NCBI RefSeq assembly: GCF_023256195.1
Contig: NZ_JAGDWX010000023.1
Location: 62,839 to 126,838, forward strand
Source: Acidithiobacillus sp.
GTDB taxonomy: Bacteria > Pseudomonadota > Gammaproteobacteria > Acidithiobacillales > Acidithiobacillaceae
Length of the DNA stretch: 64,000 nt
Direction of reading: 5' to 3'
A program made the translations under genes and the position numbers. Below, one piece after another: positions 1 to 64,000 of this stretch (within the stretch, counting starts at the first letter, position 1; each line of letters begins with the position of its first letter). The notes under the pieces are model-generated. The model was not told where the DNA came from and did not search any database. It saw only the letters and a list, made by a program, of their open reading frames with translations.

Positions 1-621
1 GAACTGCGTCTGCACCGGGCCCACAGGCTTGTCGATGGGCGCCTTCTCGATGGCTTCGGCAAAGGGCGGTACCACCATGCCGGGGACGATCCAGCCGAGC
101 TCGCCGCCATGCGCCGCGCTGGCCTTGTCGATGGAGTACTTCTCTGCCAGCGTCGAGAACTTCTTGCCGGCCTTCAGTTCCGCCAGGATCTTGTCGGCTT
201 CGGCCTTGGTCTTCACCAGGATATGACGGACCTCATATTCCTTTTTGCCCATGGCCGCGACGAACTTGTTGTAGGCCGCCTGGATTTCCGACTCGGGTAC
301 CGGATGTTCCTTGATGTACTGATCCACGGCGGCGTCGGCCAGGATCTGCCGCTTGGCCAGAGCCAGTCGCTCCTTGACGTCGGCGGACTGATCCAGGTTG
401 TGCTTCATGGCGTACTGGGACAGTACCTCCATGTTGACGAGATTCTGGACGACCTGCTCCCGGGCATTGGGTTCCTTGGCCAGTTCCGGACTCATGGACA
501 GGATGGCCTGTACCTGACTGTTGTCGATGGCCTGACCGTTGACCGTGGCCACAGGTGCCGCGAATACCGGGACAGCGAAGGTGCCGACCAGGGCGGCGAG
601 GACGATGGAGCGAAGTTTCAT
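1..621 (-). CDS. Parvulin-type peptidyl-prolyl isomerase (SurA/PpiC-like), C-terminus outside window
   Basis: Periplasmic peptidyl-prolyl cis-trans isomerase and chaperone, expected to help fold exported proteins. The first 20 or so residues are a typical Sec signal peptide (a short basic MKLR start, a hydrophobic core, then VFAAP). An all-helical SurA-like N-terminal region follows. From about residue 128 a parvulin domain begins, with EVRHILVKT, then FSTLAEKYS, GGELGW and PPFAEAI. The gene runs off the window after 207 codons, so the C-terminus is unseen. The start is supported by AAGGA seven bases upstream. It has its own promoter just after the DJ-1 gene. Whether it is PpiC/PrsA-like or a short SurA cannot be decided from this fragment. 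Confidence 0.9.
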   Translation of the reverse strand, partial: MKLRSIVLAALVGTFAVPVFAAPVATVNGQAIDNSQVQAILSMSPELAKEPNAREQVVQNLVNMEVLSQYAMKHNLDQSADVKERLALAKRQILADAAVDQYIKEHPVPESEIQAAYNKFVAAMGKKEYEVRHILVKTKAEADKILAELKAGKKFSTLAEKYSIDKASAAHGGELGWIVPGMVVPPFAEAIEKAPIDKPVGPVQTQF

Positions 622-653
622 GAGCATTCCTTGGGTTAGCAATAGCTCGGCCT

Positions 654-682
654 ATTATCCATAGGCGCAGGGCTGAGGGCAA
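654..682 (-). promoter_or_regulatory. Sigma70-type promoter for the parvulin gene
   Basis: On the minus strand, TTGCCC (677-682) and GATAAT (654-659) are separated by exactly 17 bases. The promoter sits in the short gap between the DJ-1 stop codon and the isomerase start. It suggests that the isomerase is transcribed separately from the upstream genes. Prediction by motif only. Confidence 0.5.
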
Positions 683-685
683 AGG

Positions 686-1252
686 TTATCTTGGGGACTT
701 CGACGGTCGCTGCAACGGCGCCTCTACTTCCTGCCGCCGTTGAGCGCCCACCAGAATTTCCACCAGGGTCAGTGCGAAATCCAGGGCCGTACCGGGGCCC
801 TGGGATGTGACCAGGGAGCCATCCACGACCACCGCTTGGTCCACCCACTGGTAGTGTGGACTGTGCGGGTCGAGGACACCTGGGAAGGCCGTCACCCGCC
901 GACCCTCCAGCATACCAAGCTCGGCGAGCAGCCCGGGGGCGGCGCAGATCGCGGCGATCCTCTGACGGCGCCGGTGCCGATCCAGGAGGAAGGCGCGCAG
1001 GGTGGTGCTGGCCGACAGCGCCTGCACCCCCGCCGCGCCGCCGGGCAGGACGACGAGATCCCAGGGCTCGGATCGGGCCGTTTCCCAGTCGGCGTCCGGC
1101 ACCACGCGCAGCCCCCGGGAGGCACGCACCGGGCTTGGACCGATACCGGCGACGACCACGGTGCAGCCTGCCCGGCGCAGGATGTCGATGCAGGTTACGG
1201 CCTCCATCTCCTCGAAGCCTTCGGCGATGGGTATGAGGACTCGCAGATTCAC
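686..1252 (-). CDS. DJ-1/PfpI family protein (YajL/ThiJ-like)
   Basis: Small cytosolic protein (188 residues) of the DJ-1/YajL family, associated with oxidative-stress protection and reported glyoxalase or deglycase activities. The conserved acidic patch EGFEEMEAV lies near the N-terminus, and the nucleophilic cysteine is C103 in AAICAAPGLL, with VLPGG before it. I chose a GTG start (MNLRVLIPIAEGFEE) because it gives the normal family N-terminus and has GGAGG seven bases upstream. The longer frame upstream adds about 40 residues with no family resemblance. It lies between the S41 protease and the periplasmic isomerase, all on the same strand. The exact substrate is unknown. Confidence 0.88.
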   Translation of the reverse strand: MNLRVLIPIAEGFEEMEAVTCIDILRRAGCTVVVAGIGPSPVRASRGLRVVPDADWETARSEPWDLVVLPGGAAGVQALSASTTLRAFLLDRHRRRQRIAAICAAPGLLAELGMLEGRRVTAFPGVLDPHSPHYQWVDQAVVVDGSLVTSQGPGTALDFALTLVEILVGAQRRQEVEAPLQRPSKSPR

Positions 1253-1301
1253 ACAAGCACCTCCATGGTCACACAGCCCTTGGACAGATATCGTGCATTT
1301 T

Positions 1302-2726
1302 CTATCCGAGCTTGCGGACGCCGCCGCTGGGAACGCTGGGCAGGGGGATGACCATGGGTATGGTCTTGCCGTCCACATCCACCGGTACGGCCTTGCCCTG
1401 GAGGATTTCCAGAGCTTCGCGCAAGGTGAAATCGCTCTTCAGGTCAGGTTTGTCGCTGAAGTTCGGGGCCTGCTCCTTTTTGGGCGCCTCCGGCGGAGTG
1501 GGTTCGAGGATGGTGTACTGGGGCTTCTGGGCGCGGCACTGCGCCGGCGCCTTCAGCACTCCCTGCAGCTCCGACTCCCGCAGCAGATCCTGATCCAGAG
1601 CCTCCTGCTCGGCATTGGCAGGACGGATGGCGACGTTGGGGACGATGCCCTCGCCCTGAATGGAGCAGCCCAGGGGGGTGTAATAGAGCGCGGTAGTCAG
1701 TTTCAGCGCGCCGCCATCGTCCAGCGGAATGACCGTCTGCACGGAGCCCTTGCCAAAGCTGCGACTGCCCATCACCAGCGCCCGCCCATCGTCCTTGAGG
1801 GCGCCGGTGACGATCTCGGCCGCGGAGGCCGAGCCGCCATTGATGAGTACGATGAGGGGTGCGCCGTGCAGCGCGTCCGGACCGTGGGCGGTGAAACGCA
1901 TGTCGCTGTTGGCCGCCCGTCCCTTGGTGTAGACGATGAGTCCGCGATCGAGGAAGGTATCCGCCGTCTCGACGCCCGCCCCCAGCACGCCGCCGGGATT
2001 GTTCCGCAGGTCGAGGATGAGTCCTTTGAGACGACCGCCGGATTCCCTCTCCAGGCGTTCCACCGCCCGCCGCGTCTCTACTCCGGTGTTGTCCTGGAAC
2101 TGGCTGATGCGGAGGTAGCCGTAACCGGGTGCCAAGAGGCTTGCTCGCACACTCTGGACCTTGATGATGGCGCGGGTGAGTTTGACGGTGATGGGTTTGG
2201 CCTCGTGCGGGCGCAGCAGGGTCAGGTCCACGGTCGTCCCCACTTTGCCGCGCATGCGGTCCACGGCGGCGCTCAGACCAAGGCCCTGTACTGCCTTGCC
2301 GTCGATCTTGACGATCAGGTCACCGCTTTGGATGCCCGCCTTGGCCGCAGGGGTACCGTCGATGGGGGCGATGACCCGCAGTACTCCGTGATCGGCCGCC
2401 ACCTCCAGCCCGACCCCACCGAATTTGCCGTCGGTAAAGCTTTGCATCTCCTTCAGCTCTTTGGGTGTGAGATAGGCCGAATGCGGATCGAGGGCGCTGA
2501 CCATGCCGCTGATGGCGCCTTCCATCAGTTTCTTGTCGGAGGCGCGGTCGACATAATCCGATTTGATCAGCGAAAAGACCTCGCTGAAGGTCTGGATCTG
2601 GCGCAGCGGGATGCCGTTCTCGACCTTGTCCGCCGCCAGGGTCATAGAGCTCCAGCCCACGCCCGTGAGCAGGGCCAAAAGCAGCGACAGGCGTGGTAAG
2701 ACCTGAAGAAAACGGGGCAGAACCAT
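1302..2726 (-). CDS. ctpA: S41 family C-terminal processing peptidase (CtpA/Prc-like)
   Basis: Periplasmic serine protease that trims or degrades envelope proteins from their C-termini. The 474-residue protein has an N-terminal signal or anchor (about residues 8-32), then a PDZ domain (about 103-175, GGVGLEVA and GIQSGDLIVKIDG), then the S41 protease core. The Ser-Lys dyad can be placed at S301 (GGSASAAEI) and K326 (FGKGSVQ). The 25-residue separation is the same as the S430-K455 pair of E. coli Prc. It follows envC with only a short gap and AGGAG seven bases before the ATG. The envC-ctpA order is common in proteobacteria and suggests a link to control of cell-wall hydrolysis. Confidence 0.93.
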   Translation of the reverse strand: MVLPRFLQVLPRLSLLLALLTGVGWSSMTLAADKVENGIPLRQIQTFSEVFSLIKSDYVDRASDKKLMEGAISGMVSALDPHSAYLTPKELKEMQSFTDGKFGGVGLEVAADHGVLRVIAPIDGTPAAKAGIQSGDLIVKIDGKAVQGLGLSAAVDRMRGKVGTTVDLTLLRPHEAKPITVKLTRAIIKVQSVRASLLAPGYGYLRISQFQDNTGVETRRAVERLERESGGRLKGLILDLRNNPGGVLGAGVETADTFLDRGLIVYTKGRAANSDMRFTAHGPDALHGAPLIVLINGGSASAAEIVTGALKDDGRALVMGSRSFGKGSVQTVIPLDDGGALKLTTALYYTPLGCSIQGEGIVPNVAIRPANAEQEALDQDLLRESELQGVLKAPAQCRAQKPQYTILEPTPPEAPKKEQAPNFSDKPDLKSDFTLREALEILQGKAVPVDVDGKTIPMVIPLPSVPSGGVRKLG

Positions 2727-2765
2727 GGAGAAACTCCTGCGTATCGCATCCCCTCGGGGACGAGT

Positions 2766-4157
2766 TCAGTTATGAATATACTGCAAGGGATTGACGGGGT
2801 GTCCGCCACTACGGATCTCGAAGTACAGCCCATCCTGGCCCAGTTCGCCGCCGCTGCCGACGGTGCCGATGGCCGTGCCGGTCTGCACCTCCTGACCCAC
2901 GTGCACATCGCTCTGCCCCAGGTGACCGTAGATGGCCAACACCTTTTCCGCCTGCTGGACGATGACGATCTGACCGTAACCGCGCAATGGTCCGGAGTAC
3001 AGGACCATGCCTGGAGCAATCGCGCTCACGGCCGTGCCCGGCGCCGCCGAGAAGGTGATGCCCTGCCAGTTGGGCCCACCCTGCATGCGCGGCGTTCCGA
3101 AGCGGGCGCCGATGGGCGCGCGTACGGGAGGTGGGAAGGGCCCGTGCCCTACCGCCGGGAGAGCCGGAGTCGGCGCGGCCGGCGGCGGTGTCGCTGGCAC
3201 GGCCGGCACGGTGGCGATCTGCGGAGGCGTGATATGGGTGGTGGGCGGCGGCACCTGGGCCGCGCGGGCCTCCCGCTCCACCTGCTGTGCCCGTCGCGCT
3301 TCTTCGGCCCGTCGCCGCGCCGCTGCTTCCTCGGCGGCCTTGCGCTGGGCGGCGGCGCGAGCGGCTGCCTCTGCCGCCGCCTTGCGCCGTGCTGCGGCTA
3401 TGGCCTCCTGCTGCTGCCGATATTCCTGTACGAGGCGAGTGACGAGCCCATCCAGTACCCGAGCATTGGCCTGTAGCTCCTGAATCTTGGCCTTGTCCGC
3501 GGCTATACGGTCGGCCAGCTGCTGCTCCAACTGGGCATGCTGCTGCCTCTGCTGCTCCAGGGTCTGTTCTTGGGTGCGCACCGCCTGGGCCAGCCGGGTG
3601 AGGTGCTGTTCTTGGGCCTTCAGGGCGTTGCGCTGTTCGGCAATGGCGGCCGTGGTCGCCTCGGTGCGGGTGATGAGTTCGCTGCGCGCCCGTGCCAGAG
3701 CCTGATAATAGACACTCAGGCGACCGATCTGCGCCGGTTTCTCGGTCTGCAGCCATACCGCCAGCGGGGTCAGGCTGCCAAGGGTATAGGCCGCCCGCAG
3801 TTGCTTGGCAAGGATATCCTTCTGTTGGGCCAGTTCGCTCTGCAACTGGGCGATGCGCTTTTCCAGCGCGTCGATCTTGCTATGCGTCGCCTGCTGCTCA
3901 GCGCGGATCTTCGCCAGTTTCTGCGTGCTCGCCTGGATCTTCTGGTCCAGAGCGGCGATTTCCGCGCGGATCTCTGCCTGGGTCTTCTGGCTGGCCGCAA
4001 CGTGCGCCTGCAGGGCGCCAAGGCTGCTGTGAATGGATTGCAGGCGCTCGCGATTGCTTTCGATCTTCTGCTGCAGGTTGGCTGCCCCCGCCCCCGGAAG
4101 GACGCAGAGCAGACCCGCCCCCAGGAGCCACAGCACCGGGCGCGGGCGTCTTGCCAT
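2766..4157 (-). CDS. envC: Murein hydrolase activator EnvC (degenerate LytM/M23 domain)
   Basis: Divisome-associated periplasmic protein that activates amidases for daughter-cell separation. It has a signal peptide (about residues 1-26), a long coiled coil (about 28-250) rich in Gln, Lys and Glu, an Ala/Arg/Glu-rich helix (about 250-305), a Pro-rich linker and a C-terminal LytM fold (about 345-460). The zinc-binding residues of active M23 peptidases are missing: the usual HxGxD region reads NWQGIT and the usual HxH reads LYFEIR. This supports an activator rather than an enzyme. Its ATG overlaps the gpmI stop as ATGA, so the two are translationally coupled, and ctpA follows. Confidence 0.92.
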   Translation of the reverse strand: MARRPRPVLWLLGAGLLCVLPGAGAANLQQKIESNRERLQSIHSSLGALQAHVAASQKTQAEIRAEIAALDQKIQASTQKLAKIRAEQQATHSKIDALEKRIAQLQSELAQQKDILAKQLRAAYTLGSLTPLAVWLQTEKPAQIGRLSVYYQALARARSELITRTEATTAAIAEQRNALKAQEQHLTRLAQAVRTQEQTLEQQRQQHAQLEQQLADRIAADKAKIQELQANARVLDGLVTRLVQEYRQQQEAIAAARRKAAAEAAARAAAQRKAAEEAAARRRAEEARRAQQVEREARAAQVPPPTTHITPPQIATVPAVPATPPPAAPTPALPAVGHGPFPPPVRAPIGARFGTPRMQGGPNWQGITFSAAPGTAVSAIAPGMVLYSGPLRGYGQIVIVQQAEKVLAIYGHLGQSDVHVGQEVQTGTAIGTVGSGGELGQDGLYFEIRSGGHPVNPLQYIHN

Positions 4158-5686
4158 CAGAGCAGTTCGATCAGGCTGTGGCCGCCCATTTCCGGCGCCT
4201 TGGGCAGCCCCATGAGGGTGAGCAGGGTGGGAGCGATGTCCTCCAGGGCACCTCCGGAGCGCAGGCGCGCTGGGCGACCCAGATAGAGCAGCGGTACCGG
4301 GTTGCAGGTGTGGGAGGTGTGCGCCTGGCCGGAGCTCAGATCGCGCATCTGCTCCACATTACCGTGATCGGCCGTGATCAGCACCTCACCGCCGTGCTGG
4401 CGGATCGCTGCGACGATGCGTCCCAGCGCCGCATCCACCGCCTCTACCGCAGCGATGGCGGCGGCAAGGTTCCCCGTGTGCCCCACCATGTCGGGATTGG
4501 CGATGTTGGCGATGATGACGTCGTCCTCACGGCGGGCCACCCGATCCTCCAGGGCTGCTGCCAGGGCGTCTACGCTCATCTGCGGCTGCAGATCGTAGGT
4601 TGCCACGGGCGGCGAGGGGATGAGGATGCGTTCTTCGCCGGTGAAGACCTTTTCCTGACCGCCGTTGAAGAAAAAGGTCACGTGCGCGTATTTTTCCGTT
4701 TCGGCAATGCGCAGCTGCCGGCGACCGTGCCGGGCGACCCACTCACCGAAGGTGTTCTGCAGGCGCAGGGGTGGGAAGGCGACGGGCACGGCAAAGTTTT
4801 CGCTGTATTCCGTCAGGGTGACGAAGGCTGCGAGCTGGACCCGACGGCGCCGTTCGAAGCCGTCGAAATCCTCCTCGATGAAAGGGCGGGCGATCTGTCG
4901 GGCGCGATCCGAGCGGAAATTCATGAACAGTACGCTGTCGCCATCGGCCAGAAGGGCCGGCTCGCCGATGCGCGAGGCGGTGACGAACTCGTCGCTTTCG
5001 CCGCGGGCGTAGGCCGACGCCAATGCTTCCTCGGCGGTGGCATAGACCTCGCCATCGCCCAGGGTCAGGAGGTCGTAGGCGGCGCGAATGCGTTCCCAAC
5101 GGTGGTCCCGATCCATGGCGTAATAGCGACCGATGAGGGTGGCCAGGCGTGCGCCGGTGGCCTCGAGCTCGGGCTGCAGACGCGCCAGGGAGGCCTCAGC
5201 GGAACGCGGGGCGGTGTCGCGTCCATCGAGGAAGGCGTGTACGTAGATGCGCTGGGCGCCACGGGTATGGGCAAGGCGCAGGGCGGCAAAGATGTGTTCT
5301 TCGTGAGAGTGCACGCCGCCGGGGGAGAGCAGGCCGAGTATGTGGACGGCACCGCCATTGGCTATCGCCGCATCGACGGCGCGACACAGCACGCCATTGC
5401 GGGCGAAACTGCCGTCGCGAATGGCCTGGTTGATCCGTTCGAACTCCTGGTAGACGACGCGCCCCGCGCCGAGGTTGATGTGCCCGACCTCGCTGTTGCC
5501 CATTTGCCCCCGCGGTAGGCCCACCGCTGCCTCCGAGGCCTGCAGCAGGGTGTGGGGCTGACTCTTCCACCAAGCGTCCCAATTGGGCGTGTGCGCCTGG
5601 GCGATGGCATTGTCGTCGGATGCTTCGCGATAGCCCCAACCGTCAAGGATGAGTAGGGTGATGGGACGGATGTGTTGCGGATTCAC
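4157..5686 (-). CDS. gpmI: 2,3-bisphosphoglycerate-independent phosphoglycerate mutase
   Basis: Interconverts 3- and 2-phosphoglycerate in glycolysis, gluconeogenesis and carbon fixation, using two manganese ions and a phosphoserine. The length (509 residues) is normal. Visible family motifs are LLILDGWGYRE at the N-terminus, the catalytic serine in MGNSEVGH (about residue 63-70), FLDGRDT, MNFRSDRARQ and the metal-binding ITADHGNVEQM near the C-terminus. The start codon is GTG with GAGGAG close upstream. It is coupled to envC by a 4-base overlap. This gpmI-envC-ctpA order is conserved in many beta- and gammaproteobacteria. Confidence 0.97.
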   Translation of the reverse strand: MNPQHIRPITLLILDGWGYREASDDNAIAQAHTPNWDAWWKSQPHTLLQASEAAVGLPRGQMGNSEVGHINLGAGRVVYQEFERINQAIRDGSFARNGVLCRAVDAAIANGGAVHILGLLSPGGVHSHEEHIFAALRLAHTRGAQRIYVHAFLDGRDTAPRSAEASLARLQPELEATGARLATLIGRYYAMDRDHRWERIRAAYDLLTLGDGEVYATAEEALASAYARGESDEFVTASRIGEPALLADGDSVLFMNFRSDRARQIARPFIEEDFDGFERRRRVQLAAFVTLTEYSENFAVPVAFPPLRLQNTFGEWVARHGRRQLRIAETEKYAHVTFFFNGGQEKVFTGEERILIPSPPVATYDLQPQMSVDALAAALEDRVARREDDVIIANIANPDMVGHTGNLAAAIAAVEAVDAALGRIVAAIRQHGGEVLITADHGNVEQMRDLSSGQAHTSHTCNPVPLLYLGRPARLRSGGALEDIAPTLLTLMGLPKAPEMGGHSLIELL

Positions 5687-5731
5687 GTAACTCCTCGGGC
5701 GGTGGCGGGCCTCAGTTGAGTTTGCCGAATT

Positions 5732-8233
5732 CTAGACAAGTCCGGAGGCCGAGGCTACCAGGGGCTGCAGGTGCCAGATGTCGCGATTGTACTCGGCGAT
5801 GCTGCGGTCGCTGGAAAAGCGGCCGCTGGCGGCGGTGTTGAGCACGCTCTGCCGCTGCCACTCCGTCTGATCGTGCCAGAGGGCCGCCACATCGTTCTGT
5901 CGGTGCTTGTAGCTGCTGAAATCCGCCAGCACCATCCACGGATCCGCCGGCGCGAGCAGGGCGTGCAGGATGGGGTCGAAGAGGCCCGGCTCGAAGGGAT
6001 TGAAGTAACCGCTCTTGATGAGATCCATCACCCGTTCCAGATCTTCGTCTGCGGCGATGGCCTGCTGGGGATCGTACTGGGGTCGCAGACGGGCTACTTC
6101 CTCGGCGCGCAGACCGAAGAGGAAGAAGTTCTCCGGACCCACGGCCTCACGGATCTCGATATTGGCACCATCCAGGGTACCGATGGTCAGGGCGCCGTTC
6201 ATCATGAATTTCATGTTGCCGGTGCCGGAGGCTTCCTTGCCGGCCGTGGAGATCTGCTCCGACAGGTCGGTGGCGGCACAGATCCGTTCCATGACGGAAA
6301 CGCGGTAATCCGGCAGGAAGCACACCCGCAGCAGGCCGGCGGTATCGGGATCGTCATTGATGGTGGCGGCTACCTCGTTGATGAAGCGAATGATCCGCTT
6401 GGCCATGAAGTAACCGGGTGCGGCCTTGCCGGCGAAGAGCACGTTACGGGGGGTAATCTGGCTGGCCTCACCGCGTTTGATACGATCGTAGAGATGGATG
6501 ACGTGCAGGGCATTGAGCAATTGCCGCTTGTATTCGTGGATACGCTTGACCTGGACGTCGAAGATGGCCTCCGGGATCAGCTCCACCCCCGTCTGTGCAC
6601 GCACCAGGGCCGCCAGACGGGCCTTGTTGCCGCGCCGCACTTCGGCCCACTGGGCCCGGAACTGCGGATCGTCCGCCGCTGGTGCCAGGGCGGAGAGCTC
6701 TGCGAGGTCTTGCCGCCAGCCGTCGCCGATGCGCTGCGATATCAACGCCGACAGTTCCGGGTTGGCCCACTGCAGCCAGCGTCTGGGGGTCACGCCGTTG
6801 GTCTTGTTGTTGAAACGCTCGGGCCAGAGACGGTAAAAGTCGCGGAACAGTTCTTCCTTCAGGAGCTGCGTGTGCAGGGCGGCCACACCGTTGACGGAAA
6901 AACTGCCTACCACCGCCAGGTGGGCCATGCGGATCATGGGCTCCGGTCCCTCTTCGATGAGAGACAGACGTTGCAGCAGGCCGGTATCCCCCGGTGCGCG
7001 TTGCGCCACCTGCCGCAGGAAGCGAGCGTTGATCTCGTAGATGATCTCGAGTACCCGGGGCAGGAGATGGCCGAAAAGGCGTACCGGCCACTTCTCGAGA
7101 GCCTCTGGAAGCAGGGTGTGGTTGGTATAGGCCATGGTCTGGCTGGTGATGGACCAGGCCTCGTCCCAGCCCAGACCATGCTCGTCCAGGAGCAGGCGCA
7201 TCAGTTCGGCCACGGCGACACTGGGGTGGGTGTCGTTGAGCTGAAAGCTGTGGCGCTGCGCGAACTGGCGGAAATCCTCACCCTGTTCGGCCGTCCAGTC
7301 GGCCAGCACATCCTGGAGGCTGGCGGAAGCCAGAAAGTACTGCTGCCGCAGGCGCAGCTCCTTGCCGTTCTCGCTGCTGTCGTTGGGGTAGAGCACCATG
7401 CTGATGTGCTCGGCCTCATTCTTGGCGGCGACGGCCTCGGGATAGGCGCCGGCGTTGAATTCGCCGAGATCGAAGACGTCGGTGGCCGCCGCCCGCCACA
7501 GACGCAAGGTATTGACGATGCCGTTGCGATAACCCGGTATGGGTATGTCGTAGGGCACGGCCAGGACATCGCGGGTATCCACCCAGCGTCGGTGCTCCTG
7601 GCCCTGGGCATCGCGGTAGCTTTCGCTGCGCCCGCCGAAGTGGACGCGCCGGACCCGCTCGGGTCGCTTGAGCTCCCAGGGATAACCGTTCTTCAGCCAG
7701 TGGTCCGGCTCCTCGCGTTGTTCGCCGCCGTGGATCTCCTGGCGGAACATGCCGTAGGCGTAGCGGATGCCATAACCTGTCACCGGCAGGGCCAGGGTCG
7801 CGCAGCTATCGAGAAAGCACGCCGCCAAGCGGCCCAGGCCACCGTTGCCCAGGCCCGCGTCCGGTTCGACATCCAACAGCTCCTGCAGATCGCGATGCTG
7901 CCGCTGCAGCGCCTCGCGGGTGTCTTCTTCGAGACCAAGATTCAAAAGGGTGTTGCCCAGCGCCCGGCCCAGCAGGAACTCGAGCGACAGGTAGAAGGCA
8001 CGCTTGCCACCCTGTCGGTGACGCAGCTCGCTGGTGCGTTTCCAGTTCTGCGCCAGACGGTCGCGCAGGGTCAGGCCAAGGGCCGTGTAGACCGCCAGCG
8101 GACTGGCCCGGCCGGCGTCCTGGCCGAGACCCAGCTCGAGATAGCGCAGTAGGTCACGGCATAAGGTATCGGCGTCCGTACCCAGGGGTTCCAGGCGACA
8201 GGGGCGTTCCGATGGGAGGGGCTGGCTGGACAT
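5732..8233 (-). CDS. glgP: Glycogen/starch/alpha-glucan phosphorylase
   Basis: Releases glucose 1-phosphate from alpha-1,4-glucans with pyridoxal phosphate as cofactor. At 833 residues it is full length. Recognisable blocks include GNGGLGRLAACFLDS (about residue 125), AYGMFRQ, QLNDTHPSVAVAELMR, VKRIHEYKRQLLN and the PLP site in EASGTGNMKFMMNGA, where the Lys before FMMNG binds the cofactor. AGGAG lies seven bases before the ATG. It is separated from ftsZ by a 144-base spacer and from gpmI by 45 bases. In an autotroph it would mobilise stored glycogen. Confidence 0.97.
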   Translation of the reverse strand: MSSQPLPSERPCRLEPLGTDADTLCRDLLRYLELGLGQDAGRASPLAVYTALGLTLRDRLAQNWKRTSELRHRQGGKRAFYLSLEFLLGRALGNTLLNLGLEEDTREALQRQHRDLQELLDVEPDAGLGNGGLGRLAACFLDSCATLALPVTGYGIRYAYGMFRQEIHGGEQREEPDHWLKNGYPWELKRPERVRRVHFGGRSESYRDAQGQEHRRWVDTRDVLAVPYDIPIPGYRNGIVNTLRLWRAAATDVFDLGEFNAGAYPEAVAAKNEAEHISMVLYPNDSSENGKELRLRQQYFLASASLQDVLADWTAEQGEDFRQFAQRHSFQLNDTHPSVAVAELMRLLLDEHGLGWDEAWSITSQTMAYTNHTLLPEALEKWPVRLFGHLLPRVLEIIYEINARFLRQVAQRAPGDTGLLQRLSLIEEGPEPMIRMAHLAVVGSFSVNGVAALHTQLLKEELFRDFYRLWPERFNNKTNGVTPRRWLQWANPELSALISQRIGDGWRQDLAELSALAPAADDPQFRAQWAEVRRGNKARLAALVRAQTGVELIPEAIFDVQVKRIHEYKRQLLNALHVIHLYDRIKRGEASQITPRNVLFAGKAAPGYFMAKRIIRFINEVAATINDDPDTAGLLRVCFLPDYRVSVMERICAATDLSEQISTAGKEASGTGNMKFMMNGALTIGTLDGANIEIREAVGPENFFLFGLRAEEVARLRPQYDPQQAIAADEDLERVMDLIKSGYFNPFEPGLFDPILHALLAPADPWMVLADFSSYKHRQNDVAALWHDQTEWQRQSVLNTAASGRFSSDRSIAEYNRDIWHLQPLVASASGLV

Positions 8234-8309
8234 GCGGCGCTCCTAAGGTCTGCGTTGGGCCCCATGATAGGGTGCCACACCGGGGATGGGAAGGGCCGCT
8301 ACCCAGCGC

Positions 8310-8355
8310 GGGTATTGCAGGGCGGGGGGCTCCCCCGTTCCCCAAGGCAATACCC
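8310..8355 (-). repeat. Nested inverted repeat between ftsZ and glgP
   Basis: A perfect 9-base inverted repeat (GGGTATTGC at 8310-8318, GCAATACCC at 8347-8355) encloses a second perfect hairpin, CGGGGG-GCT-CCCCCG (8323-8337). It begins about 20 bases after the ftsZ stop codon on the minus strand. There is no U-tract, so it is not a standard intrinsic terminator. It could protect the 3' end of the dcw mRNA or help termination. The rest of the 144-base spacer holds the glgP ribosome binding site and, at best, a weak promoter (TATCAT). Confidence 0.55.
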
Positions 8356-8377
8356 CAAGCTGGAGCCGTATGCGCGC

Positions 8378-9538
8378 TCAGTCCGCCTGACGCCGCAGGA
8401 AGGCGGGGATGTCCAGGTCCGAGTAGTCCGGCGCACTGTGCCGACCGCCCGCCGCGACGGCGCGCTGCTCTGCCGCCTGTCGCTGTCCCGTGGGTTTATC
8501 GAGATTGCGCCATTCGGCAGCGGTGCTGGGCGAGACCAGGGCGCCGCGGGCGCGCAGGTTGTCTGCGGCCAGGCGGACGGGTTCCCGCTGCAGGCCCGTT
8601 GCCACCACCGTCACCCGCAGCTCTCCATCGAGATCCGGATCCAGTACCGTTCCCACCTTGACGTTGGCGTCGTCGGCGGCGTAGCTGCGGATGAGTTCGC
8701 CCACTTCTTCGAACTCGCCCAGGGTCAGGTCGGTACCGGCAGTGATGTTGACCAGGATGCCGCGGGCGCCGGCCAGATTGATGTCGTCCAGGAGCGGACT
8801 GCTGGCGGCCCGACTGGCGGCGTCCCGCGCCCGGTTTTCACCGCGGCCACTGGCAGCGCCCATCATGGCCAGACCCATGCCGGACATGACGGTACGCACG
8901 TCGGCGAAATCCAGGTTCATGAGGCCGGGACGGGTGACCAGTTCGGAGATGCCCTGCACCGCGCCCAGCAGGATGTTGTCCGCCGCCTGATAGGCATCCT
9001 TGAGACTGATGTTCTTGCCCAATACCGCCAGGAGCTTCTCGTTGGGGATGATGACCAGGGAGTCGACGTGCTGGGATAGCTCGTCGATTCCGGCCAGGGC
9101 GTGCTGCTGTCTTTTCTTTCCTTCGAAATTGAAGGGCTTGGTGACGACGCCGACGGTGAGGATACCCATGTCGCGGGCGATGGAGGCAACCACGGGGGCG
9201 GCGCCGGTGCCGGTGCCGCCACCCATGCCGGTGGTGATGAAGACCATGTCGGCCTTTTCCAGGGCGGCGCGAATCTCCTCACGGCATTCCTCCGCGGCCT
9301 TGCGCCCGACTTCGGGGTCGGCTCCGGCCCCGAGGCCGCGAGTCAACTCGGCGCCCAGCTGGACGGTACGGTTGGCCTGGGAATGGCGCAGGGCCTGGGC
9401 ATCGGTATTGGCGGAGATGAACTCCACGCCCTCGAGACCGGCACTGGCCATGTTGTTGACGGCATTGCCACCGCCGCCGCCGACACCGATGACCTTGATG
9501 ACGGCACCTTCTTGTTCACATTCGCTGAGTTCGTACAT
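8378..9538 (-). CDS. ftsZ: Cell division protein FtsZ
   Basis: Tubulin-like GTPase that polymerises at mid-cell to form the division ring. It has 386 residues from MYELSECEQEGAVIKVIGV. The nucleotide-binding loop GVGGGGGNAVNNM, the tubulin signature GGGTGTGAAP and the T7-loop region NLDFADVRTVM are all present. The C-terminal tail DYSDLDIPAFLRRQAD is the conserved peptide that binds FtsA and ZipA. I set the start at ATG 9538, with AAGAGG about 7 bases upstream, rather than the longer frame that begins inside the ftsA end. It is the last gene of the dcw cluster. Confidence 0.98.
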   Translation of the reverse strand: MYELSECEQEGAVIKVIGVGGGGGNAVNNMASAGLEGVEFISANTDAQALRHSQANRTVQLGAELTRGLGAGADPEVGRKAAEECREEIRAALEKADMVFITTGMGGGTGTGAAPVVASIARDMGILTVGVVTKPFNFEGKKRQQHALAGIDELSQHVDSLVIIPNEKLLAVLGKNISLKDAYQAADNILLGAVQGISELVTRPGLMNLDFADVRTVMSGMGLAMMGAASGRGENRARDAASRAASSPLLDDINLAGARGILVNITAGTDLTLGEFEEVGELIRSYAADDANVKVGTVLDPDLDGELRVTVVATGLQREPVRLAADNLRARGALVSPSTAAEWRNLDKPTGQRQAAEQRAVAAGGRHSAPDYSDLDIPAFLRRQAD

Positions 9539-9585
9539 GTCTGTATCCTCTTGGCTGATCCTGGGTTTTTGGGGGCGTTGTTGCC

Positions 9586-10863
9586 TTAACCGAAACTTGT
9601 CTCTACCCACGAGCGCATTTTCCGGAAGACACCGGCAAAGCTCGTGTCCATGGCCTTGTCGCGGGAGGCCTGGGAGGCCGCCGCCGGGGCTTGGGCCGGC
9701 TCGGCCTGACCGCTCAACTGATTGTGCAGACCGTACATGACCAGACCGACGCCGGTGGCGTGGTTGGGCAGGCGGACCACGCTTTCCATGCCCGGCAGGT
9801 GCATGGGCTCGCCCACGCGCACGGGCAGATGCAGAATTTCCTCGGCCAGTTCTGCCATGCCCTCGAGGCGGCTGGAACCGCCGGTGATGACCACGCCCGC
9901 CGCCACCAGATCCTCGTAGCCGGTGCGCCGCAGCTCGGCCTGGATCAACTCAAAGAGCTCCTTGACCCGGGGCTCGATGATGTCTCCCAGAATACGCCGG
10001 GAGATGGTGCGGGGCGGGCGGGTGCCGACGCTGGGGACGGGGATCTCGTCGTCCATCTCGATGAGATCGCCCAAGGCGCAGCCGTAGAGCTTCTTGATCT
10101 GCTCTGCCTCCACTGGGGGGGTGCGCAGGCCGAGGGCGATGTCGTTGGTGATCTGGTCGCCGGCGATGGGAATGACGGCGGTGTGGCGCACCGCACCGTC
10201 GCGGAAGATGGCGATATCCGTGGTCCCGCCGCCGATGTCCACCAGGCAGACCCCCAGTTCCTTTTCATCGCTGGTGAGGACCGCATCCGCAGACGCCAGT
10301 TGTTCCAGGACCAGATCCTGGACCTGTAGACCGCAGCGCTCGACACACTTGCTGATGTTCTGGGCGGCACTGACGGCTCCGGTGACGATGTGCACCCGTG
10401 CCTCGAGGCGCACGCCGGACATGCCGATGGGGTCGCGAACGCCCTCCTGGCTGTCGATCATGAATTCCTGGGGCAGAATGTGGATGACGTTCTGATCCTG
10501 GGGGATGACGATGGCGCGGGCGGCATCCATGACCCGACCGATGTCCTCGTTGCTCACTTCCTTGTTCTTGATGGCGACGATGCCGTGGCTGTTGTACCCG
10601 TGGATGTGGCCGCCGGCGATGCCTACCACGGCGCCGCGGATCTGCACCCCGGCCATGAGCTCGGCTTCCTGGACGGCGCGGGTAATGGCCTGAACCGTGG
10701 ATTCGATGTCCACCACCACGCCTTTCTTGAGTCCGCGGGACGGGTGCTGGCCAACGCCGATGATCTCCGCTTCGCGTCCGCCACGGGCCTGGGCCACGAT
10801 GCAGGCGACCTTGGAAGTTCCGATATCCAGGCCGACGATGAGTTCCTGATTGCTGCGCTTCAT
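9586..10863 (-). CDS. ftsA: Cell division protein FtsA
   Basis: Actin-like ATPase that tethers FtsZ to the inner membrane. From MKRSNQELIVGLDIGTSKVACIV it has 425 residues, the normal length. The ATPase phosphate loops (LDIGTSKV, VDIGGGTTDIAIF) and the 1C-subdomain region are present. The last residues (AGVFRKMRSWVETSFG) form the amphipathic membrane-targeting helix. A GGAGAG lies just upstream of the chosen ATG. The longer open frame upstream is only ftsQ antisense-phase noise. It sits between ftsQ (1-base gap) and ftsZ. Confidence 0.97.
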   Translation of the reverse strand: MKRSNQELIVGLDIGTSKVACIVAQARGGREAEIIGVGQHPSRGLKKGVVVDIESTVQAITRAVQEAELMAGVQIRGAVVGIAGGHIHGYNSHGIVAIKNKEVSNEDIGRVMDAARAIVIPQDQNVIHILPQEFMIDSQEGVRDPIGMSGVRLEARVHIVTGAVSAAQNISKCVERCGLQVQDLVLEQLASADAVLTSDEKELGVCLVDIGGGTTDIAIFRDGAVRHTAVIPIAGDQITNDIALGLRTPPVEAEQIKKLYGCALGDLIEMDDEIPVPSVGTRPPRTISRRILGDIIEPRVKELFELIQAELRRTGYEDLVAAGVVITGGSSRLEGMAELAEEILHLPVRVGEPMHLPGMESVVRLPNHATGVGLVMYGLHNQLSGQAEPAQAPAAASQASRDKAMDTSFAGVFRKMRSWVETSFG

Positions 10864-10864
10864 G

Positions 10865-11773
10865 TCATTTCTCTCCTTGGGATGTTCCATCCCCTTGTGC
10901 CGAACCAGACTTGGTCGCCCCCGGCAGAGCGACCGCGAAACCATTGTCGTAACGCAGATCCATGGTCGCTCCGGCGACCAGGTAGGACTGGAGCTGAGGT
11001 ACCACCGCGACCCAGCGACGGAGGGTTCCTTCGGGATCCTGGGCGCCGAGGACGAGGCGCACACCATCGCTCAGAATGCAGCGCCAGCCGCCACTGGGCA
11101 CCTGCTCCAGAGCGGTCACCCGCAGGCTTAAGGGGCTGAGGATGCCGTCGAAGGTCTTCAGGGCGTCCAGCAGTGCCGCGCCGGACTGCGCCGGCCCATA
11201 CAGGCTCGGGAGGTCCTTGGGGACCTCACGGTCGGGCACCGTGAATATCTCGCCATGGTTCGAGAGCAGTTGACCGCTACCGCCCAACCAGCGCGCTGCC
11301 GCCTGATAGCGGGTCAGCTGCACGTCCAGACGGTCCGGCCACACCCGCCGAACATCGGCGTTGGCGACCCAGGGGAGCCGCATCAGGGAGGCCCGTACGG
11401 CTTGGGGATCCAGCCAGAGGAAACCTTGCTGCAGGTAGGGACGCAGCACGCCATTGACCTCTGGCAACGGGACCTGCGGCGCCAGGCCTTCTATGTGGAT
11501 GGTCTCGATGGGCATGAAAGCGGGATTGCGTAAGGTCTGCCAGCCCAGCCAGCTTCCCCAGGCCAGGACGCTGAGGCCGAGTCCCAGGGCCAGTCCCCGA
11601 CCATAGAAGCGCCAGGGAAAGGGCCGGCGTTGGACGCCGGCTCCTGTCCCTGCTGCGGGCTTCTCTTGGAGCGGGCGGGCTGGCGGCGTACGCCGCGCTA
11701 CAGCGGCGGGCTCCGTCGTAACGGTGCTGTTCTGGGCACGCCAATGGCGCATGTCGCGCATCACGCTAACCAC
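10865..11773 (-). CDS. ftsQ: Cell division protein FtsQ
   Basis: Bitopic inner-membrane scaffold that links the cytoplasmic ring to FtsL/FtsB and FtsW/FtsI. It has a Pro/Arg-rich cytoplasmic N-terminus (about residues 1-55), one transmembrane helix (about 60-82, GLALGLGLSVLAWGSWLGW) and a POTRA domain beginning IETIHIEGL, followed by the FtsQ beta domain. The start is GTG with AAGGAG eight bases upstream, overlapping the ddl stop by 8 bases. A downstream ATG is possible but has a poor ribosome site. Total length 302 residues. Confidence 0.94.
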   Translation of the reverse strand: MVSVMRDMRHWRAQNSTVTTEPAAVARRTPPARPLQEKPAAGTGAGVQRRPFPWRFYGRGLALGLGLSVLAWGSWLGWQTLRNPAFMPIETIHIEGLAPQVPLPEVNGVLRPYLQQGFLWLDPQAVRASLMRLPWVANADVRRVWPDRLDVQLTRYQAAARWLGGSGQLLSNHGEIFTVPDREVPKDLPSLYGPAQSGAALLDALKTFDGILSPLSLRVTALEQVPSGGWRCILSDGVRLVLGAQDPEGTLRRWVAVVPQLQSYLVAGATMDLRYDNGFAVALPGATKSGSAQGDGTSQGEK

Positions 11774-12695
11774 GATTCCATCTCCTTTGAGCGGTGCTCA
11801 CTATCTCCAGACACAGCTCGGTCATACTCCAGCCCATGGCCTTGGCGGCCATGGGAATCAGACTGTGGTCGGTCATCCCCGGTACGGCATTGAGCTCGAG
11901 CAGGTAGATGTCCTGACGGTCATCGACGAGAAAATCCACCCGCCCCCAATCGCAGCCGTCGAGCTCCCGGAAGGCCTGCAAGGCCAGTTCCTGCAGGCGC
12001 CGTTCCGTCGCCGCGGGAAGACCGGAAGGCAGCAGATACTCGGTATCGTCGGCCAAATACTTGGCTTCGTAATCGTAAAAGAGTCGATGAGGACGAATGA
12101 CGATGGGCGGCATGGCGCGTTCGCCGACGATCCCCACCGTTGCTTCCAGCCCCAGAACGGCTTCCTCCACCAGGATCTCCGAGTCCACGGCGAAAGCCCG
12201 CGCCATGGCCTCACCCAGGTCCTCTGCCCTTTCCACTCGACTGATGCCGAGGCTGGAGCCGGCGCGGTTGGGTTTGACAAAGACCGGCCATTGGGAGATC
12301 CGCAGTGGGTCTGGCGCCTCTCCCCGGCGCAGCCGCCGGCCACGGGTGGTGGGCAGGCCCGCGGCCTGCCAAAGACGTTTGCTGCGCCACTTATCCATGG
12401 CCAGGGCGCTGGCCAGCACCCCGCTGCCGGTGTAGGGCAGCCCGCTGGCTTCGAGGCAGGCCTGGAGCAGGCCGTCCTCGCCAAACTGCCCGTGGCAGAC
12501 ATTGAAGACGAAGTCCGCGCCACTTTCGGCCAACTGCGCCTGGATCCGGCGCGGCTCGACGTCGATCTGGACGACGCGCACTGCGGCGCTTTCCAGGGCG
12601 CGGCGCACGGCTGCGGCGCTGGCCAGGGATACGTCCCGCTCTCCGGATGGGCCGCCGCAGAGAAGGGCGATGGTCGGCCATTCAGACATCGTCAT
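11766..12695 (-). CDS. ddlB: D-alanine--D-alanine ligase
   Basis: ATP-grasp enzyme that makes the D-Ala-D-Ala dipeptide later added by MurF. It has 309 residues. The N-terminal LLCGGPSGERDVSLASA, the ATP-grasp strand PVFVKPNRAGSSLGIS, the loop VEEAVLGLEATVGIVG and the metal-binding LELNAVPGMTDHSLIPMAA are all present. It lies between murB (14-base overlap) and ftsQ, the standard dcw position of ddlB. Two closely spaced ATG codons (12695 and 12689) could serve as start. Confidence 0.96.
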   Translation of the reverse strand: MTMSEWPTIALLCGGPSGERDVSLASAAAVRRALESAAVRVVQIDVEPRRIQAQLAESGADFVFNVCHGQFGEDGLLQACLEASGLPYTGSGVLASALAMDKWRSKRLWQAAGLPTTRGRRLRRGEAPDPLRISQWPVFVKPNRAGSSLGISRVERAEDLGEAMARAFAVDSEILVEEAVLGLEATVGIVGERAMPPIVIRPHRLFYDYEAKYLADDTEYLLPSGLPAATERRLQELALQAFRELDGCDWGRVDFLVDDRQDIYLLELNAVPGMTDHSLIPMAAKAMGWSMTELCLEIVSTAQRRWNRG

Positions 12696-13560
12696 CCTCC
12701 CCGATCACCCGCATTTCCGGAATCAACAGTACCTCGAAACGGCGCCGTACCTCGTCTTGAACCTCCTGCACCAGGGCCTCGATCTGCGTGGCCCGGGCGG
12801 CACCACGATTGACGATGAAGTTGGCGTGCTGAGGGCTGACCTCGGCATCGCCGATGCGTCGCCCCTTGAGTCCCGCCGCTTCGATGAGGCGGGCCGCGTA
12901 GTCGCCCGGCGGGTTGCGAAAAACGGAGCCGCAGCTCGGCCACTCCAGAGGCTGGGTGGCGGCACGGCGCTCCTGACCGGCTCGCAGTCGCGCCTGCACC
13001 GCCCCCGGTTCATCGGCAGTCAGGCGCAGGGCGGCGCGCACGAAGCAGTCCGGACCCAGCCCCTGCACCTCCCGATAGGCGATGCGAAAGGCCGTCGGCG
13101 GCAGGCGGCGCAGTTCACCCGTCGGGCTCAGGGTTTCCACCCACTCCACCCGTTGCCAGGTCTCACTTCCATGGGCGCCGGCATTCATGGCCAGACAGCC
13201 GCCCAGGGTTCCCGGGATACCCGCGAGGAACTCGGCACCAGCCAGGCCCGCACGGGCGGCAAAGTGGGCAAGCTTGACGGCACCCACACCGGCCTCGGCG
13301 ACGATGAGGTCCGGCTCTGCCAGTTCCATGCGCTGCAGGCCGTGGGCAAAACAGATTACCGTGCCGCGCAGGCCGCCATCCCGCACCAGGAGATTGCTGC
13401 CCAGACCCAGCCAATGGATGGGTGGCACCGCAAAGTGGTGGAGGAAGTAATGGAGATCGGCAAAATCCTGTGGCATGTAGAAGCGATCCGCCGGCCCACC
13501 CACCCGCCAACTGGTGTGGCGATCCAGGCGTTCGCCGAGGCGCAAGCGTCCGCCGCTCAT
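12682..13560 (-). CDS. murB: UDP-N-acetylenolpyruvoylglucosamine reductase
   Basis: FAD- and NADPH-dependent reductase completing UDP-MurNAc synthesis. It has 292 residues, with the N-terminal [13 protein letters not shown], the FAD-binding block [16 protein letters not shown], the proton-donor region [18 protein letters not shown] and a C-terminal HANFIVN. Its ATG overlaps the murC stop as ATGA, so the two are translationally coupled. The murC-murB-ddl order is typical of the dcw cluster. Confidence 0.97.
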
Positions 13561-14954
13561 GCTGCACCTCCGCTACCGAAGATGGCGGGCCAGAGATTGG
13601 CCCAGCGGGCGATGCTACCGGCGCCGGCGCAGATCAGAACGGCGCCTGCGGGCAGTAGCGGCAGGATGAGCTCCGGCTGCTCCAGGGCCGCCGGCAGATA
13701 ATCCGCCTGCCGACCGGAAGCGGTCACGGCCGCGGCAAGATGGGCGCTGTCCACGCCGGCTATGGCCGCTTCGCCGGCGCTGTAGACGTCCAGCAGGATG
13801 CTGCGATCCGCCTCTCCCAGCACCTGGACGAAGTCGGCGAAGAGATCGCGCGTGCGACTGAATCGGTGCGGTTGAAAGGCGAGCACGAGAGGTCGGTCTG
13901 GCCACATGTCCCGCGCCGCTGCCAAGGTCGCTGCCAATTCCCGAGGGTGATGACCGTAGTCGTCGACAATGGTGACGCCGGCGAAGTCGCCGAGGATCTC
14001 GAAGCGCCGACCGACACCGCGAAAATCCGCCAGGGCTGTGCGAATGGTCTCGGCGCGGACCCCAACCTTGCTGGCAATGCCCATGGCTGCCAGGGCATTG
14101 AGCACATTGTGGCGGCCGGGAATGGCCAGCTCCGCGTCCAGCCAGTGTACCGCCTCGCCATCCACCCGCCGCCAGACCTCGAACTGGGATCGTCCCTGGA
14201 CCTGACGCCAGTGGCGGGCCTGTAGATCGGCCGCGGGCGAGAAACCGTAGCCCAGTACCGGCGAGCGCAGTTCCGGGATAAGACCGCGCACCAGCGGATC
14301 GTCGGTGCAGAGTACCGCCAGACCGTAGAAAGGCAGTCGTTGCAGAAACTGCAGGAAGGCGCGGCGCAATTCCTCGAGACTGCCGCCATAGGTGTCCATG
14401 TGATCGGCATCGATGTTGGTGACCACTGCCATGACTGGCGCGAGGTATAGGAAAGAGGCGTCGGATTCGTCCGCCTCGGCCACCAGATACTCGCCATCAC
14501 CGAGGCGCGCGTTGGTGCCGGCACTCTTCAGCAGCCCGCCGATGACGAAGGTCGGGTCCAGACCCGCCACCGCAAGGATGCTGGCGATGAGGCTCGTGGT
14601 CGTGGTTTTGCCGTGGGTGCCGGCGACGGCGATACCCTGGCGGAAGCGCATGAGTTCCGCCAGCATCTCCGCGCGCCGGATCACCGGAATCCGTTGGTCC
14701 CGCGCCGCCTGCACCTCGGGGTTGCTCTCGGGAACCGCCGAGGAGATGACCACGACGTCGGCGCCGCGCACGTTGGCCGCTTCGTGCCCACTGAAGATGC
14801 GCGCACCCAGATCCTCCAGACGCAGGGTGGCGGCACTGGCGCGCAGATCGGAACCGGACACGGCATAGCCCAGATTGAGGAGCACCTCGGCAATGCCGCG
14901 CATGCCGCTGCCGCCGATGCCCACCATGTGAATCTGCCGTACCCAGTTACGCAT
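13557..14954 (-). CDS. murC: UDP-N-acetylmuramate--L-alanine ligase
   Basis: ATP-dependent ligase adding L-Ala to UDP-MurNAc. I start it at [18 protein letters not shown], giving 465 residues, because this is the normal MurC N-terminus. The longer frame adds about 74 residues translated from the murG end and has no family resemblance. The ATP loop is [13 protein letters not shown], the central domain has [12 protein letters not shown] and [12 protein letters not shown], and the C-terminal domain has [10 protein letters not shown]. It overlaps murG by 8 bases and murB by 4. Confidence 0.97.
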
Positions 14955-16050
14955 GGCAGAGCTCCTCGCAGGCAGCGGCCACTCTCTGCGCCGCATCGGT
15001 GCGTGCCTGGGCGCGGGCTGCTTCTGCCCAGCGGCGCAGCAGCTCGGTATCCGCCAGCAGGGGAGCGAGGATGCTGCGCAGTCCCTCCCCGTCCAGATCC
15101 TCCTGCCGCAGCATACGCCCCGCCCCCGCCTGCTCCAGAAAGCGGGCGTTGGCAGCCTGGTGGTCGTCAACGGCATAAGGGTATGGGATCAGCAAGGCCC
15201 CGAGGCCCGCCGCCGCCAGTTCTGCCACGGTCGCCGCGCCGGCCCGACAGATGGCCAGATCCGCCCAGCCCAGCGCCTCGGCCATGTCCTCGATGAAGGC
15301 GTCCACCCGCGCCACCACACCCGCCTCGGCGTAGGCCCTGCGCGTATTTTCCAGGTGCTCGGCGCCGGTCTGATGCCAGATTTCCGGACGTTCACCTGCC
15401 TCGAAGCTGGCCAGCGCGGCTACGACGATCTCGTTGAGGACCTTGGCGCCGCGGCTGCCACCCAGAACCAAGAGGCGACCCGGTCCGGTTCTCCCCGCCA
15501 GTCGCGCCTGCGGCTCTGGCAACGCGGCGATTTCCGGACGCACGGGGTTACCCACCCACTCCGCCTTGGCCCAGGGCGCATGGGGGAAGCCCGTGAACAC
15601 CCGACGTGCCAAGGGTGCCAGCAAGCGATTGCTGAGGCCGGCAACCGCATTCTGTTCGTGCAGACACAAGGGACGGCCCAGGGTCCAAGCCGCCAGACCG
15701 ACGGGTGCCGAGACATAGCCTCCCATGCCGAGGACGACCTGGCTGCCGCAGGTGCGAAGGATCCGCCGTGCTTCCACCAGGGCCCGGCCGAGACGCCAGG
15801 GCAGGAGCAGCCAGCCAGCCAGTCCCTTGCCCCGCAGGCCGCGCATGTTCAGGCAATGCAGGGGGTAGCCGCGGGCCGGAACCAGGGTAGTCTCCATGCC
15901 CTGTGGGGTACCGGCAAAGTCCACCTGTAGACCGTCTCGGCGCAGGCAATCGGCCACGGCCAAGGCGGGGAAGATGTGGCCGCCGGTACCACCGGCGGCG
16001 ATGAGCACCCGGCCCCTGGCGATGCTTGTGGTCGGCACGGATTCAGCCAT
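14947..16050 (-). CDS. murG: UDP-GlcNAc:lipid I GlcNAc transferase MurG
   Basis: Peripheral inner-membrane GT28 glycosyltransferase that converts lipid I to lipid II. It has 367 residues, with the N-terminal [15 protein letters not shown] loop, the membrane-binding hydrophobic patch around residues 75-95 and the UDP-GlcNAc pocket ([37 protein letters not shown]). It overlaps ftsW by 8 bases and murC by 8 bases, the usual ftsW-murG-murC order. Confidence 0.97.
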
Positions 16051-17215
16051 GGGCCACCTCCGCCGGCTGCTCGGACGGCTCGCGCTTTACGGCGGGGTAG
16101 CGGCGACTGACCGCCAACACCACCCCCAGGGTGGCACAGAGAAAGACCAGCGCGCTGCCGCCGTAGCTGATCAGGGGCAGGGCGAAGCCTTTGGTGGGCA
16201 GGGCGCCCAGATTGACGCCCATGGAAAGCACGGCTTCGCCCCCGAACCAGGTGAGGGCGCCGTAGCAGAAGAGGGCATAGAAGGCGTCACCCGCCGCCGC
16301 CGCCCGCCGCCCGATGCGGTAGATGCGCCAACTGGCGATGGCGTAGAGGATGGCCAGTGCCCAGACCCCCACCAGCCCCAACTCCTCACCGATCACCGCC
16401 AGGATGAAATCGGTATAGGATTCGGGCAGATAGAAATACTTCATGATCCCGTCGCCAAGGCCAACTCCGAATATTCCGCCACGGCCGAAAGCAATGAGCG
16501 ACTGCACGAGCTGAAAGCCCGCCCCGTAGGGATCGGCCCAGGGATTCTGGAAGGCGGTGATACGCGCCAGACGATAGGGCGCGGAAATGGCCAGGAAGCT
16601 CAGGGCACCGCCCGCTACCAGACCCGCCAGGAGCACATAGCCCAAGGGCAGGCCACCCAGGAAGAGGAGCACCCCGGTGATGAGCACGACCATGGCGTAG
16701 GAGCCAAAATCCGGCTGCAGCAGGAGCAAAACCCCGAGCAGCCCCAGCACCAGGAAGATCGGCCACAGGCCTTCCTTGAATTTGCCCAGGAGGTCGCCTT
16801 TGCGAACCACATAGCGGGAGATGAAGAGCAGCAAGGCAAACTTCAAAAGCTCCGATGGCTGCAGACGGACGACGATCAGATTCAGCCAGCGATGGGAGCC
16901 ATTGACGGACACGCCGATCACGGGCAGGAAGACCATGACCAAGGTGATCAGCGATAGCCCCATCAGCGGAAAGGTCATGCGCTCCCAAAAATCCAGATCG
17001 ATGCGGCTGAAGTAATAGAGGACCGCAGCGGCCAGCACGGCGTAGAGCGCCTGCCGCTCCGCGAAGTAGAAGGCGTTGCCAGTCTCGTGCTGGGCCACGG
17101 GGGCGCTGGCGGAGTAGACCATGACCAGACCGAAGCAGAGTAGAACGATGACGATCCACCAGAGGGTGAGATCGGCGGGGCCATCTTCCGCCAGCCACCA
17201 GCTGGGTTTCTTCAC
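16043..17215 (-). CDS. ftsW: Lipid II polymerase FtsW (SEDS family)
   Basis: Septal peptidoglycan glycosyltransferase of the SEDS family, partner of FtsI. It is a polytopic membrane protein of about ten helices and 390 residues. It starts at a GTG (MKKPSWWLAEDG) whose bases overlap the murD stop as GTGA. Landmarks are the N-terminal WIVIVLLCFGLVMVYSAS, the loop NGSHRWLNLIVVRLQPSELLKFA containing the conserved Glu, and the C-terminal GALPTKGFALPLISYGGSA. The longer frame upstream is an out-of-phase translation of murD. Confidence 0.96.
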   Translation of the reverse strand: MKKPSWWLAEDGPADLTLWWIVIVLLCFGLVMVYSASAPVAQHETGNAFYFAERQALYAVLAAAVLYYFSRIDLDFWERMTFPLMGLSLITLVMVFLPVIGVSVNGSHRWLNLIVVRLQPSELLKFALLLFISRYVVRKGDLLGKFKEGLWPIFLVLGLLGVLLLLQPDFGSYAMVVLITGVLLFLGGLPLGYVLLAGLVAGGALSFLAISAPYRLARITAFQNPWADPYGAGFQLVQSLIAFGRGGIFGVGLGDGIMKYFYLPESYTDFILAVIGEELGLVGVWALAILYAIASWRIYRIGRRAAAAGDAFYALFCYGALTWFGGEAVLSMGVNLGALPTKGFALPLISYGGSALVFLCATLGVVLAVSRRYPAVKREPSEQPAEVAHG

Positions 17216-18576
17216 GGCGTCACCTCCCGCAGCATTGCCTGGACGGCGGCGGCGAACTGCCGCCCCCGGTCGCGATAGTCCTGGAACATGTCGAGGCTCG
17301 CGCAGGCCGGCGACAGCAAGACCTGGTCGCCGGGCTGGGCCATGGTGGCAGCGGCCTGCACCGCCGCCGCCATGCCGCCCTCGCGAATGCGCCGAATGGG
17401 CAAGGCGCCGGCGAGGATATTCTCGAGCGATTCCGCATCCTTGCCGAGGAGCACCGCACCCCTTTGCCCCTGAAGGGCCGCGCGCAAGGGGCTGAGGTCC
17501 GCCCCCTTGGCGTCGCCGCCCAGGATCAGCACCAGGGGCCCCGGCAGGGCCTCGATGGCTCGCAGGCTCGCGCCCAGATTGGTGCCTTTGGAATCGTCGT
17601 AGTAATCCACTCCGTCCACCCGGGCCACCCACTGCAGCCGATGCGGCAAACCGCGAAAGTCCTTCGCCGCTTGGCGGATGGCGGCCTGCGGAAGGTCCAG
17701 CGCGCTGGCCATGAGCGCGGCCGCAAGGACGTTTTCGCGGTTGTGTGCACCCGGTAGGTGAAGCTCGTCTACAGCGAGGCTCGCTGCGGGCGGCCAGTGC
17801 AGGGCCTGCGCGTCCGCCCAGGCGTCCGCCGCCGGTGAGTGGCCGAAGGTGCGCAGGCGCACCCCGGCCGGTATGCGCGGCGGCAAAGTCTGCAGTGCCG
17901 GGTCCTCCGCATTCAGCACCACGGTGTCGCCCTCGCCCATGGCCCGGAAGATCCGTGCCTTGGCGTCAAGGTACGCGTCCATGTCGCCGTGCCAGTCCAG
18001 ATGGTCGGGGCTGAGATTGAGGATGGCGGCCACCTGTGGGCGGAAGTCGCTACAGTAGTGGAGCTGGAAACTGGAAAGTTCCAGGACGTAAAGTGCGGAC
18101 GCGGGGACGTTCTCCGCCGGCAGAAGATCCAAGGCCGGTGTGCCCAGATTACCCCCTACGGCCACTTCGATGCCGGCGGCCCGAGCCATCTCGCCGAGCA
18201 GCGTGGTCACCGTGCTCTTGCCATTACTGCCGGTGATGGCAGCGATGGGCGCGCCGGCCAAGCGGCCGAAAAGTTCGATATCGCTCCACAGGGCGATACC
18301 TTCCGCCTGCGCGCGACGCAGAGCCGCCAGGGTGGGCGGTAGGCCGGGACTCACCAGGACCAGGTCGGCGCCCAGCAGGGCGTCCTCCGGGAGCTCGCCA
18401 AAGTGCAGATCGCAGCCGGGGAATTCCTCCGCCCAGGGGCGCACCGTCGCGAGCTGGGCGCGGGTGTCGAAGGCCTGCGGCTGCAGTCCCTCCCGCTGGG
18501 CCCAGCGCAGACAGGACAGGCCCGTCTGGCCGAGGCCCAGGATGCGGATGTCGAGATTTTGCCAGGGCGTATGCAT
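17212..18576 (-). CDS. murD: UDP-N-acetylmuramoyl-L-alanine--D-glutamate ligase
   Basis: Adds D-Glu to the peptidoglycan precursor. It has 454 residues with an N-terminal Rossmann-like UDP domain (ILGLGQTGLSCLRWA), the P-loop GSNGKSTVTTLLGEM, NLSPDHLDWHGDMDAY in the central domain and YYDDSKGTNLGASLRA in the C-terminal domain. It lies one base after mraY and is coupled to ftsW by a 4-base overlap. Confidence 0.97.
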   Translation of the reverse strand: MHTPWQNLDIRILGLGQTGLSCLRWAQREGLQPQAFDTRAQLATVRPWAEEFPGCDLHFGELPEDALLGADLVLVSPGLPPTLAALRRAQAEGIALWSDIELFGRLAGAPIAAITGSNGKSTVTTLLGEMARAAGIEVAVGGNLGTPALDLLPAENVPASALYVLELSSFQLHYCSDFRPQVAAILNLSPDHLDWHGDMDAYLDAKARIFRAMGEGDTVVLNAEDPALQTLPPRIPAGVRLRTFGHSPAADAWADAQALHWPPAASLAVDELHLPGAHNRENVLAAALMASALDLPQAAIRQAAKDFRGLPHRLQWVARVDGVDYYDDSKGTNLGASLRAIEALPGPLVLILGGDAKGADLSPLRAALQGQRGAVLLGKDAESLENILAGALPIRRIREGGMAAAVQAAATMAQPGDQVLLSPACASLDMFQDYRDRGRQFAAAVQAMLREVTP

Positions 18577-18577
18577 A

Positions 18578-19660
18578 TCAGCGGATCTTCAAACTCGACA
18601 GACCGATGAGCACGAGGATCACGGTAATGATCCAGAAACGTACGGCCACCCGTGGTTCCGGCCAGCCCTTTTTCTCGTAGTGGTGGTGCAGCGGCGCCAT
18701 ACGAAAAACGCGCTTGCCCGTCAATCGGAAGGAGGCCACCTGGATCATCACCGAAAGGGTTTCCACCACGAAGACCCCGCCCATGATGAAGAGCACCAGT
18801 TCCTGTCTCGCGACGATGGCGACGATGGCCAAAGCCGCACCCAGGGCGAGGGCGCCCGTGTCACCCATAAACACCTCGGCGGGATACGTGTTGAACCAGA
18901 GAAAACCGAGGCCCGCCCCCACCAGGGCACCGCAGAATATGAGCATCTGCCCGGCGCCCGGCACCCACGGCACCCCCAGATATTTGGCGAAGACGGCATT
19001 GCCCGAGACGTAGGCGAAAATGCCCAGAGCGCCCGCCACCATCACCGTCGGCACGATGGCGAGGCCATCCAGGCCATCGGTGAGGTTCACGGCATTGGAG
19101 GTGCCGACGATGACGAAGTAACTGAAAACGATGAAACCCAGCCCCAGCGGGATCAGGATGTGGGGGACGAAGGGGATGATCAGGCTCGTCTCCACCGGCT
19201 TGCTGGCAAGGCCATAGAGGGTGGTGGCGGCGGCCAGGGCAACCAGGGACTGGAGTCCATACTTGGCGCGCGCCGACAGGCCCTTGGTGTTACGCCGGCG
19301 CAGTTTACGCCAGTCGTCGACGAAGCCGATGGCACCGAAGGCGAAGGTGGTGACCACGGCGACCCAGACCAGCGGGTTGGCCAGATCCGACCAGAGCAGG
19401 GTGGTCAGGATCACTACCAGCAAGATCAGTGCCCCACCCATGGTGGGTGTGCCCTGCTTGACCAGGTGGGTTTCCGGTCCGTCGCTGCGCACCATCTGGC
19501 CGATGCGATAGCGCCGCAGACGGGCGATGACCCAGGGTCCCAGCGCCAGGGAGAGGACCAGCGCCGTCAGAATGGCCATCACGCCGCGCAGGGTCAGGTA
19601 CTGGAAAACATAGAAGCCGTGGTAGAGGCTGCCCAGCTGCATGAAGAGGTAATACAGCAT
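18578..19660 (-). CDS. mraY: Phospho-N-acetylmuramoyl-pentapeptide transferase
   Basis: Integral membrane enzyme forming lipid I from UDP-MurNAc-pentapeptide and undecaprenyl phosphate. The length (360 residues) and ten-helix profile match the family. Signature loops include [25 protein letters not shown] with the catalytic Asp pair, [26 protein letters not shown] and [15 protein letters not shown]. It overlaps murF by one base (TGATG). Confidence 0.98.
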
Positions 19661-21006
19661 CAGGATGCCTCCGTCAGGGCTTCGACCACCCGTTCCATGC
19701 GGGCGGCGCGGGAACCTTTGACGAGCACGACGGCGTCCGCTCCGAGGAGTGTGGGGACGGCGGTCAGGAGCGCATCCTGCGACTCAAAGTGGGTAGCGTC
19801 GGGGCCGAAGGCGCGGCTCGTGGCCGCGCTGAGTCTGCCCACGGTGAAAACGCCGTCGATGCCCGATTCGCGGGCGTGGACGCCGATCTGCTGGTGATGG
19901 AGTTCGGCATCCGCCCCCAGTTCCGCCATGTCCCCGAGGATCAGGTAGCGTCGGCCCGGCTGCTCGGCAAGGACGCGCAGCGCCGCCTCCACCGAGGCCG
20001 GATTGGCGTTGTAGGTATCGTCCAGGATGCGGCTGCCACCCTTGCCGGGCCGCCATTGCAGGCGGCCGGGCACGGGCTTTAGGCCGGCCACGGCGCGGCC
20101 GATCTGGTCGAGACGGACGTTCAGAGCGAGGGCGGCGGTGGCGGCGGCCAGCACGTTGGCACCGTTGTGACGGCCGGCCAGTGGAATGGGCAGGCTCAGG
20201 CTCCCCTGGGGTGCGCGCAGCTCCAGCAGCCCGCCGTCCCCCTGCGGGTGCCAGGTCCCGCGTACCCGAGCCGGACGATCCGTGAGGCTGAAACGCCAGA
20301 CTTCGCCCGGCGACCGCTCGGCCCAGAAGTCCGCGTAGTCGTCGTCGCCGTTGATGACGGCGATACCCTGCGCGGACAGCCCCTCGAGGATCTCGCCCTT
20401 GGCCGCCGCGATGGCGGCGATGCTGCCAAGATTCTCGATGTGGGCGGGTCCGGCGTTGTTGATCAGGGCCAGGTCCGGCGCCGCCATGCGGGTGAGGACG
20501 GCAATCTCACCGGCGTGGTTCATGCCCATCTCCACGACCGCGAAACGGTGCTCGGGCCCGAGTTCCGCCAGAGTCAGGGGAACGCCGATGTGGTTGTTGA
20601 GGTTGCCACGGGTAGCGAGACAAGGGCCACTTTGCCCAAGCATGGCGGCAAGGATCTCTTTGACGGAGGTCTTGCCGCAGGAACCGGTGACGGCGGCGAC
20701 GGGAGTGCCCAGCTCCCGGCGCCAAGCGGCAGCGAGGGCCTGTAGAGCCACCAGCGGGTTTTCCACCCGTACACCGGGTCCGGCACAGGAATGTTGGACC
20801 AGGACAGCGGCCGCACCCGCACGTCGGGCGGCCTCGATGAAGTCGTGGCCGTCGAAACGCGGGCCGCGCAGGGCGACGAAGAGGCGGCCGGAGAGGTCCT
20901 GACGGCTGTCGATACCGACGCCATGGATTTCCTGCGCCGGATCGGAACCCGGGAGCAGGCTGCCGCCTGTGCGCTGGACGATCTCCTGCAAGGAATAGCG
21001 CATCAT
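19660..21006 (-). CDS. murF: UDP-MurNAc-tripeptide--D-Ala-D-Ala ligase
   Basis: Completes the UDP-MurNAc pentapeptide by adding the Ddl product. From [15 protein letters not shown] it has 448 residues. Motifs are [18 protein letters not shown], the P-loop [30 protein letters not shown] and [15 protein letters not shown]. The ATG overlaps the murE stop as ATGA. A second in-frame ATG follows directly. The longer upstream open frame is murE read in another phase. Confidence 0.96.
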
Positions 21007-22454
21007 GAGTGTAGCGCCTCGCGCGCCAGCTCGAGATCGTTGCACGGGCGTTTTTCGCCGGCGATCTCTTGGGTTTGCTCGTGTCCCTTGCCGGCGATGA
21101 GCACCCAATCGCCGTGCCCTGCCTCGCCGATGGCTTTGGCGATGGCGGCGGCGCGTTCGTGGCAGACCTCCGCTCGCCCTTGCGGGATGCCCTCGAGGAT
21201 ATCGGCGACGATGGCGGCGGGCGTTTCGGAACGCGGATTGTCATCGGTCAAGACGACGCGGTCCGCAAGTGCCGCGGCCACGGCCCCCATCTCTGGCCGT
21301 TTACCGCGATCGCGATCACCGCCGCAGCCGAAAACCACCGTGATCCGGCCTTTGGCCACGGCGCGCAGATCCTCCAGTACTTGCCGCAAAGCATCGGGGG
21401 TGTGGGCGTAGTCGATGAGCACGTCCGGCTGCTCGGGGGTCTGGGCCAACAGACGTTGGTAGCGCCCCGGTGGTAAATGCAAGTCGGCCAGCGCCTGCGT
21501 GTCCGTCTCGAAGCCGAGCCCTTCGACACTGGCGAGGGCGGCCAGGAAGTTGCGGACATTGGCGCGCCCGATGAGGGGGAGGCGCAGGCGCCTGGTGCCG
21601 CTCGGCGTATCGAGGACAAGCAGGGTGGCGCTAGCGCCTGGGTGATACTCGCGCACCCGATAATCGCCAGCCTCGAAACCGTAGCCCAGGATCCGCACAT
21701 CCGGGCGCAGGCGGGCGCGCAGGGTGGCGCTGAAGGGGTCGTCGGCATTGAGCACCGCAAGATGCAGCGTATCGCTTTCGAAAAGCTTGGCCTTGGCTGC
21801 CCCGTAAGCGGCCATGCTGCCATGGAAATCCAAGTGGTCACGACTCAGATTGGTGAAGACGGCGGCGGTAAAAGGCACGCCGGCCACCCGTTGCAGAGCG
21901 AGGGCGTGGGAGGACACTTCCATGGCCAAGCTACGCGCGCCGCGGTCCCGCGCCGCGGCCAGCAAGGTCCACAGCTCCACGGCCGCCGGTGTGGTGTTGG
22001 CCAGCGGTCGAAGCGCACCCAGCGGGCCAGCCCCCAAAGTGCCGAGGACTTCGCTGTGCGCCCCGGCGAGTTGGGCAATGAGCCAGGTCACACTGCTTTT
22101 GCCGTTGGTACCGGTGACGCCGACGAGACGCGGCGGTGTATCGGCGTCCCAGCGGTGCCAACGACACAGGGCCTCTCCCAGCAGCCGGGGCGCTTCGGGG
22201 TGGGTCCAGCAGGGCCTCCCGGCCACCGTCTCGAAGCTGCCCTGCGGGCCTTGGACCAGAGCCGCGGCGGCGCCGGCGGCGAAAGCCTCCGCCAGAAAAC
22301 GCCGACCCTCCCCGTGGCGACTCTCCAGCCCGACGAAAAGTTGACCCGTTCGCACCCGCCGACTGTCGCTCTCGATCCCGGTAACGCGCAGAGCCTCGGC
22401 ACCCCTGAGCTCCGGTAGCAGACTATCCAGGGCCAAGGCGTCAGTGGCGGGCAT
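21003..22454 (-). CDS. murE: UDP-MurNAc-L-Ala-D-Glu--meso-diaminopimelate ligase
   Basis: Adds the third amino acid of the stem peptide. It has 483 residues, with GIESDSRRVRTGQLFVGL at the N-terminus, the P-loop GTNGKSSVTWLIAQ, LSRDHLDFHGSMAAYG and the C-terminal block VLTDDNPRSETP. The DNPR sequence is the recognised mark of meso-DAP rather than lysine addition, which fits a Gram-negative cell. It overlaps ftsI by 14 bases and murF by 4. Confidence 0.97.
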   Translation of the reverse strand: MPATDALALDSLLPELRGAEALRVTGIESDSRRVRTGQLFVGLESRHGEGRRFLAEAFAAGAAAALVQGPQGSFETVAGRPCWTHPEAPRLLGEALCRWHRWDADTPPRLVGVTGTNGKSSVTWLIAQLAGAHSEVLGTLGAGPLGALRPLANTTPAAVELWTLLAAARDRGARSLAMEVSSHALALQRVAGVPFTAAVFTNLSRDHLDFHGSMAAYGAAKAKLFESDTLHLAVLNADDPFSATLRARLRPDVRILGYGFEAGDYRVREYHPGASATLLVLDTPSGTRRLRLPLIGRANVRNFLAALASVEGLGFETDTQALADLHLPPGRYQRLLAQTPEQPDVLIDYAHTPDALRQVLEDLRAVAKGRITVVFGCGGDRDRGKRPEMGAVAAALADRVVLTDDNPRSETPAAIVADILEGIPQGRAEVCHERAAAIAKAIGEAGHGDWVLIAGKGHEQTQEIAGEKRPCNDLELAREALHS

Positions 22455-24213
22455 CGCCGGCCCCCTCTGCCCAGAGCTTTTGTTGGGTGCTGCTGACTTT
22501 CACGATACCGTCGCTGAATGGGCGGTCGGGCGGCACCCTCAAGGCGCGCAGGGCAGCGCCCATGGTCACGCGAAAGACGGGTGCGGCAACGACGCCTCCA
22601 TAACGCAGCCCGCGACTCGGGTCGCGCACCGTCACCGCCATCACGAGGCGCGGGTGCTCGGCGGGGGCGAATCCGACGAAGCTGGTATTGACCCGACTGT
22701 GGTGAAAGCCGCCTTTGCCGTTGGCCAGGGCCGAGGTCCCGGTCTTGCCGGCCACGGAGTAACCCGGAATCGCCGCCAGGAAGCCCGTACCCCCGGGCGC
22801 CACCACCGCCTGCAACCACTGCCGCAGCAGAGCTGCCGTCTGCGGCCGCATGACCGCAGGACCGGGATGCTCATCGGTATTGCCGCCGTGCACGAGGGTC
22901 GGGCGCAGATAGATTCCATCCCGCGCAATGGCGCCGTAGGCGGCCGCAAGCTGCAGGGTCGTGACGGAAATGCCGTAGCCGTAGGCCATGGCTGCCTGCC
23001 GACTGCGGTCCCAGTTCTGCGAAGGGGGCAGATTACCGGGTGCCTCGCCCGGAAAGCCAATCTCGCTGATACGCCCGAAGCCGGCCCTTTGCAGGGTTCC
23101 GTAGAGGGCGGCGGGTGGAGTCCGCAACGAGATCTGCGCCGCTCCGATATTGCTGGAGTACTGCAGTACCTGGCGCAGGTCGAGGGTACCGTGACGGACA
23201 TCGTCGCGGATGCAGTAGCGCCCTACCCGGTAACAGGAGGTAGCCACGTCGAAGCGGCTGTCGGGCCGGATGCTGCCCGCGTCCAGGGCGGCGGCCACGG
23301 CAAAGGGCTTCATCACCGAGCCGGGCTCATAGGTGTGGTTGAGGGCGCGGTTGTCGTAGAGCTTGGCCACATAATCGGAGCGGTTGTTGGGGTTGTAGGA
23401 GGGATAGCTGACCAGCGCCAGGATCTCGCCGTTGCGCAGGTCCATGAGCACCGCCGAGCCGGAGCTCGCACCCGCCGCCTGCACCGCCGCCGCCAGCGCC
23501 GTGTAGGCCGTGTACTGCAGATTGCGATCGATGCTGAGGGCGAGGGTTTGACCAGCCTTGGCGGTAGCCGGCAGGCCGGCGAAGGCCAGGGTGCGACCGC
23601 GGTTGTCCTGCAATGCCGTCGCCGTGCTGCCTTTGCTGCGCAGCCAGGAATCGTAGCTGAGCTCGATACCAGCAATGCCGTGCCCGTCGAGATCCGTGAA
23701 GCCCAGCAATGGGCCCGTCACATCGGCGTCGGGGTAATAGCGACGGTATTCCAGCAGCTGGTGCAGCCCTGCCACCTTCATGGCCAGCACCGGGGCCGCT
23801 GCATCGGGCGGCAACTGGCGGGCGACGTAGGCAAAACGGCTGCCACCCCGATGCAGCCGCTGCCGCAGTTCCGCTTCGGACAGGTGCAGCGCCTGCGCCA
23901 CGGCGCTGAACTCCGGTCCCGAGACCGGAAAGAAGCGGGGGTCGGCCCAGAGGGTCGTGGTCGGTACCGACACCGCCAGCACCTCGCCGTGGCGGTCGAC
24001 GATGGGCGCACGTGCCGGCAACGGTAGCGGCAGTTGTCGCAGATAGCGCTGGTCACCTTGGTCGCGCAGTTGGTGGTGACGCAGCACTTGTGCATCCCAG
24101 GAAGCCAGCATGGTGCCGCCCAGACCGAGCCCCAGCAGGGTCCACACCGCTCGCGCCCGCCAGGCGGGGAGTGGGCGTGGGCTGGCCAGGAGGCGTTGGC
24201 GGCTCAGAGTCAT
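22441..24213 (-). CDS. ftsI: Peptidoglycan D,D-transpeptidase FtsI (PBP3)
   Basis: Class B penicillin-binding protein that cross-links septal peptidoglycan with FtsW. It has 590 residues with a short basic cytoplasmic start, one membrane anchor (about 24-44), a pedestal domain starting APIVDRHGEVLAVS and the transpeptidase domain. Active-site motifs are clear: SxxK in EPGSVMKPF, SxN in QYSSNIG and KTGT in AGKTGTSALANG. Its ATG overlaps the ftsL stop (ATGA). Confidence 0.97.
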   Translation of the reverse strand: MTLSRQRLLASPRPLPAWRARAVWTLLGLGLGGTMLASWDAQVLRHHQLRDQGDQRYLRQLPLPLPARAPIVDRHGEVLAVSVPTTTLWADPRFFPVSGPEFSAVAQALHLSEAELRQRLHRGGSRFAYVARQLPPDAAAPVLAMKVAGLHQLLEYRRYYPDADVTGPLLGFTDLDGHGIAGIELSYDSWLRSKGSTATALQDNRGRTLAFAGLPATAKAGQTLALSIDRNLQYTAYTALAAAVQAAGASSGSAVLMDLRNGEILALVSYPSYNPNNRSDYVAKLYDNRALNHTYEPGSVMKPFAVAAALDAGSIRPDSRFDVATSCYRVGRYCIRDDVRHGTLDLRQVLQYSSNIGAAQISLRTPPAALYGTLQRAGFGRISEIGFPGEAPGNLPPSQNWDRSRQAAMAYGYGISVTTLQLAAAYGAIARDGIYLRPTLVHGGNTDEHPGPAVMRPQTAALLRQWLQAVVAPGGTGFLAAIPGYSVAGKTGTSALANGKGGFHHSRVNTSFVGFAPAEHPRLVMAVTVRDPSRGLRYGGVVAAPVFRVTMGAALRALRVPPDRPFSDGIVKVSSTQQKLWAEGAGDARH

Positions 24214-24473
24214 GGGGCTTTGACCATCACGATCTGACGATTCTTGGGGGCGACAAGGCCGAGCTTCTGTCGCGCGATGTCGCCCACCCGGGCATTGGAG
24301 GCCAAGGTGGCCTGCTCCAGCTGCAGTTGTCCCCAGCGATTGTCCAGGGCGAAGGCGCGCGCCTGGGCTGCCTGCAGTCGGATGAAGACAGCGCGGGAAC
24401 TCTCGCGGGCGGCGACGATACCTAACAGGGTCAAGGTGATCAGCAGAACCAGAGTGATGGTACTAGGACGCAC
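24210..24473 (-). CDS. ftsL: Cell division protein FtsL
   Basis: Small bitopic divisome protein that pairs with FtsB and activates FtsWI. From a GTG start it has 87 residues: a very short N-terminus, one transmembrane helix (TITLVLLITLTLLGIVAA) and a periplasmic leucine-zipper-like coiled coil. It lies between rsmH and ftsI and overlaps both, which is the diagnostic position because the sequence itself is poorly conserved. The longer open frame reading into rsmH has no FtsL resemblance. Confidence 0.9.
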   Translation of the reverse strand: MRPSTITLVLLITLTLLGIVAARESSRAVFIRLQAAQARAFALDNRWGQLQLEQATLASNARVGDIARQKLGLVAPKNRQIVMVKAP

Positions 24474-25437
24474 GATGTGGACCTCCTCGCTTCTGGGCGA
24501 CCCGCAGCAGGGCGGAACGGGCGCGGGGATTGTGGGCGATTTCGGCGGCGCTGGCGCGGATGGCACGGCCCAGAGCAAACCAGGGCGATTCCGGGATTTC
24601 GGTGGCGCGCAGCGGCAGATCGGGGTCGGGCTGCAGGGCATCGGCGCGAAAGAAACGCTTGATCCATCGATCCTCCAGCGAGTGGAAGCTGATGACGGCC
24701 AGCCGCCCGCCCGGGGCAAGGCAGTCCATGGCCGCCGGTAGGAAGGCGCGGATTTCGCCCAGTTCATCGTTGATGTGCATGCGGATGGCCTGAAAGGTGC
24801 GCGTCGCCGGGTGGATGGCCTGGGCCCGGGCGCGCGGCAGAAGACTGGTGACGAGATCCGCCAGATGACTGGTCCGTGTGAGGGGGGTCGTCGCTCGCGC
24901 CGCGACGATGGCCCGGGCGATGCGCCGAGCCTCTCGCTCCTCCCCGTAATCGCGTAGCACCTGCGCGATCTCGCCGACCTCGGCGCCTGCCAACCATTCT
25001 GCCGCGCTCATCCCGCGACCCGGATCCATACGCATGTCCAGGGGACCATCCCGCAGAAAGCTGAAACCCCTCTCGGCGCAGTCCAGCTGCGGCGACGACA
25101 CACCGAGATCCGCCAGAATGAACTGGGCCTGCTGCGCACCGCTGGCTGCCAGCACCCGCGCCATTTCCGAAAACCGGGCGTGGTGCACGACGACGCGCGG
25201 GTCCCCGCCAAAGCGACTGCGCAGGTAAGCGACGGCCTCGGGATCGCGATCGAGGATGAGCAGGCGATCCGCTGCCGCGAGGCGATCCAGCAGCGCCGCG
25301 CTGTGGCCGCCCCGTCCCCCCGTCGCATCCACCCACAGCCGCGGACCCGGCTGCTCCAGGAGCGCTTCGCAGCATGCCAGCACCTCGGCGAGGAGGACGG
25401 GCTCGTGGCTGGCGGCGGTGGGATGCGCATCGGTCAC
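24463..25437 (-). CDS. rsmH: 16S rRNA (cytosine(1402)-N4)-methyltransferase
   Basis: SAM-dependent methyltransferase (formerly MraW) that modifies C1402 of 16S rRNA. From the GTG start (MTDAHPTAASHEPVLLAEV) it has 324 residues. The SAM site is VDATGGRGGHSAALL, followed by LADLGVSSPQLD, the substrate domain with MRMDPGRGMSAAEWL, and a C-terminal FQAIRMHINDELGE and ISFHSLEDRWIKRFF. The start overlaps the mraZ stop as GTGA. It also overlaps ftsL by 11 bases. Confidence 0.97.
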   Translation of the reverse strand: MTDAHPTAASHEPVLLAEVLACCEALLEQPGPRLWVDATGGRGGHSAALLDRLAAADRLLILDRDPEAVAYLRSRFGGDPRVVVHHARFSEMARVLAASGAQQAQFILADLGVSSPQLDCAERGFSFLRDGPLDMRMDPGRGMSAAEWLAGAEVGEIAQVLRDYGEEREARRIARAIVAARATTPLTRTSHLADLVTSLLPRARAQAIHPATRTFQAIRMHINDELGEIRAFLPAAMDCLAPGGRLAVISFHSLEDRWIKRFFRADALQPDPDLPLRATEIPESPWFALGRAIRASAAEIAHNPRARSALLRVAQKRGGPHRAS

Positions 25438-25892
25438 AGCACCAGATCGCCCAGACTGGAGAAATCCTCCCGGGCCGCCAGCCAGTTTTCCTGGCTCGCA
25501 TCCCAGCGCGCCGCATCCCAGATCTCGAACTTCTCGATCTGGCCCACCAGCACCACGTCCTTTTCCAGACCGGCGAATTGCCGCAGTCCCGGGGAGAGGA
25601 GGATGCGCGCTTGGGCATCCAGACGCAGCTCCTCGGAGTGACCGATGAATAGCCGTTGAAAGCGCCGTACCGCCGGATTGTTGCCGGGCAGACCGGCGAC
25701 GCGCTGTTCCAGCGCCTCCCAATGCGGCAGGGGATAGGCCACCAGACAGCGCTCCTCCTGGGTCTGGCTGAAAGGATCGATGGTGACCACGAGCTGGCCG
25801 TCGCAGTGGCTGGCGAGCCAGTCGCGGAAGCGGGCCGGGACGCTCAGTCGTCCTTTGCCGTCCAGGCTGTGCCGGTGTGTTCCGCGAAACAT
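25434..25892 (-). CDS. mraZ: Transcriptional regulator MraZ
   Basis: DNA-binding AbrB-like regulator that represses its own dcw promoter by binding TGGGN repeats. It has 152 residues with two MraZ repeats, the first starting MFRGTHRHSLDGKGRLSVPARF and the second around residues 80-125 (GHSEELRLDAQARILLSPGLR). Each repeat carries the expected D-x-x-x-R (DGKGR, DAQAR). The operator repeats lie immediately upstream, so autoregulation is well supported. It is the first gene of the cluster. Confidence 0.96.
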   Translation of the reverse strand: MFRGTHRHSLDGKGRLSVPARFRDWLASHCDGQLVVTIDPFSQTQEERCLVAYPLPHWEALEQRVAGLPGNNPAVRRFQRLFIGHSEELRLDAQARILLSPGLRQFAGLEKDVVLVGQIEKFEIWDAARWDASQENWLAAREDFSSLGDLVL

Positions 25893-25913
25893 GGCCTTGA
25901 GCTCTCCAGATTA

Positions 25914-25939
25914 TCCCACTTTGACCCACTTTACCCCAC
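25914..25939 (-). promoter_or_regulatory. MraZ operator: three TGGGN boxes at 10-base spacing
   Basis: On the minus strand GTGGGG, GTGGGT and GTGGGA occur at 25934-25939, 25924-25929 and 25914-25919, exactly 10 bases apart and separated by AAAG-type linkers. This is the known MraZ binding pattern (tandem TGGGN boxes with 5-base spacers). The boxes start just downstream of the -10 element, so bound MraZ would block early transcription of the whole dcw cluster. Confidence 0.9.
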
Positions 25940-25946
25940 AAAACGG

Positions 25947-25975
25947 AGATTAGTGGCTGGCGCCGGTCCTGTCAA
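25947..25975 (-). promoter_or_regulatory. Main dcw promoter (TTGACA-17-TAATCT)
   Basis: On the minus strand a perfect -35 TTGACA (25970-25975) and -10 TAATCT (25947-25952) are separated by 17 bases. The predicted start falls in or just before the first MraZ box, leaving a leader of roughly 45-50 bases before mraZ. It is the only strong promoter I can see serving the dcw cluster. Confidence 0.8.
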
Positions 25976-26024
25976 GGGGAAAATCCGAAGTTTTACGGCA
26001 TCTTAGCGGCATCTGATGGAGATC

Positions 26025-26043
26025 CTCTCAAGTCACCTGAGAG
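26025..26043. repeat. Palindromic inverted repeat CTCTCA-N7-TGAGAG
   Basis: A perfect 6-base inverted repeat with a 7-base centre lies between the rnpB 3' end and the mraZ promoter. The centre (AGTCACC) is itself partly symmetrical. It has no U-tract on either strand. It may be a protein binding site or a weak terminator behind rnpB. Otherwise I see nothing in the 130 bases between rnpB and the dcw promoter. Confidence 0.45.
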
Positions 26044-26102
26044 AATTCGTGCAACTCGCTCATTCCGATATTGAAGTTTTGAGGCGATGGGGAGTGATGA
26101 AG

Positions 26103-26449
26103 AGGGGAGTGGGCCGATAAGCCGGGTTCTGTCGTGGGCGACCATTCCTCTAGGCCAGCACTTGCGCACTGGCTCCAGCAGCCTACCCGCGTGCAGCACG
26201 GGCCGTGCTATGGCACGCCTATTTGGCCTTGCTCCAGACGGGGTTTACCCTGCCACTTCCGTTGCCGGAAGCGCGGTGCGCTCTTACCGCACCTTTTCAC
26301 CCTTACCGGCGCTCGCGCGCTTGGGCGGTATCTTTTCTGTGGCACTTTCCGTAGGCTCGCGCCTCCCGGCCGTTAGCCGGCGTCTTGCCCTATGGAGCCC
26401 GGACTTTCCTCCCCGGATTGCTCCGCAGCGGTCGCCTGGCCCACTCCGC
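26103..26449 (-). ncRNA. rnpB: RNase P RNA, bacterial type A
   Basis: Catalytic RNA of ribonuclease P, which removes tRNA 5' leaders. On the minus strand the universally conserved 5' block GAGGAAAGTCCGGGCTCC (26394-26411) and the 3' block AGAACCCGGCTTATCGG are both present. The two ends pair as helix P1: GGAGTGGGCC at the 5' end (26438-26447) is the exact complement of the 3' end (26106-26115). The size, about 345 bases, is right for type A. The exact ends are estimated from P1 and from the -10 element just upstream. Open reading frames drawn across it are spurious. Confidence 0.95.
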
Positions 26450-26454
26450 GGCGA

Positions 26455-26460
26455 ACTATA
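26455..26460 (-). promoter_or_regulatory. -10 element of the rnpB promoter
   Basis: TATAGT on the minus strand lies about 7 bases before the first base of helix P1. A -35 match is weak (CGGACA, 16 bases away). The 116-base gap between rnpB and the plus-strand gene at 26566 also holds TATACT (26503-26508) facing the other way, a possible -10 for that gene. Confidence 0.55.
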
Positions 26461-26565
26461 CTCCTTTTTCCGGAGCTGTCCGAGTGACCGCGTAGCTTCG
26501 GCTATACTTCAATGTGAGGGTCGGGGGACGTTGTCGCGTCCGGTTCGAGAGAGGAGGCGTGAGCC

Positions 26566-26832
26566 ATGATTACGGACAGATTTCTGGATGAAGAGCGCAG
26601 TCTGCCTTCGGTCGAGCCCATGGAGCGGGTCGTGGCCTGGTCCGTCTTTCGTTCGCGCGAAGCGGCCCGGGATCTGCTGGAACATGTGCACCTGGCGGCG
26701 GGGCAACAGCTGGTGGGTGGTCACGCCCGTGACAGCATCGGGCCCTACTGGTGGGTAGGGGTACAGGTCAACGACCTCGATCAGTGGGGCAACCGCGGCT
26801 CCATCAACAAGCACGGCCGTCTGGGCGACTGA
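26566..26832 (+). CDS. Small conserved-looking hypothetical protein
   Basis: Encodes 88 residues (starting MITDRFLDEERSLPSVEP) that I do not recognise. It has no signal peptide, membrane segment or cysteine. It contains an amphipathic helix around FRSREAARDLLEHVHLA and a glycine/tryptophan-rich second half with YWWVGVQVNDLDQWGN, and looks like a compact soluble domain. The region GAGAGGAGGCGTGAGCC provides a ribosome site before the ATG. Reading is divergent from rnpB. Its 3' end overlaps the convergent acyl-CoA ligase gene by 29 bases. It is probably real because of the ribosome site, a TATACT element and coherent composition, but no function can be given. Confidence 0.6.
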   Translation: MITDRFLDEERSLPSVEPMERVVAWSVFRSREAARDLLEHVHLAAGQQLVGGHARDSIGPYWWVGVQVNDLDQWGNRGSINKHGRLGD

Positions 26833-28561
26833 CCTTGTCGCGTTCGAGGCTCGCCAGCAGTTCTTGGTAGCGCTCGGCCACCTTCCGCCGACGGATCTTC
26901 AGGGTCGGCGTGAGGGTACCGTTGGCCTCGCTGCAGGCCTCGGGCAGGAGGGCAAAGCGCCGGACCTGCTCGAACGGGGGGAGATCCGCCAAGGCCGCTT
27001 CGATGTGTTGGCGCAGCAGGCGTTGGACGTCCCTCTCCGCTGGCTCAGCCCCCAGTTGATCGTGCAGCAGATCCCACTGCGGGTAGATGAGGGCGACCAG
27101 ATAGGGGAGGCGGTCGCCAAAGACCACCGCCTGTTCGATGTAGGGGTCGGCCATGAGCCGCATCTCGATCTTTTGCGGCGGGATGTTCTCCCCGCCGGCA
27201 TTGACGATGAGATCCTTCTTGCGGTCGGTGATGTGCAGGTAGCCTTCGGCGTCCAGTTCGCCGATATCGCCGGTGTGAAGCCAGCCCCCGGCGAGGGTCT
27301 CAGCGGTGACGCTGGAGTTGTTCCAGTAGCCCAGCATGATGGAGGGACCGCGCACCAGAATCTCGCCGTCTGCCGCAATGCGGCCTTCCAGATTGGGCAG
27401 AAAGCGCCCGACGGAGCCTGGCCGGATGGCATCGAGGGGGTTGGCAGCGATGACCGGGCTGGCTTCCGTCATCCCGTAGCCCTCGACGATGGGCAGGCCG
27501 AGGTCAAGGAAGAAGGCGGCGATGGCCGCCTCCAGCGGCGCTCCACCCGATACGAAATAACGTAGCCGGCCGCCCAGCTGGCGCCGCAGCCGATCCACCA
27601 CCAGACGCCGCGCCAGGGCGCGCTGCCCCGGCAGCACGCGGCCGGCTTCCAGGCCCAGGCCACGGCGCAGCAAGCGCCCGGCCCAGCCGCGGCGCTCCAT
27701 CAGGCTGCGCTGCAGGCGCTGATAGAGCAGCTGAAACACCCGGGGGACGGCAATGACGATTTCCGGATGGGCAGCGGCCATGTCCCGCAGCAGGGTTTCC
27801 GGCCGCTCGGCATAGGCGACTTCCAGGCCTAACAGATAGGCACCGAAGTGCCCGGTACCGCGCTCGAAGACGTGGGAGAGGGGGAGCACCGACAGCACCC
27901 GTTGCCCCGGGCGCAGCGGTACGTAGGGCAAGAACCCCTCGATATTGCTGAGGATGTTGCCGTGGCTGAGCATGACGCCCTTGGGCCAGCCCGTGGTTCC
28001 GGAGGTGTAGACGATGGTGGCGAGACTTGCCCGTTCCACGCGCGCCAGGCGTTCCTCCAGGCGGGCAACGTCCATACCCTGACCCAGCGTTTCCAGGTCC
28101 CGCCAGCTGCGTAGACCCGCCGGCTCTGTCGTTTTGGCCTGGCGCAGGAATATGCGTTCGCCTGTCACTCCCCAGGCCTGTGGCGGCATCCGCGCGTAGA
28201 TGGCATCGTCCTCCAGCAGGAGGCAGGAGGGCGCGCAGTCGCCCAGAATGTAGTGCAGCTCGCGCTGGCCGAAGTTGGGATAGACCGGCACCGTCACCGC
28301 ACCGATGCTCAGGATGGCGAAGTCCATGAGCGCCCAGTCCATGGCGTTGCGGGCCATGAGCAGGACTCGATCGCCCGCGCCGAGCCCCAGTTGCAGGAGC
28401 CCGGCGGCACGACGGCGGACCTGTGCCGCGAAATTGGCGGCGGAAGTTGGCAGATACCCGTCGCCACTGCGCTCCCAGGCTATGGCGGAGGCGGGGTCCC
28501 GCTCACAGCGGGCAAAGAGTCCGGCGCCGAGGCTCGGGATGGACGCGAGCTGGGGTGCCAC
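26804..28561 (-). CDS. AMP-forming long-chain acyl-CoA ligase (FadD-like)
   Basis: Activates a carboxylic acid, probably a fatty acid, to its CoA or related thioester through an acyl-adenylate. It has 585 residues. The ANL-superfamily motifs are TIVYTSGTTGWPKGVMLSH (the AMP loop), YGMTEASPVIAANPLD, GWLHTGDIGELDAEGYL and ITDRKKDLIVNAGGENIPP, close to the hinge. There is no clear membrane segment. The start is GTG, one base after the sspA stop codon, so translational coupling with sspA is likely. Chain-length preference cannot be judged. Confidence 0.9.
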   Translation of the reverse strand: MAPQLASIPSLGAGLFARCERDPASAIAWERSGDGYLPTSAANFAAQVRRRAAGLLQLGLGAGDRVLLMARNAMDWALMDFAILSIGAVTVPVYPNFGQRELHYILGDCAPSCLLLEDDAIYARMPPQAWGVTGERIFLRQAKTTEPAGLRSWRDLETLGQGMDVARLEERLARVERASLATIVYTSGTTGWPKGVMLSHGNILSNIEGFLPYVPLRPGQRVLSVLPLSHVFERGTGHFGAYLLGLEVAYAERPETLLRDMAAAHPEIVIAVPRVFQLLYQRLQRSLMERRGWAGRLLRRGLGLEAGRVLPGQRALARRLVVDRLRRQLGGRLRYFVSGGAPLEAAIAAFFLDLGLPIVEGYGMTEASPVIAANPLDAIRPGSVGRFLPNLEGRIAADGEILVRGPSIMLGYWNNSSVTAETLAGGWLHTGDIGELDAEGYLHITDRKKDLIVNAGGENIPPQKIEMRLMADPYIEQAVVFGDRLPYLVALIYPQWDLLHDQLGAEPAERDVQRLLRQHIEAALADLPPFEQVRRFALLPEACSEANGTLTPTLKIRRRKVAERYQELLASLERDKVSRPDGRAC

Positions 28562-28562
28562 T

Positions 28563-29183
28563 TCAGCGCAGTGCCTTCTCGGCAGGGGTCAGGCTGCGCT
28601 TGAAGCTCTCCATGCTGAAGATACGTTCCATATAATCTTGGGTCGCCTTGGCGCCCTTGGGCAGATCCACGCCCAGGGCGGGCAGACGCCACAGGAGCGG
28701 CGCCAGGGCCGCGTCGGCAATGGACAATTCGTCCCCAAACAGAAAGCGCTGTTGGCTGAACAGACTGCTCAGCGTGGCAAGCCCGGTACGCAGATTTTCC
28801 TTGGCCTGCTGGATCTCCTTGCTGCTGTGGCCGGGGCGGTAGAGTACCTCGAACCAGTCGCGCTCAAAGCGCAGCATGCCCACCCGCACCTTGGCGCGGG
28901 AGATGGGGTCGACGGGGATCAGGGGCGGATGGGGGAAGCGCTCGTCCAGGTACTCCATGATCAGCATGGACTCGTAGATGGCCAGTTCTCGATCCACCAG
29001 GGTTGGCACCTCGTTGTAGGGATTGAGTTCCGCCAGATCCTCCGGCTTCTCGGCCAGATCCACATCGATGGTCTGGTACTCCATGGCCTTCTCCTCCAGG
29101 ACGAAGCGCACCCGGTGGGCGAAGACGCAATCGGGGGCCGAGTACAGGGTCATGAGGGTCTTTTTGTTGCTGGGTGTTGCCAT
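28563..29183 (-). CDS. sspA: Stringent starvation protein A (GST-fold)
   Basis: RNA-polymerase-associated protein of the glutathione-transferase fold, involved in stress and stationary-phase transcription in gammaproteobacteria. It has 206 residues from MATPSNKKTLMTLYSAPDC, with a thioredoxin-like domain (LYSAPDCVFAHRVRFVLEEK, then NEVPTLVD and YESMLIMEYLDERFPHPPL) and a helical C-terminal domain. SspA proteins lack the catalytic residues of true glutathione transferases. I chose ATG 29183 (AAGGAA seven bases upstream) over the longer frame. The usual partner sspB is not adjacent; an acyl-CoA ligase follows instead. Confidence 0.9.
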   Translation of the reverse strand: MATPSNKKTLMTLYSAPDCVFAHRVRFVLEEKAMEYQTIDVDLAEKPEDLAELNPYNEVPTLVDRELAIYESMLIMEYLDERFPHPPLIPVDPISRAKVRVGMLRFERDWFEVLYRPGHSSKEIQQAKENLRTGLATLSSLFSQQRFLFGDELSIADAALAPLLWRLPALGVDLPKGAKATQDYMERIFSMESFKRSLTPAEKALR

Positions 29184-29311
29184 CTGCGATTCCTTGAATT
29201 TGGCCAGGGGGTGGACTTGTGTGCACTCTACCCGTGCATTATACACCAGGGCGACGCCGTGGTGGGTGCGCGCGGCAAGCGGCGAAGAGTGTTAGGGAAT
29301 GTGAATGGCCG

Positions 29312-29340
29312 TTGTCAAGGGGTGGGCGGGAGCGTACACT
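29312..29340 (+). promoter_or_regulatory. lpxC promoter (TTGTCA-17-TACACT)
   Basis: TTGTCA (29312-29317) and TACACT (29335-29340) have 17-base spacing. They predict a transcript start near 29347 and a leader of about 85 bases before lpxC. The leader contains a small hairpin (GTTGT-ATGGAG-ACAAC) and a short coupled ORF. The remainder of the 249-base sspA-lpxC gap shows no other convincing signal; the sspA promoter must lie on the opposite strand here, but I cannot place it. Confidence 0.75.
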
Positions 29341-29412
29341 GCGACAAAGTTGTATGGAGACAACAAACCTTGTAGAGTAAAGCGCACAAACTGCGCCGGG
29401 AGGGCGGTCTGG

Positions 29413-29436
29413 ATGATCGCGAAGGGACTACGATGA
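29413..29436 (+). CDS. Seven-codon leader ORF coupled to lpxC
   Basis: An ATG preceded by a strong GGGAGG (29398-29403, spacing 9) opens a reading frame encoding MIAKGLR. It ends in a TGA that overlaps the lpxC ATG as ATGA. It is the best ribosome site in the leader, while the one directly before lpxC (AAGGG) is weaker. The arrangement suggests that lpxC translation depends on ribosomes terminating here. It may simply be chance, and no peptide function is implied. Confidence 0.4.
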
Positions 29437-30350
29437 TTCGCCAACGAACTCTGAAGAACATGATCTGGGGTACCGGCATCGGCCTGCACAGTGGACGCAA
29501 GGTATACCTGGGTCTGCGCCCCGCCCCTGCCAACACCGGCATCGTCTTCCACCGCAGCGATGTGGATGGGGGTGCCTGGATTCAGGCGGATCCGCTCCAC
29601 GTCGTGGACACACGCCTGTCCACCAACATCGGCGATGGGCAGATCCGCGTGGGTACCATCGAGCACCTCATGTCCGCCCTGGCCGGGCTCGGCATCGACA
29701 ATGCCTACGTCGATCTGGATGGTCCGGAGGTGCCCATCATGGACGGCAGTGCGGCACCCTTCGTCTTTCTCATCCAGTGCGCCGGCATCGAGGAGCAGAA
29801 TGCCGCCAAGCGCTTCATCCGCATCAAGAAGACCCTGCGCGCCGAAGACGGCGACCGCTGGGTACAGCTGGAACCCTTCGAGGGCTTCAAGATCAGCTTC
29901 ACCATCGACTTCGATCACCCCGTGGTGCGCAACGGCGGCCAGCAGGTCAGCGTCGATTTTGCCCGTACCTCCTACCTCAAGGAGGTGGCACGCGCTCGTA
30001 CCTTCGGCTTCATGCGGGAGGTGGAAACCCTGCGCAGCATGGGTCTGGCCTTGGGCGGCAATCTGGACAACGCCATCGTGGTGGACGAGTACCGGGTCCT
30101 GAACGAGGAGGGCCTGCGCTACACCAACGAGTTCGTGCGCCACAAGGTGCTGGACTCCATCGGCGACCTCTATCTCCTGGGTCATCCCCTGCTGGGCCAT
30201 TTTTCCGGCTACAAGGCTGGCCACGCCCTCAACAATCAGCTCCTGCGCGCCCTGCTGCAGCAGGAAGACGCCTGGGAATTCGTCGACTACTCCTCCGAGG
30301 CCAAGGCGCCTTTCTCCTTCGTCGAATCGACGGTGCCCGCCTCGGCCTGA
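29433..30350 (+). CDS. lpxC: UDP-3-O-acyl-N-acetylglucosamine deacetylase
   Basis: Zinc enzyme catalysing the committed step of lipid A synthesis. It has 305 residues. The first domain has [16 protein letters not shown] and the zinc-ligand block [20 protein letters not shown] with its His. The second domain has [10 protein letters not shown], the paired ligands in [17 protein letters not shown] (His and Asp) and the general-base His in [13 protein letters not shown]. In many proteobacteria lpxC directly follows ftsZ; here it has its own promoter more than 18 kb away, still followed by secA. Its last 64 bases overlap antisense dciA. Confidence 0.98.
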
Positions 30351-30796
30351 GCGGCGAGGGTGTGGTAGAGGCGAGCGAGCGCTGCTCCCAGCTCGCCGTC
30401 GAGGTCGTGGGCGAGCGCGCCGAGGCTGTTGGGCGCATGGGTAAGCCGTACGGTACTGGAACGGGCCGGGATGGGTTTGCGGGCGGTGAGGGGCCAGGGA
30501 TGGATCCAGGCTTGCAGCGCGGTGACTTCGGCCTCGGGGTGGCGCTCATTCCAACGTCGCAGGATGCTCTTCTGATGGCGTTTCAGCAGGCGCAGCCAGA
30601 CGGCTCCAGGGCACATCACCCGCAGGCATCCCGCGCGCCAGTCCACCAGCCAGGCCCGTTCCTGCAGCTCGATGGGCAGCAGGGTGTTCCATTCCAGCTG
30701 CAGCGCCCGCAGGGCTTGACCGTGCTGGAGTACGCTGGCGATGGGCCCGCCCGCCGATAGCTCACCCAGGCGGCGCGGTCGTCCTCGTTTATCCAT
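30287..30796 (-). CDS. dciA: DUF721 family protein, DciA-like helicase loader
   Basis: DciA proteins interact with the replicative helicase DnaB in bacteria that lack DnaC/DnaI. This 169-residue protein has an unstructured basic start (MDKRGRPRR) and a DUF721/KH-like domain around residues 14-105: [20 protein letters not shown], then a Leu/Pro segment, then [20 protein letters not shown] and [10 protein letters not shown]. It lies antisense between lpxC and secA, where DciA/DUF721 genes are commonly found. It is divergent from secA across a 51-base gap whose AATATATT could serve as -10 in both directions. Its last 21 codons are antisense to the lpxC end. Confidence 0.75.
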
Positions 30797-30847
30797 CTTC
30801 CCCTTTCGTGCTACTCTCGAATATATTTTTTCCGTGGATGGACAGGC

Positions 30848-33595
<2,748 letters not shown>

Positions 33596-33613
33596 CGGCG
33601 GCGGAGCGGGCGG

Positions 33614-34837
33614 ATGGCAGTCGGACTCGACGCACCCAGTAATGTCCTGCCCGTCGCGGGCCTGCGCCTCGGGGTAACGGCGGCGGGAGTCCGTTACGCC
33701 GGACGACGCGATCTCACCCTGCTGGTCTTGGCGCCGGGGACCGTGACGGTGGCCGCCTTCACCCGCAATCGCTTCCGGGCAGCACCGGTGTGGGTAGCGG
33801 AGGAGCATCTCCAGCAGACGGCGCCGCGCGCCCTGATCGTCAACACGGGCAATGCCAACGCCGGAACCGGCGCAGCGGGTCTGGCTACGGCGCGGGGCAG
33901 CTGCGCGGCGGTGGCGGAGGCGCTGGGGGTTGCAGCGGAGGCCGTTCTTCCTTTCTCCACGGGGGTCATCGGCGAGCCGGTGGATCTGGCGGGCAAGATC
34001 AGCGCAGCCCTGCCCGCCTGTCTTGCGGATCTGGCCGAGGATCGCTGGCTCGAGGCCGCCGCCGCCATCATGACCACCGATACCGTGCCCAAAGCCGTCT
34101 CGCGTCGACTGGACCTGGGTGGTCGGCAGGTGACCATCACCGGTATGGCCAAAGGTTCCGGGATGATCCGCCCGGACATGGCCACCATGCTCGCCTTCAT
34201 CGCCACCGATGCGCCGGTGGCGGCGGCCCTTCTGCGCGCGGCTCTGGATGCGGCTCTTGCGCGCAGCTTCAACCGGATCACTGTGGACGGCGATACCTCC
34301 ACCAACGACGCCTGTGTGCTCATGGCGACGGGCACGGTGAGCATGCCGCCGCTGGCGTCCGCCGCCGACCCTCGCTACGGGCCCTTCCTGCGGGGCTTGA
34401 CGGAGGTCATGCAGAGCCTCGCCCAAGCCATCGTGCGCGATGGCGAGGGCGCCAGCAAATTCATCCCCATCACCATCGAGGGCGGTCGGAATAGCGACGA
34501 GTGCCTGCGGGTGGCCTACCGTCTGGCCCACAGCCCGCTGGTCAAGACCGCTTTCTTCGCTTCCGATCCCAACTGGGGGCGACTGCTGGCGGCCATCGGT
34601 GCCGCCGGTATAGACGACCTGGACGTGACGCGGGTGCAGGTCTGGCTCGGCGATCTGGCCATCGTCCAAGGCGGCGCGCGCCACCCCGAGTACCGCGAGG
34701 AGCTGGGCCAGGCGGTGATGGCTGCGGCAGAGATCCCGATTCGGGTGGATCTCGGGCGTGGCGATGCGGTGGAGACCATCTGGACCTGCGATCTCTCTTA
34801 CGATTATGTCCGGATCAACGCCGACTACCGCAGTTGA
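33614..34837 (+). CDS. argJ: Bifunctional ornithine acetyltransferase/N-acetylglutamate synthase
   Basis: Recycles the acetyl group between N-acetylornithine and glutamate in arginine synthesis. Many ArgJ proteins also make N-acetylglutamate from acetyl-CoA. It has 407 residues. The autocleavage site is in KGSGMIRPDMATMLAFIATD (Ala-Thr-Met-Leu, Thr nucleophile). Other blocks are NTGNANAGTG, STGVIGEP, NSDECLRVAYRLAHSPLVKTA and the C-terminal CDLSYDYVRINADYRS. With argB near the right end of the window, it shows that the cyclic acetyl pathway is used. Confidence 0.96.
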   Translation: MAVGLDAPSNVLPVAGLRLGVTAAGVRYAGRRDLTLLVLAPGTVTVAAFTRNRFRAAPVWVAEEHLQQTAPRALIVNTGNANAGTGAAGLATARGSCAAVAEALGVAAEAVLPFSTGVIGEPVDLAGKISAALPACLADLAEDRWLEAAAAIMTTDTVPKAVSRRLDLGGRQVTITGMAKGSGMIRPDMATMLAFIATDAPVAAALLRAALDAALARSFNRITVDGDTSTNDACVLMATGTVSMPPLASAADPRYGPFLRGLTEVMQSLAQAIVRDGEGASKFIPITIEGGRNSDECLRVAYRLAHSPLVKTAFFASDPNWGRLLAAIGAAGIDDLDVTRVQVWLGDLAIVQGGARHPEYREELGQAVMAAAEIPIRVDLGRGDAVETIWTCDLSYDYVRINADYRS

Positions 34838-35843
34838 TGTGGGCGAGACGGTTCTGGACGTCGCCACCGGCATTCTTCAGGACGGCGAAGGCCGCATCCT
34901 GCTGGATTGCCGGCCGGCAGACAAGCCCTGGCCCGGCTATTGGGAGTTTCCAGGCGGCAAGATCGAGGCGGGTGAAAATCCTCAAGCGGCTCTGCACCGA
35001 GAACTGGCCGAGGAGCTGGGCGTTCGGGTGCGGTCTGCGACGGCCTGGCAGGTGCGGGAGTACGCCTACCCGCAGCGACGGGTGCGCCTGCACCTCTTCA
35101 AGGTATCTGCCTGGGAGGGGCAGGCCCGGGGTCTGGAGGGCCAGGAGCTGCGCTGGCTGATGCCGGCGGCAGCGGCCGCCTTGCCACTCCTGCCTGCCAA
35201 TCGCGGCATCGTCGCCGACCTCATGGCGGAGTCATTGCCGCACCCGCCGCTCTTTCTCATTGCGGACCCGCAGCGCGCGCCCGCAGGTGCCTTTCTGGAA
35301 ATCCTGGAGCAATCCCTGACAGCCGGCTTGCGAGCCCTGATTCTGCGCATCAAGGCGCCCTTGCCCGCGGGGCTGCAGGCAGATGCGCTTGAGCGTTGGC
35401 TCGAGGGGGCCCGCGCGCGCGGCGTGGATGTTTTTCTCAATCACCCGGAGCCGCAGCCGCACTGGCCGGTGCTTGGGCGCCACTATACCGAGGCACAGCT
35501 GGCGGGCTGCGCAGAGAGCCCGTCCCTGCCCTTCGGCGTTTCCTGCCACGGCCCCGAATGTCTGGCACGGGCCGAGGCCCTGGGTGCGAGTTATGCCCTG
35601 CTCTCGCCCCTCTTCCCCACCGCCACCCACCCGGACACGCCGGCCTTGGGCGTGGAACGCTTTGCCGAGCTCGCTGGCGCCGTCGCCCTGCCGGTGATCG
35701 CCCTCGGCGGCCTGGATGCCAGCCGCGTGGGCGCGGCGCGGCGGGCCGGGGCCAGGGGGGTTGCCGTGCTCTCGGAAATCCTCTCCGCCAGCGATCCCGC
35801 GGCGGCCACCCAAGCCTTGATCCGCGCCTGGAGCGCCGCCTAG
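34806..35843 (+). CDS. Nudix hydrolase fused to a ThiE-like domain
   Basis: N-terminal MutT-like Nudix domain with a perfect Nudix box (GGKIEAGENPQAALHREL then AEELGV, about residues 50-73 from the ATG). Such domains clean up oxidised nucleotides such as 8-oxo-dGTP. After a linker comes a thiamine-phosphate-synthase-like TIM barrel (about 140-345), with LRIKAPLP, VFLNHPEP, SCHGPECLARAEALGASYALLSPLFPT and VIALGGLDAS. This fusion is known in proteobacteria after argJ, but the role of the second domain is unsettled. ATG 34806 overlaps argJ by 32 bases. A GTG at 34839, just after the argJ stop, is an equally good start (MGETVLDVATGILQ). Confidence 0.88.
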   Translation: MSGSTPTTAVDVGETVLDVATGILQDGEGRILLDCRPADKPWPGYWEFPGGKIEAGENPQAALHRELAEELGVRVRSATAWQVREYAYPQRRVRLHLFKVSAWEGQARGLEGQELRWLMPAAAAALPLLPANRGIVADLMAESLPHPPLFLIADPQRAPAGAFLEILEQSLTAGLRALILRIKAPLPAGLQADALERWLEGARARGVDVFLNHPEPQPHWPVLGRHYTEAQLAGCAESPSLPFGVSCHGPECLARAEALGASYALLSPLFPTATHPDTPALGVERFAELAGAVALPVIALGGLDASRVGAARRAGARGVAVLSEILSASDPAAATQALIRAWSAA

Positions 35844-36809
35844 ATGCCACGACTGTCCGTCGTCATTCCCCTCTACAACGAAATCGAGAGCATCCCTGCC
35901 CTCATCGACGCCCTGCACGCCGCCTTGGCGCAGGCCGATGCCGAGGTGATCATCGTCGACGACGGCAGCCGGGACGGCAGCGCCCGCGCTTTGGACGAGG
36001 CCGCACAATCCTGGGGCGCTGCCCTGAAGATCCTGCACCTGCAGCGCAACTTTGGGCAGACGGCGGCCATGCAGGCGGGCATCGATGCAGCGCGCGGCGA
36101 GGTCATCGTCACCCTGGATGCCGATCTGCAGAACGACCCCGAAGATATCCTACCGCTGGCCGAACGCCTGCTGCGAGAAAATCTCGACGTCGTGGCGGGC
36201 TGGCGCAAGGATCGCAAGGACGGGCTGCTGCTGCGCAAGATTCCCTCGCGCATCGCCAACCGCCTGATCCGCCGCCTCACCGGGGTCTATCTGCACGATT
36301 ACGGCTGTACCCTCAAGGCCTACCGTGCTTCGGTGCTGAAGGGTGTGCGGCTCTACGGCGAGATGCATCGCTTCATACCCGCCTGGCTGTCGACCCTGAC
36401 CTATACCGACCGCATCCAGGAAGTGCCGGTGCGGCACCATCCGCGCCGGGCGGGCAAGAGCAAATACGGCATCTCGCGCACCTTCCGAGTGCTGGTGGAC
36501 CTCTTTTTCGTCAAATATTTCCTGGGCTACAGCCAGCGCCCCATGCACTTTTTCGGTACCATCGGCCTGGCCTCGCTGGCGGTGGGTTCGGCGATGCTCC
36601 TCTATCTCTTCGTCGACAAGTTCGTCGACGGTGCCGCTATCTCCGGACGGCCCATGCTCATCGCCGGTGTGCTCTTTTTTCTGGCGGGGCTGCAGTTTCT
36701 CAATACCGGCATCCTGGGCGAGATGCTCAGTCGGGTGTACTACGAGGCCCAGCACAAGACCACCTACGTCGTGCGTAGCAGCGTCCACATCGACGCGCCG
36801 GAGACATGA
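35844..36809 (+). CDS. Family 2 glycosyltransferase, polyprenyl-phosphate sugar transferase type
   Basis: Transfers a sugar, probably to undecaprenyl phosphate, in the manner of ArnC, GtrB and dolichol-phosphate mannose synthases. It has 321 residues. The GT-A domain has LSVVIPLYNEIES, IIVDDGSRDGS, TLDADLQNDPEDI and the HHPRRAGKSKYG block typical of this subgroup. Two C-terminal transmembrane helices follow (about 233-260 and 270-295). The ATG directly follows the Nudix stop codon. It opens a run of ten tightly packed surface-polysaccharide genes. The sugar and final acceptor cannot be told. Confidence 0.88.
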   Translation: MPRLSVVIPLYNEIESIPALIDALHAALAQADAEVIIVDDGSRDGSARALDEAAQSWGAALKILHLQRNFGQTAAMQAGIDAARGEVIVTLDADLQNDPEDILPLAERLLRENLDVVAGWRKDRKDGLLLRKIPSRIANRLIRRLTGVYLHDYGCTLKAYRASVLKGVRLYGEMHRFIPAWLSTLTYTDRIQEVPVRHHPRRAGKSKYGISRTFRVLVDLFFVKYFLGYSQRPMHFFGTIGLASLAVGSAMLLYLFVDKFVDGAAISGRPMLIAGVLFFLAGLQFLNTGILGEMLSRVYYEAQHKTTYVVRSSVHIDAPET

Positions 36810-37525
36810 GCGCCATCCCTATACTCATGTACCACAACATCGATCGCGCCCCGAGAGGGGTGCGTCTGCGCGGCCTCTACGTCTCGCCCGGCCGTTTCCG
36901 GCGGCAGATGCAATTGCTGAAGTGGCTCGGCTTTCGCGGCATCTCCCAGGCCGAGGCGCTTCCCTATCTGTGCGGTGAGGCCCAAGGCAAGGTGGCCGTC
37001 ATCACCTTCGACGACGGTTACCGCGACAATCTCGTGCACGCCCTGCCGGTCCTTCGCGACTTGGGTTTTCGGGCCACCTGCCACGTCGTTTCTGACGCTG
37101 TGGGTGCTTACAACCGCTGGGATGCAGAGCAGCTGGGCGCGCGCAAGGCGATGATGGACGCGGCGGAGTTGCGCCAGTGGGTGGCCGCCGGCATGGAAGT
37201 CGGCGCCCACAGCCGCAGCCACGCCCGTCTCCCGGAACTGGATGCCGCCGCCCTGCGCGAGGAGATTCAGGGCTCCCGCACTGCCCTGGAAGATCTGCTG
37301 GGCCAGCCGGTGCGGTCCTTCTGTTATCCCTACGGTGCGGCCGGCGAGCGGGAGCGTGCGTTGGTACGCGAGCTGGGTTTCGCCTCGGCGGTGACCGTGC
37401 GCCGGGCGCGCGCGCGCCCCGGTGACGATCTCTGGGGTCTACCCCGGGTGGCAGTGGGTGGGCACCACGGACCGCAGGTGTTCCCCCTGCAGATTTTGAC
37501 AGCGCACGAGGATCGACATCGGTGA
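36806..37525 (+). CDS. Polysaccharide deacetylase family protein (CE4)
   Basis: NodB-fold deacetylase of 239 residues, expected to remove an acyl group from a sugar. The N-terminal ILMYHNID is followed by the catalytic ITFDDGYRDN (Asp base and Asp metal ligand), the metal His pair in VGAHSRSHARLPELD and FCYPYGA. No signal peptide is visible, so it probably works on a cytoplasmic or lipid-linked precursor. It overlaps the preceding glycosyltransferase by 4 bases (ATGA) and the next by GTGA, so it is firmly part of the operon. Confidence 0.88.
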   Translation: MSAIPILMYHNIDRAPRGVRLRGLYVSPGRFRRQMQLLKWLGFRGISQAEALPYLCGEAQGKVAVITFDDGYRDNLVHALPVLRDLGFRATCHVVSDAVGAYNRWDAEQLGARKAMMDAAELRQWVAAGMEVGAHSRSHARLPELDAAALREEIQGSRTALEDLLGQPVRSFCYPYGAAGERERALVRELGFASAVTVRRARARPGDDLWGLPRVAVGGHHGPQVFPLQILTAHEDRHR

Positions 37526-38613
37526 AGCCCGCGCCCATCGGCAAGGGGCCGTTGCTCTGGGTAGGTACCAACCCGGGCGGTGGCGGTACGGAGACCCACA
37601 TGATCACCTTTCTCCAGGCCTTGCAGGGTCTGGGGGTGGACGTGCATGCCCTGGTCCACCCGGCGGGCCAGATCGCTGCGGCTCTGCGAGGCAGCGGAGT
37701 GGTTCTGCATTTCGGCCATTTCCACAACAGCGCCGATCCTCGCGGCATCGCGCCCCTGCTGCGACAATTGCACTGCCTGCGACCGAGTCAGTTGGTGGGC
37801 AGTTTCAGCAAGGAGTACTGGCCCCTGGCACTTGCCTCTCGCGCCGGCGGTGTGCCCCTCGCCCTTTTTCGCCACATGGATTTGCGCCTGCGCGCCTCGA
37901 CCCGCTGGCTTCTGTCCCGCTGGCCCCTGCGCCTTTTCGCCGTGTCCCATTACCTGCAGGAGCGCCTGCGCTCTCAGGGCCTGCCAGCGGCGCGGGTGGA
38001 ATATTGCCCCAATCCTTTGCCGCTCTCCCACTTTCGTCGCAACCCGGAGGCCCGCCATCGTCTGCGTGCCCGGCTGGGAGTCGGGGAGGAGGATGTCCTT
38101 ATCGGTTTCGTAGGGGCCTGGCATCGTGGTAAGGGGGTGTTTTTGCTTGCCGACGCCCTGGACGAGGCGCACTCGGAGAACCCTCGGGTACGCGGCCTCT
38201 GGTTGGGTGGCGGTACGCACGAGGCGGAGCTACGCGCCCGTCTGGCCGGTAGGGACTGGCATCACCTGGTGGGTTGGCAGGCCGAGGTGGCCCCTTGGTA
38301 CTCCGCCATGGATGTCCTGGCTTTACCCTCCATCGAGCCCGACACCTTCGGGCGGGTGCTGGTGGAAGCCCAGGCGGCGGAATTGCCGGTCCTTGGCGCC
38401 GACATCGGCGGCATTCCAGAAGCCGTGGGGGTGGGTCGCAGCGGCCGGATACTGCCCTCGGGCGAACTCGGCGCCTGGTGTGCGGCCATCCTGGAGATGA
38501 GTCGGGACGGCGACGAGCGGCGGCGGCTGGGTGTGGCGGGGCCGAGCTTTGCCGCACAGTTCGCTGCCGAGACCGTGGCCCAGGATTTTCTGAAACGCTT
38601 GGGGTGGTCCTGA
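37522..38613 (+). CDS. Family 4 glycosyltransferase
   Basis: GT-B fold glycosyltransferase of 363 residues, WaaG-like in overall pattern. The N-terminal half starts LLWVGTNPGGGGTETHMITFLQAL and contains VGSFSKEYWPLA. The C-terminal half has IGFVGAWHRGKGVFLLADAL, HLVGWQAEVAPWYSAMDVLALPSIEPDTFGRVLVEAQA with the GT4 EPDTFG-type motif, and GADIGGIPEAV. It starts at a GTG overlapping the deacetylase stop. The donor and acceptor sugars are unknown; LPS core is likely from context. Confidence 0.88.
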   Translation: MKPAPIGKGPLLWVGTNPGGGGTETHMITFLQALQGLGVDVHALVHPAGQIAAALRGSGVVLHFGHFHNSADPRGIAPLLRQLHCLRPSQLVGSFSKEYWPLALASRAGGVPLALFRHMDLRLRASTRWLLSRWPLRLFAVSHYLQERLRSQGLPAARVEYCPNPLPLSHFRRNPEARHRLRARLGVGEEDVLIGFVGAWHRGKGVFLLADALDEAHSENPRVRGLWLGGGTHEAELRARLAGRDWHHLVGWQAEVAPWYSAMDVLALPSIEPDTFGRVLVEAQAAELPVLGADIGGIPEAVGVGRSGRILPSGELGAWCAAILEMSRDGDERRRLGVAGPSFAAQFAAETVAQDFLKRLGWS

Positions 38614-38614
38614 G

Positions 38615-39724
38615 GTGGTTAGACCGCTACCGGAGAATCCCCGTCAGATCCTGCTCATCAAGGCGCATAGCGCTGGGATCGGCGACATCCTGCGCAGTTC
38701 CGCTGCCTGGGCGGTACTCAAGCAACATTGGCCTGAGGCCGAATTGCATCTGCTCTTTCTCAATCGCTGGCCCGGCTATCCGAGCGAGCAACTCATCGCT
38801 GACCATCATCTCCTGAGCAGTGCCCATTTCCTACCGCTGCGGGAGGGGCGCTGGGGCCCCCTCCGGGGCGTAGGTCCGCGCGCCTGGCGCGAGATTTTCC
38901 AGCAACTGCGGGCGCTGTCGGCACGGATACGGCCGGATCTCATCATCGATCACGAACCCCATGGTATGGAAACCGGTATTGTCGCGCGTTGGTGGCGCCG
39001 GCAAAGCCTCGCTCCCACCGTCGGGGTGGCCCAGGTGCCCGGCCGCGGCTGGCTCTACGACTACGCCGGCCCCAGTCTGCGCCAGTACGCCCGCAGCCGT
39101 GCACTCCCCCAGCCCATGGATTATGCGGAGCGGGACTTCGCGGCACTGGCGGCCTTGGGTCTGGCGCGCCACGGCCAGGGCATCGTCCTGCGCGAGACGG
39201 CGGCGGGCCGCGCCTGGCGCGAAGACTGGGAACGTCGCCACCCCCAGACGGGCCGCGTTAGTGCCCTCAATATCGGTTGTGGTACGCCGGGAGCGGCGCT
39301 GAAACGTCCATCCCCAGCGGTGCTGGCGACGGCGCTGAAGGAGCTCCATCAGCGTCTACCACACCACCTGCTATTGCTGGGTGCTGCCGACGAAGCGCCC
39401 ATCAACGCCGAATTTGTCGGGCTTCTCAAGGCGCTGGTCGGAAACGTCGAGCACATCGAGGACCTGGCCGGGAAAACCTCCTTGTCGGAACTCACCGGGG
39501 TCCTGCAGCGGGCGGATCTGGTCCTGTCCAGCGATTCGGGGCCCTATCACATGGCCGTTGCCATGGGCCGGCCAACCCTGGCCTATTTCAATTTCGCCAA
39601 CCCGGAGCATTATCATCAGGATGCGCACCTGAAAATCCTGGTAGGGCCCTCGGCTTCCACACTCTTTACGCAGCTCTGTCAAATACTGGAGCAGAATCAC
39701 CGTGCCACTAAAAACCTATCTTGA
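38615..39724 (+). CDS. Family 9 glycosyltransferase (heptosyltransferase-like)
   Basis: ADP-heptose:LPS heptosyltransferase family, 369 residues. ILLIKAHSAGIGDILRSSAAWAVLKQHWP is the family N-terminus. The C-terminal half carries ALNIGCGTPG, LLLGAADEAPIN, DLAGKTSLSELTGVLQRADLVLSSDSGPYHMAVAMG and PTLAYF. With waaC downstream, this could be heptosyltransferase II or III. It starts at a GTG one base after the previous stop and overlaps the ligase gene by 23 bases. Confidence 0.85.
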   Translation: MVRPLPENPRQILLIKAHSAGIGDILRSSAAWAVLKQHWPEAELHLLFLNRWPGYPSEQLIADHHLLSSAHFLPLREGRWGPLRGVGPRAWREIFQQLRALSARIRPDLIIDHEPHGMETGIVARWWRRQSLAPTVGVAQVPGRGWLYDYAGPSLRQYARSRALPQPMDYAERDFAALAALGLARHGQGIVLRETAAGRAWREDWERRHPQTGRVSALNIGCGTPGAALKRPSPAVLATALKELHQRLPHHLLLLGAADEAPINAEFVGLLKALVGNVEHIEDLAGKTSLSELTGVLQRADLVLSSDSGPYHMAVAMGRPTLAYFNFANPEHYHQDAHLKILVGPSASTLFTQLCQILEQNHRATKNLS

Positions 39725-40901
39725 GCGTTCGCTGATTTGGTTCTACGCCTTGCCGGTGTTCTTTTTTCCGCTCAGCACGGCGGGTGCGGGCATAGCCGCC
39801 GGGCTTTTTCTGCTGCTCTATGTCCTGAGTGGCGGTTGGCGACACTGGCGGCGTTTGCGCGCTCGTCGCTGGTGGTTGCCGCTGCTGCTCATGATGCTCT
39901 GGACCTTTATCGGGCTGCTGTGGACTTCGGATCTGCACGACGGCTTCAAGGTGGCGGCGACGGCGGCCTACGGTATCTATGCCTTCATGGGCGCTACCCT
40001 GGCCTGGGAAGAGCGCCAGGTACGCCACTTCGTGCGGCTGTTCCTGGCAGGTCTGAGCCTCAATGCGGCTCTGGCGGCCCTGATTACCTGGCACCTCCTG
40101 CACTGGCACTACGACCCGACCATGCCTTTCGTGGGTCTTTCCGACCACATCTGGTGGTCCATGGCATTGACTCACGCCATCCTCTGGCTTTTGTGGGATA
40201 TCAAGGCCGTCTGGAACTTTCCTCGGATCGTCAATCTGCCCTTGCTGGCCATATTTGCGGCGGAACTCGCGCTGTCCCCGGGGCGCAGTGGTCAGTTGCT
40301 CTTCGTTCTGCTCACGCCCGTAGCCATCTTTCTGCTCTACAGCGGTGCCTGGCGCTACTGGGCCATGGGCGGCATCGCCGCGGTACTGGCACTGATGACT
40401 CTGTCTCCCTTCATCCAGGCCCGCTTGGAACTGGGTTACGAGAATCTCCAGCAGTTTGCCGCCCATCCCGCCAGCACCGACACCAGCTGGGGAATTCGTC
40501 TCGCCACCATGTGGGCGGGCGCGGAGATGTTCTGGCGGCATCCGCTGCTCGGCGTCGGGACAGGTGATTTTGCGCCGGCCATGGAAGCGCTGCAACGTGC
40601 CCACGCGGTCACCGACACCCCGGGAACCCGCAACGATTCGGCGGCCAACAGTTATCTGAGTGAAGCAGCGGTTCTGGGTTTGCCGGGCCTGTTACTGCTG
40701 TTGTGGTTTTTGCTGAGCCTCACCCGCGAGGCCTGGCTCGGACGCTCCAGCCCTCAGGGCTGGTTCGTGCTGACCTATCTGGGTATTTTCTGGATCGGCG
40801 GGCTATACAATACCCTTACCTGGGGTTACGCCGATGCCCTTGGCATCGCCATTTTCGCAGGTTTGCCCCTCCATCGGTCCTGGACGGAAGCGCGCGCCTG
40901 A
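39702..40901 (+). CDS. O-antigen ligase/polymerase family membrane protein (Wzy/WaaL type)
   Basis: Polytopic inner-membrane protein of 399 residues with about ten hydrophobic helices. The family transfers or polymerises lipid-linked saccharides on the periplasmic face. The long periplasmic loop (about 245-320) contains HPLLGVGTGDFAPAME and NDSAANSYLSEAAVLGLPGL, matching the Wzy_C domain pattern. A GTG start has GGAG nine bases upstream. Placement among LPS-core transferases favours a WaaL-like O-antigen ligase over a polymerase, but sequence alone does not settle it. Confidence 0.85.
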   Translation: MPLKTYLERSLIWFYALPVFFFPLSTAGAGIAAGLFLLLYVLSGGWRHWRRLRARRWWLPLLLMMLWTFIGLLWTSDLHDGFKVAATAAYGIYAFMGATLAWEERQVRHFVRLFLAGLSLNAALAALITWHLLHWHYDPTMPFVGLSDHIWWSMALTHAILWLLWDIKAVWNFPRIVNLPLLAIFAAELALSPGRSGQLLFVLLTPVAIFLLYSGAWRYWAMGGIAAVLALMTLSPFIQARLELGYENLQQFAAHPASTDTSWGIRLATMWAGAEMFWRHPLLGVGTGDFAPAMEALQRAHAVTDTPGTRNDSAANSYLSEAAVLGLPGLLLLLWFLLSLTREAWLGRSSPQGWFVLTYLGIFWIGGLYNTLTWGYADALGIAIFAGLPLHRSWTEARA

Positions 40902-41863
40902 TGGCCCTTGACTGCGATTTCGATGTCGTCATCGTCAATTACAATGGGGCCAGGGTACTGGGTGCTGCCTTAAGCTCCTGCCTGGCCGAAGGGGTTCCGG
41001 CGACGTCCTGTATCGTGGTGGACAACGGTAGTCGCGATGCATCGCAGGCCCTGGTGCGGGACGATTTTCCGGGGGTGATCTGGATCGGTAACCCTTGCAA
41101 TGCCGGTTTTGCGCGGGCGGTGAACCAAGGCCTGCGCCAGGCGAGGGCGAAGCTGGTTCTGATCCTCAACAACGATGCCGAGCTCCTGCCCGGGGCTTTG
41201 GCGAGTCTATCCGCCTGCTTTGCCGCACACCCGCAGGCGGCGGTGATTGCGCCGCGCCTCGTCGATGCGGGCGGCGCTGCCCAGAACGTGGCCGCGCCCT
41301 GGCCGCGCTGGTGGCGAGAGATCCTGCCCAAATCGCTGCTCAAGCGGCTGGCGCCGCAGCATTTCGGGGGTCGTCTGGCGCAAGTGGGAGAGGATCGTAC
41401 CGTCGCGAGCGTCATCGGCGCCGCCATGGCCGTGCGCCGCAGCGCCGTGGCGAACTTCGGGCCCATGGACGAAGACTTTTTCTTCTACCTGGAGGAGACC
41501 GAGTGGTGCGAGCGTGCCTGGCGCCACGGTTGGCAGGTGTGGTTCTGTCCCGGGGCCTCGGTACGCCATCGCTTGGGGGCAACGGCCAAACGCTTCGAGG
41601 CGGCGGCGCGCATCGAGTTCCATCGCTCACGGCTGCTCTATGCGCGTAAGATGGAGGGCTTTTGGGCCTGGGCCTTCCTGGTTCTTTGGCTCCCCATACG
41701 CACCGCCATAGACTGGCTGGCGCAAGGGATCCTCACACTGGCAAGTTTCGGCGCCCTGGCCGCCGCGCGCCAACGATTTCGGGTGTACGGCCATCTTCTC
41801 GTCTGGCACCTGCGCGGTCGGCCGTCCCATCTGGGGTTGCCGGACAAGTGTCGCGAGCCCTAG
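40901..41863 (+). CDS. Family 2 glycosyltransferase (rhamnosyltransferase-like)
   Basis: GT-A fold enzyme of 320 residues. It has VVIVNYNGARVLGAAL, IVVDNGSRDASQAL, LILNNDAELLPGALA (the metal-binding acidic pair), an IGAAMAVRRSAV block and DEDFFFYLEETEWCERAWRHGW. That last motif is typical of WbbL-like rhamnosyl and related transferases. A hydrophobic helix near residues 255-285 may associate it with the membrane. The start overlaps the previous stop by one base. The longer open frame upstream is the ligase read in another phase. Confidence 0.86.
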   Translation: MALDCDFDVVIVNYNGARVLGAALSSCLAEGVPATSCIVVDNGSRDASQALVRDDFPGVIWIGNPCNAGFARAVNQGLRQARAKLVLILNNDAELLPGALASLSACFAAHPQAAVIAPRLVDAGGAAQNVAAPWPRWWREILPKSLLKRLAPQHFGGRLAQVGEDRTVASVIGAAMAVRRSAVANFGPMDEDFFFYLEETEWCERAWRHGWQVWFCPGASVRHRLGATAKRFEAAARIEFHRSRLLYARKMEGFWAWAFLVLWLPIRTAIDWLAQGILTLASFGALAAARQRFRVYGHLLVWHLRGRPSHLGLPDKCREP

Positions 41864-41865
41864 GC

Positions 41866-42636
41866 ATGAGCAGAATGGAACTCTCCGCGGTGTATATCAC
41901 CAAGGATGCCGGTACGGAATTTCGCGCCTCACTGGCCAGCGTCGTCGACCTGGTCGAGGATATCGTCGTGGTCGACTCCGGATCGCAGGACGAAACCTTG
42001 ATGCTGGCGGAAGCTGCGGGTGCGCGCATCTTTCATCATCCCTGGCCGGGCTTCGGGGCGCAGCGTCAGTATGCGGTGGAGCAGGCGAAATACGACTGGG
42101 TGCTGGTCATCGATGCCGACGAGGTCCTGCGCCCGGAAGGCTGCGAGCGTATCCGTGCGCGTCTTCAGAGTGCGCCTGCAGCCAGTGCCTACGCGCTGCG
42201 TCGGCGCAGCTACATCGGTGGACGCGCCATATGCCACGGTGACTGGGGCGAGGACTGGGTACTGCGTCTGCTGGATCGCCGCCGCGGCCATTACGATGCC
42301 AGCGATCTCGTCCACGAGTCCTGGCACACGGCGGGGCCCAGTGAACGCCTACCGGGCTGGCATATGGACCACTATACCTTTGCTTCTTATGCCGATATGC
42401 TCCACAAACTGGCGCGTTACGGGCGCCTCAATGCCGAGCAGCTGCATCGGCGTGGTCGCCGTGTCGGATCCTGGATGCCCATGAGTCATGCTCTGGCGTC
42501 CTTCCTGCGCAGTTATCTTCTCAAGCAAGGTTTTCGGGACGGACTCGATGGCGCCGCCATCGCCTGGACCACAGCCCTGGGTTCCTTCATGAAATACGCC
42601 ATTGCCTATGAGCTGCAGCAGCAGGAGCGGGGATGA
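41866..42636 (+). CDS. Family 2 glycosyltransferase (WaaE/KdtX-like)
   Basis: Compact 256-residue glycosyltransferase starting MSRMELSAVYITKDAGTEF. Motifs are IVVVDSGSQDETLMLAE, WPGFGAQRQYAVEQAKYDW, VIDADEVLRPEG and YIGGRAICHGDWGEDWVLRL. This pattern resembles LPS-core beta-glucosyltransferases of the WaaE/KdtX type, which are often found near waaC and waaA. It overlaps waaC by 4 bases (ATGA). Confidence 0.87.
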   Translation: MSRMELSAVYITKDAGTEFRASLASVVDLVEDIVVVDSGSQDETLMLAEAAGARIFHHPWPGFGAQRQYAVEQAKYDWVLVIDADEVLRPEGCERIRARLQSAPAASAYALRRRSYIGGRAICHGDWGEDWVLRLLDRRRGHYDASDLVHESWHTAGPSERLPGWHMDHYTFASYADMLHKLARYGRLNAEQLHRRGRRVGSWMPMSHALASFLRSYLLKQGFRDGLDGAAIAWTTALGSFMKYAIAYELQQQERG

Positions 42637-43652
42637 AGATCCTCCTGGTCAAGACCAGCTCTCTGGGTGATGTCCTGCACACCCTGCCGGCGGTGACGGA
42701 CCTCTCCCGTGTGCATCCGGACTGGGAGCTCCACTGGTTGCTGGAGCCCGCCTATGCCTCCATGGCTGCGCTGCATCCCTTCGTGCGGCGCGTCTGGCCC
42801 TTTTCTCTGCGCGATCTGAAAGGACGTTGGTGGCATGCGCCCCAGGCCCTGCGTCAATTACGTCGGGAGCTGCGCCGGGAGGGATTCGACCGGGTGCTGG
42901 ACAGTCAGGGCCTCGTCAAGAGCGCCCTGCTGGCGCGCCTGCCTGGCGTGCCGGTGCTTGGTCTGGATCGCGCCAGTGCCCGCGAACCTATGGCCTGTCG
43001 CAGCTACAGCCGCACGGCCGCAGTATCCTGGGAGCTGCCGGCGACGGAGCGCAATCGTTGCCTGTTCGCCGCTTTGCTGGATTATGCCAAGCCCCGTGGG
43101 CGACCCGAAGCACAGCTGCAAGTGCCGCCGGCGGGAGCGGCGCGCCTCGTGTTAGAGGACTGTCAGCCCTTCGTCTGGGGTTTTCACGGTTCGGCGCGTG
43201 CCAATAAACTCTGGCCCCCGGAGCACTGGGCGCGCCTTGCCGAGCAGCTGGCATTGCGGGATCTGCATCTCGTGATGCCGGCAGGCAATGCGGCGGAGCG
43301 GGAGCGCGTCGAGGCGCTGGCACAGCGGCACGGCAATGTCCGCCTGCTGCCACCCCTGCCGGTGGCCGATATTCTTGCCCTGCTGCCATATGCCCGGGCT
43401 TTTGTGGGCGTGGATACGGGTTTTTCCTATCTGGCCTCGGCCTTGGACCTGCGCGGTGTGACGCTCTACGGACCAACAGCCGATGAGCAGAGCCCCTATG
43501 CGCCCTGGCAGCAGACCCTCTGCAGTCCCCGTGCCTGTGCCACGGCCTGCGGCCGACACGGCTGCGTGGTTTCCAAGCCTCTTTCCGCCTGCATGACTGC
43601 CATCGCACCGGAGCAGGTGCTGGCGGCGTTGACGCCCCTGCTCGAGGACTGA
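42633..43652 (+). CDS. waaC: Lipopolysaccharide heptosyltransferase I
   Basis: Adds the first heptose to Kdo of the inner core. It has 339 residues, with MKILLVKTSSLGDVLHTLPAVTDL at the N-terminus (the conserved SLGD loop), DRVLDSQGLVKSALLARL, FHGSARANKLWPPEHWARL and the ADP-heptose site AFVGVDTGFSYLASALDLRGVTLYGPT. These features point to WaaC rather than WaaF. It lies three bases before the phosphatase-like gene. Confidence 0.9.
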   Translation: MKILLVKTSSLGDVLHTLPAVTDLSRVHPDWELHWLLEPAYASMAALHPFVRRVWPFSLRDLKGRWWHAPQALRQLRRELRREGFDRVLDSQGLVKSALLARLPGVPVLGLDRASAREPMACRSYSRTAAVSWELPATERNRCLFAALLDYAKPRGRPEAQLQVPPAGAARLVLEDCQPFVWGFHGSARANKLWPPEHWARLAEQLALRDLHLVMPAGNAAERERVEALAQRHGNVRLLPPLPVADILALLPYARAFVGVDTGFSYLASALDLRGVTLYGPTADEQSPYAPWQQTLCSPRACATACGRHGCVVSKPLSACMTAIAPEQVLAALTPLLED

Positions 43653-43655
43653 TCC

Positions 43656-44336
43656 ATGACTTCCGCCCGTACACTGACGGCCAGGGAGCGGCAACGCTAC
43701 CGCCGCCACCAGTTCTGGAACGATCATGGTATTTTCCGCGAGCTCTTCTATGTCAATTTCCACGAAGTAGGCCGCGGTGCCTATCGCTCTGCCCAGCCGG
43801 CACCCTATCAGCTCCGCCGCTGGCATCGACGTTTTGGTCTGCGCGCCGTTCTCAATCTGCGTGCGCCGGCGGAACACGAGCCGCAGTTCCAGCTGGAGCA
43901 GGAGGTCTGTGACGCTCTGGGGATGGAGCATGTCCTACTGCACGGCATCGGCTCGCGGGATCTACCACGGCGGGAGCAGTTCATGGAAGCCATCGAACTC
44001 TTGGATCGCCTGCCTCGACCTTTTCTCATGCACTGTAAGTCCGGTGCCGATCGAGCGGGTTTCATGAGTGTGCTCTACACTCACCTGCAACTGGGGCAGA
44101 GCCTGGAAAAGGCCAGCGCGCAACTGCGCATCTGGCCCTACGGTCACATCCGCCACGCCAACACCGGCATTCTCGACTGGTTCTTTGAGGTGGCCCGGCA
44201 GCAGGCCCAGCGCGATGCGCACTTCGACCTGCGCCGCTGGATTGCCGAGGATTACGATCGCGAGGCCATACTTGCTAGTTTCCGCCCCTGGTACCGCCTG
44301 GACTGGCTCACGGATCGACTACTGCGACGGGAATGA
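43656..44336 (+). CDS. Tyrosine/dual-specificity phosphatase-like protein in the LPS operon
   Basis: Protein of 226 residues with the Cys-based phosphatase signature HCKSGADRAG, placing the nucleophile at C127 and the phosphate-binding Arg at R133 (CX5R). A preceding YRSAQPAPYQLRRWHRRFGLRAVLNLR block matches the N-terminal fold of dual-specificity phosphatases. The likely general acid is in the HGIGSRDLPRREQF loop. No signal peptide is visible. It sits between waaC and waaA and overlaps waaA by ATGA. In Caulobacter, the related-fold protein CtpA has been linked to lipid A phosphate removal, so an LPS substrate is plausible here. Activity on protein phosphotyrosine is the alternative. Confidence 0.82.
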   Translation: MTSARTLTARERQRYRRHQFWNDHGIFRELFYVNFHEVGRGAYRSAQPAPYQLRRWHRRFGLRAVLNLRAPAEHEPQFQLEQEVCDALGMEHVLLHGIGSRDLPRREQFMEAIELLDRLPRPFLMHCKSGADRAGFMSVLYTHLQLGQSLEKASAQLRIWPYGHIRHANTGILDWFFEVARQQAQRDAHFDLRRWIAEDYDREAILASFRPWYRLDWLTDRLLRRE

Positions 44337-45697
44337 TGTCCAGGCTCTATTGGCTGCTGACCTTCCTGCTGACGCCCCTCCTGTGGCTCTACACCTTATG
44401 GAAGATCTGGCGTCGGCCCAGCTACCGACCGGGTTGGCGTGAGCGTTTCGGCTGGGTCCCGCAGGCGCGTGGGCGCCGCCCCATCTGGATCCACGCCGTG
44501 AGCGTGGGGGAGAGCATGGCCGCGCTGCCGCTACTGCGGGCACTGCTGGAGCGCTATCCGGGTCAGCCCCTGGTAGTCACCAGCACGACCCCGACCGGTG
44601 CCGCCACCATCCGGCGGCACCTGGGTGGCCAGGTCAGCAGTCTTTACCTTCCCTACGATACCCCAGGCCCCGTACGACGATTCCTGCGGCGCCAGAACCC
44701 CTGTGCCGGGATTTTCCTGGAGACGGAAATCTGGCCGAATCTCTATCGCGCCGCCCGTCGCGCACGGATTCCCCTGGCCCTGCTGAACGCGCGGCTATCC
44801 AGGTCCTCGCAACGGGGCTATGGACGCTTTTCCGGGTTGTTCGAGCCGCTCCTCCGGGACTTGCCCATCGCTGCCCAGAGCGAGAAGGATGCTGCGGCCT
44901 TTATGAGGCTCGGGGCAAGGCGGGTGACGGTGCTTGGTCAGATCAAGACCGATCTGCCGGAGCCAGAGGCCGCGCGACAGGCGGGGCAGGCGTGGCGCAC
45001 GCAGCTGGGAGATCGCCCGCTCTGGGTATTTGCCTCTACCCACGCCGGCGAGGAGGAGCTCGCCCTGGATGTGCTGAAGCTCCTGCGGCGGGAGTTTCCG
45101 GATTTGCTCCTCGTGCTTATCCCCCGTCATCCGGAGCGTGGTGACGCTGTCGTTACGACCATCCGTGCCGCAGCACAGGGCTGTCGACGGCGATCCCGGG
45201 GAGAGGCACCGCAGCCCGGTGAGACGGCCGTTTTCCTCATCGATACCCTGGGCGAGGTGCTGGACTTCTATGCCGCAGCGGATGTGGTCACCATCGGCGG
45301 CAGCTTCGTCCCGGTTGGCGGCCACAATCCCATAGAGGCTGCCGTCCTGCGTCGAGCCCCGAGCTTCGGTCCGCACATGGAAAACTTCGCGGCCGTAGCG
45401 CAGGCCTTGGTGGAGGCGCAGGCCGCCTTTCCGACCCGTGGCGCTCAGGATCTTGCAAGGCAGCTCGGCAACTTGCTGCGTGAGCCCGGGTTACGGGCAG
45501 CGGCGGGCGAACGGGCGGCGCGCTGGGTGCGCGCCCAGCGGGGGGCGCTGGCAGCAACCCTGGAGTGGTTGACGCGGGAAGCGGTCCTGCCGGCGCCCCG
45601 GACGCCAGAGCTCAGGCGGGCGGAGACAGAAGATCCAGGGCCTGCTGCAGGCGATCGAGCCCAGCCTGCAGCAGAGGACGCGGACAGCCGAAATTGA
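44333..45697 (+). CDS. waaA: 3-deoxy-D-manno-octulosonic acid (Kdo) transferase
   Basis: Inner-membrane enzyme transferring Kdo from CMP-Kdo to lipid IVA. It has 454 residues with an N-terminal membrane helix (about 4-22), WIHAVSVGESMAALPLLRALLERYP, STTPTGAATIRR, FLETEIWPNLYRAARRARIP, FASTHAGEEELALD and a C-terminal GGSFVPVGGHNPIEAAVL. The family is usually about 425 residues long. The last 28 codons form a Pro/Ala/Glu-rich tail that lies antisense to ovoB (86-base convergent overlap), so the tail may be a recent extension. Confidence 0.95.
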   Translation: MMSRLYWLLTFLLTPLLWLYTLWKIWRRPSYRPGWRERFGWVPQARGRRPIWIHAVSVGESMAALPLLRALLERYPGQPLVVTSTTPTGAATIRRHLGGQVSSLYLPYDTPGPVRRFLRRQNPCAGIFLETEIWPNLYRAARRARIPLALLNARLSRSSQRGYGRFSGLFEPLLRDLPIAAQSEKDAAAFMRLGARRVTVLGQIKTDLPEPEAARQAGQAWRTQLGDRPLWVFASTHAGEEELALDVLKLLRREFPDLLLVLIPRHPERGDAVVTTIRAAAQGCRRRSRGEAPQPGETAVFLIDTLGEVLDFYAAADVVTIGGSFVPVGGHNPIEAAVLRRAPSFGPHMENFAAVAQALVEAQAAFPTRGAQDLARQLGNLLREPGLRAAAGERAARWVRAQRGALAATLEWLTREAVLPAPRTPELRRAETEDPGPAAGDRAQPAAEDADSRN

Positions 45698-46784
45698 GGC
45701 GCCGGAAACCGGCGCCGCCGGGACCGAAATCGGCGCCGGCATTGAGCCCTAGGCCCACCTCGCGCAGCACCGCGTCGATGCGCTCGTCGTCCTGACCGTA
45801 GCGGCGCAGATCGATCCAAGCGAGATAACCGAACTCCGGGGGCCGAAAACCCAGGGCTGGCAGGTCCGCCGCCAGGCGTGCGGCAAGATAGAGCGCATGG
45901 CCCCGCAGATAGGAGCGGATGCCCTCCAGCCAGGGGCCGCCTTCGCGCCAGGCGGCGATGCCCCCCACCAGGGCCGGCAGCGTGGCGTGCTGGCACTGCG
46001 AGCGTTCCAGTTCCTCCCGCAGGAGACGTCGTGCCTCTTCATCGCCACAACTCAAAAAAGCGCCGCCGAGGCCAGCCATGTTGAAGGCCTTACCGGGCGC
46101 GCTGAGCAGTACCGCTTCGGGCATAAGCCTCGGTAGCGGAGTGTGTGGCAGCTGACTCAGATCCGCGTGGATCTCATCGCTGACCACCCGCACGCCGCGG
46201 CTTCGGCACAGTTCCACCAGGGACGACAATTCCTCGGCACTCCACACCCGGCCTACCGGGTTGTGGGGCGAGCAGAATAGAAGGAGCCGTGTCCCATTCA
46301 GGGCATCGGCCAGTTGCTCCCACGGGATCCGGTAGACGCCCTCGGCATCCGGCTCCAGGGGCAGGGTCCGCAGCCGCCGTCCGTTGCTGCGCACCGCCTG
46401 AAGAAAGGGGGGATAGACGGGCGTCAGGACCAGTACGGTGTCCTCTATCGCGCTGAGGGCGCGGACGGCGGCAAAGAGCGCCGGCACCACACCGCTGGCC
46501 ACCAGGGTCTGCCCCGTTTCCGGTCCCCAGCCGTGCCGCTGTCTCATCCATTGGGAAGCGGCCGTGAGATATTCGTGATCCAGCCAGGGATAACCCAGGA
46601 TGGGATGCTCCAGCCGCCGTCGCAGGGCTTCCAGTACCACCGGTGCCGTGGGCAGATCCATGTCCGCCACCCACATGGGCAGAACCTCGGCACCGAAGCG
46701 TGCCCGCGCCCCATCCCACTTCAGAGAACCGGTACCGTGACGATCCCAGATGCGGTCGAGATCGTCCAAGGCGTCCATCGTCAT
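45612..46784 (-). CDS. ovoB: PLP-dependent C-S lyase of the PatB/MalY type, predicted OvoB
   Basis: Fold-type I PLP enzyme of 390 residues related to cystathionine beta-lyase. The PLP lysine is K232 in LLSAPGKAFNMAGLGGAF. Other landmarks are MWVADMDLPTAP, GYPWLDHEY, CSPHNPVGRVW and VVSDEIHADLS with the cofactor-binding Asp. Its start overlaps the ovoA stop (ATGA), so the pair is co-translated. In ovothiol synthesis a lyase of this family (OvoB) cleaves the sulfoxide made by OvoA to 5-thiohistidine. Without this context it would be called a generic PatB lyase. The 3' end overlaps convergent waaA. Confidence 0.85.
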   Translation of the reverse strand: MTMDALDDLDRIWDRHGTGSLKWDGARARFGAEVLPMWVADMDLPTAPVVLEALRRRLEHPILGYPWLDHEYLTAASQWMRQRHGWGPETGQTLVASGVVPALFAAVRALSAIEDTVLVLTPVYPPFLQAVRSNGRRLRTLPLEPDAEGVYRIPWEQLADALNGTRLLLFCSPHNPVGRVWSAEELSSLVELCRSRGVRVVSDEIHADLSQLPHTPLPRLMPEAVLLSAPGKAFNMAGLGGAFLSCGDEEARRLLREELERSQCQHATLPALVGGIAAWREGGPWLEGIRSYLRGHALYLAARLAADLPALGFRPPEFGYLAWIDLRRYGQDDERIDAVLREVGLGLNAGADFGPGGAGFRRLNFGCPRPLLQAGLDRLQQALDLLSPPA

Positions 46785-48895
46785 GCCGGCAGTCGTTCCC
46801 AGACGGTGACCTCGGCAACGCTGTGCTGGAATTTGCGCGCCGTCTCCCGGATCACGAAGGGCAAATCGCGCGGAAAGCCGGGCCGCAGGCGAAATAGACC
46901 GTCGAGGGCGACGTGTAACCCCCTGAGTGTGCTGAAGTTCTCGCCGTCCTTCTTGAAGCCGCCCAGCCAGTGCTCCTTGGGCGTGAACTCCTCCAGCCAG
47001 GTGTAGGGGGAGCTGATCACCAGCAGACCCCCTGGGCGGATGCGTCCGGCAATGTCCTTCAGGAAGACCTCGGGCTCGCGCAGGCGGTCGATGAGATTGG
47101 CTGCGAGGACCAGATCGAAATCGCGGTGAATGGGCTTGAGATTGCAGGCATCGCCCTGGAAGAACTGCACCCGATGGCTGCATTCCTGCAGACCCAAAGC
47201 CGCCAGGTCCGCCCAATGGTAGCTCTGCAGTTCCCCCTCCTCGACGACGGCGTAGGGAAAACGACCTCGGCTTTGCAGCTGGACTCCTACCTGGATGAAA
47301 CGCGCCGAAAAGTCGATACCCACCACCTCGTCGAAGACTCGAGCCAGCTCGAAGGTGCTGCGCCCCACGGCACAGCCGATGTCCAACGCCCGCCGCCGCG
47401 GACCGTCGCCGAGGGCCTCCAGGGCAAGCCGAGCCATGGCTGCCGGATAGTTGGCCACCTCAAAGTGGCTCGGGCCGTAGTGGAAGTCGCAATACTGCGC
47501 TACCAGGGTGTCGCTCTCGTAGACGGGTACTTGCGGCAGGGGATTATCGGAGCGCACATAGCGAAAGCCAGCATGTTGGAAGAAGTGACGACGGAAGGCG
47601 TAGCGTGCCTCGCGCTGGGTCTCATTGCCGCAACTGATGAAAGAACCCCCTTTGATGAGATTGTGGCGCTGATCGAAGGTGGGGACCGTGAAGTCGTCGT
47701 AGTAGGGATGCACCTCGAAGCCGGGAAAGGGGTAGATGGGTGTTTCCGTCCACTGCCAGACATTCCCCACTACGTCGTAGCAGTCACCGTGACGATAACG
47801 GTCCACAGGGCAGGGCGAGCAGCCTTTGGCCAAGGCGATCTGTCCCGGCGCCTCACGCCAGGCATCGGCATCCGGCAGACCGCTCAGGTCGCGCAAGCGC
47901 CGCCACTCGTCTTCCGTGGGCAGACGCAGTTTTTCACCAGTCTGCGCCGACTTCCAGGCGCAGAAGGCCGCCGCCTCGTGATAATTCACCTCGACGGGCC
48001 AATCCCAGGGCATCGGTCGTAGTTCCGCGATGAGGCGCAGCTGCCACTGACCCCCCTCACTTTGCCAGAAGCTAGGGTGTCGGGCTCCAGCAAAGCGGCG
48101 CCAGGCATCTCCTTCGCTGCCCCACCAGCGGGACTCTCCATAGCCGCCAGCCTCCACGAATTCCAGAAACTCACCGTTGCTGACCAGGTAGCGGCTGGCG
48201 GCAAAATCGCCCAACTCCTGCCGATGTTCCCCGTATTCGTTATCCCAGCCATACAGAGGGCTGTGGCGTTCCTTGCCCAGCCGCACCAGACCGGCGGGGA
48301 TGGGGATGAGCTCATTGCGTGGTGCCGACCGCGTGCTCCCAAGGGGTTCCGGGGCGAATTCGGGAACGGGTCGCACCCGCTCCAGCGGCAGCTGGCGCAT
48401 GAGTACGGAGCTCGTCTCCAGGTGGATGTTCTCGTGCTCGATTCCCATGAGCACGGCCCACCAGGGCGATTCCCAGGTGATGGGCAAGGACAGGGGTAGA
48501 CGACGGATCACCGCGTCCACCATCTCCCGTACTCGTGCACGGTAGGCCCGCACTGCCTCCACCGAGGGCCAGTCGTAGTGGGATTCGTCCAGATCGTCCC
48601 AGGACATCTCATCCACACCGACGGCAAAGATGGATTCCAGGACGGGATCCAGGTGTTCCTCGATGAGACCGGCTACCCGAAATTTATTGGTGAAGAAGGT
48701 CGCCGTGTGACCGAAGTAGAAGATCAGCGGGTGGCGCAGACTGATGGCCTTTTCGTACCAGGCACGATCGTCGGCGAGGTGCTCGAAAAGGCGTTCGTAA
48801 CGGGAAAAACCGTTGTGGAAAAGCCGCCGTATCTCCTCACGTTTTTGCTCTGCATCGGTGCCATCCAGGCGCAGTGCGCCCACAGATTCGGACAT
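46781..48895 (-). CDS. ovoA: Ovothiol synthase OvoA: 5-histidylcysteine sulfoxide synthase fused to methyltransferase
   Basis: Non-haem iron enzyme joining cysteine to C5 of histidine with oxygen, carrying the N-methyltransferase that finishes ovothiol A. It has 704 residues. A DinB-like helical domain comes first, with the iron ligands H63 (FYFGHTATFF) and H154/H158 (GIEHENIHLE). An FGE-sulfatase-type domain follows (about 195-450, LRLPTEDEWRRL, GNVWQWTETPIYPFPGFEV, YYDDFTVPTFD, KGGSFISCGNE). A SAM methyltransferase domain is last (about 465-704, ALDIGCAVGRSTFELA, VVGIDFSARFI). The fused methyltransferase and the Tyr-rich YYDDFTVPTFD region distinguish OvoA from EgtB. AGGAGG lies eight bases before the ATG. 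Confidence 0.93.
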   Translation of the reverse strand: MSESVGALRLDGTDAEQKREEIRRLFHNGFSRYERLFEHLADDRAWYEKAISLRHPLIFYFGHTATFFTNKFRVAGLIEEHLDPVLESIFAVGVDEMSWDDLDESHYDWPSVEAVRAYRARVREMVDAVIRRLPLSLPITWESPWWAVLMGIEHENIHLETSSVLMRQLPLERVRPVPEFAPEPLGSTRSAPRNELIPIPAGLVRLGKERHSPLYGWDNEYGEHRQELGDFAASRYLVSNGEFLEFVEAGGYGESRWWGSEGDAWRRFAGARHPSFWQSEGGQWQLRLIAELRPMPWDWPVEVNYHEAAAFCAWKSAQTGEKLRLPTEDEWRRLRDLSGLPDADAWREAPGQIALAKGCSPCPVDRYRHGDCYDVVGNVWQWTETPIYPFPGFEVHPYYDDFTVPTFDQRHNLIKGGSFISCGNETQREARYAFRRHFFQHAGFRYVRSDNPLPQVPVYESDTLVAQYCDFHYGPSHFEVANYPAAMARLALEALGDGPRRRALDIGCAVGRSTFELARVFDEVVGIDFSARFIQVGVQLQSRGRFPYAVVEEGELQSYHWADLAALGLQECSHRVQFFQGDACNLKPIHRDFDLVLAANLIDRLREPEVFLKDIAGRIRPGGLLVISSPYTWLEEFTPKEHWLGGFKKDGENFSTLRGLHVALDGLFRLRPGFPRDLPFVIRETARKFQHSVAEVTVWERLPA

Positions 48896-48923
48896 GAAAC
48901 CATCCTCCTGTCGGTTCCCTGCC

Positions 48924-48953
48924 AGTATATCACAGGATACCGTCCGGTCGGAC
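48924..48953 (-). promoter_or_regulatory. ovoA promoter with an inverted repeat over the -35 region
   Basis: On the minus strand TATACT (48924-48929) is a good -10, about 30 bases before the ribosome site. The -35 position has only a poor match (TCCGAC at 48947-48952). That segment is covered by a perfect inverted repeat, GTCCG-AC-CGGAC (48942-48953). A weak -35 overlapped by a palindrome suggests activator or repressor control. The regulator is unknown. Confidence 0.5.
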
Positions 48954-48967
48954 AGCCCGCCGTCATT

Positions 48968-48991
48968 GAAAAACCCCGCACGGGGCGGGGT
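48968..48991 (-). terminator. Intrinsic terminator after the phosphate transporter
   Basis: On the minus strand ACCCCGC and GCGGGGT pair around a CCCGT loop and are followed by TTTTC. It lies about 25 bases beyond the transporter stop and upstream of the ovoA promoter, insulating ovoAB from the transporter transcript. Confidence 0.85.
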
Positions 48992-49016
48992 CGCAGGGCA
49001 CTTTGTGGATGGCGTC

Positions 49017-50414
49017 TTAGACGTGGACGGGTTGACTGCCGGGTCCCGGCACCACATTGTCCTCGCCGCTGATATCTTCGAGGGTGCGGCCGGAGGGTTC
49101 TTTGAGGCAGAAGGCGGTGAGAAGGAGTCCGGCGAGGGCGAAGAAGAAAGTGACCATGAGGGTGCCGTGGAGGCCAAACTTGGCCAGGAGGATGGGGAAG
49201 ACCAGGGCACCGAGGAAGGCGCCGACCTTGGCGGTACCGGCGGAGAGGCCGTGGCCGGTGGTGCGGAGGTTGACTGGGAAGACTTCGCCGGCCAGCACGA
49301 AGGTGGTGGTGTTGGGGCCGTATTCGGCGAAGAAGTAGGACAGGCCATAGAGGACCAGGAAGACGGCAATGGACTGGGTCAGGATGGGGAAGGCGCCGAT
49401 GAGCAGGAACATCAGGCCCATCATGAAAAAGCCCAGCATCTGCAGGGTCTTGTGACCGACCCGATCGATGGTGAAGGCGGCCAGGAAGTAGCCCGGCACG
49501 GCGGCGACGGCAAAGACGATGAGGCTCAGCGCGGTGCTCTGGATGACGTCGGCGTGGGGGGCGAGGTGATGCATGACCATGGGGGTGGAGATGGTGTTGC
49601 CGTAGTAGGCGTAGTCGAACATGAACCAAGAGCCGGCGGTACCCAGCAGGGTGAGCCAGTACTTGGACAGGGGCTGCTTGACGATCTTGTCGCTCTTGTT
49701 GGCGACGGCGGTGCCGAGGCTGAAGGAGGCCAGCTGGCGCTCGGCGGTGGCGCTATCGCCCTTGACGCGGGCGAGCCAGCGTGGGGATTCCGGGAGGGTA
49801 CGGCGGATGTAGATGACGGCCATGGCGGGCAGGGCGCCGAGACCCAGCATCAGGCGCCAGGCGGTATCGTGGTCCATACCGGCGGCGAGGAGGGTGAGGG
49901 CGACGACAGGGCCCATGACGAGGCCGATGGCCTGAGCGGAGAAGACCAGGGACACCATGCGGCCGCGGGATTTGGCGTTGGCGTACTCCGACATGAGCAC
50001 GGCGGACATGGGATAATCGCCGCCGATACCAAGACCGAGGATGACGCGGGCGATGAGCAGGACGGTGACATTGGGCGCGACGGCGGAGAGCAGGGCGCCA
50101 ATGGTCATGAGGATGGCCTCCAGACCGTACACCTTCTTGCGCCCGAGCTTGTCGGCGAGGATGCCGAAAAAGTAGGCGCCGACGAAGGTCGCGATAAGGG
50201 AGATGGAGCCGATGAGGCCCACCTCGGAGGCACTGAGGTGCCATTCGGCCTTGATGAGGACAAGAGCCGTGCCGATGATGAAGAGATCGTAAGCCGAAGT
50301 GAAGAAGCCCATGGAGGCCGCCCACATGGCCTTGAGGTGGAAGGGACTGAAACTTGCCGTATTGAGGGCGTCGGCAACGGTGCTTTCACGCACGCTGCTG
50401 GATGCGGATGCCAT
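49017..50414 (-). CDS. MFS phosphate transporter of the PHS (Pho84-like) family
   Basis: Twelve-helix major facilitator of 465 residues, predicted to import phosphate with protons. The PHS-family pattern is clear: GLGIGGDYPMSAVLMSEYA in the first half (helix 4 region), the MFS loop ILADKLGRKKVYG, WFMFDYAYYGNTISTP after the central loop, and FAEYGPNTTTFVLAGEVFPVNLRTTGHG in helix 10-11. Pho84-type transporters share these blocks. The tandem Pho box upstream and AAGGAG before the ATG fit phosphate-starvation induction. A sugar or acid transporter of the same superfamily is the less likely alternative. Confidence 0.88.
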   Translation of the reverse strand: MASASSSVRESTVADALNTASFSPFHLKAMWAASMGFFTSAYDLFIIGTALVLIKAEWHLSASEVGLIGSISLIATFVGAYFFGILADKLGRKKVYGLEAILMTIGALLSAVAPNVTVLLIARVILGLGIGGDYPMSAVLMSEYANAKSRGRMVSLVFSAQAIGLVMGPVVALTLLAAGMDHDTAWRLMLGLGALPAMAVIYIRRTLPESPRWLARVKGDSATAERQLASFSLGTAVANKSDKIVKQPLSKYWLTLLGTAGSWFMFDYAYYGNTISTPMVMHHLAPHADVIQSTALSLIVFAVAAVPGYFLAAFTIDRVGHKTLQMLGFFMMGLMFLLIGAFPILTQSIAVFLVLYGLSYFFAEYGPNTTTFVLAGEVFPVNLRTTGHGLSAGTAKVGAFLGALVFPILLAKFGLHGTLMVTFFFALAGLLLTAFCLKEPSGRTLEDISGEDNVVPGPGSQPVHV

Positions 50415-50470
50415 GACGAAACTCCTTGCTTTGCGGTGGATTTTGGTGCTGCGATCCTATCCTAACAAAG

Positions 50471-50514
50471 CAATGTGACACTTTTATGAAGTTTTTATGA
50501 CAATTTCATGACAA
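50471..50514 (-). promoter_or_regulatory. Tandem Pho box (four 11-base repeats)
   Basis: On the minus strand four consecutive 11-mers read TTGTCAT-GAAA, TTGTCAT-AAAA, ACTTCAT-AAAA and GTGTCAC-ATTG. This is the seven-plus-four periodicity of PhoB sites (CTGTCAT-AWAW), here as two boxes in tandem with no phase slip. It fills the space between the trmL stop and the transporter promoter. TAGGAT at 50456-50461 is a reasonable -10. Confidence 0.9.
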
Positions 50515-50516
50515 AA

Positions 50517-51023
50517 TTAGCCGCCGCCGACGTAGCCCTGTTGCCGCCAAGCCTCGAAGACGGCTACGGCGACGCTGTTGGCGAGATTCATGCTGCGGCT
50601 GCCGGGCCGCATGGGCAGGCGCAGTCTCTGCTCCGGCGCAAACTCCTGCAGCAGATCGGGTGGCAGACCCCGCGTCTCCGGACCGAAGAGAAAGACATCG
50701 CCCGGACGGAAGCGAGCCGCGGCGAAGCTGCCCGGTTCCGCCTTGGTGGTAAAGGCCAGGACGCGACGGTTGCCCAGTGCGCGTCGACACGCGGGCCACT
50801 GGGCATGGCGCCGCACGGTGGCAAACTCCCAGTAGTCCAGACCGGCACGGCGCAGACGCGCATCGTCCCAGGCGAAACCCAGGGGCTCGATCAGATGCAG
50901 GACGACTCCGGTATTGGCGCAGAGGCGGATGACATTGCCGGTATTGGGGGGGATTTCCGGCTCGAAGAGTACGACGTCCAGCCAGGATTCCGCCTCGGCT
51001 TCGGCGTGGGCTTCAGGTGGCAC
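50517..51023 (-). CDS. trmL: tRNA (cytidine(34)-2'-O)-methyltransferase (SPOUT family)
   Basis: Methylates the wobble base of two leucine tRNAs in E. coli. It has 168 residues with the SPOUT knot motifs [23 protein letters not shown] at the N-terminus, [11 protein letters not shown], and [26 protein letters not shown] at the C-terminus. The start is GTG and overlaps the comF end by 11 bases. A short Glu/Ala-rich N-terminal extension of about 13 residues precedes the domain. Confidence 0.93.
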
Positions 51024-51744
51024 GGGCGAGGATCCAAGTGTCGATACGTTCCACTCCCGCGGCGCGCAGCACTTGGGCGATCTCCTGCAGGGTGCTGCCC
51101 GTGGTCAGGACGTCGTCGACGATGGCGACGTGGGTCGGCGGCCTGCCACGCAGGCAGAAGGCGCCGCGCAGGTTTTCCAGGCGGGCTGCCTTGCTCATCC
51201 CGACCTGGTGCGGGGTATTGCGCCGACGCTGCACATGTGCACGCACCGGGATACCGTAACGGTGCCCCCAATGGCGCGCCAGCAGTTCGCTCTGGTTGAA
51301 TCCACGCTCCCGCAGCCGCGCCCGATGCAGCGGGACCGGAATCAGACAGGCGGGTCGAGAAGGGGGCTGGGATCCCATGGCAGCGACCCAGGCGGCGGCG
51401 AGCGGCCGCGTCCAGTCGAGGCGGTCGCCAAATTTCCAGGCACTGATGGCGGTGTCCAGGGGCGTGTCGTAGACGAAGGGCGTGAAACAGTAATCCCAGG
51501 CTGGCGCCTCGAGCGCACAGACCGGGCAATCGCCGTTGGCCGCCACGGGCAGAGCGCAGTAGGCGCAACGGTCCTCCCGCAGACGCGGCCAGTCGCCGAG
51601 GCAGGCCGCGCACAGAGCGGCTCCGGGCGCGTCGCAGGAACGGCAGCGCTCCGGCAGCAGCCAATCCAGAAGCCGCGCCGAGCCATCCCGCCAAAGGCGA
51701 CGGCCCCTGTCCCGACTCGCCGCAACGATCCCCGCGAAATCCAT
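51013..51744 (-). CDS. comF: ComF family phosphoribosyltransferase-like protein
   Basis: ComF/GntX family, linked to DNA uptake and use of DNA in some bacteria. From ATG 51744 ([14 protein letters not shown]) it has 243 residues. A double zinc-ribbon of cysteines comes first ([19 protein letters not shown], then CAYC and CPVC), followed by a phosphoribosyltransferase domain with [22 protein letters not shown] and the PRPP loop [17 protein letters not shown] prefer this start because GGAG lies seven bases upstream and a longer version would run into the divergent bioF promoter. Confidence 0.9.
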
Positions 51745-51793
51745 ACCGACTCCAGGCTGGACGACGTTCGGATTGTGGCGGCAGCAGCGCACG

Positions 51794-51823
51794 TTGACAA
51801 GGCATTGTTCCCGTCCCTATAAG
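51794..51823 (+). promoter_or_regulatory. bioF operon promoter with almost no leader
   Basis: A perfect TTGACA (51794-51799) and TATAAG (51818-51823) are 18 bases apart (17 if read as CTATAA). The predicted transcript start, about 7 bases after the -10, falls at or within a base or two of the bioF ATG (51831). A leaderless mRNA is therefore predicted. I see no BirA-type operator palindrome. Confidence 0.7.
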
Positions 51824-51830
51824 GGCAGGG

Positions 51831-53003
51831 ATGGAAAGCTTGGCGCAAAAGTGGCAGATAGAGCAGCAGCATTGGCGTGCCGAGGGCCTCACCCGCAGTC
51901 TCGAGGCCCTCGATCGAGCCGGTAATGAGGGTCTGCATTTTCGCGATGCCTGCGGCCGCGAGCTGCTTTCCTTCGCCAGCAACGACTATCTGGCCCTGTC
52001 GGGGCACCCGAATCTGCGCCGCGCGGCCGTCGCCGAACTCGCTCGCAGCGGGGTCGGATCCGGCGCTGCTCCGCTCCTGGGGGGCGAGCGTCCCGTCCAT
52101 GCTGCCCTGGCCGAGGCCTTGGCCGCCTGGCTGGGGGAAGAGGCAGTGCTGCTCTTCGGTAGCGGCTACCTGGCCAATCTCGGTCTGGTGCAGGCCCTGG
52201 TGGGGCGCAAGGACCGTCTCTATGCCGACCGCCTCAATCACGCCTCCCTGGTAGATGCGGCGCGGCTCTGTGGTGCGCGTCTGATTCGTTATCGCCACGG
52301 CGACCCCGAGGATCTGGCCCATCGCCTGCGCCAGGGCGGTAGCGGCCGTGCTTGGATCCTCAGCGACGGTGTCTTCAGCATGGACGGCGATGTCGCGCCC
52401 TTGCCGGAGCTCTTGGACCTCGCACGGCAGCACGAGGCGGTGCTGATCCTGGACGAGGCCCATGCCTTTGGCGTTCTGGGTGCATCGGGCCGGGGATCCT
52501 TGGCCCACTTCGGTATCGAGCAGCCTGGGCCATTGCTGCGCATGGGCACCCTGGGTAAGGCCTTCGGGGTCTACGGAGCCTTTGTCGCCGGTCCGCAGTG
52601 GCTGGTGGATGTGTTGCGCCAGCGTGCCCGCAGCTTCGTCTACCACACGGCGTTGCCAGCCGCTCTGGCAGCAGCCAGCCTCGCGGCTCTGGAGCTGCTG
52701 CGCGACGCCGAGGCAGAGCGCCGGCATCTACTCGCCCTGCGCCACGCCCTGCGCGAGGCTCTGCCCCAAGGCCAGTGGCTGCCCAGCGACAGTCCCATCC
52801 AGGCGCTGCTGCTGGGCGACAATGCGCGCGCCCTTGCCCTGTCCGCAAGATTGCGGGAGGTAGGCTTCTATTGCCCGGCGGTGCGCCCGCCAACGGTACC
52901 GCCGCACAGTGCACGCCTGCGCATCACCCTCTCGGCAGGTCACAGCACCGCCGACATCGGCGCCCTGGCCAAGGCTCTGAATACGGCGCTGGCGGCCTTG
53001 TGA
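51831..53003 (+). CDS. bioF: 8-amino-7-oxononanoate synthase
   Basis: PLP enzyme condensing pimeloyl-ACP or -CoA with L-alanine in biotin synthesis. It has 390 residues. Motifs are LLSFASNDYLALSGHP, GVGSGAAPLLGG, ADRLNHASLVDAARL, the PLP-binding block LILDEAHAFGVLGASGRG and the catalytic lysine in MGTLGKAFGVYGAF. First gene of bioF-bioH-bioC-bioD. Its stop overlaps the bioH start (GTGA). Confidence 0.97.
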   Translation: MESLAQKWQIEQQHWRAEGLTRSLEALDRAGNEGLHFRDACGRELLSFASNDYLALSGHPNLRRAAVAELARSGVGSGAAPLLGGERPVHAALAEALAAWLGEEAVLLFGSGYLANLGLVQALVGRKDRLYADRLNHASLVDAARLCGARLIRYRHGDPEDLAHRLRQGGSGRAWILSDGVFSMDGDVAPLPELLDLARQHEAVLILDEAHAFGVLGASGRGSLAHFGIEQPGPLLRMGTLGKAFGVYGAFVAGPQWLVDVLRQRARSFVYHTALPAALAAASLAALELLRDAEAERRHLLALRHALREALPQGQWLPSDSPIQALLLGDNARALALSARLREVGFYCPAVRPPTVPPHSARLRITLSAGHSTADIGALAKALNTALAAL

Positions 53004-53749
53004 CCTGGGCCCAGCATATCTGCGGCGAGGGGCCGCCGCTCATCCTGCTGCACGGCTGGGGCATGGAGAGTCGGATCTTCGGGCCCTGGTTGCCGCAGTT
53101 GGCGAGCCATTTCACCTGCATCTGCCTGGATCTTCCCGGTCACGGTGCCTCGTCCTGTGCCGCCGGGCTGTTCTGGGACCGCAGCCTGGACGAACTGGCG
53201 CAGATCCTCGCCGCCTGGTCTCGCCCTCACCTCTTGGGCTGGTCTCTGGGCGGCCTGCTGGCTCTGGGCCTGGCCCTGCGACAGCCGCTGAACCTGGCCA
53301 GTCTGCAGCTCGTGGCTAGCTCACCCTGCTTTGTCCAGCGGCCCGACTGGCCCAGCGCTTTGCCCGAGGCCACCCTGGCCGAATTCGCCGAGCGTCTGTG
53401 TAGGGATCCTTCCGCCACCCGCCAACGCTTCCTCGCCTTGCAGATTCTGGGCGATCCGGCGGCCCGGGCGCGTCTGCCGGATACGCGGCAGTGGCCCCTC
53501 CCAGACCGCCGGTGCCTGCAGGGTGGGCTGGATATTCTGGCGACCCAGGATCTGCGCTCGATCCTGCGACCGCTGGATTATCCGGTGACGATCCTGCAGG
53601 GTGGGCGGGACCGTATCGTCCCCCCGGCGGCGGCCGCTATGGCGGCGGCGTTGGGGGCGCGCTATGGTTTGTTGGCCGATGCCGGCCACGCCCCCTTTCT
53701 GTCGGACCCGGTGGCCTGCAGCCGCTACCTGCTGGAGATTTTATCGTGA
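53000..53749 (+). CDS. bioH: Pimeloyl-[acyl-carrier protein] methyl ester esterase
   Basis: Alpha/beta hydrolase that removes the methyl group at the end of pimeloyl chain synthesis. It has 249 residues from a GTG start. The catalytic serine is in LLGWSLGGLLALGLA, the Asp in GGRDRIVPP and the His in DAGHAPFLSDP. The oxyanion loop is LILLHGWGMESRIF. It is coupled by GTGA overlaps to both bioF and bioC, which supports BioH rather than an unrelated esterase. Confidence 0.93.
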   Translation: MTWAQHICGEGPPLILLHGWGMESRIFGPWLPQLASHFTCICLDLPGHGASSCAAGLFWDRSLDELAQILAAWSRPHLLGWSLGGLLALGLALRQPLNLASLQLVASSPCFVQRPDWPSALPEATLAEFAERLCRDPSATRQRFLALQILGDPAARARLPDTRQWPLPDRRCLQGGLDILATQDLRSILRPLDYPVTILQGGRDRIVPPAAAAMAAALGARYGLLADAGHAPFLSDPVACSRYLLEILS

Positions 53750-54630
53750 GCCAAATGGATCCGCGCACACCCACAGTGGACAAAGCTGCCCTGCGTCGTC
53801 ACTTCGGCCGCGCTGCGCGGGCCTACGAGGCTACGGCCGTACTCCAGGATCGGGTCGGCCAGAAGCTCATGGAACGTCTGGATTTTTTGCGTTGCACGCC
53901 AGACTGGATTCTCGATCTCGGTGCAGGGACCGGTCTGCAGAGCCGGCGGCTCAATGGCCGCTTTCCCAAGGCGCGGGTGATCGCCCTGGACATTGCTCGA
54001 CCGATGCTGCTGGAAGCCCGCCGCCGCAAGGGTTGGCGCCAACGTCAGCTCTTCTGCCAGGGCGATGCCGAAGCGTTGCCCCTGCGCCCAGCTTCCATGG
54101 ACCTGGTCTACGCCAATCTCTGTCTGCAGTGGAGCGATCTTGATCGCAGCCTGCGCGAAATCGCCCGGGTGCTGCGTCCCGGCGGTCTGCTGCTGTTCAC
54201 CACCCTGGGGCCCGACACCCTGAAGGAATTACGCCAGAGCTTCGCCGCCGTCGACGCGCAGCCCCACGTCCATTTTTTCCAGGATATGCACGAGGTGGGC
54301 GACAGCCTGCAGCAGCTGGGCTTTGTGGACCCCATTCTGGACGTGGATCATTTTTCCCTGGAGTACCGCCAGCTGGCCGACCTCCTGCGGGAGTTGCGCG
54401 GCATCGGTGCCGGCAATGCCCTGAGCGGGCGGGCACGCGGCTTGTGGACACCCCGGCGCTGGCAGGCCCTCAACGCCGCCTACGAGGCCTGGCGCTCCAA
54501 TGACCGTCTACCCGCCCACTACGAGGTGATCTACGCCCATGCCTGGGCATCGGAACCCGGGGAGGCTCGGAGCGAGGATCCGGCGGTGGCAAGCCTGCGC
54601 TTTTACCCACGCCGCCCGAAAGGAGTGTGA
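53746..54630 (+). CDS. bioC: Malonyl-[acyl-carrier protein] O-methyltransferase
   Basis: SAM-dependent methyltransferase that starts pimelate synthesis by masking malonyl-ACP. It has 294 residues from a GTG with GGAG upstream; an ATG three codons later is possible. The N-terminus VDKAALRRHFGRAARAYE is the BioC hallmark, followed by the SAM motif ILDLGAGTGLQSRRL, GDAEALPLRPASMDLVYANLCLQW and LRPGGLLLFTTLGPDTLKEL. Confidence 0.94.
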   Translation: MSQMDPRTPTVDKAALRRHFGRAARAYEATAVLQDRVGQKLMERLDFLRCTPDWILDLGAGTGLQSRRLNGRFPKARVIALDIARPMLLEARRRKGWRQRQLFCQGDAEALPLRPASMDLVYANLCLQWSDLDRSLREIARVLRPGGLLLFTTLGPDTLKELRQSFAAVDAQPHVHFFQDMHEVGDSLQQLGFVDPILDVDHFSLEYRQLADLLRELRGIGAGNALSGRARGLWTPRRWQALNAAYEAWRSNDRLPAHYEVIYAHAWASEPGEARSEDPAVASLRFYPRRPKGV

Positions 54631-54637
54631 CATCGTC

Positions 54638-55309
54638 GTGCGCGGCTACTTCATCACCGGTACCGACACGGGCGTGGGCAAGACCGTCGTCACCGCTACC
54701 CTGGCGGAGGCCCTGGCTCAGCGCGGCTGGCGTGTCGCGGCGCTCAAGCCCGTAGTATCCGGGCGCGATGTCCAAGGTCGCTTCGAGGACGTGGAGCGGC
54801 TGCGTCGTCACAGCCATCCGCCCTTGTCGGCAGCCGAGTGCAATTGCTACGCCTTCGATGAACCCATCGCGCCTCATTGGGCGGCACAGTTGCACGGCCA
54901 GGTCATCCAGCGCGCGCGTCTGACGGCTTTCGTGCAGCAAGCGGCGTGCCGCGTGGACCGAGTCCTGGTGGAAGGGGCCGGCGGCCTGCTGGTGCCCCTG
55001 GGGGATGGATGGGATTACCGCGATTGGGCGGCGGAGTTGGGCCTGCCACTGGTCCTCGTGGTTGCCCTGCGGCTGGGCGCCATCAATCACGCCCGCCTGA
55101 CGGAGGAAGCCATCCGGGTGCGGGCGCTGCCCTATGCCGGCTGGATCGGCACGCAGCCTGAGCCTGGCACGCCGGCGGCGGGTACTCTGGAAGGACTGCG
55201 CGCCTGTCTGCACGGTCCGCTACTGGGCCTCTTGCCTTACGTGGAACGGCCCGATCCCAAGGCCTTGGCGCCGGTTCTGAACCTTCCTTTGAACGAAGAC
55301 AACTGCTAG
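54638..55309 (+). CDS. bioD: ATP-dependent dethiobiotin synthetase
   Basis: Closes the ureido ring of dethiobiotin. It has 223 residues from GTG 54638 (VRGYFITGTDTGVGKTVV). The P-loop GTDTGVGKT is the family mark, followed by LKPVVSG and VEGAGGLLVPLG. An AGGAG lies 12 bases upstream, in the end of bioC. Upstream in-frame codons read bioC sequence and are not part of the protein. Neither bioA nor bioB is in this window. Confidence 0.93.
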   Translation: MRGYFITGTDTGVGKTVVTATLAEALAQRGWRVAALKPVVSGRDVQGRFEDVERLRRHSHPPLSAAECNCYAFDEPIAPHWAAQLHGQVIQRARLTAFVQQAACRVDRVLVEGAGGLLVPLGDGWDYRDWAAELGLPLVLVVALRLGAINHARLTEEAIRVRALPYAGWIGTQPEPGTPAAGTLEGLRACLHGPLLGLLPYVERPDPKALAPVLNLPLNEDNC

Positions 55310-55387
55310 ACTCAGTCCGACAAGAATGAGCAATTTGACCGAGGTGCGGGCCGCAAGCCCCCGGTCGTCAACGGACGGAGCGTACCC

Positions 55388-56290
55388 ATGAGATCTTTCA
55401 AAGGCATTGCCTTGCTGTTGGTGAGCAACCTGCTCATCTTCCTGACCCTATCCATATCCTTCAGTATCCTCATCAACCTGATCCTGCCGGCCTTCGGTAT
55501 AGACCTGCGCGGCAGTGTGGATGCGCGCATCTTCCTCTGGGCGCTGGTCATCGGCTTCGGCGGTGCCTTCCTGTCCCTCGCTCTGTCCAAGTTCATGGCA
55601 CGACAGAGCTTCCCCATGCGGCGTATCCAGCAGCCCCAGAATTCCGGCGAGCAGTTGCTGTTCCACACCGTGGAGCAGCTCGCGTCTCGCCTGGGCATCG
55701 CCATGCCCGAGTTGTGGATTTATGAAAGCCCAGAACCCAATGCCTTTGCGACGGGCCCGAGTCGCAACAACAGCATGATCGCCGTGAGCACCGGACTGCT
55801 CCAGATCCTGCGCCCCGATGAGTGGCGAGCGGTGCTGGCGCACGAGATGGGGCACGTCTACAATGGCGATATGGTCAGTACCACCTTGTTGCAGGGCTTG
55901 ATGAACACCTTCGTATTCTGGCTGGCGGGCATGGCCCGCAGTCTGCTGGATGATCGCCCCATGGTGGCCTTTGCGGTATCCCTGGCTCTGCAGATCTTTC
56001 TATCCATACTGGCGCTGCTTCCCATCACCTGGTTCTCGCGGCGGAGGGAGTTTGCGGCGGATCGCTTTGCAGCCGAGCAGGTCGGGGCGGCCGCCATGAT
56101 TTCCGCCCTGCAGCGTCTGGAGGATTACAGCGCACGGACGCAGCTGGAGCACGATGCCATGCGCGATTCCATGGCGACCTCCTACATCTTCGGAAACTGG
56201 CGTGGCTGGTTTGCCACCCACCCCAGTACGGCCGATCGCATAGCTGCCCTGCGTGCTCTGGGTGGCAGTGCCCAGGGCTTGGCCGTGTGA
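55388..56290 (+). CDS. htpX: Membrane zinc protease HtpX
   Basis: Inner-membrane M48 metalloprotease for quality control of membrane proteins. It has 300 residues with two N-terminal helices (about 8-30 and 42-60), the zinc motif LAHEMGHVYNGDM (two His ligands and the catalytic Glu), two further helices (about 155-205) and the third ligand in RRREFAADRFAAEQ. GGAG lies just upstream of the ATG. I looked for a heat-shock promoter in the 78 bases after bioD and found none convincing. Confidence 0.95.
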   Translation: MRSFKGIALLLVSNLLIFLTLSISFSILINLILPAFGIDLRGSVDARIFLWALVIGFGGAFLSLALSKFMARQSFPMRRIQQPQNSGEQLLFHTVEQLASRLGIAMPELWIYESPEPNAFATGPSRNNSMIAVSTGLLQILRPDEWRAVLAHEMGHVYNGDMVSTTLLQGLMNTFVFWLAGMARSLLDDRPMVAFAVSLALQIFLSILALLPITWFSRRREFAADRFAAEQVGAAAMISALQRLEDYSARTQLEHDAMRDSMATSYIFGNWRGWFATHPSTADRIAALRALGGSAQGLAV

Positions 56291-56358
56291 TCGGCGGTAC
56301 CGGCAAGGCTGCGACGGCGCTGGAGCGCGGTACTGCCGGTCCCTTGCGGGACTGAGGG

Positions 56359-57090
56359 ATGTCCACCCTGCGTCCCGGAGGTTTTCGGCCCGTCCTGCTG
56401 CAGCGCAGGGTGCGGGCCTTTCCCGATCCCGCGCAGATGGCCGGCGATATCGTCGCCATGGGGGGGGACCTTCGCGCCGAACGGCTCTTGCAGGCCTATT
56501 CCCAGGGTATTTTCCCCTGGTTCAGTGAGGGCGATCCTATTCTCTGGTGGTCTCCGGACCCACGCGGGGTGCTCTTCCCGGCGGCGGTGCACAGCAGTCG
56601 CAGCTTACACAAAAGCGCCCGTCGTGCAGCCTGGCAGGTGGCTATCGATCGCGACTTTGCCGGTGTCGTGGCAGCCTGCGCCCAACCGCGCGCAGGTCAG
56701 GACGGTACCTGGATCACCTCGGGCATGGCCCGTGCTTATGAGGAACTATTCCAGGCAGGCTATGCACACTCCTTCGAGGTCTATGCCGGCGCGGAGCTCG
56801 TGGGTGGACTTTACGGCGTGGCCTTGGGCAGCGCTTTCTTCGGTGAATCCATGTTCAGTCGCGCGCGGGATGCCTCCAAATGGGCGCTCTTTGCACTGGC
56901 CCGGCACTTGCAGGCCTGGAACTTCCGTCTAATCGATACCCAGTTCCTGACGGCGCACCTGCAACAGATGGGGGCTGTGGAACTTCCTCGCTCCGAATTT
57001 CTCCAGCTCCTGCGGCAGGCGACTTCCGCTGAAGCCGCCGCCCCTTGGTCGCCGTCTCCGGAATTGCTCGCAGGCCGTTCCGAGGCATGA
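56359..57090 (+). CDS. aat: Leucyl/phenylalanyl-tRNA--protein transferase
   Basis: Adds Leu or Phe to proteins starting with Lys or Arg, marking them for ClpAP. It has 243 residues, with AMGGDLRAERLLQAYSQGIFPW, WWSPDPRGVLFP, GTWITSGMARAYEELFQAGYAHSFE and FFGESMFSRARDASKWALFALA. It overlaps bpt by ATGA. The 68 bases before it contain a 7-base inverted repeat (ACCGGCA/TGCCGGT) but no U-tract. Confidence 0.97.
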   Translation: MSTLRPGGFRPVLLQRRVRAFPDPAQMAGDIVAMGGDLRAERLLQAYSQGIFPWFSEGDPILWWSPDPRGVLFPAAVHSSRSLHKSARRAAWQVAIDRDFAGVVAACAQPRAGQDGTWITSGMARAYEELFQAGYAHSFEVYAGAELVGGLYGVALGSAFFGESMFSRARDASKWALFALARHLQAWNFRLIDTQFLTAHLQQMGAVELPRSEFLQLLRQATSAEAAAPWSPSPELLAGRSEA

Positions 57091-57794
57091 ATTTTTACCG
57101 GAGTCTGCCCCAGGCCTGTCCCTATCTACCGGGCCGTGAAGAAACCCTCGTCCTCAGCGATCCCGCCGAGGCCATCGGTGCCGAGCGTTACAGTCTCCTG
57201 CTGCAGGAGGGTTTTCGCCGCAACGGTGCGGTTGCCTACCGACCCGAGTGTGCGCATTGCCGAGCTTGTCTATCGGTGCGGGTACCCGTTGCGGAATTCA
57301 CGCCCAACCGCAGCCAGAAACGTAACCTGCGCCGCAATGCCGACTTGCGCCTGGAGTTGCGACCCGCCCAGTGGGAGGCTGAGGCGGAGGCCCTCTTTCT
57401 ACGCTATCTTCGCCACCGACATCCCGGTGGCGGCATGGACGATCAGGGGGAGCGCCTTTATCACGAGATGATGGAAGAAAGAGGCGGGGTGGAAACCGTG
57501 CTCCTCCAAAGCTTTCTCGGCGATCGGCTGGTGGCGGTCGCCCTGACGGATGTCCTGGCGGCGGGTTGTTCCGCTGTGTACACCTTCTTCGATCCCGATC
57601 TGCCGCGACGCGGCCTGGGCACCTGGTCCATACTGGCGCAGATCCGCTGGACCGCAGCTCTGGGCTTGCCCTATCTTTACCTCGGGTATTGGATCGCGGA
57701 CAGCAAAAAAATGGCCTATAAGAGGCAGTTTCAACCCCTGGAAGCCTATCGACAGGGCCTTTGGCAGGTGCTTGCGGCGCACGACGCCCCATGA
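57087..57794 (+). CDS. bpt: Aspartate/glutamate leucyltransferase
   Basis: Adds Leu to proteins beginning with Asp or Glu, feeding them into the same N-end-rule pathway as Aat. It has 235 residues from MNFYRSLPQACPYLPGREE. The cysteine-rich block YRPECAHCRACLSVRVPV, NRSQKRNLRRN and the C-terminal GYWIADSKKMAYKRQFQPLE are diagnostic. It overlaps aat (ATGA) upstream and the FetB-like gene (ATGA) downstream. Confidence 0.96.
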   Translation: MNFYRSLPQACPYLPGREETLVLSDPAEAIGAERYSLLLQEGFRRNGAVAYRPECAHCRACLSVRVPVAEFTPNRSQKRNLRRNADLRLELRPAQWEAEAEALFLRYLRHRHPGGGMDDQGERLYHEMMEERGGVETVLLQSFLGDRLVAVALTDVLAAGCSAVYTFFDPDLPRRGLGTWSILAQIRWTAALGLPYLYLGYWIADSKKMAYKRQFQPLEAYRQGLWQVLAAHDAP

Positions 57795-58567
57795 TGGCCA
57801 GCACCCCGAATTTCTATTCCCCCATGGCCTTGGCGGGGCTCGCCGGGCTTTTGGGTTCGGCCTGGGCCCTGTCCGTCTGGCAGGGGCTCGGTGTCGGTAA
57901 GGATCTGCTCTGGTCGGCTCTGCGGGCGACGGTGCAGTTGGGTCTCATGGGCTTCATCCTGGCGTGGCTTTTCCGCCAGGACCAGCCAGCGCTGCTGGTC
58001 TCTTTTCTGGCGCTGATGATGCTTCTGGCGGGACGTTTCAACCAGCGTCGCGGTGCCGGCATCCCCCACGCCTACTGGATCGGCGTGACCAGCATTGCCA
58101 TCGCTACCACCCTGACCCTGGCCTGGATGCTGGTCTCGGGTCTGGTCTTCTGGAAAGGGCAATCGCTGGTACCCATTGGTGGTATGATCATCGGTAATGC
58201 CATGAATGCCGTGTCCCTCGCCCTCAATCGTCTGCGCAGCGAGGTGGATCAGCGCGAAGATGTGCTCCTGGCCATGCTCGCCCTCGGCGCAACGGAGCGC
58301 CAGGCCATGCGCCACCTCTACGCTACCGTGGTGCGTAGTTCCCTGATTCCAACCATCGACAGCCTCAAGAGCGTCGGTATGATCCACATCCCCGGCATCA
58401 CAGCGGGGATGATCCTGGCCGGCATGGCTCCGGTGGCGGCGGTATCCATGCAGCTCGTGGTCATGATCATGCTCACCGCCGCAGTGAGTCTCAGCGTTGC
58501 CAGCGCCGTTCTGCTGGCGGCACCGCTCGCCCTGCGTTTTACCGACCGCGCGGGGGGCACGGCGTGA
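57791..58567 (+). CDS. fetB: FetB/UPF0014 family ABC permease, predicted iron exporter subunit
   Basis: Membrane permease of 258 residues with about seven helices. In E. coli FetAB is an ABC exporter that lowers intracellular iron under oxidative stress. Family features are LRATVQLGLMGFIL, the GGMIIGNAMNAVSLALNRL block, LALGATERQAMRHLY (the coupling helix) and IPTIDSLKSVGMIHIPGITAGMILAG. The ATPase partner FetA is not next to it, which is unusual. It is translationally coupled to bpt and to the RNase T gene. Confidence 0.88.
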   Translation: MMASTPNFYSPMALAGLAGLLGSAWALSVWQGLGVGKDLLWSALRATVQLGLMGFILAWLFRQDQPALLVSFLALMMLLAGRFNQRRGAGIPHAYWIGVTSIAIATTLTLAWMLVSGLVFWKGQSLVPIGGMIIGNAMNAVSLALNRLRSEVDQREDVLLAMLALGATERQAMRHLYATVVRSSLIPTIDSLKSVGMIHIPGITAGMILAGMAPVAAVSMQLVVMIMLTAAVSLSVASAVLLAAPLALRFTDRAGGTA

Positions 58568-59199
58568 ATCTTCCTGCCAACGAACGCTTCCGCGGATTCC
58601 TACCCGTCGTCGTGGATGTGGAAAGTGCCGGCTTTGACGCCCATCGTCACGCATTGCTGGAAATAGCCGCTATCGTCATCCGCTATGCCGATGGATGCTG
58701 GCAGCTGGGCGAAACCCACCATTTTCACGTCGAGCCTTTCGCCGGCGCCGAGCTGGATCCCGCCGCCCTGGCCTTCAACGGCATCGATCCCTATCAAGCC
58801 CTGCGCGGTGCCCTGCCGGAAGCCGAGGTTTTTCCGACTCTATACCGTTCCTTGCGCAAGGCCGTCAAAGAAGCGCATTGTCGCCGCGCCGTGCTGGTCG
58901 GCCATAACGCGCATTTCGATCTATCTTTCCTGCATGCCGCAGAAAAACGCTTGCAGTTGAAGAACAGTCCTTTTCACCCGTTCAGTGTGCTCGACACCGT
59001 TTCTCTCGCGGCTCTCACCCTTGCCGAGACGGTGCTGGCCAAAGCCGTACAAAAGGCGGGCCTCGCCTGGGATGGGCGTCAGGCCCATTCTGCCCTCTAC
59101 GATGCCGAGCGCACCGCCGAACTCTTTTGCTGGGTACTCAACCGCTACGATCGTCTGGACGATGGTAGCGGCATAGGACCGTCCACCAGTACCTGCTAA
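58564..59199 (+). CDS. rnt: Ribonuclease T-like 3'-5' exonuclease
   Basis: DEDDh exonuclease that trims 3' ends of tRNA and other stable RNAs. It has 211 residues from a GTG overlapping the FetB stop. The catalytic acidic pair is in VVDVESAGFD, then VLVGHNAHFDLSFLHAA and HSALYDAERTAELFCW with the active His and Asp. The length and the N-terminal RFRGFLPVVVD pattern match RNase T rather than a DNA polymerase III proofreading subunit. An intrinsic terminator follows. Confidence 0.92.
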   Translation: MNLPANERFRGFLPVVVDVESAGFDAHRHALLEIAAIVIRYADGCWQLGETHHFHVEPFAGAELDPAALAFNGIDPYQALRGALPEAEVFPTLYRSLRKAVKEAHCRRAVLVGHNAHFDLSFLHAAEKRLQLKNSPFHPFSVLDTVSLAALTLAETVLAKAVQKAGLAWDGRQAHSALYDAERTAELFCWVLNRYDRLDDGSGIGPSTSTC

Positions 59200-59215
59200 T
59201 TCTGCTAGAATCGAC

Positions 59216-59246
59216 ATCCGGGGTGTAGAAACCCGGATCTTTTTTT
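59216..59246 (+). terminator. Intrinsic terminator after the rnt operon
   Basis: ATCCGGG and CCCGGAT form a 7-base stem around a 9-base loop, followed by C and seven T residues. It closes the transcript running through aat, bpt, fetB and rnt. Confidence 0.9.
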
Positions 59247-59254
59247 GCGCGCTG

Positions 59255-59286
59255 TTGCGGCGGTCGTCATCCCGGGCCCGCCGCAA
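59255..59286 (+). repeat. Nine-base inverted repeat before the reductase gene
   Basis: TTGCGGCGG (59255-59263) and CCGCCGCAA (59278-59286) are perfect complements with a 14-base centre. The repeat ends 7 bases before the reductase ribosome site (GGAGG at 59294). It is not followed by a U-tract. It may form a leader hairpin that affects translation or stability. Confidence 0.6.
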
Positions 59287-59307
59287 TCTGCCTGGAGGAT
59301 GATCGTC

Positions 59308-60318
59308 ATGCCGTTTCGATTGCGTATTGAACCCAGTGGCCACGACCTGGATATCGAGGCCGATGAAACCATTCTGGAAGCGGCCCTGCGCCAAGGCTTC
59401 AACGTGCCGTACAGCTGTCGCAGCGGCACCTGCGGCACCTGCAAGGGACGACTGCTCGACGGTCAGGTGGATTACGGCGAGGTCGATGAGAAGGTGCTGA
59501 CACCAGCAGATCGGGAGAACGGGCTTGCACTTTTCTGTCAGGCCATGCCCGTTTCGGATGTCACTGTCGAAATCAAAGAGGTGGGGGCGGCCAAAGGCAT
59601 CGTCATCAAAACCCTGCCCGCGCGCGTGCATCGCATCGAAGACCTGGCGCCGGATGTGCGAGCGCTTTTTCTGAAGATCCCGGCGACGGAGAAACTTCCC
59701 TTTCTGCCTGGACAGTACATCGATATCCTTCTCAAGGATGGGGCGCGACGCGGATTCTCCCTGGCCAATACCCCCAATGCCGATGGGATTCTGGAATTAC
59801 ACATCAAGAGGGTCCCGGGTGGTCGCTTTACCACCCAGGTCTTCGAACAGATGAAAGAAAAGGACATCCTCCGGTTCGAGGGTCCGCTGGGTACCTTTTT
59901 TATTCGCGAGGAGTCCACCCGGCCCCTGCTCATGGCAGCTACCGGCACCGGCTTTGCGCCCATCAAGGGTATGCTTCAATGGCTGCTTGAGCGCGGCGAG
60001 CAGCGCCCCGTGCAACTTTACTGGGGTGTGCGTCACCCTCAGGATTTTTATTATGAAGATTTGTTGCGGGAGTGGACGCAGGTGTTCCCCGATTTTACCG
60101 TCCACAAGGTCGTTTCCCGCCCCGACGCGCAGTGGACGGGAGCGCGGGGCTATATCACCGACCATATCCTCCAGGACTTTCCCGATCCCAGCGAATTTGA
60201 CGCTTATATCTGTGGTCATCCGGACATGTGCTTTTCCCTGGCCGATCGTTTGCGCGCAGCGGGGCTGGATGAAGCACATATCTTTGCCGACGCTTTCGTA
60301 TTTGCCAAAAGCAAATAG
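59308..60318 (+). CDS. [2Fe-2S] ferredoxin-FAD-NAD(P) reductase (CDP-glucoseen reductase-like)
   Basis: Electron-transfer flavoprotein of 336 residues. A plant-type ferredoxin domain comes first (about 1-90), with PYSCRSGTCGTCKG and FCQAMP giving the C-x4-C-x2-C...C cluster ligands. Next is a flavodoxin-reductase FAD domain with RRGFSLANTP. Last is an NAD(P) domain with MAATGTGFAPIKGML and YICGHPDMC. The family includes CDP-6-deoxy-glucoseen reductases and oxygenase reductases. No partner oxygenase or sugar gene is adjacent, so its electron acceptor is unknown. I start at ATG 59308 because GGAGG is 9 bases upstream; an ATG at 59299 abuts the ribosome site. Confidence 0.88.
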   Translation: MPFRLRIEPSGHDLDIEADETILEAALRQGFNVPYSCRSGTCGTCKGRLLDGQVDYGEVDEKVLTPADRENGLALFCQAMPVSDVTVEIKEVGAAKGIVIKTLPARVHRIEDLAPDVRALFLKIPATEKLPFLPGQYIDILLKDGARRGFSLANTPNADGILELHIKRVPGGRFTTQVFEQMKEKDILRFEGPLGTFFIREESTRPLLMAATGTGFAPIKGMLQWLLERGEQRPVQLYWGVRHPQDFYYEDLLREWTQVFPDFTVHKVVSRPDAQWTGARGYITDHILQDFPDPSEFDAYICGHPDMCFSLADRLRAAGLDEAHIFADAFVFAKSK

Positions 60319-60320
60319 GG

Positions 60321-60358
60321 CTGACATAATTCCCGCTATGTTGTATTCAGCAACATAG
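60321..60358 (+). promoter_or_regulatory. Promoter with an 8-base inverted repeat around the -10
   Basis: CTGACA (60321-60326) and TATTCA (60344-60349) are 17 bases apart. A perfect inverted repeat, CTATGTTG (60336-60343) and CAACATAG (60351-60358), brackets the -10, which lies in its 7-base centre. A repressor bound here would block the promoter directly. It serves the small coiled-coil gene 27 bases downstream. Confidence 0.6.
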
Positions 60359-60385
60359 AGTTTCAGCACAGTGGGAGCAAAAGAC

Positions 60386-60754
60386 ATGGAGACAACGGTT
60401 AAAAAGCGGCATCGGCGTACGGCAGAGGAGCGTCTGGCGGATCTCGAGGCAAAGCGACAGCAGACGGAAATGCGACTGCGCGAGCAGTTGGCCAAAATCG
60501 AGGCGCAGAAGCGCAGTCTACAGGAAAATCCGCGTCTGCGGCGGGAGCGTGAGGCACAGCGGCGTGCTCTGCTCGATCGTATCACTCGTTTGGTACCCGA
60601 GTGGGAACCGACCCAGATTCTTGCGGCCGTGGCCGAGGTGCGTGACCACAGTGGCAGCAATGAGGAGCAGCTGGAAGCCCTCAAGCAGCGCGGCGAACAA
60701 TTGATGCAAGAACTGAAGCCCAAGCGCGGACGCAAGCCGCGCGCAGCACTCTAA
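60386..60754 (+). CDS. Small basic coiled-coil protein of unknown function
   Basis: Encodes 122 residues from METTVKKRHRRTAEE. The first two thirds are a strongly charged coiled coil (about residues 12-60, ADLEAKRQQTEMRLREQLAKI). A short less-charged segment follows (LVPEWEPTQILAAVAEV), then a second helix and a basic tail KPKRGRKPRAAL. The tail contains an AT-hook-like RGRKPR, suggesting nucleic-acid binding. GGGAG lies 8 bases before the ATG. It has its own operator-bearing promoter and a terminator, so it is a single-gene unit. I recognise no named family. Confidence 0.7.
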   Translation: METTVKKRHRRTAEERLADLEAKRQQTEMRLREQLAKIEAQKRSLQENPRLRREREAQRRALLDRITRLVPEWEPTQILAAVAEVRDHSGSNEEQLEALKQRGEQLMQELKPKRGRKPRAAL

Positions 60755-60838
60755 GTGTAAGGGATACGGTTTCGGATCCGTGCCACGTTCGCGATGGGAT
60801 CCGTTCGGTCGGAGCAGGTCCTTGCGAGCATTATAAAG

Positions 60839-60870
60839 AAGGCTCACGACCCTTGGCTGTGGGCCTTTTC
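60839..60870 (+). terminator. Intrinsic terminator between convergent genes
   Basis: AAGGCTCAC and GTGGGCCTT form a 9-base stem with one G-U pair around an 11-base loop, then TTTTC counting the stem end. It lies 85 bases after the coiled-coil gene. The opposite strand reads a stem followed by CTTCTTTAT, so it may also serve the convergent zinc-ribbon gene. Confidence 0.7.
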
Positions 60871-60902
60871 AGTTGTCACTTATTTTATCGTACAGTCATC
60901 GC

Positions 60903-61190
60903 TTATTTGCTGCGCCAGCGCCGCAGCGTTGGAACGCGGTGTGCCATGTAGGCGCGTATGTACCACGGCGCATTGCGCTTGCGCAGCAGTTGGCGTACCC
61001 GCGCCTGCATCTCGTCGAGGCGCAGATCGGGGTCACGAAACGCGCCCTGGTCGTAGCAGTAACTGCAGTAGAGTGCACTCCGACTGCCGTCTGCCTCGCT
61101 ACCGCCGCCCTTCGGGTCGTACTGCAAGGGCATGCCGCAACTCTGGCAGCGTCTTTTCTCCAGTTCCCACTGATGCAGTAACTTCTTCAT
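60903..61190 (-). CDS. Putative zinc-ribbon protein
   Basis: Small protein of 95 residues with two CxxC pairs, C15/C18 in RRCQSCGMPL and C42/C45 in YCSYCYDQGAF. This matches the putative zinc ribbon family (PF12674-like: CQSCGMPL, DGSxS, YCxYCYxxGxF). The C-terminal half is a basic helical tail (RVRQLLRKRNAPWYIRAYM). A start at 61205 would add MYNAV and overlap the preceding membrane-protein stop by 8 bases; neither site has a strong ribosome sequence. It is probably co-transcribed with that gene. Function unknown. Confidence 0.8.
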   Translation of the reverse strand: MKKLLHQWELEKRRCQSCGMPLQYDPKGGGSEADGSRSALYCSYCYDQGAFRDPDLRLDEMQARVRQLLRKRNAPWYIRAYMAHRVPTLRRWRSK

Positions 61191-61197
61191 GACCGCA

Positions 61198-62136
61198 TTA
61201 TACATCTTCTGGCGCTGTGAGTTCGAGGGCCTCTATGTATATGTGTGCCATTCCCAGCAGGAAGACGACATTGGGCAGGATAAAGATCAGCCCCGTCGCG
61301 ATGACGAGTCCGAGCCCCTGGCCCAGGGCAAACAGGGAGCTACCGCTAGCATCGGTGCCGGCGGCGAGGTGCCCGAATACGTCACCGTTGCCCATCAACA
61401 GGGTGAAAACCTGCAGGATCCAGTCGCCAGGATCGCGCAGCACGTTGGCAAGCAGAGGTAGGGCGCTGCTCATGGCCATGGAATAACCGGTGTAGAGTAC
61501 GACGGAAACGATCAGGCCAAGGCCCATACTGAGAACGGTCAACAGAAGCATCATCAGTAGCACCGAGCCGGGCTTGCTGCGCGCGATGCCAAGAGTGTGT
61601 CCGAGGCTCTTGGTGACACTCTCTCCGTGCCAGAGGGCAGGACCCGACAGATTGAAGACGATGATGGCGAGGACGAAGACCACGGCATCGATCACCACGG
61701 CCATGGGGAAGATCCCAAGGAAGAGATAGGGCCCGACTCCCGGTAACTTGCACAGGGCAAAGGCGAGGGTCTCCACCAAGAAAATGCCGAACAACAGCAG
61801 GGCCTCGACCAGTAACAGGCCAAAAAGACGTGGCAATACCCGCAGGCCAAAACCCAGGCTGGCAAAGATGCCCGGCAGCCTTTCTCCCCGCGCCTCGTAG
61901 ATCAGCACCTTGCCGGCACCGAGATAACCGACCCCGATACTGGCGAGGAAGAAGAGGGCACCCACCAAGACCGGTAGTTCCGCGCGCGACCACTGGCTGA
62001 GCGCTTCCCAGATGGCGAAGCCCAGACCCGTAGCCAGGACATAGACCACTATGGGTTGCCACATGGTGATTCCGCGCAGGGCGCGCAGCAACAGAGAAAA
62101 GGATAAATCGCCTTGGCTGGGGGTGTGCTGAAACAT
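61198..62136 (-). CDS. Polytopic membrane protein of unknown function
   Basis: Encodes 312 residues with about six to seven hydrophobic helices (roughly 24-44, 55-78, 103-126, 137-165, 191-217, 272-300). An amphipathic loop around WHGESVTKSLGHTLGIARSKPG resembles small-solute or Yip1-like membrane proteins, but I cannot name a family. The start MFQHTPSQ has GGAA six bases upstream; an ATG four codons earlier (62148) has no ribosome site. It is divergent from the TetR gene across about 180 bases and is followed directly by the zinc-ribbon gene, so TetR control is possible. Confidence 0.75.
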   Translation of the reverse strand: MFQHTPSQGDLSFSLLLRALRGITMWQPIVVYVLATGLGFAIWEALSQWSRAELPVLVGALFFLASIGVGYLGAGKVLIYEARGERLPGIFASLGFGLRVLPRLFGLLLVEALLLFGIFLVETLAFALCKLPGVGPYLFLGIFPMAVVIDAVVFVLAIIVFNLSGPALWHGESVTKSLGHTLGIARSKPGSVLLMMLLLTVLSMGLGLIVSVVLYTGYSMAMSSALPLLANVLRDPGDWILQVFTLLMGNGDVFGHLAAGTDASGSSLFALGQGLGLVIATGLIFILPNVVFLLGMAHIYIEALELTAPEDV

Positions 62137-62256
62137 AGTGGATTCCATAAGGAATGAGGACTGCACGAAAGCATAGCAAAAACGGTTGCGCGTCGCGCTG
62201 CCGAGCAGCTGTTCGCGACACTTTTCATCGCCTTTTGGCGTCATCGCCGTCTGTGG

Positions 62257-62290
62257 TGCTAAACTGTGGCCCTCGACCGGTTGGTCGGTC
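62257..62290 (+). promoter_or_regulatory. tetR promoter (extended -10) and palindromic operator
   Basis: TGCTAAACT at 62257-62265 is an extended -10 element. A perfect inverted repeat, GACCG-GTTGGT-CGGTC (62275-62290), lies at the predicted transcription start, the usual place for TetR autorepression. The remaining roughly 100 bases towards the divergent membrane-protein gene show no clear second promoter. Confidence 0.6.
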
Positions 62291-62319
62291 CAGCAGGGGC
62301 AGCCAAGAGGACGTGGGGC

Positions 62320-63841
<1,522 letters not shown>

Positions 63842-63955
63842 GGGCTTGTGGCCGTGCGTCGTGTCCGCTGGTCTCAGGGAAGGCGAGGACGACGAACCCG
63901 GAGATCTGCGGGGTCGAAGGTCCTGCTCTCGCGACGTGGCTGGCGGCGGCGTCCC

Positions 63956-64000
63956 GTGCCCATCTTTCTTTTCGATCTGGATAATACGCTCTACGACGCC
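63956..64000 (+). CDS. HAD-superfamily hydrolase, N-terminal fragment
   Basis: The last 15 codons of the window read PIFLFDLDNTLYDA after a GTG, which is the DxDxT motif I of HAD phosphatases. A pyrimidine 5'-nucleotidase-like protein is the usual neighbour of argB in related bacteria. The frame stays open upstream to a GTG at 63848, which would add 36 residues that are about one-third arginine. I think the shorter start is right because it gives a normal family N-terminus. The 114 bases between argB and this start show no promoter or terminator I trust. Confidence 0.7.
   Translation, partial: MPIFLFDLDNTLYDA

Follow-up and report, generated by a model that had tools for sequence, protein, structure and literature searches.

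Pho84-like proteins have already been reported in acidithiobacilli (A. ferrooxidans, A. thiooxidans and A. ferrivorans), bacteria known to lack PitA (PMC5826283, PMC5328820, PMC5468388), and some of these papers treat the proteins as metal-phosphate exporters (PMC5826283, PMC5468388, PMC5328820). The transporter considered here is of the same kind: it is Pho84-like and it comes from the same bacterial family. The passages available on its relatives deal with uptake or metal export in general and leave Pho boxes unmentioned. In addition, pst, ppx and phoBR are known as members of a Pho regulon (PMC2621215), and a phosphate–iron cluster with TonB receptors, a phospholipase and an MFS protein was described in 2008 (PMC2631029). 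The earlier note's view that a PhoB-controlled MFS of the Pho84 type is uncommon in bacteria thus needs a qualification: the genes themselves are known in acidithiobacilli (PMC5826283, PMC5328820). In the open-licence literature we found no report of Pho boxes at these genes or of Pho-box control of any bacterial Pho84-like gene.

The closest characterized proteins are the PHS symporters (yeast Pho84, Piriformospora PiPT and plant PHT1), which the transporter resembles in its best profile and fold, in its Pi-pocket residues and in an identity of about 31% to PiPT. It differs from them in a shorter middle part (465 aa in all), in a score half the curated one and in a Ser at the position of PiPT Asp45. 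Unlike the yeast and plant genes, it appears to be under bacterial PhoB-type control, in place of their phosphate regulators.

Promoter region of the transporter gene

On the minus strand, from 50514 to 50471, the window (the whole 64-kb stretch of DNA that was analysed) reads TTGTCATGAAA TTGTCATAAAA ACTTCATAAAA GTGTCACATTG, the reverse complement of 50471-50514, and thus holds four exactly phased 11-mers, as the earlier note had seen when it described four phased Pho-box repeats just before an MFS gene. Searched with up to 3 mismatches, the four-unit Pho pattern has one match in the window (2 mismatches) and none in 100 dinucleotide shuffles, and the two-unit pattern (up to 2 mismatches) occurs in the window no more often than expected by chance; the signal therefore lies in the four-unit array (table 1).

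Table 1. Coordinates of the transporter locus within the window
Feature	Position	Strand	Basis
Four phased 11-bp Pho half-sites, i.e. two tandem PhoB boxes, third unit degenerate (ACTTCAT)	50471..50514	-	sequence, shuffles, orthologues
-10 hexamer TAGGAT, 10 nt past the last NTGTCAC half-site; box replaces -35	50459..50464	-	sequence; register common to 16 other own-genome Pho sites
Ribosome-binding site AAGGAG, 7 nt 5' of ATG	50422..50427	-	read from sequence
465-aa PHS-like MFS transporter (pho84-like), predicted phosphate:H+ symporter, ATG at 50414	49017..50414	-	profile, fold, residues
Intrinsic-terminator-like hairpin with T-run, 3' of the transporter gene	48973..48986	-	2 in region vs 1.0 expected
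trmL, upstream co-directional gene, outside the Pho unit	50517..51023	-	gene call

With at least two NTGTCAY half-sites phased at 11 bp, and with a box lying about 10 nt 5' of the -10 where a -35 would otherwise stand, the region has the features of a class II promoter of the PhoB regulon. Indeed, the array, the -10 hexamer, the ribosome-binding site and the ATG follow one another in that order on the same strand, so that the site is laid out like an entire PhoB-type promoter and is more than a mere repeat. The penultimate unit (window 50482-50492) reads NNTTCAY where NTGTCAY is expected, and this deviation recurs in several four- and six-unit arrays of the same genome as well as in the promoters of all 13 close orthologues; shared in this way by several own-genome arrays, the odd ACTTCAT is a recurring feature and no flaw. 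The E. coli pstS promoter also has a double Pho box, with a similarly degenerate third half-site. The two promoters are alike in their four 11-bp half-sites and replaced -35, but the array in the window precedes a single MFS gene and no Pst operon.

The Pho regulon of the genome and the conservation of the array

The genome that contains the window (1.98 Mb, 99.99% complete), whose closest named relatives are Acidithiobacillaceae, encodes both regulators of a PhoB regulon, namely PhoB (305.5 bits against a curated cut-off of 296.2, TIGR02154) and PhoR (381.1 bits against 334.2, TIGR02966), and a profile search of it also returned two PstS proteins, PstB and PhoU. The lack of a phoB gene, which the earlier note had named as a finding that would speak against its reading, is thus not what the genome presents, the gene scoring above the curated cut-off. 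A genome-wide scan for PhoB motifs, also proposed there, gave 12 exact matches to two phased half-sites; when the sites around these matches are counted together with related weaker ones, 16 other arrays precede genes, each followed by NANNNT (A at position 2, T at position 6) at the spacing seen in the window. The same box-to--10 register therefore recurs before phosphate genes: those behind the arrays include pstS twice, pstB-phoU, PPK2, ExbB, TonB receptors, olsB, an OprD porin, an OmpA-like protein and a second MFS.

Several of these Pho-boxed loci deserve mention in their own right. On contig C37, a phosphate-scavenging island (L039:3875-17344) with four Pho arrays of 2-6 units holds TonB receptors, a 977-aa phosphoesterase plus beta-propeller protein, ExbBD, an OmpR-type DNA-binding protein and the second MFS; the cluster described in 2008 resembles this island and is unlike the transporter locus (49017..50514). 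In the second MFS (L039:9447-10817), W, G and R occupy the positions of PiPT Q177, N431 and K459, and since it lacks these three Pi-site residues its substrate is probably other than phosphate. The ornithine-lipid acyltransferase gene olsB and, following it, a second acyltransferase gene (L040:16647-18425) lie behind a four-unit array, and probably serve to make phosphorus-free membrane lipids during starvation. Polyphosphate kinase 2 (PPK2; L050:2078-3343) follows a two-unit box, and two further Pho-boxed genes encode a 645-aa protein with weak beta-propeller matches (L047:2773-4707) and a 316-aa protein (L049:1695-2645), both without a Pfam family.

With regard to relatives, the four-unit array with its weak third unit was found at the window gene and at 13/13 of the close orthologues found (83-98% identity), in which it lies about 88-102 bases 5' of the coding match. 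Of the five members of a paralogue clade (51-53% identity), four carry four units and one carries two; two units also precede the second copy in the sister genome and, in another family, a homologue at 44% identity. A 60% homologue has a weak two-unit match only, and no array was found upstream of the eight distant MFS homologues (28-33% identity). Two genera share the gene order trmL-pho84-ovoA, and in one genus where the transporter lacks both neighbours the array is still there, which indicates that it travels with the transporter.

This bears on the idea that the repeat arose by chance or has no function, or that it serves trmL or another gene. The array does begin 3 bases beyond the stop codon of trmL, which ends at 50517, but a repeat of this kind appeared in none of the shuffles, relatives preserve it together with its -10 register, also where the neighbour is not trmL, and its orientation and spacing fit the transporter only, so that we regard this idea as extremely improbable.

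The transporter protein and its probable role

Among NCBIfam models, the protein scores best with TIGR00887 (phosphate:H+ symporter; 294.7 bits, against 172.1 for the next model), although this best score falls below the curated PHS equivalog cut-off of 610.3 bits. Structures have been solved for its relatives rice PHT1-11 and Piriformospora PiPT, and its AlphaFold model (pLDDT 80.5) has a PiPT-like fold, the top PDB matches being PiPT at TM 0.74-0.83. Taking residue roles in PiPT and PHT1 from PMC6761603, we found the counterparts of PiPT Y150, Q177, W320, D324, Y328, N431 and K459, that is, the Pi pocket, to be identical in 88/88 homologues, a count that is biased at the D149/Y150 motif, which was part of the search pattern, and unbiased for the other residues. 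The counterparts of D48, E108 and D149 are kept and R123 is invariant, and the position of Asp45 is occupied by Ser40 (Ser in 26/88 rows, all of one tree branch), so that the H+-transfer set of PiPT (D45, D48, E108, R139, D149) is incomplete through this one residue, the equivalent of which in AtPHT1;1, D35, is essential in plants (PMC6761603). The PHS/Pho84-type assignment of the earlier note thus holds for best profile, fold and Pi-binding residues and falls short of the curated cut-off; because of this score and of the one proton-path residue, we withhold formal PHS membership, while the transporter most likely works like a PHS symporter.

No Pit was found in any of the 29 Acidithiobacillaceae genomes searched, the same search being positive in 10/14 control genomes, and a Na/Pi cotransporter is absent from the genome of the window. 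Pit (PF01384) is likewise a secondary, ion-driven phosphate carrier, but of an unrelated family. Given the two Pst-type binding proteins, the MFS would add to Pst and fill the place that is usually Pit's. Replacement of Pit as a general rule was rejected, Pit being present in 7/9 genomes checked through homologue loci, which leaves it as a feature of Acidithiobacillaceae.

Overall, the sequence shows the operator, the promoter register, PhoB/PhoR, the conservation, the protein family and the Pi-site residues. On this basis, we think it very probable that the gene encodes a PhoB-induced, proton-driven phosphate importer that is switched by starvation, and the earlier suggestion of a PhoB-controlled phosphate transporter gains support from the regulator genes, the promoter layout shared with phosphate genes and the PHS-like profile, residues and fold. 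The array would then be a pstS-type operator with two PhoB boxes: upon phosphate starvation, PhoR would phosphorylate PhoB, which, bound to the four half-sites and standing in for the -35, would recruit sigma70 RNA polymerase to the TAGGAT -10, and the product would import phosphate with protons in the manner of Pho84 and PiPT. Such an importer would suit a cell that lives in strong acid, has no Pit and can always draw on a large inward proton gradient. PhoB binding, induction, substrate, transport direction and proton coupling are what we infer here.

Two other roles have to be weighed against that of an importer. Two papers on acidithiobacilli propose that their Pho84-like proteins export copper-phosphate (PMC5468388, PMC5328820), and pho84-like genes of Metallosphaera go up on copper exposure (PMC5859850), as would be in line with a metal-resistance pump that mainly expels copper-phosphate from polyphosphate. 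A starvation-type PhoB operator, however, would silence the gene once the breakdown of polyphosphate had filled the cell with phosphate; moreover, this operator is conserved across the family and the protein has the residues of an H+-driven importer, which makes such a pump improbable here. PhoB control could also be real with another phosphorus compound as substrate, such as phosphite, phosphonate or glycerophosphate, as the score under the PHS cut-off and the Asp-to-Ser change in TM1 might suggest. MFS families, for their part, switch substrate easily. Against this, the Pi-binding set is invariant, PHS is the best match by profile and fold, and the second Pho-boxed MFS, devoid of three Pi residues, is a better candidate in the same genome, so that we give such a substrate little credence. 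Arsenate or metal-phosphate is conceivable as the relevant substrate.

The Pho boxes of the transporter provide a regulatory argument on the role that Pho84-like proteins play in biomining bacteria, in favor of the import of scarce phosphate rather than mainly the expulsion of copper-phosphate. They also suggest that acid-dwelling bacteria, with their steep inward proton gradient, may use a carrier of fungal or plant type under bacterial starvation control, and the Ser that replaces Asp at a conserved position of the proton path lends itself to a natural test of proton coupling in PHS symporters.

Homologues in other phyla and neighbouring genes

A scan of named genomes returned homologues at 51-72% identity in Alicyclobacillus, Sulfobacillus, Desulfosporosinus acididurans, Hydrogenobaculum, Ferrimicrobium and many metagenome bins. 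Outside Acidithiobacillaceae, phased Pho-type arrays of period 11 were detected in 28/71 upstream regions, and the other periods between 7 and 17 gave 0-2 each. The regions come from a set with a sampling bias and are related to each other, so that they do not amount to 28 independent events; the motifs were chosen from known PhoB/PhoP boxes with thresholds set by hand, and the comparison of periods serves as the control. Bacillota and Planctomycetota have boxes of the TTTACA/TTAACA type, Bacteroidota have TTCACA/TTTACA and Actinomycetota have GTTCACC. We therefore advance, tentatively and with slightly more doubt than confidence, the view that a PHS-like H+:phosphate importer may have come under the control of the local PhoB/PhoP system in several bacterial phyla, with a box dialect particular to each (TTGTCAT, TTTACA/TTAACA, TTCACA, GTTCACC), would replace Pit in Acidithiobacillaceae and, in one branch, would work without the membrane Asp that is essential in a plant relative.

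At E <= 1e-75, homologues occur in 1/398 sampled Pseudomonadota (the genome of the window itself) and in 18/300 genomes of the Alicyclobacillus class. A strict restriction to acidophiles was rejected in view of these 18 genomes, a set of which have homologues at 48-49% identity, and wide horizontal transfer across phyla was dropped, as a quick tree groups the homologues mostly by phylum (11 changes, minimum 9).

On the other side of the transporter gene lies ovoA, and co-transcription of the two was rejected on account of the terminator-like hairpin between them. Both ovothiol domains of ovoA (window 46784-48895, minus strand) score above cut-off, and the gene is followed by one for a PatB-type C-S lyase (45615-46760, minus strand), so that an ovothiol pathway is probably encoded beside the transporter.
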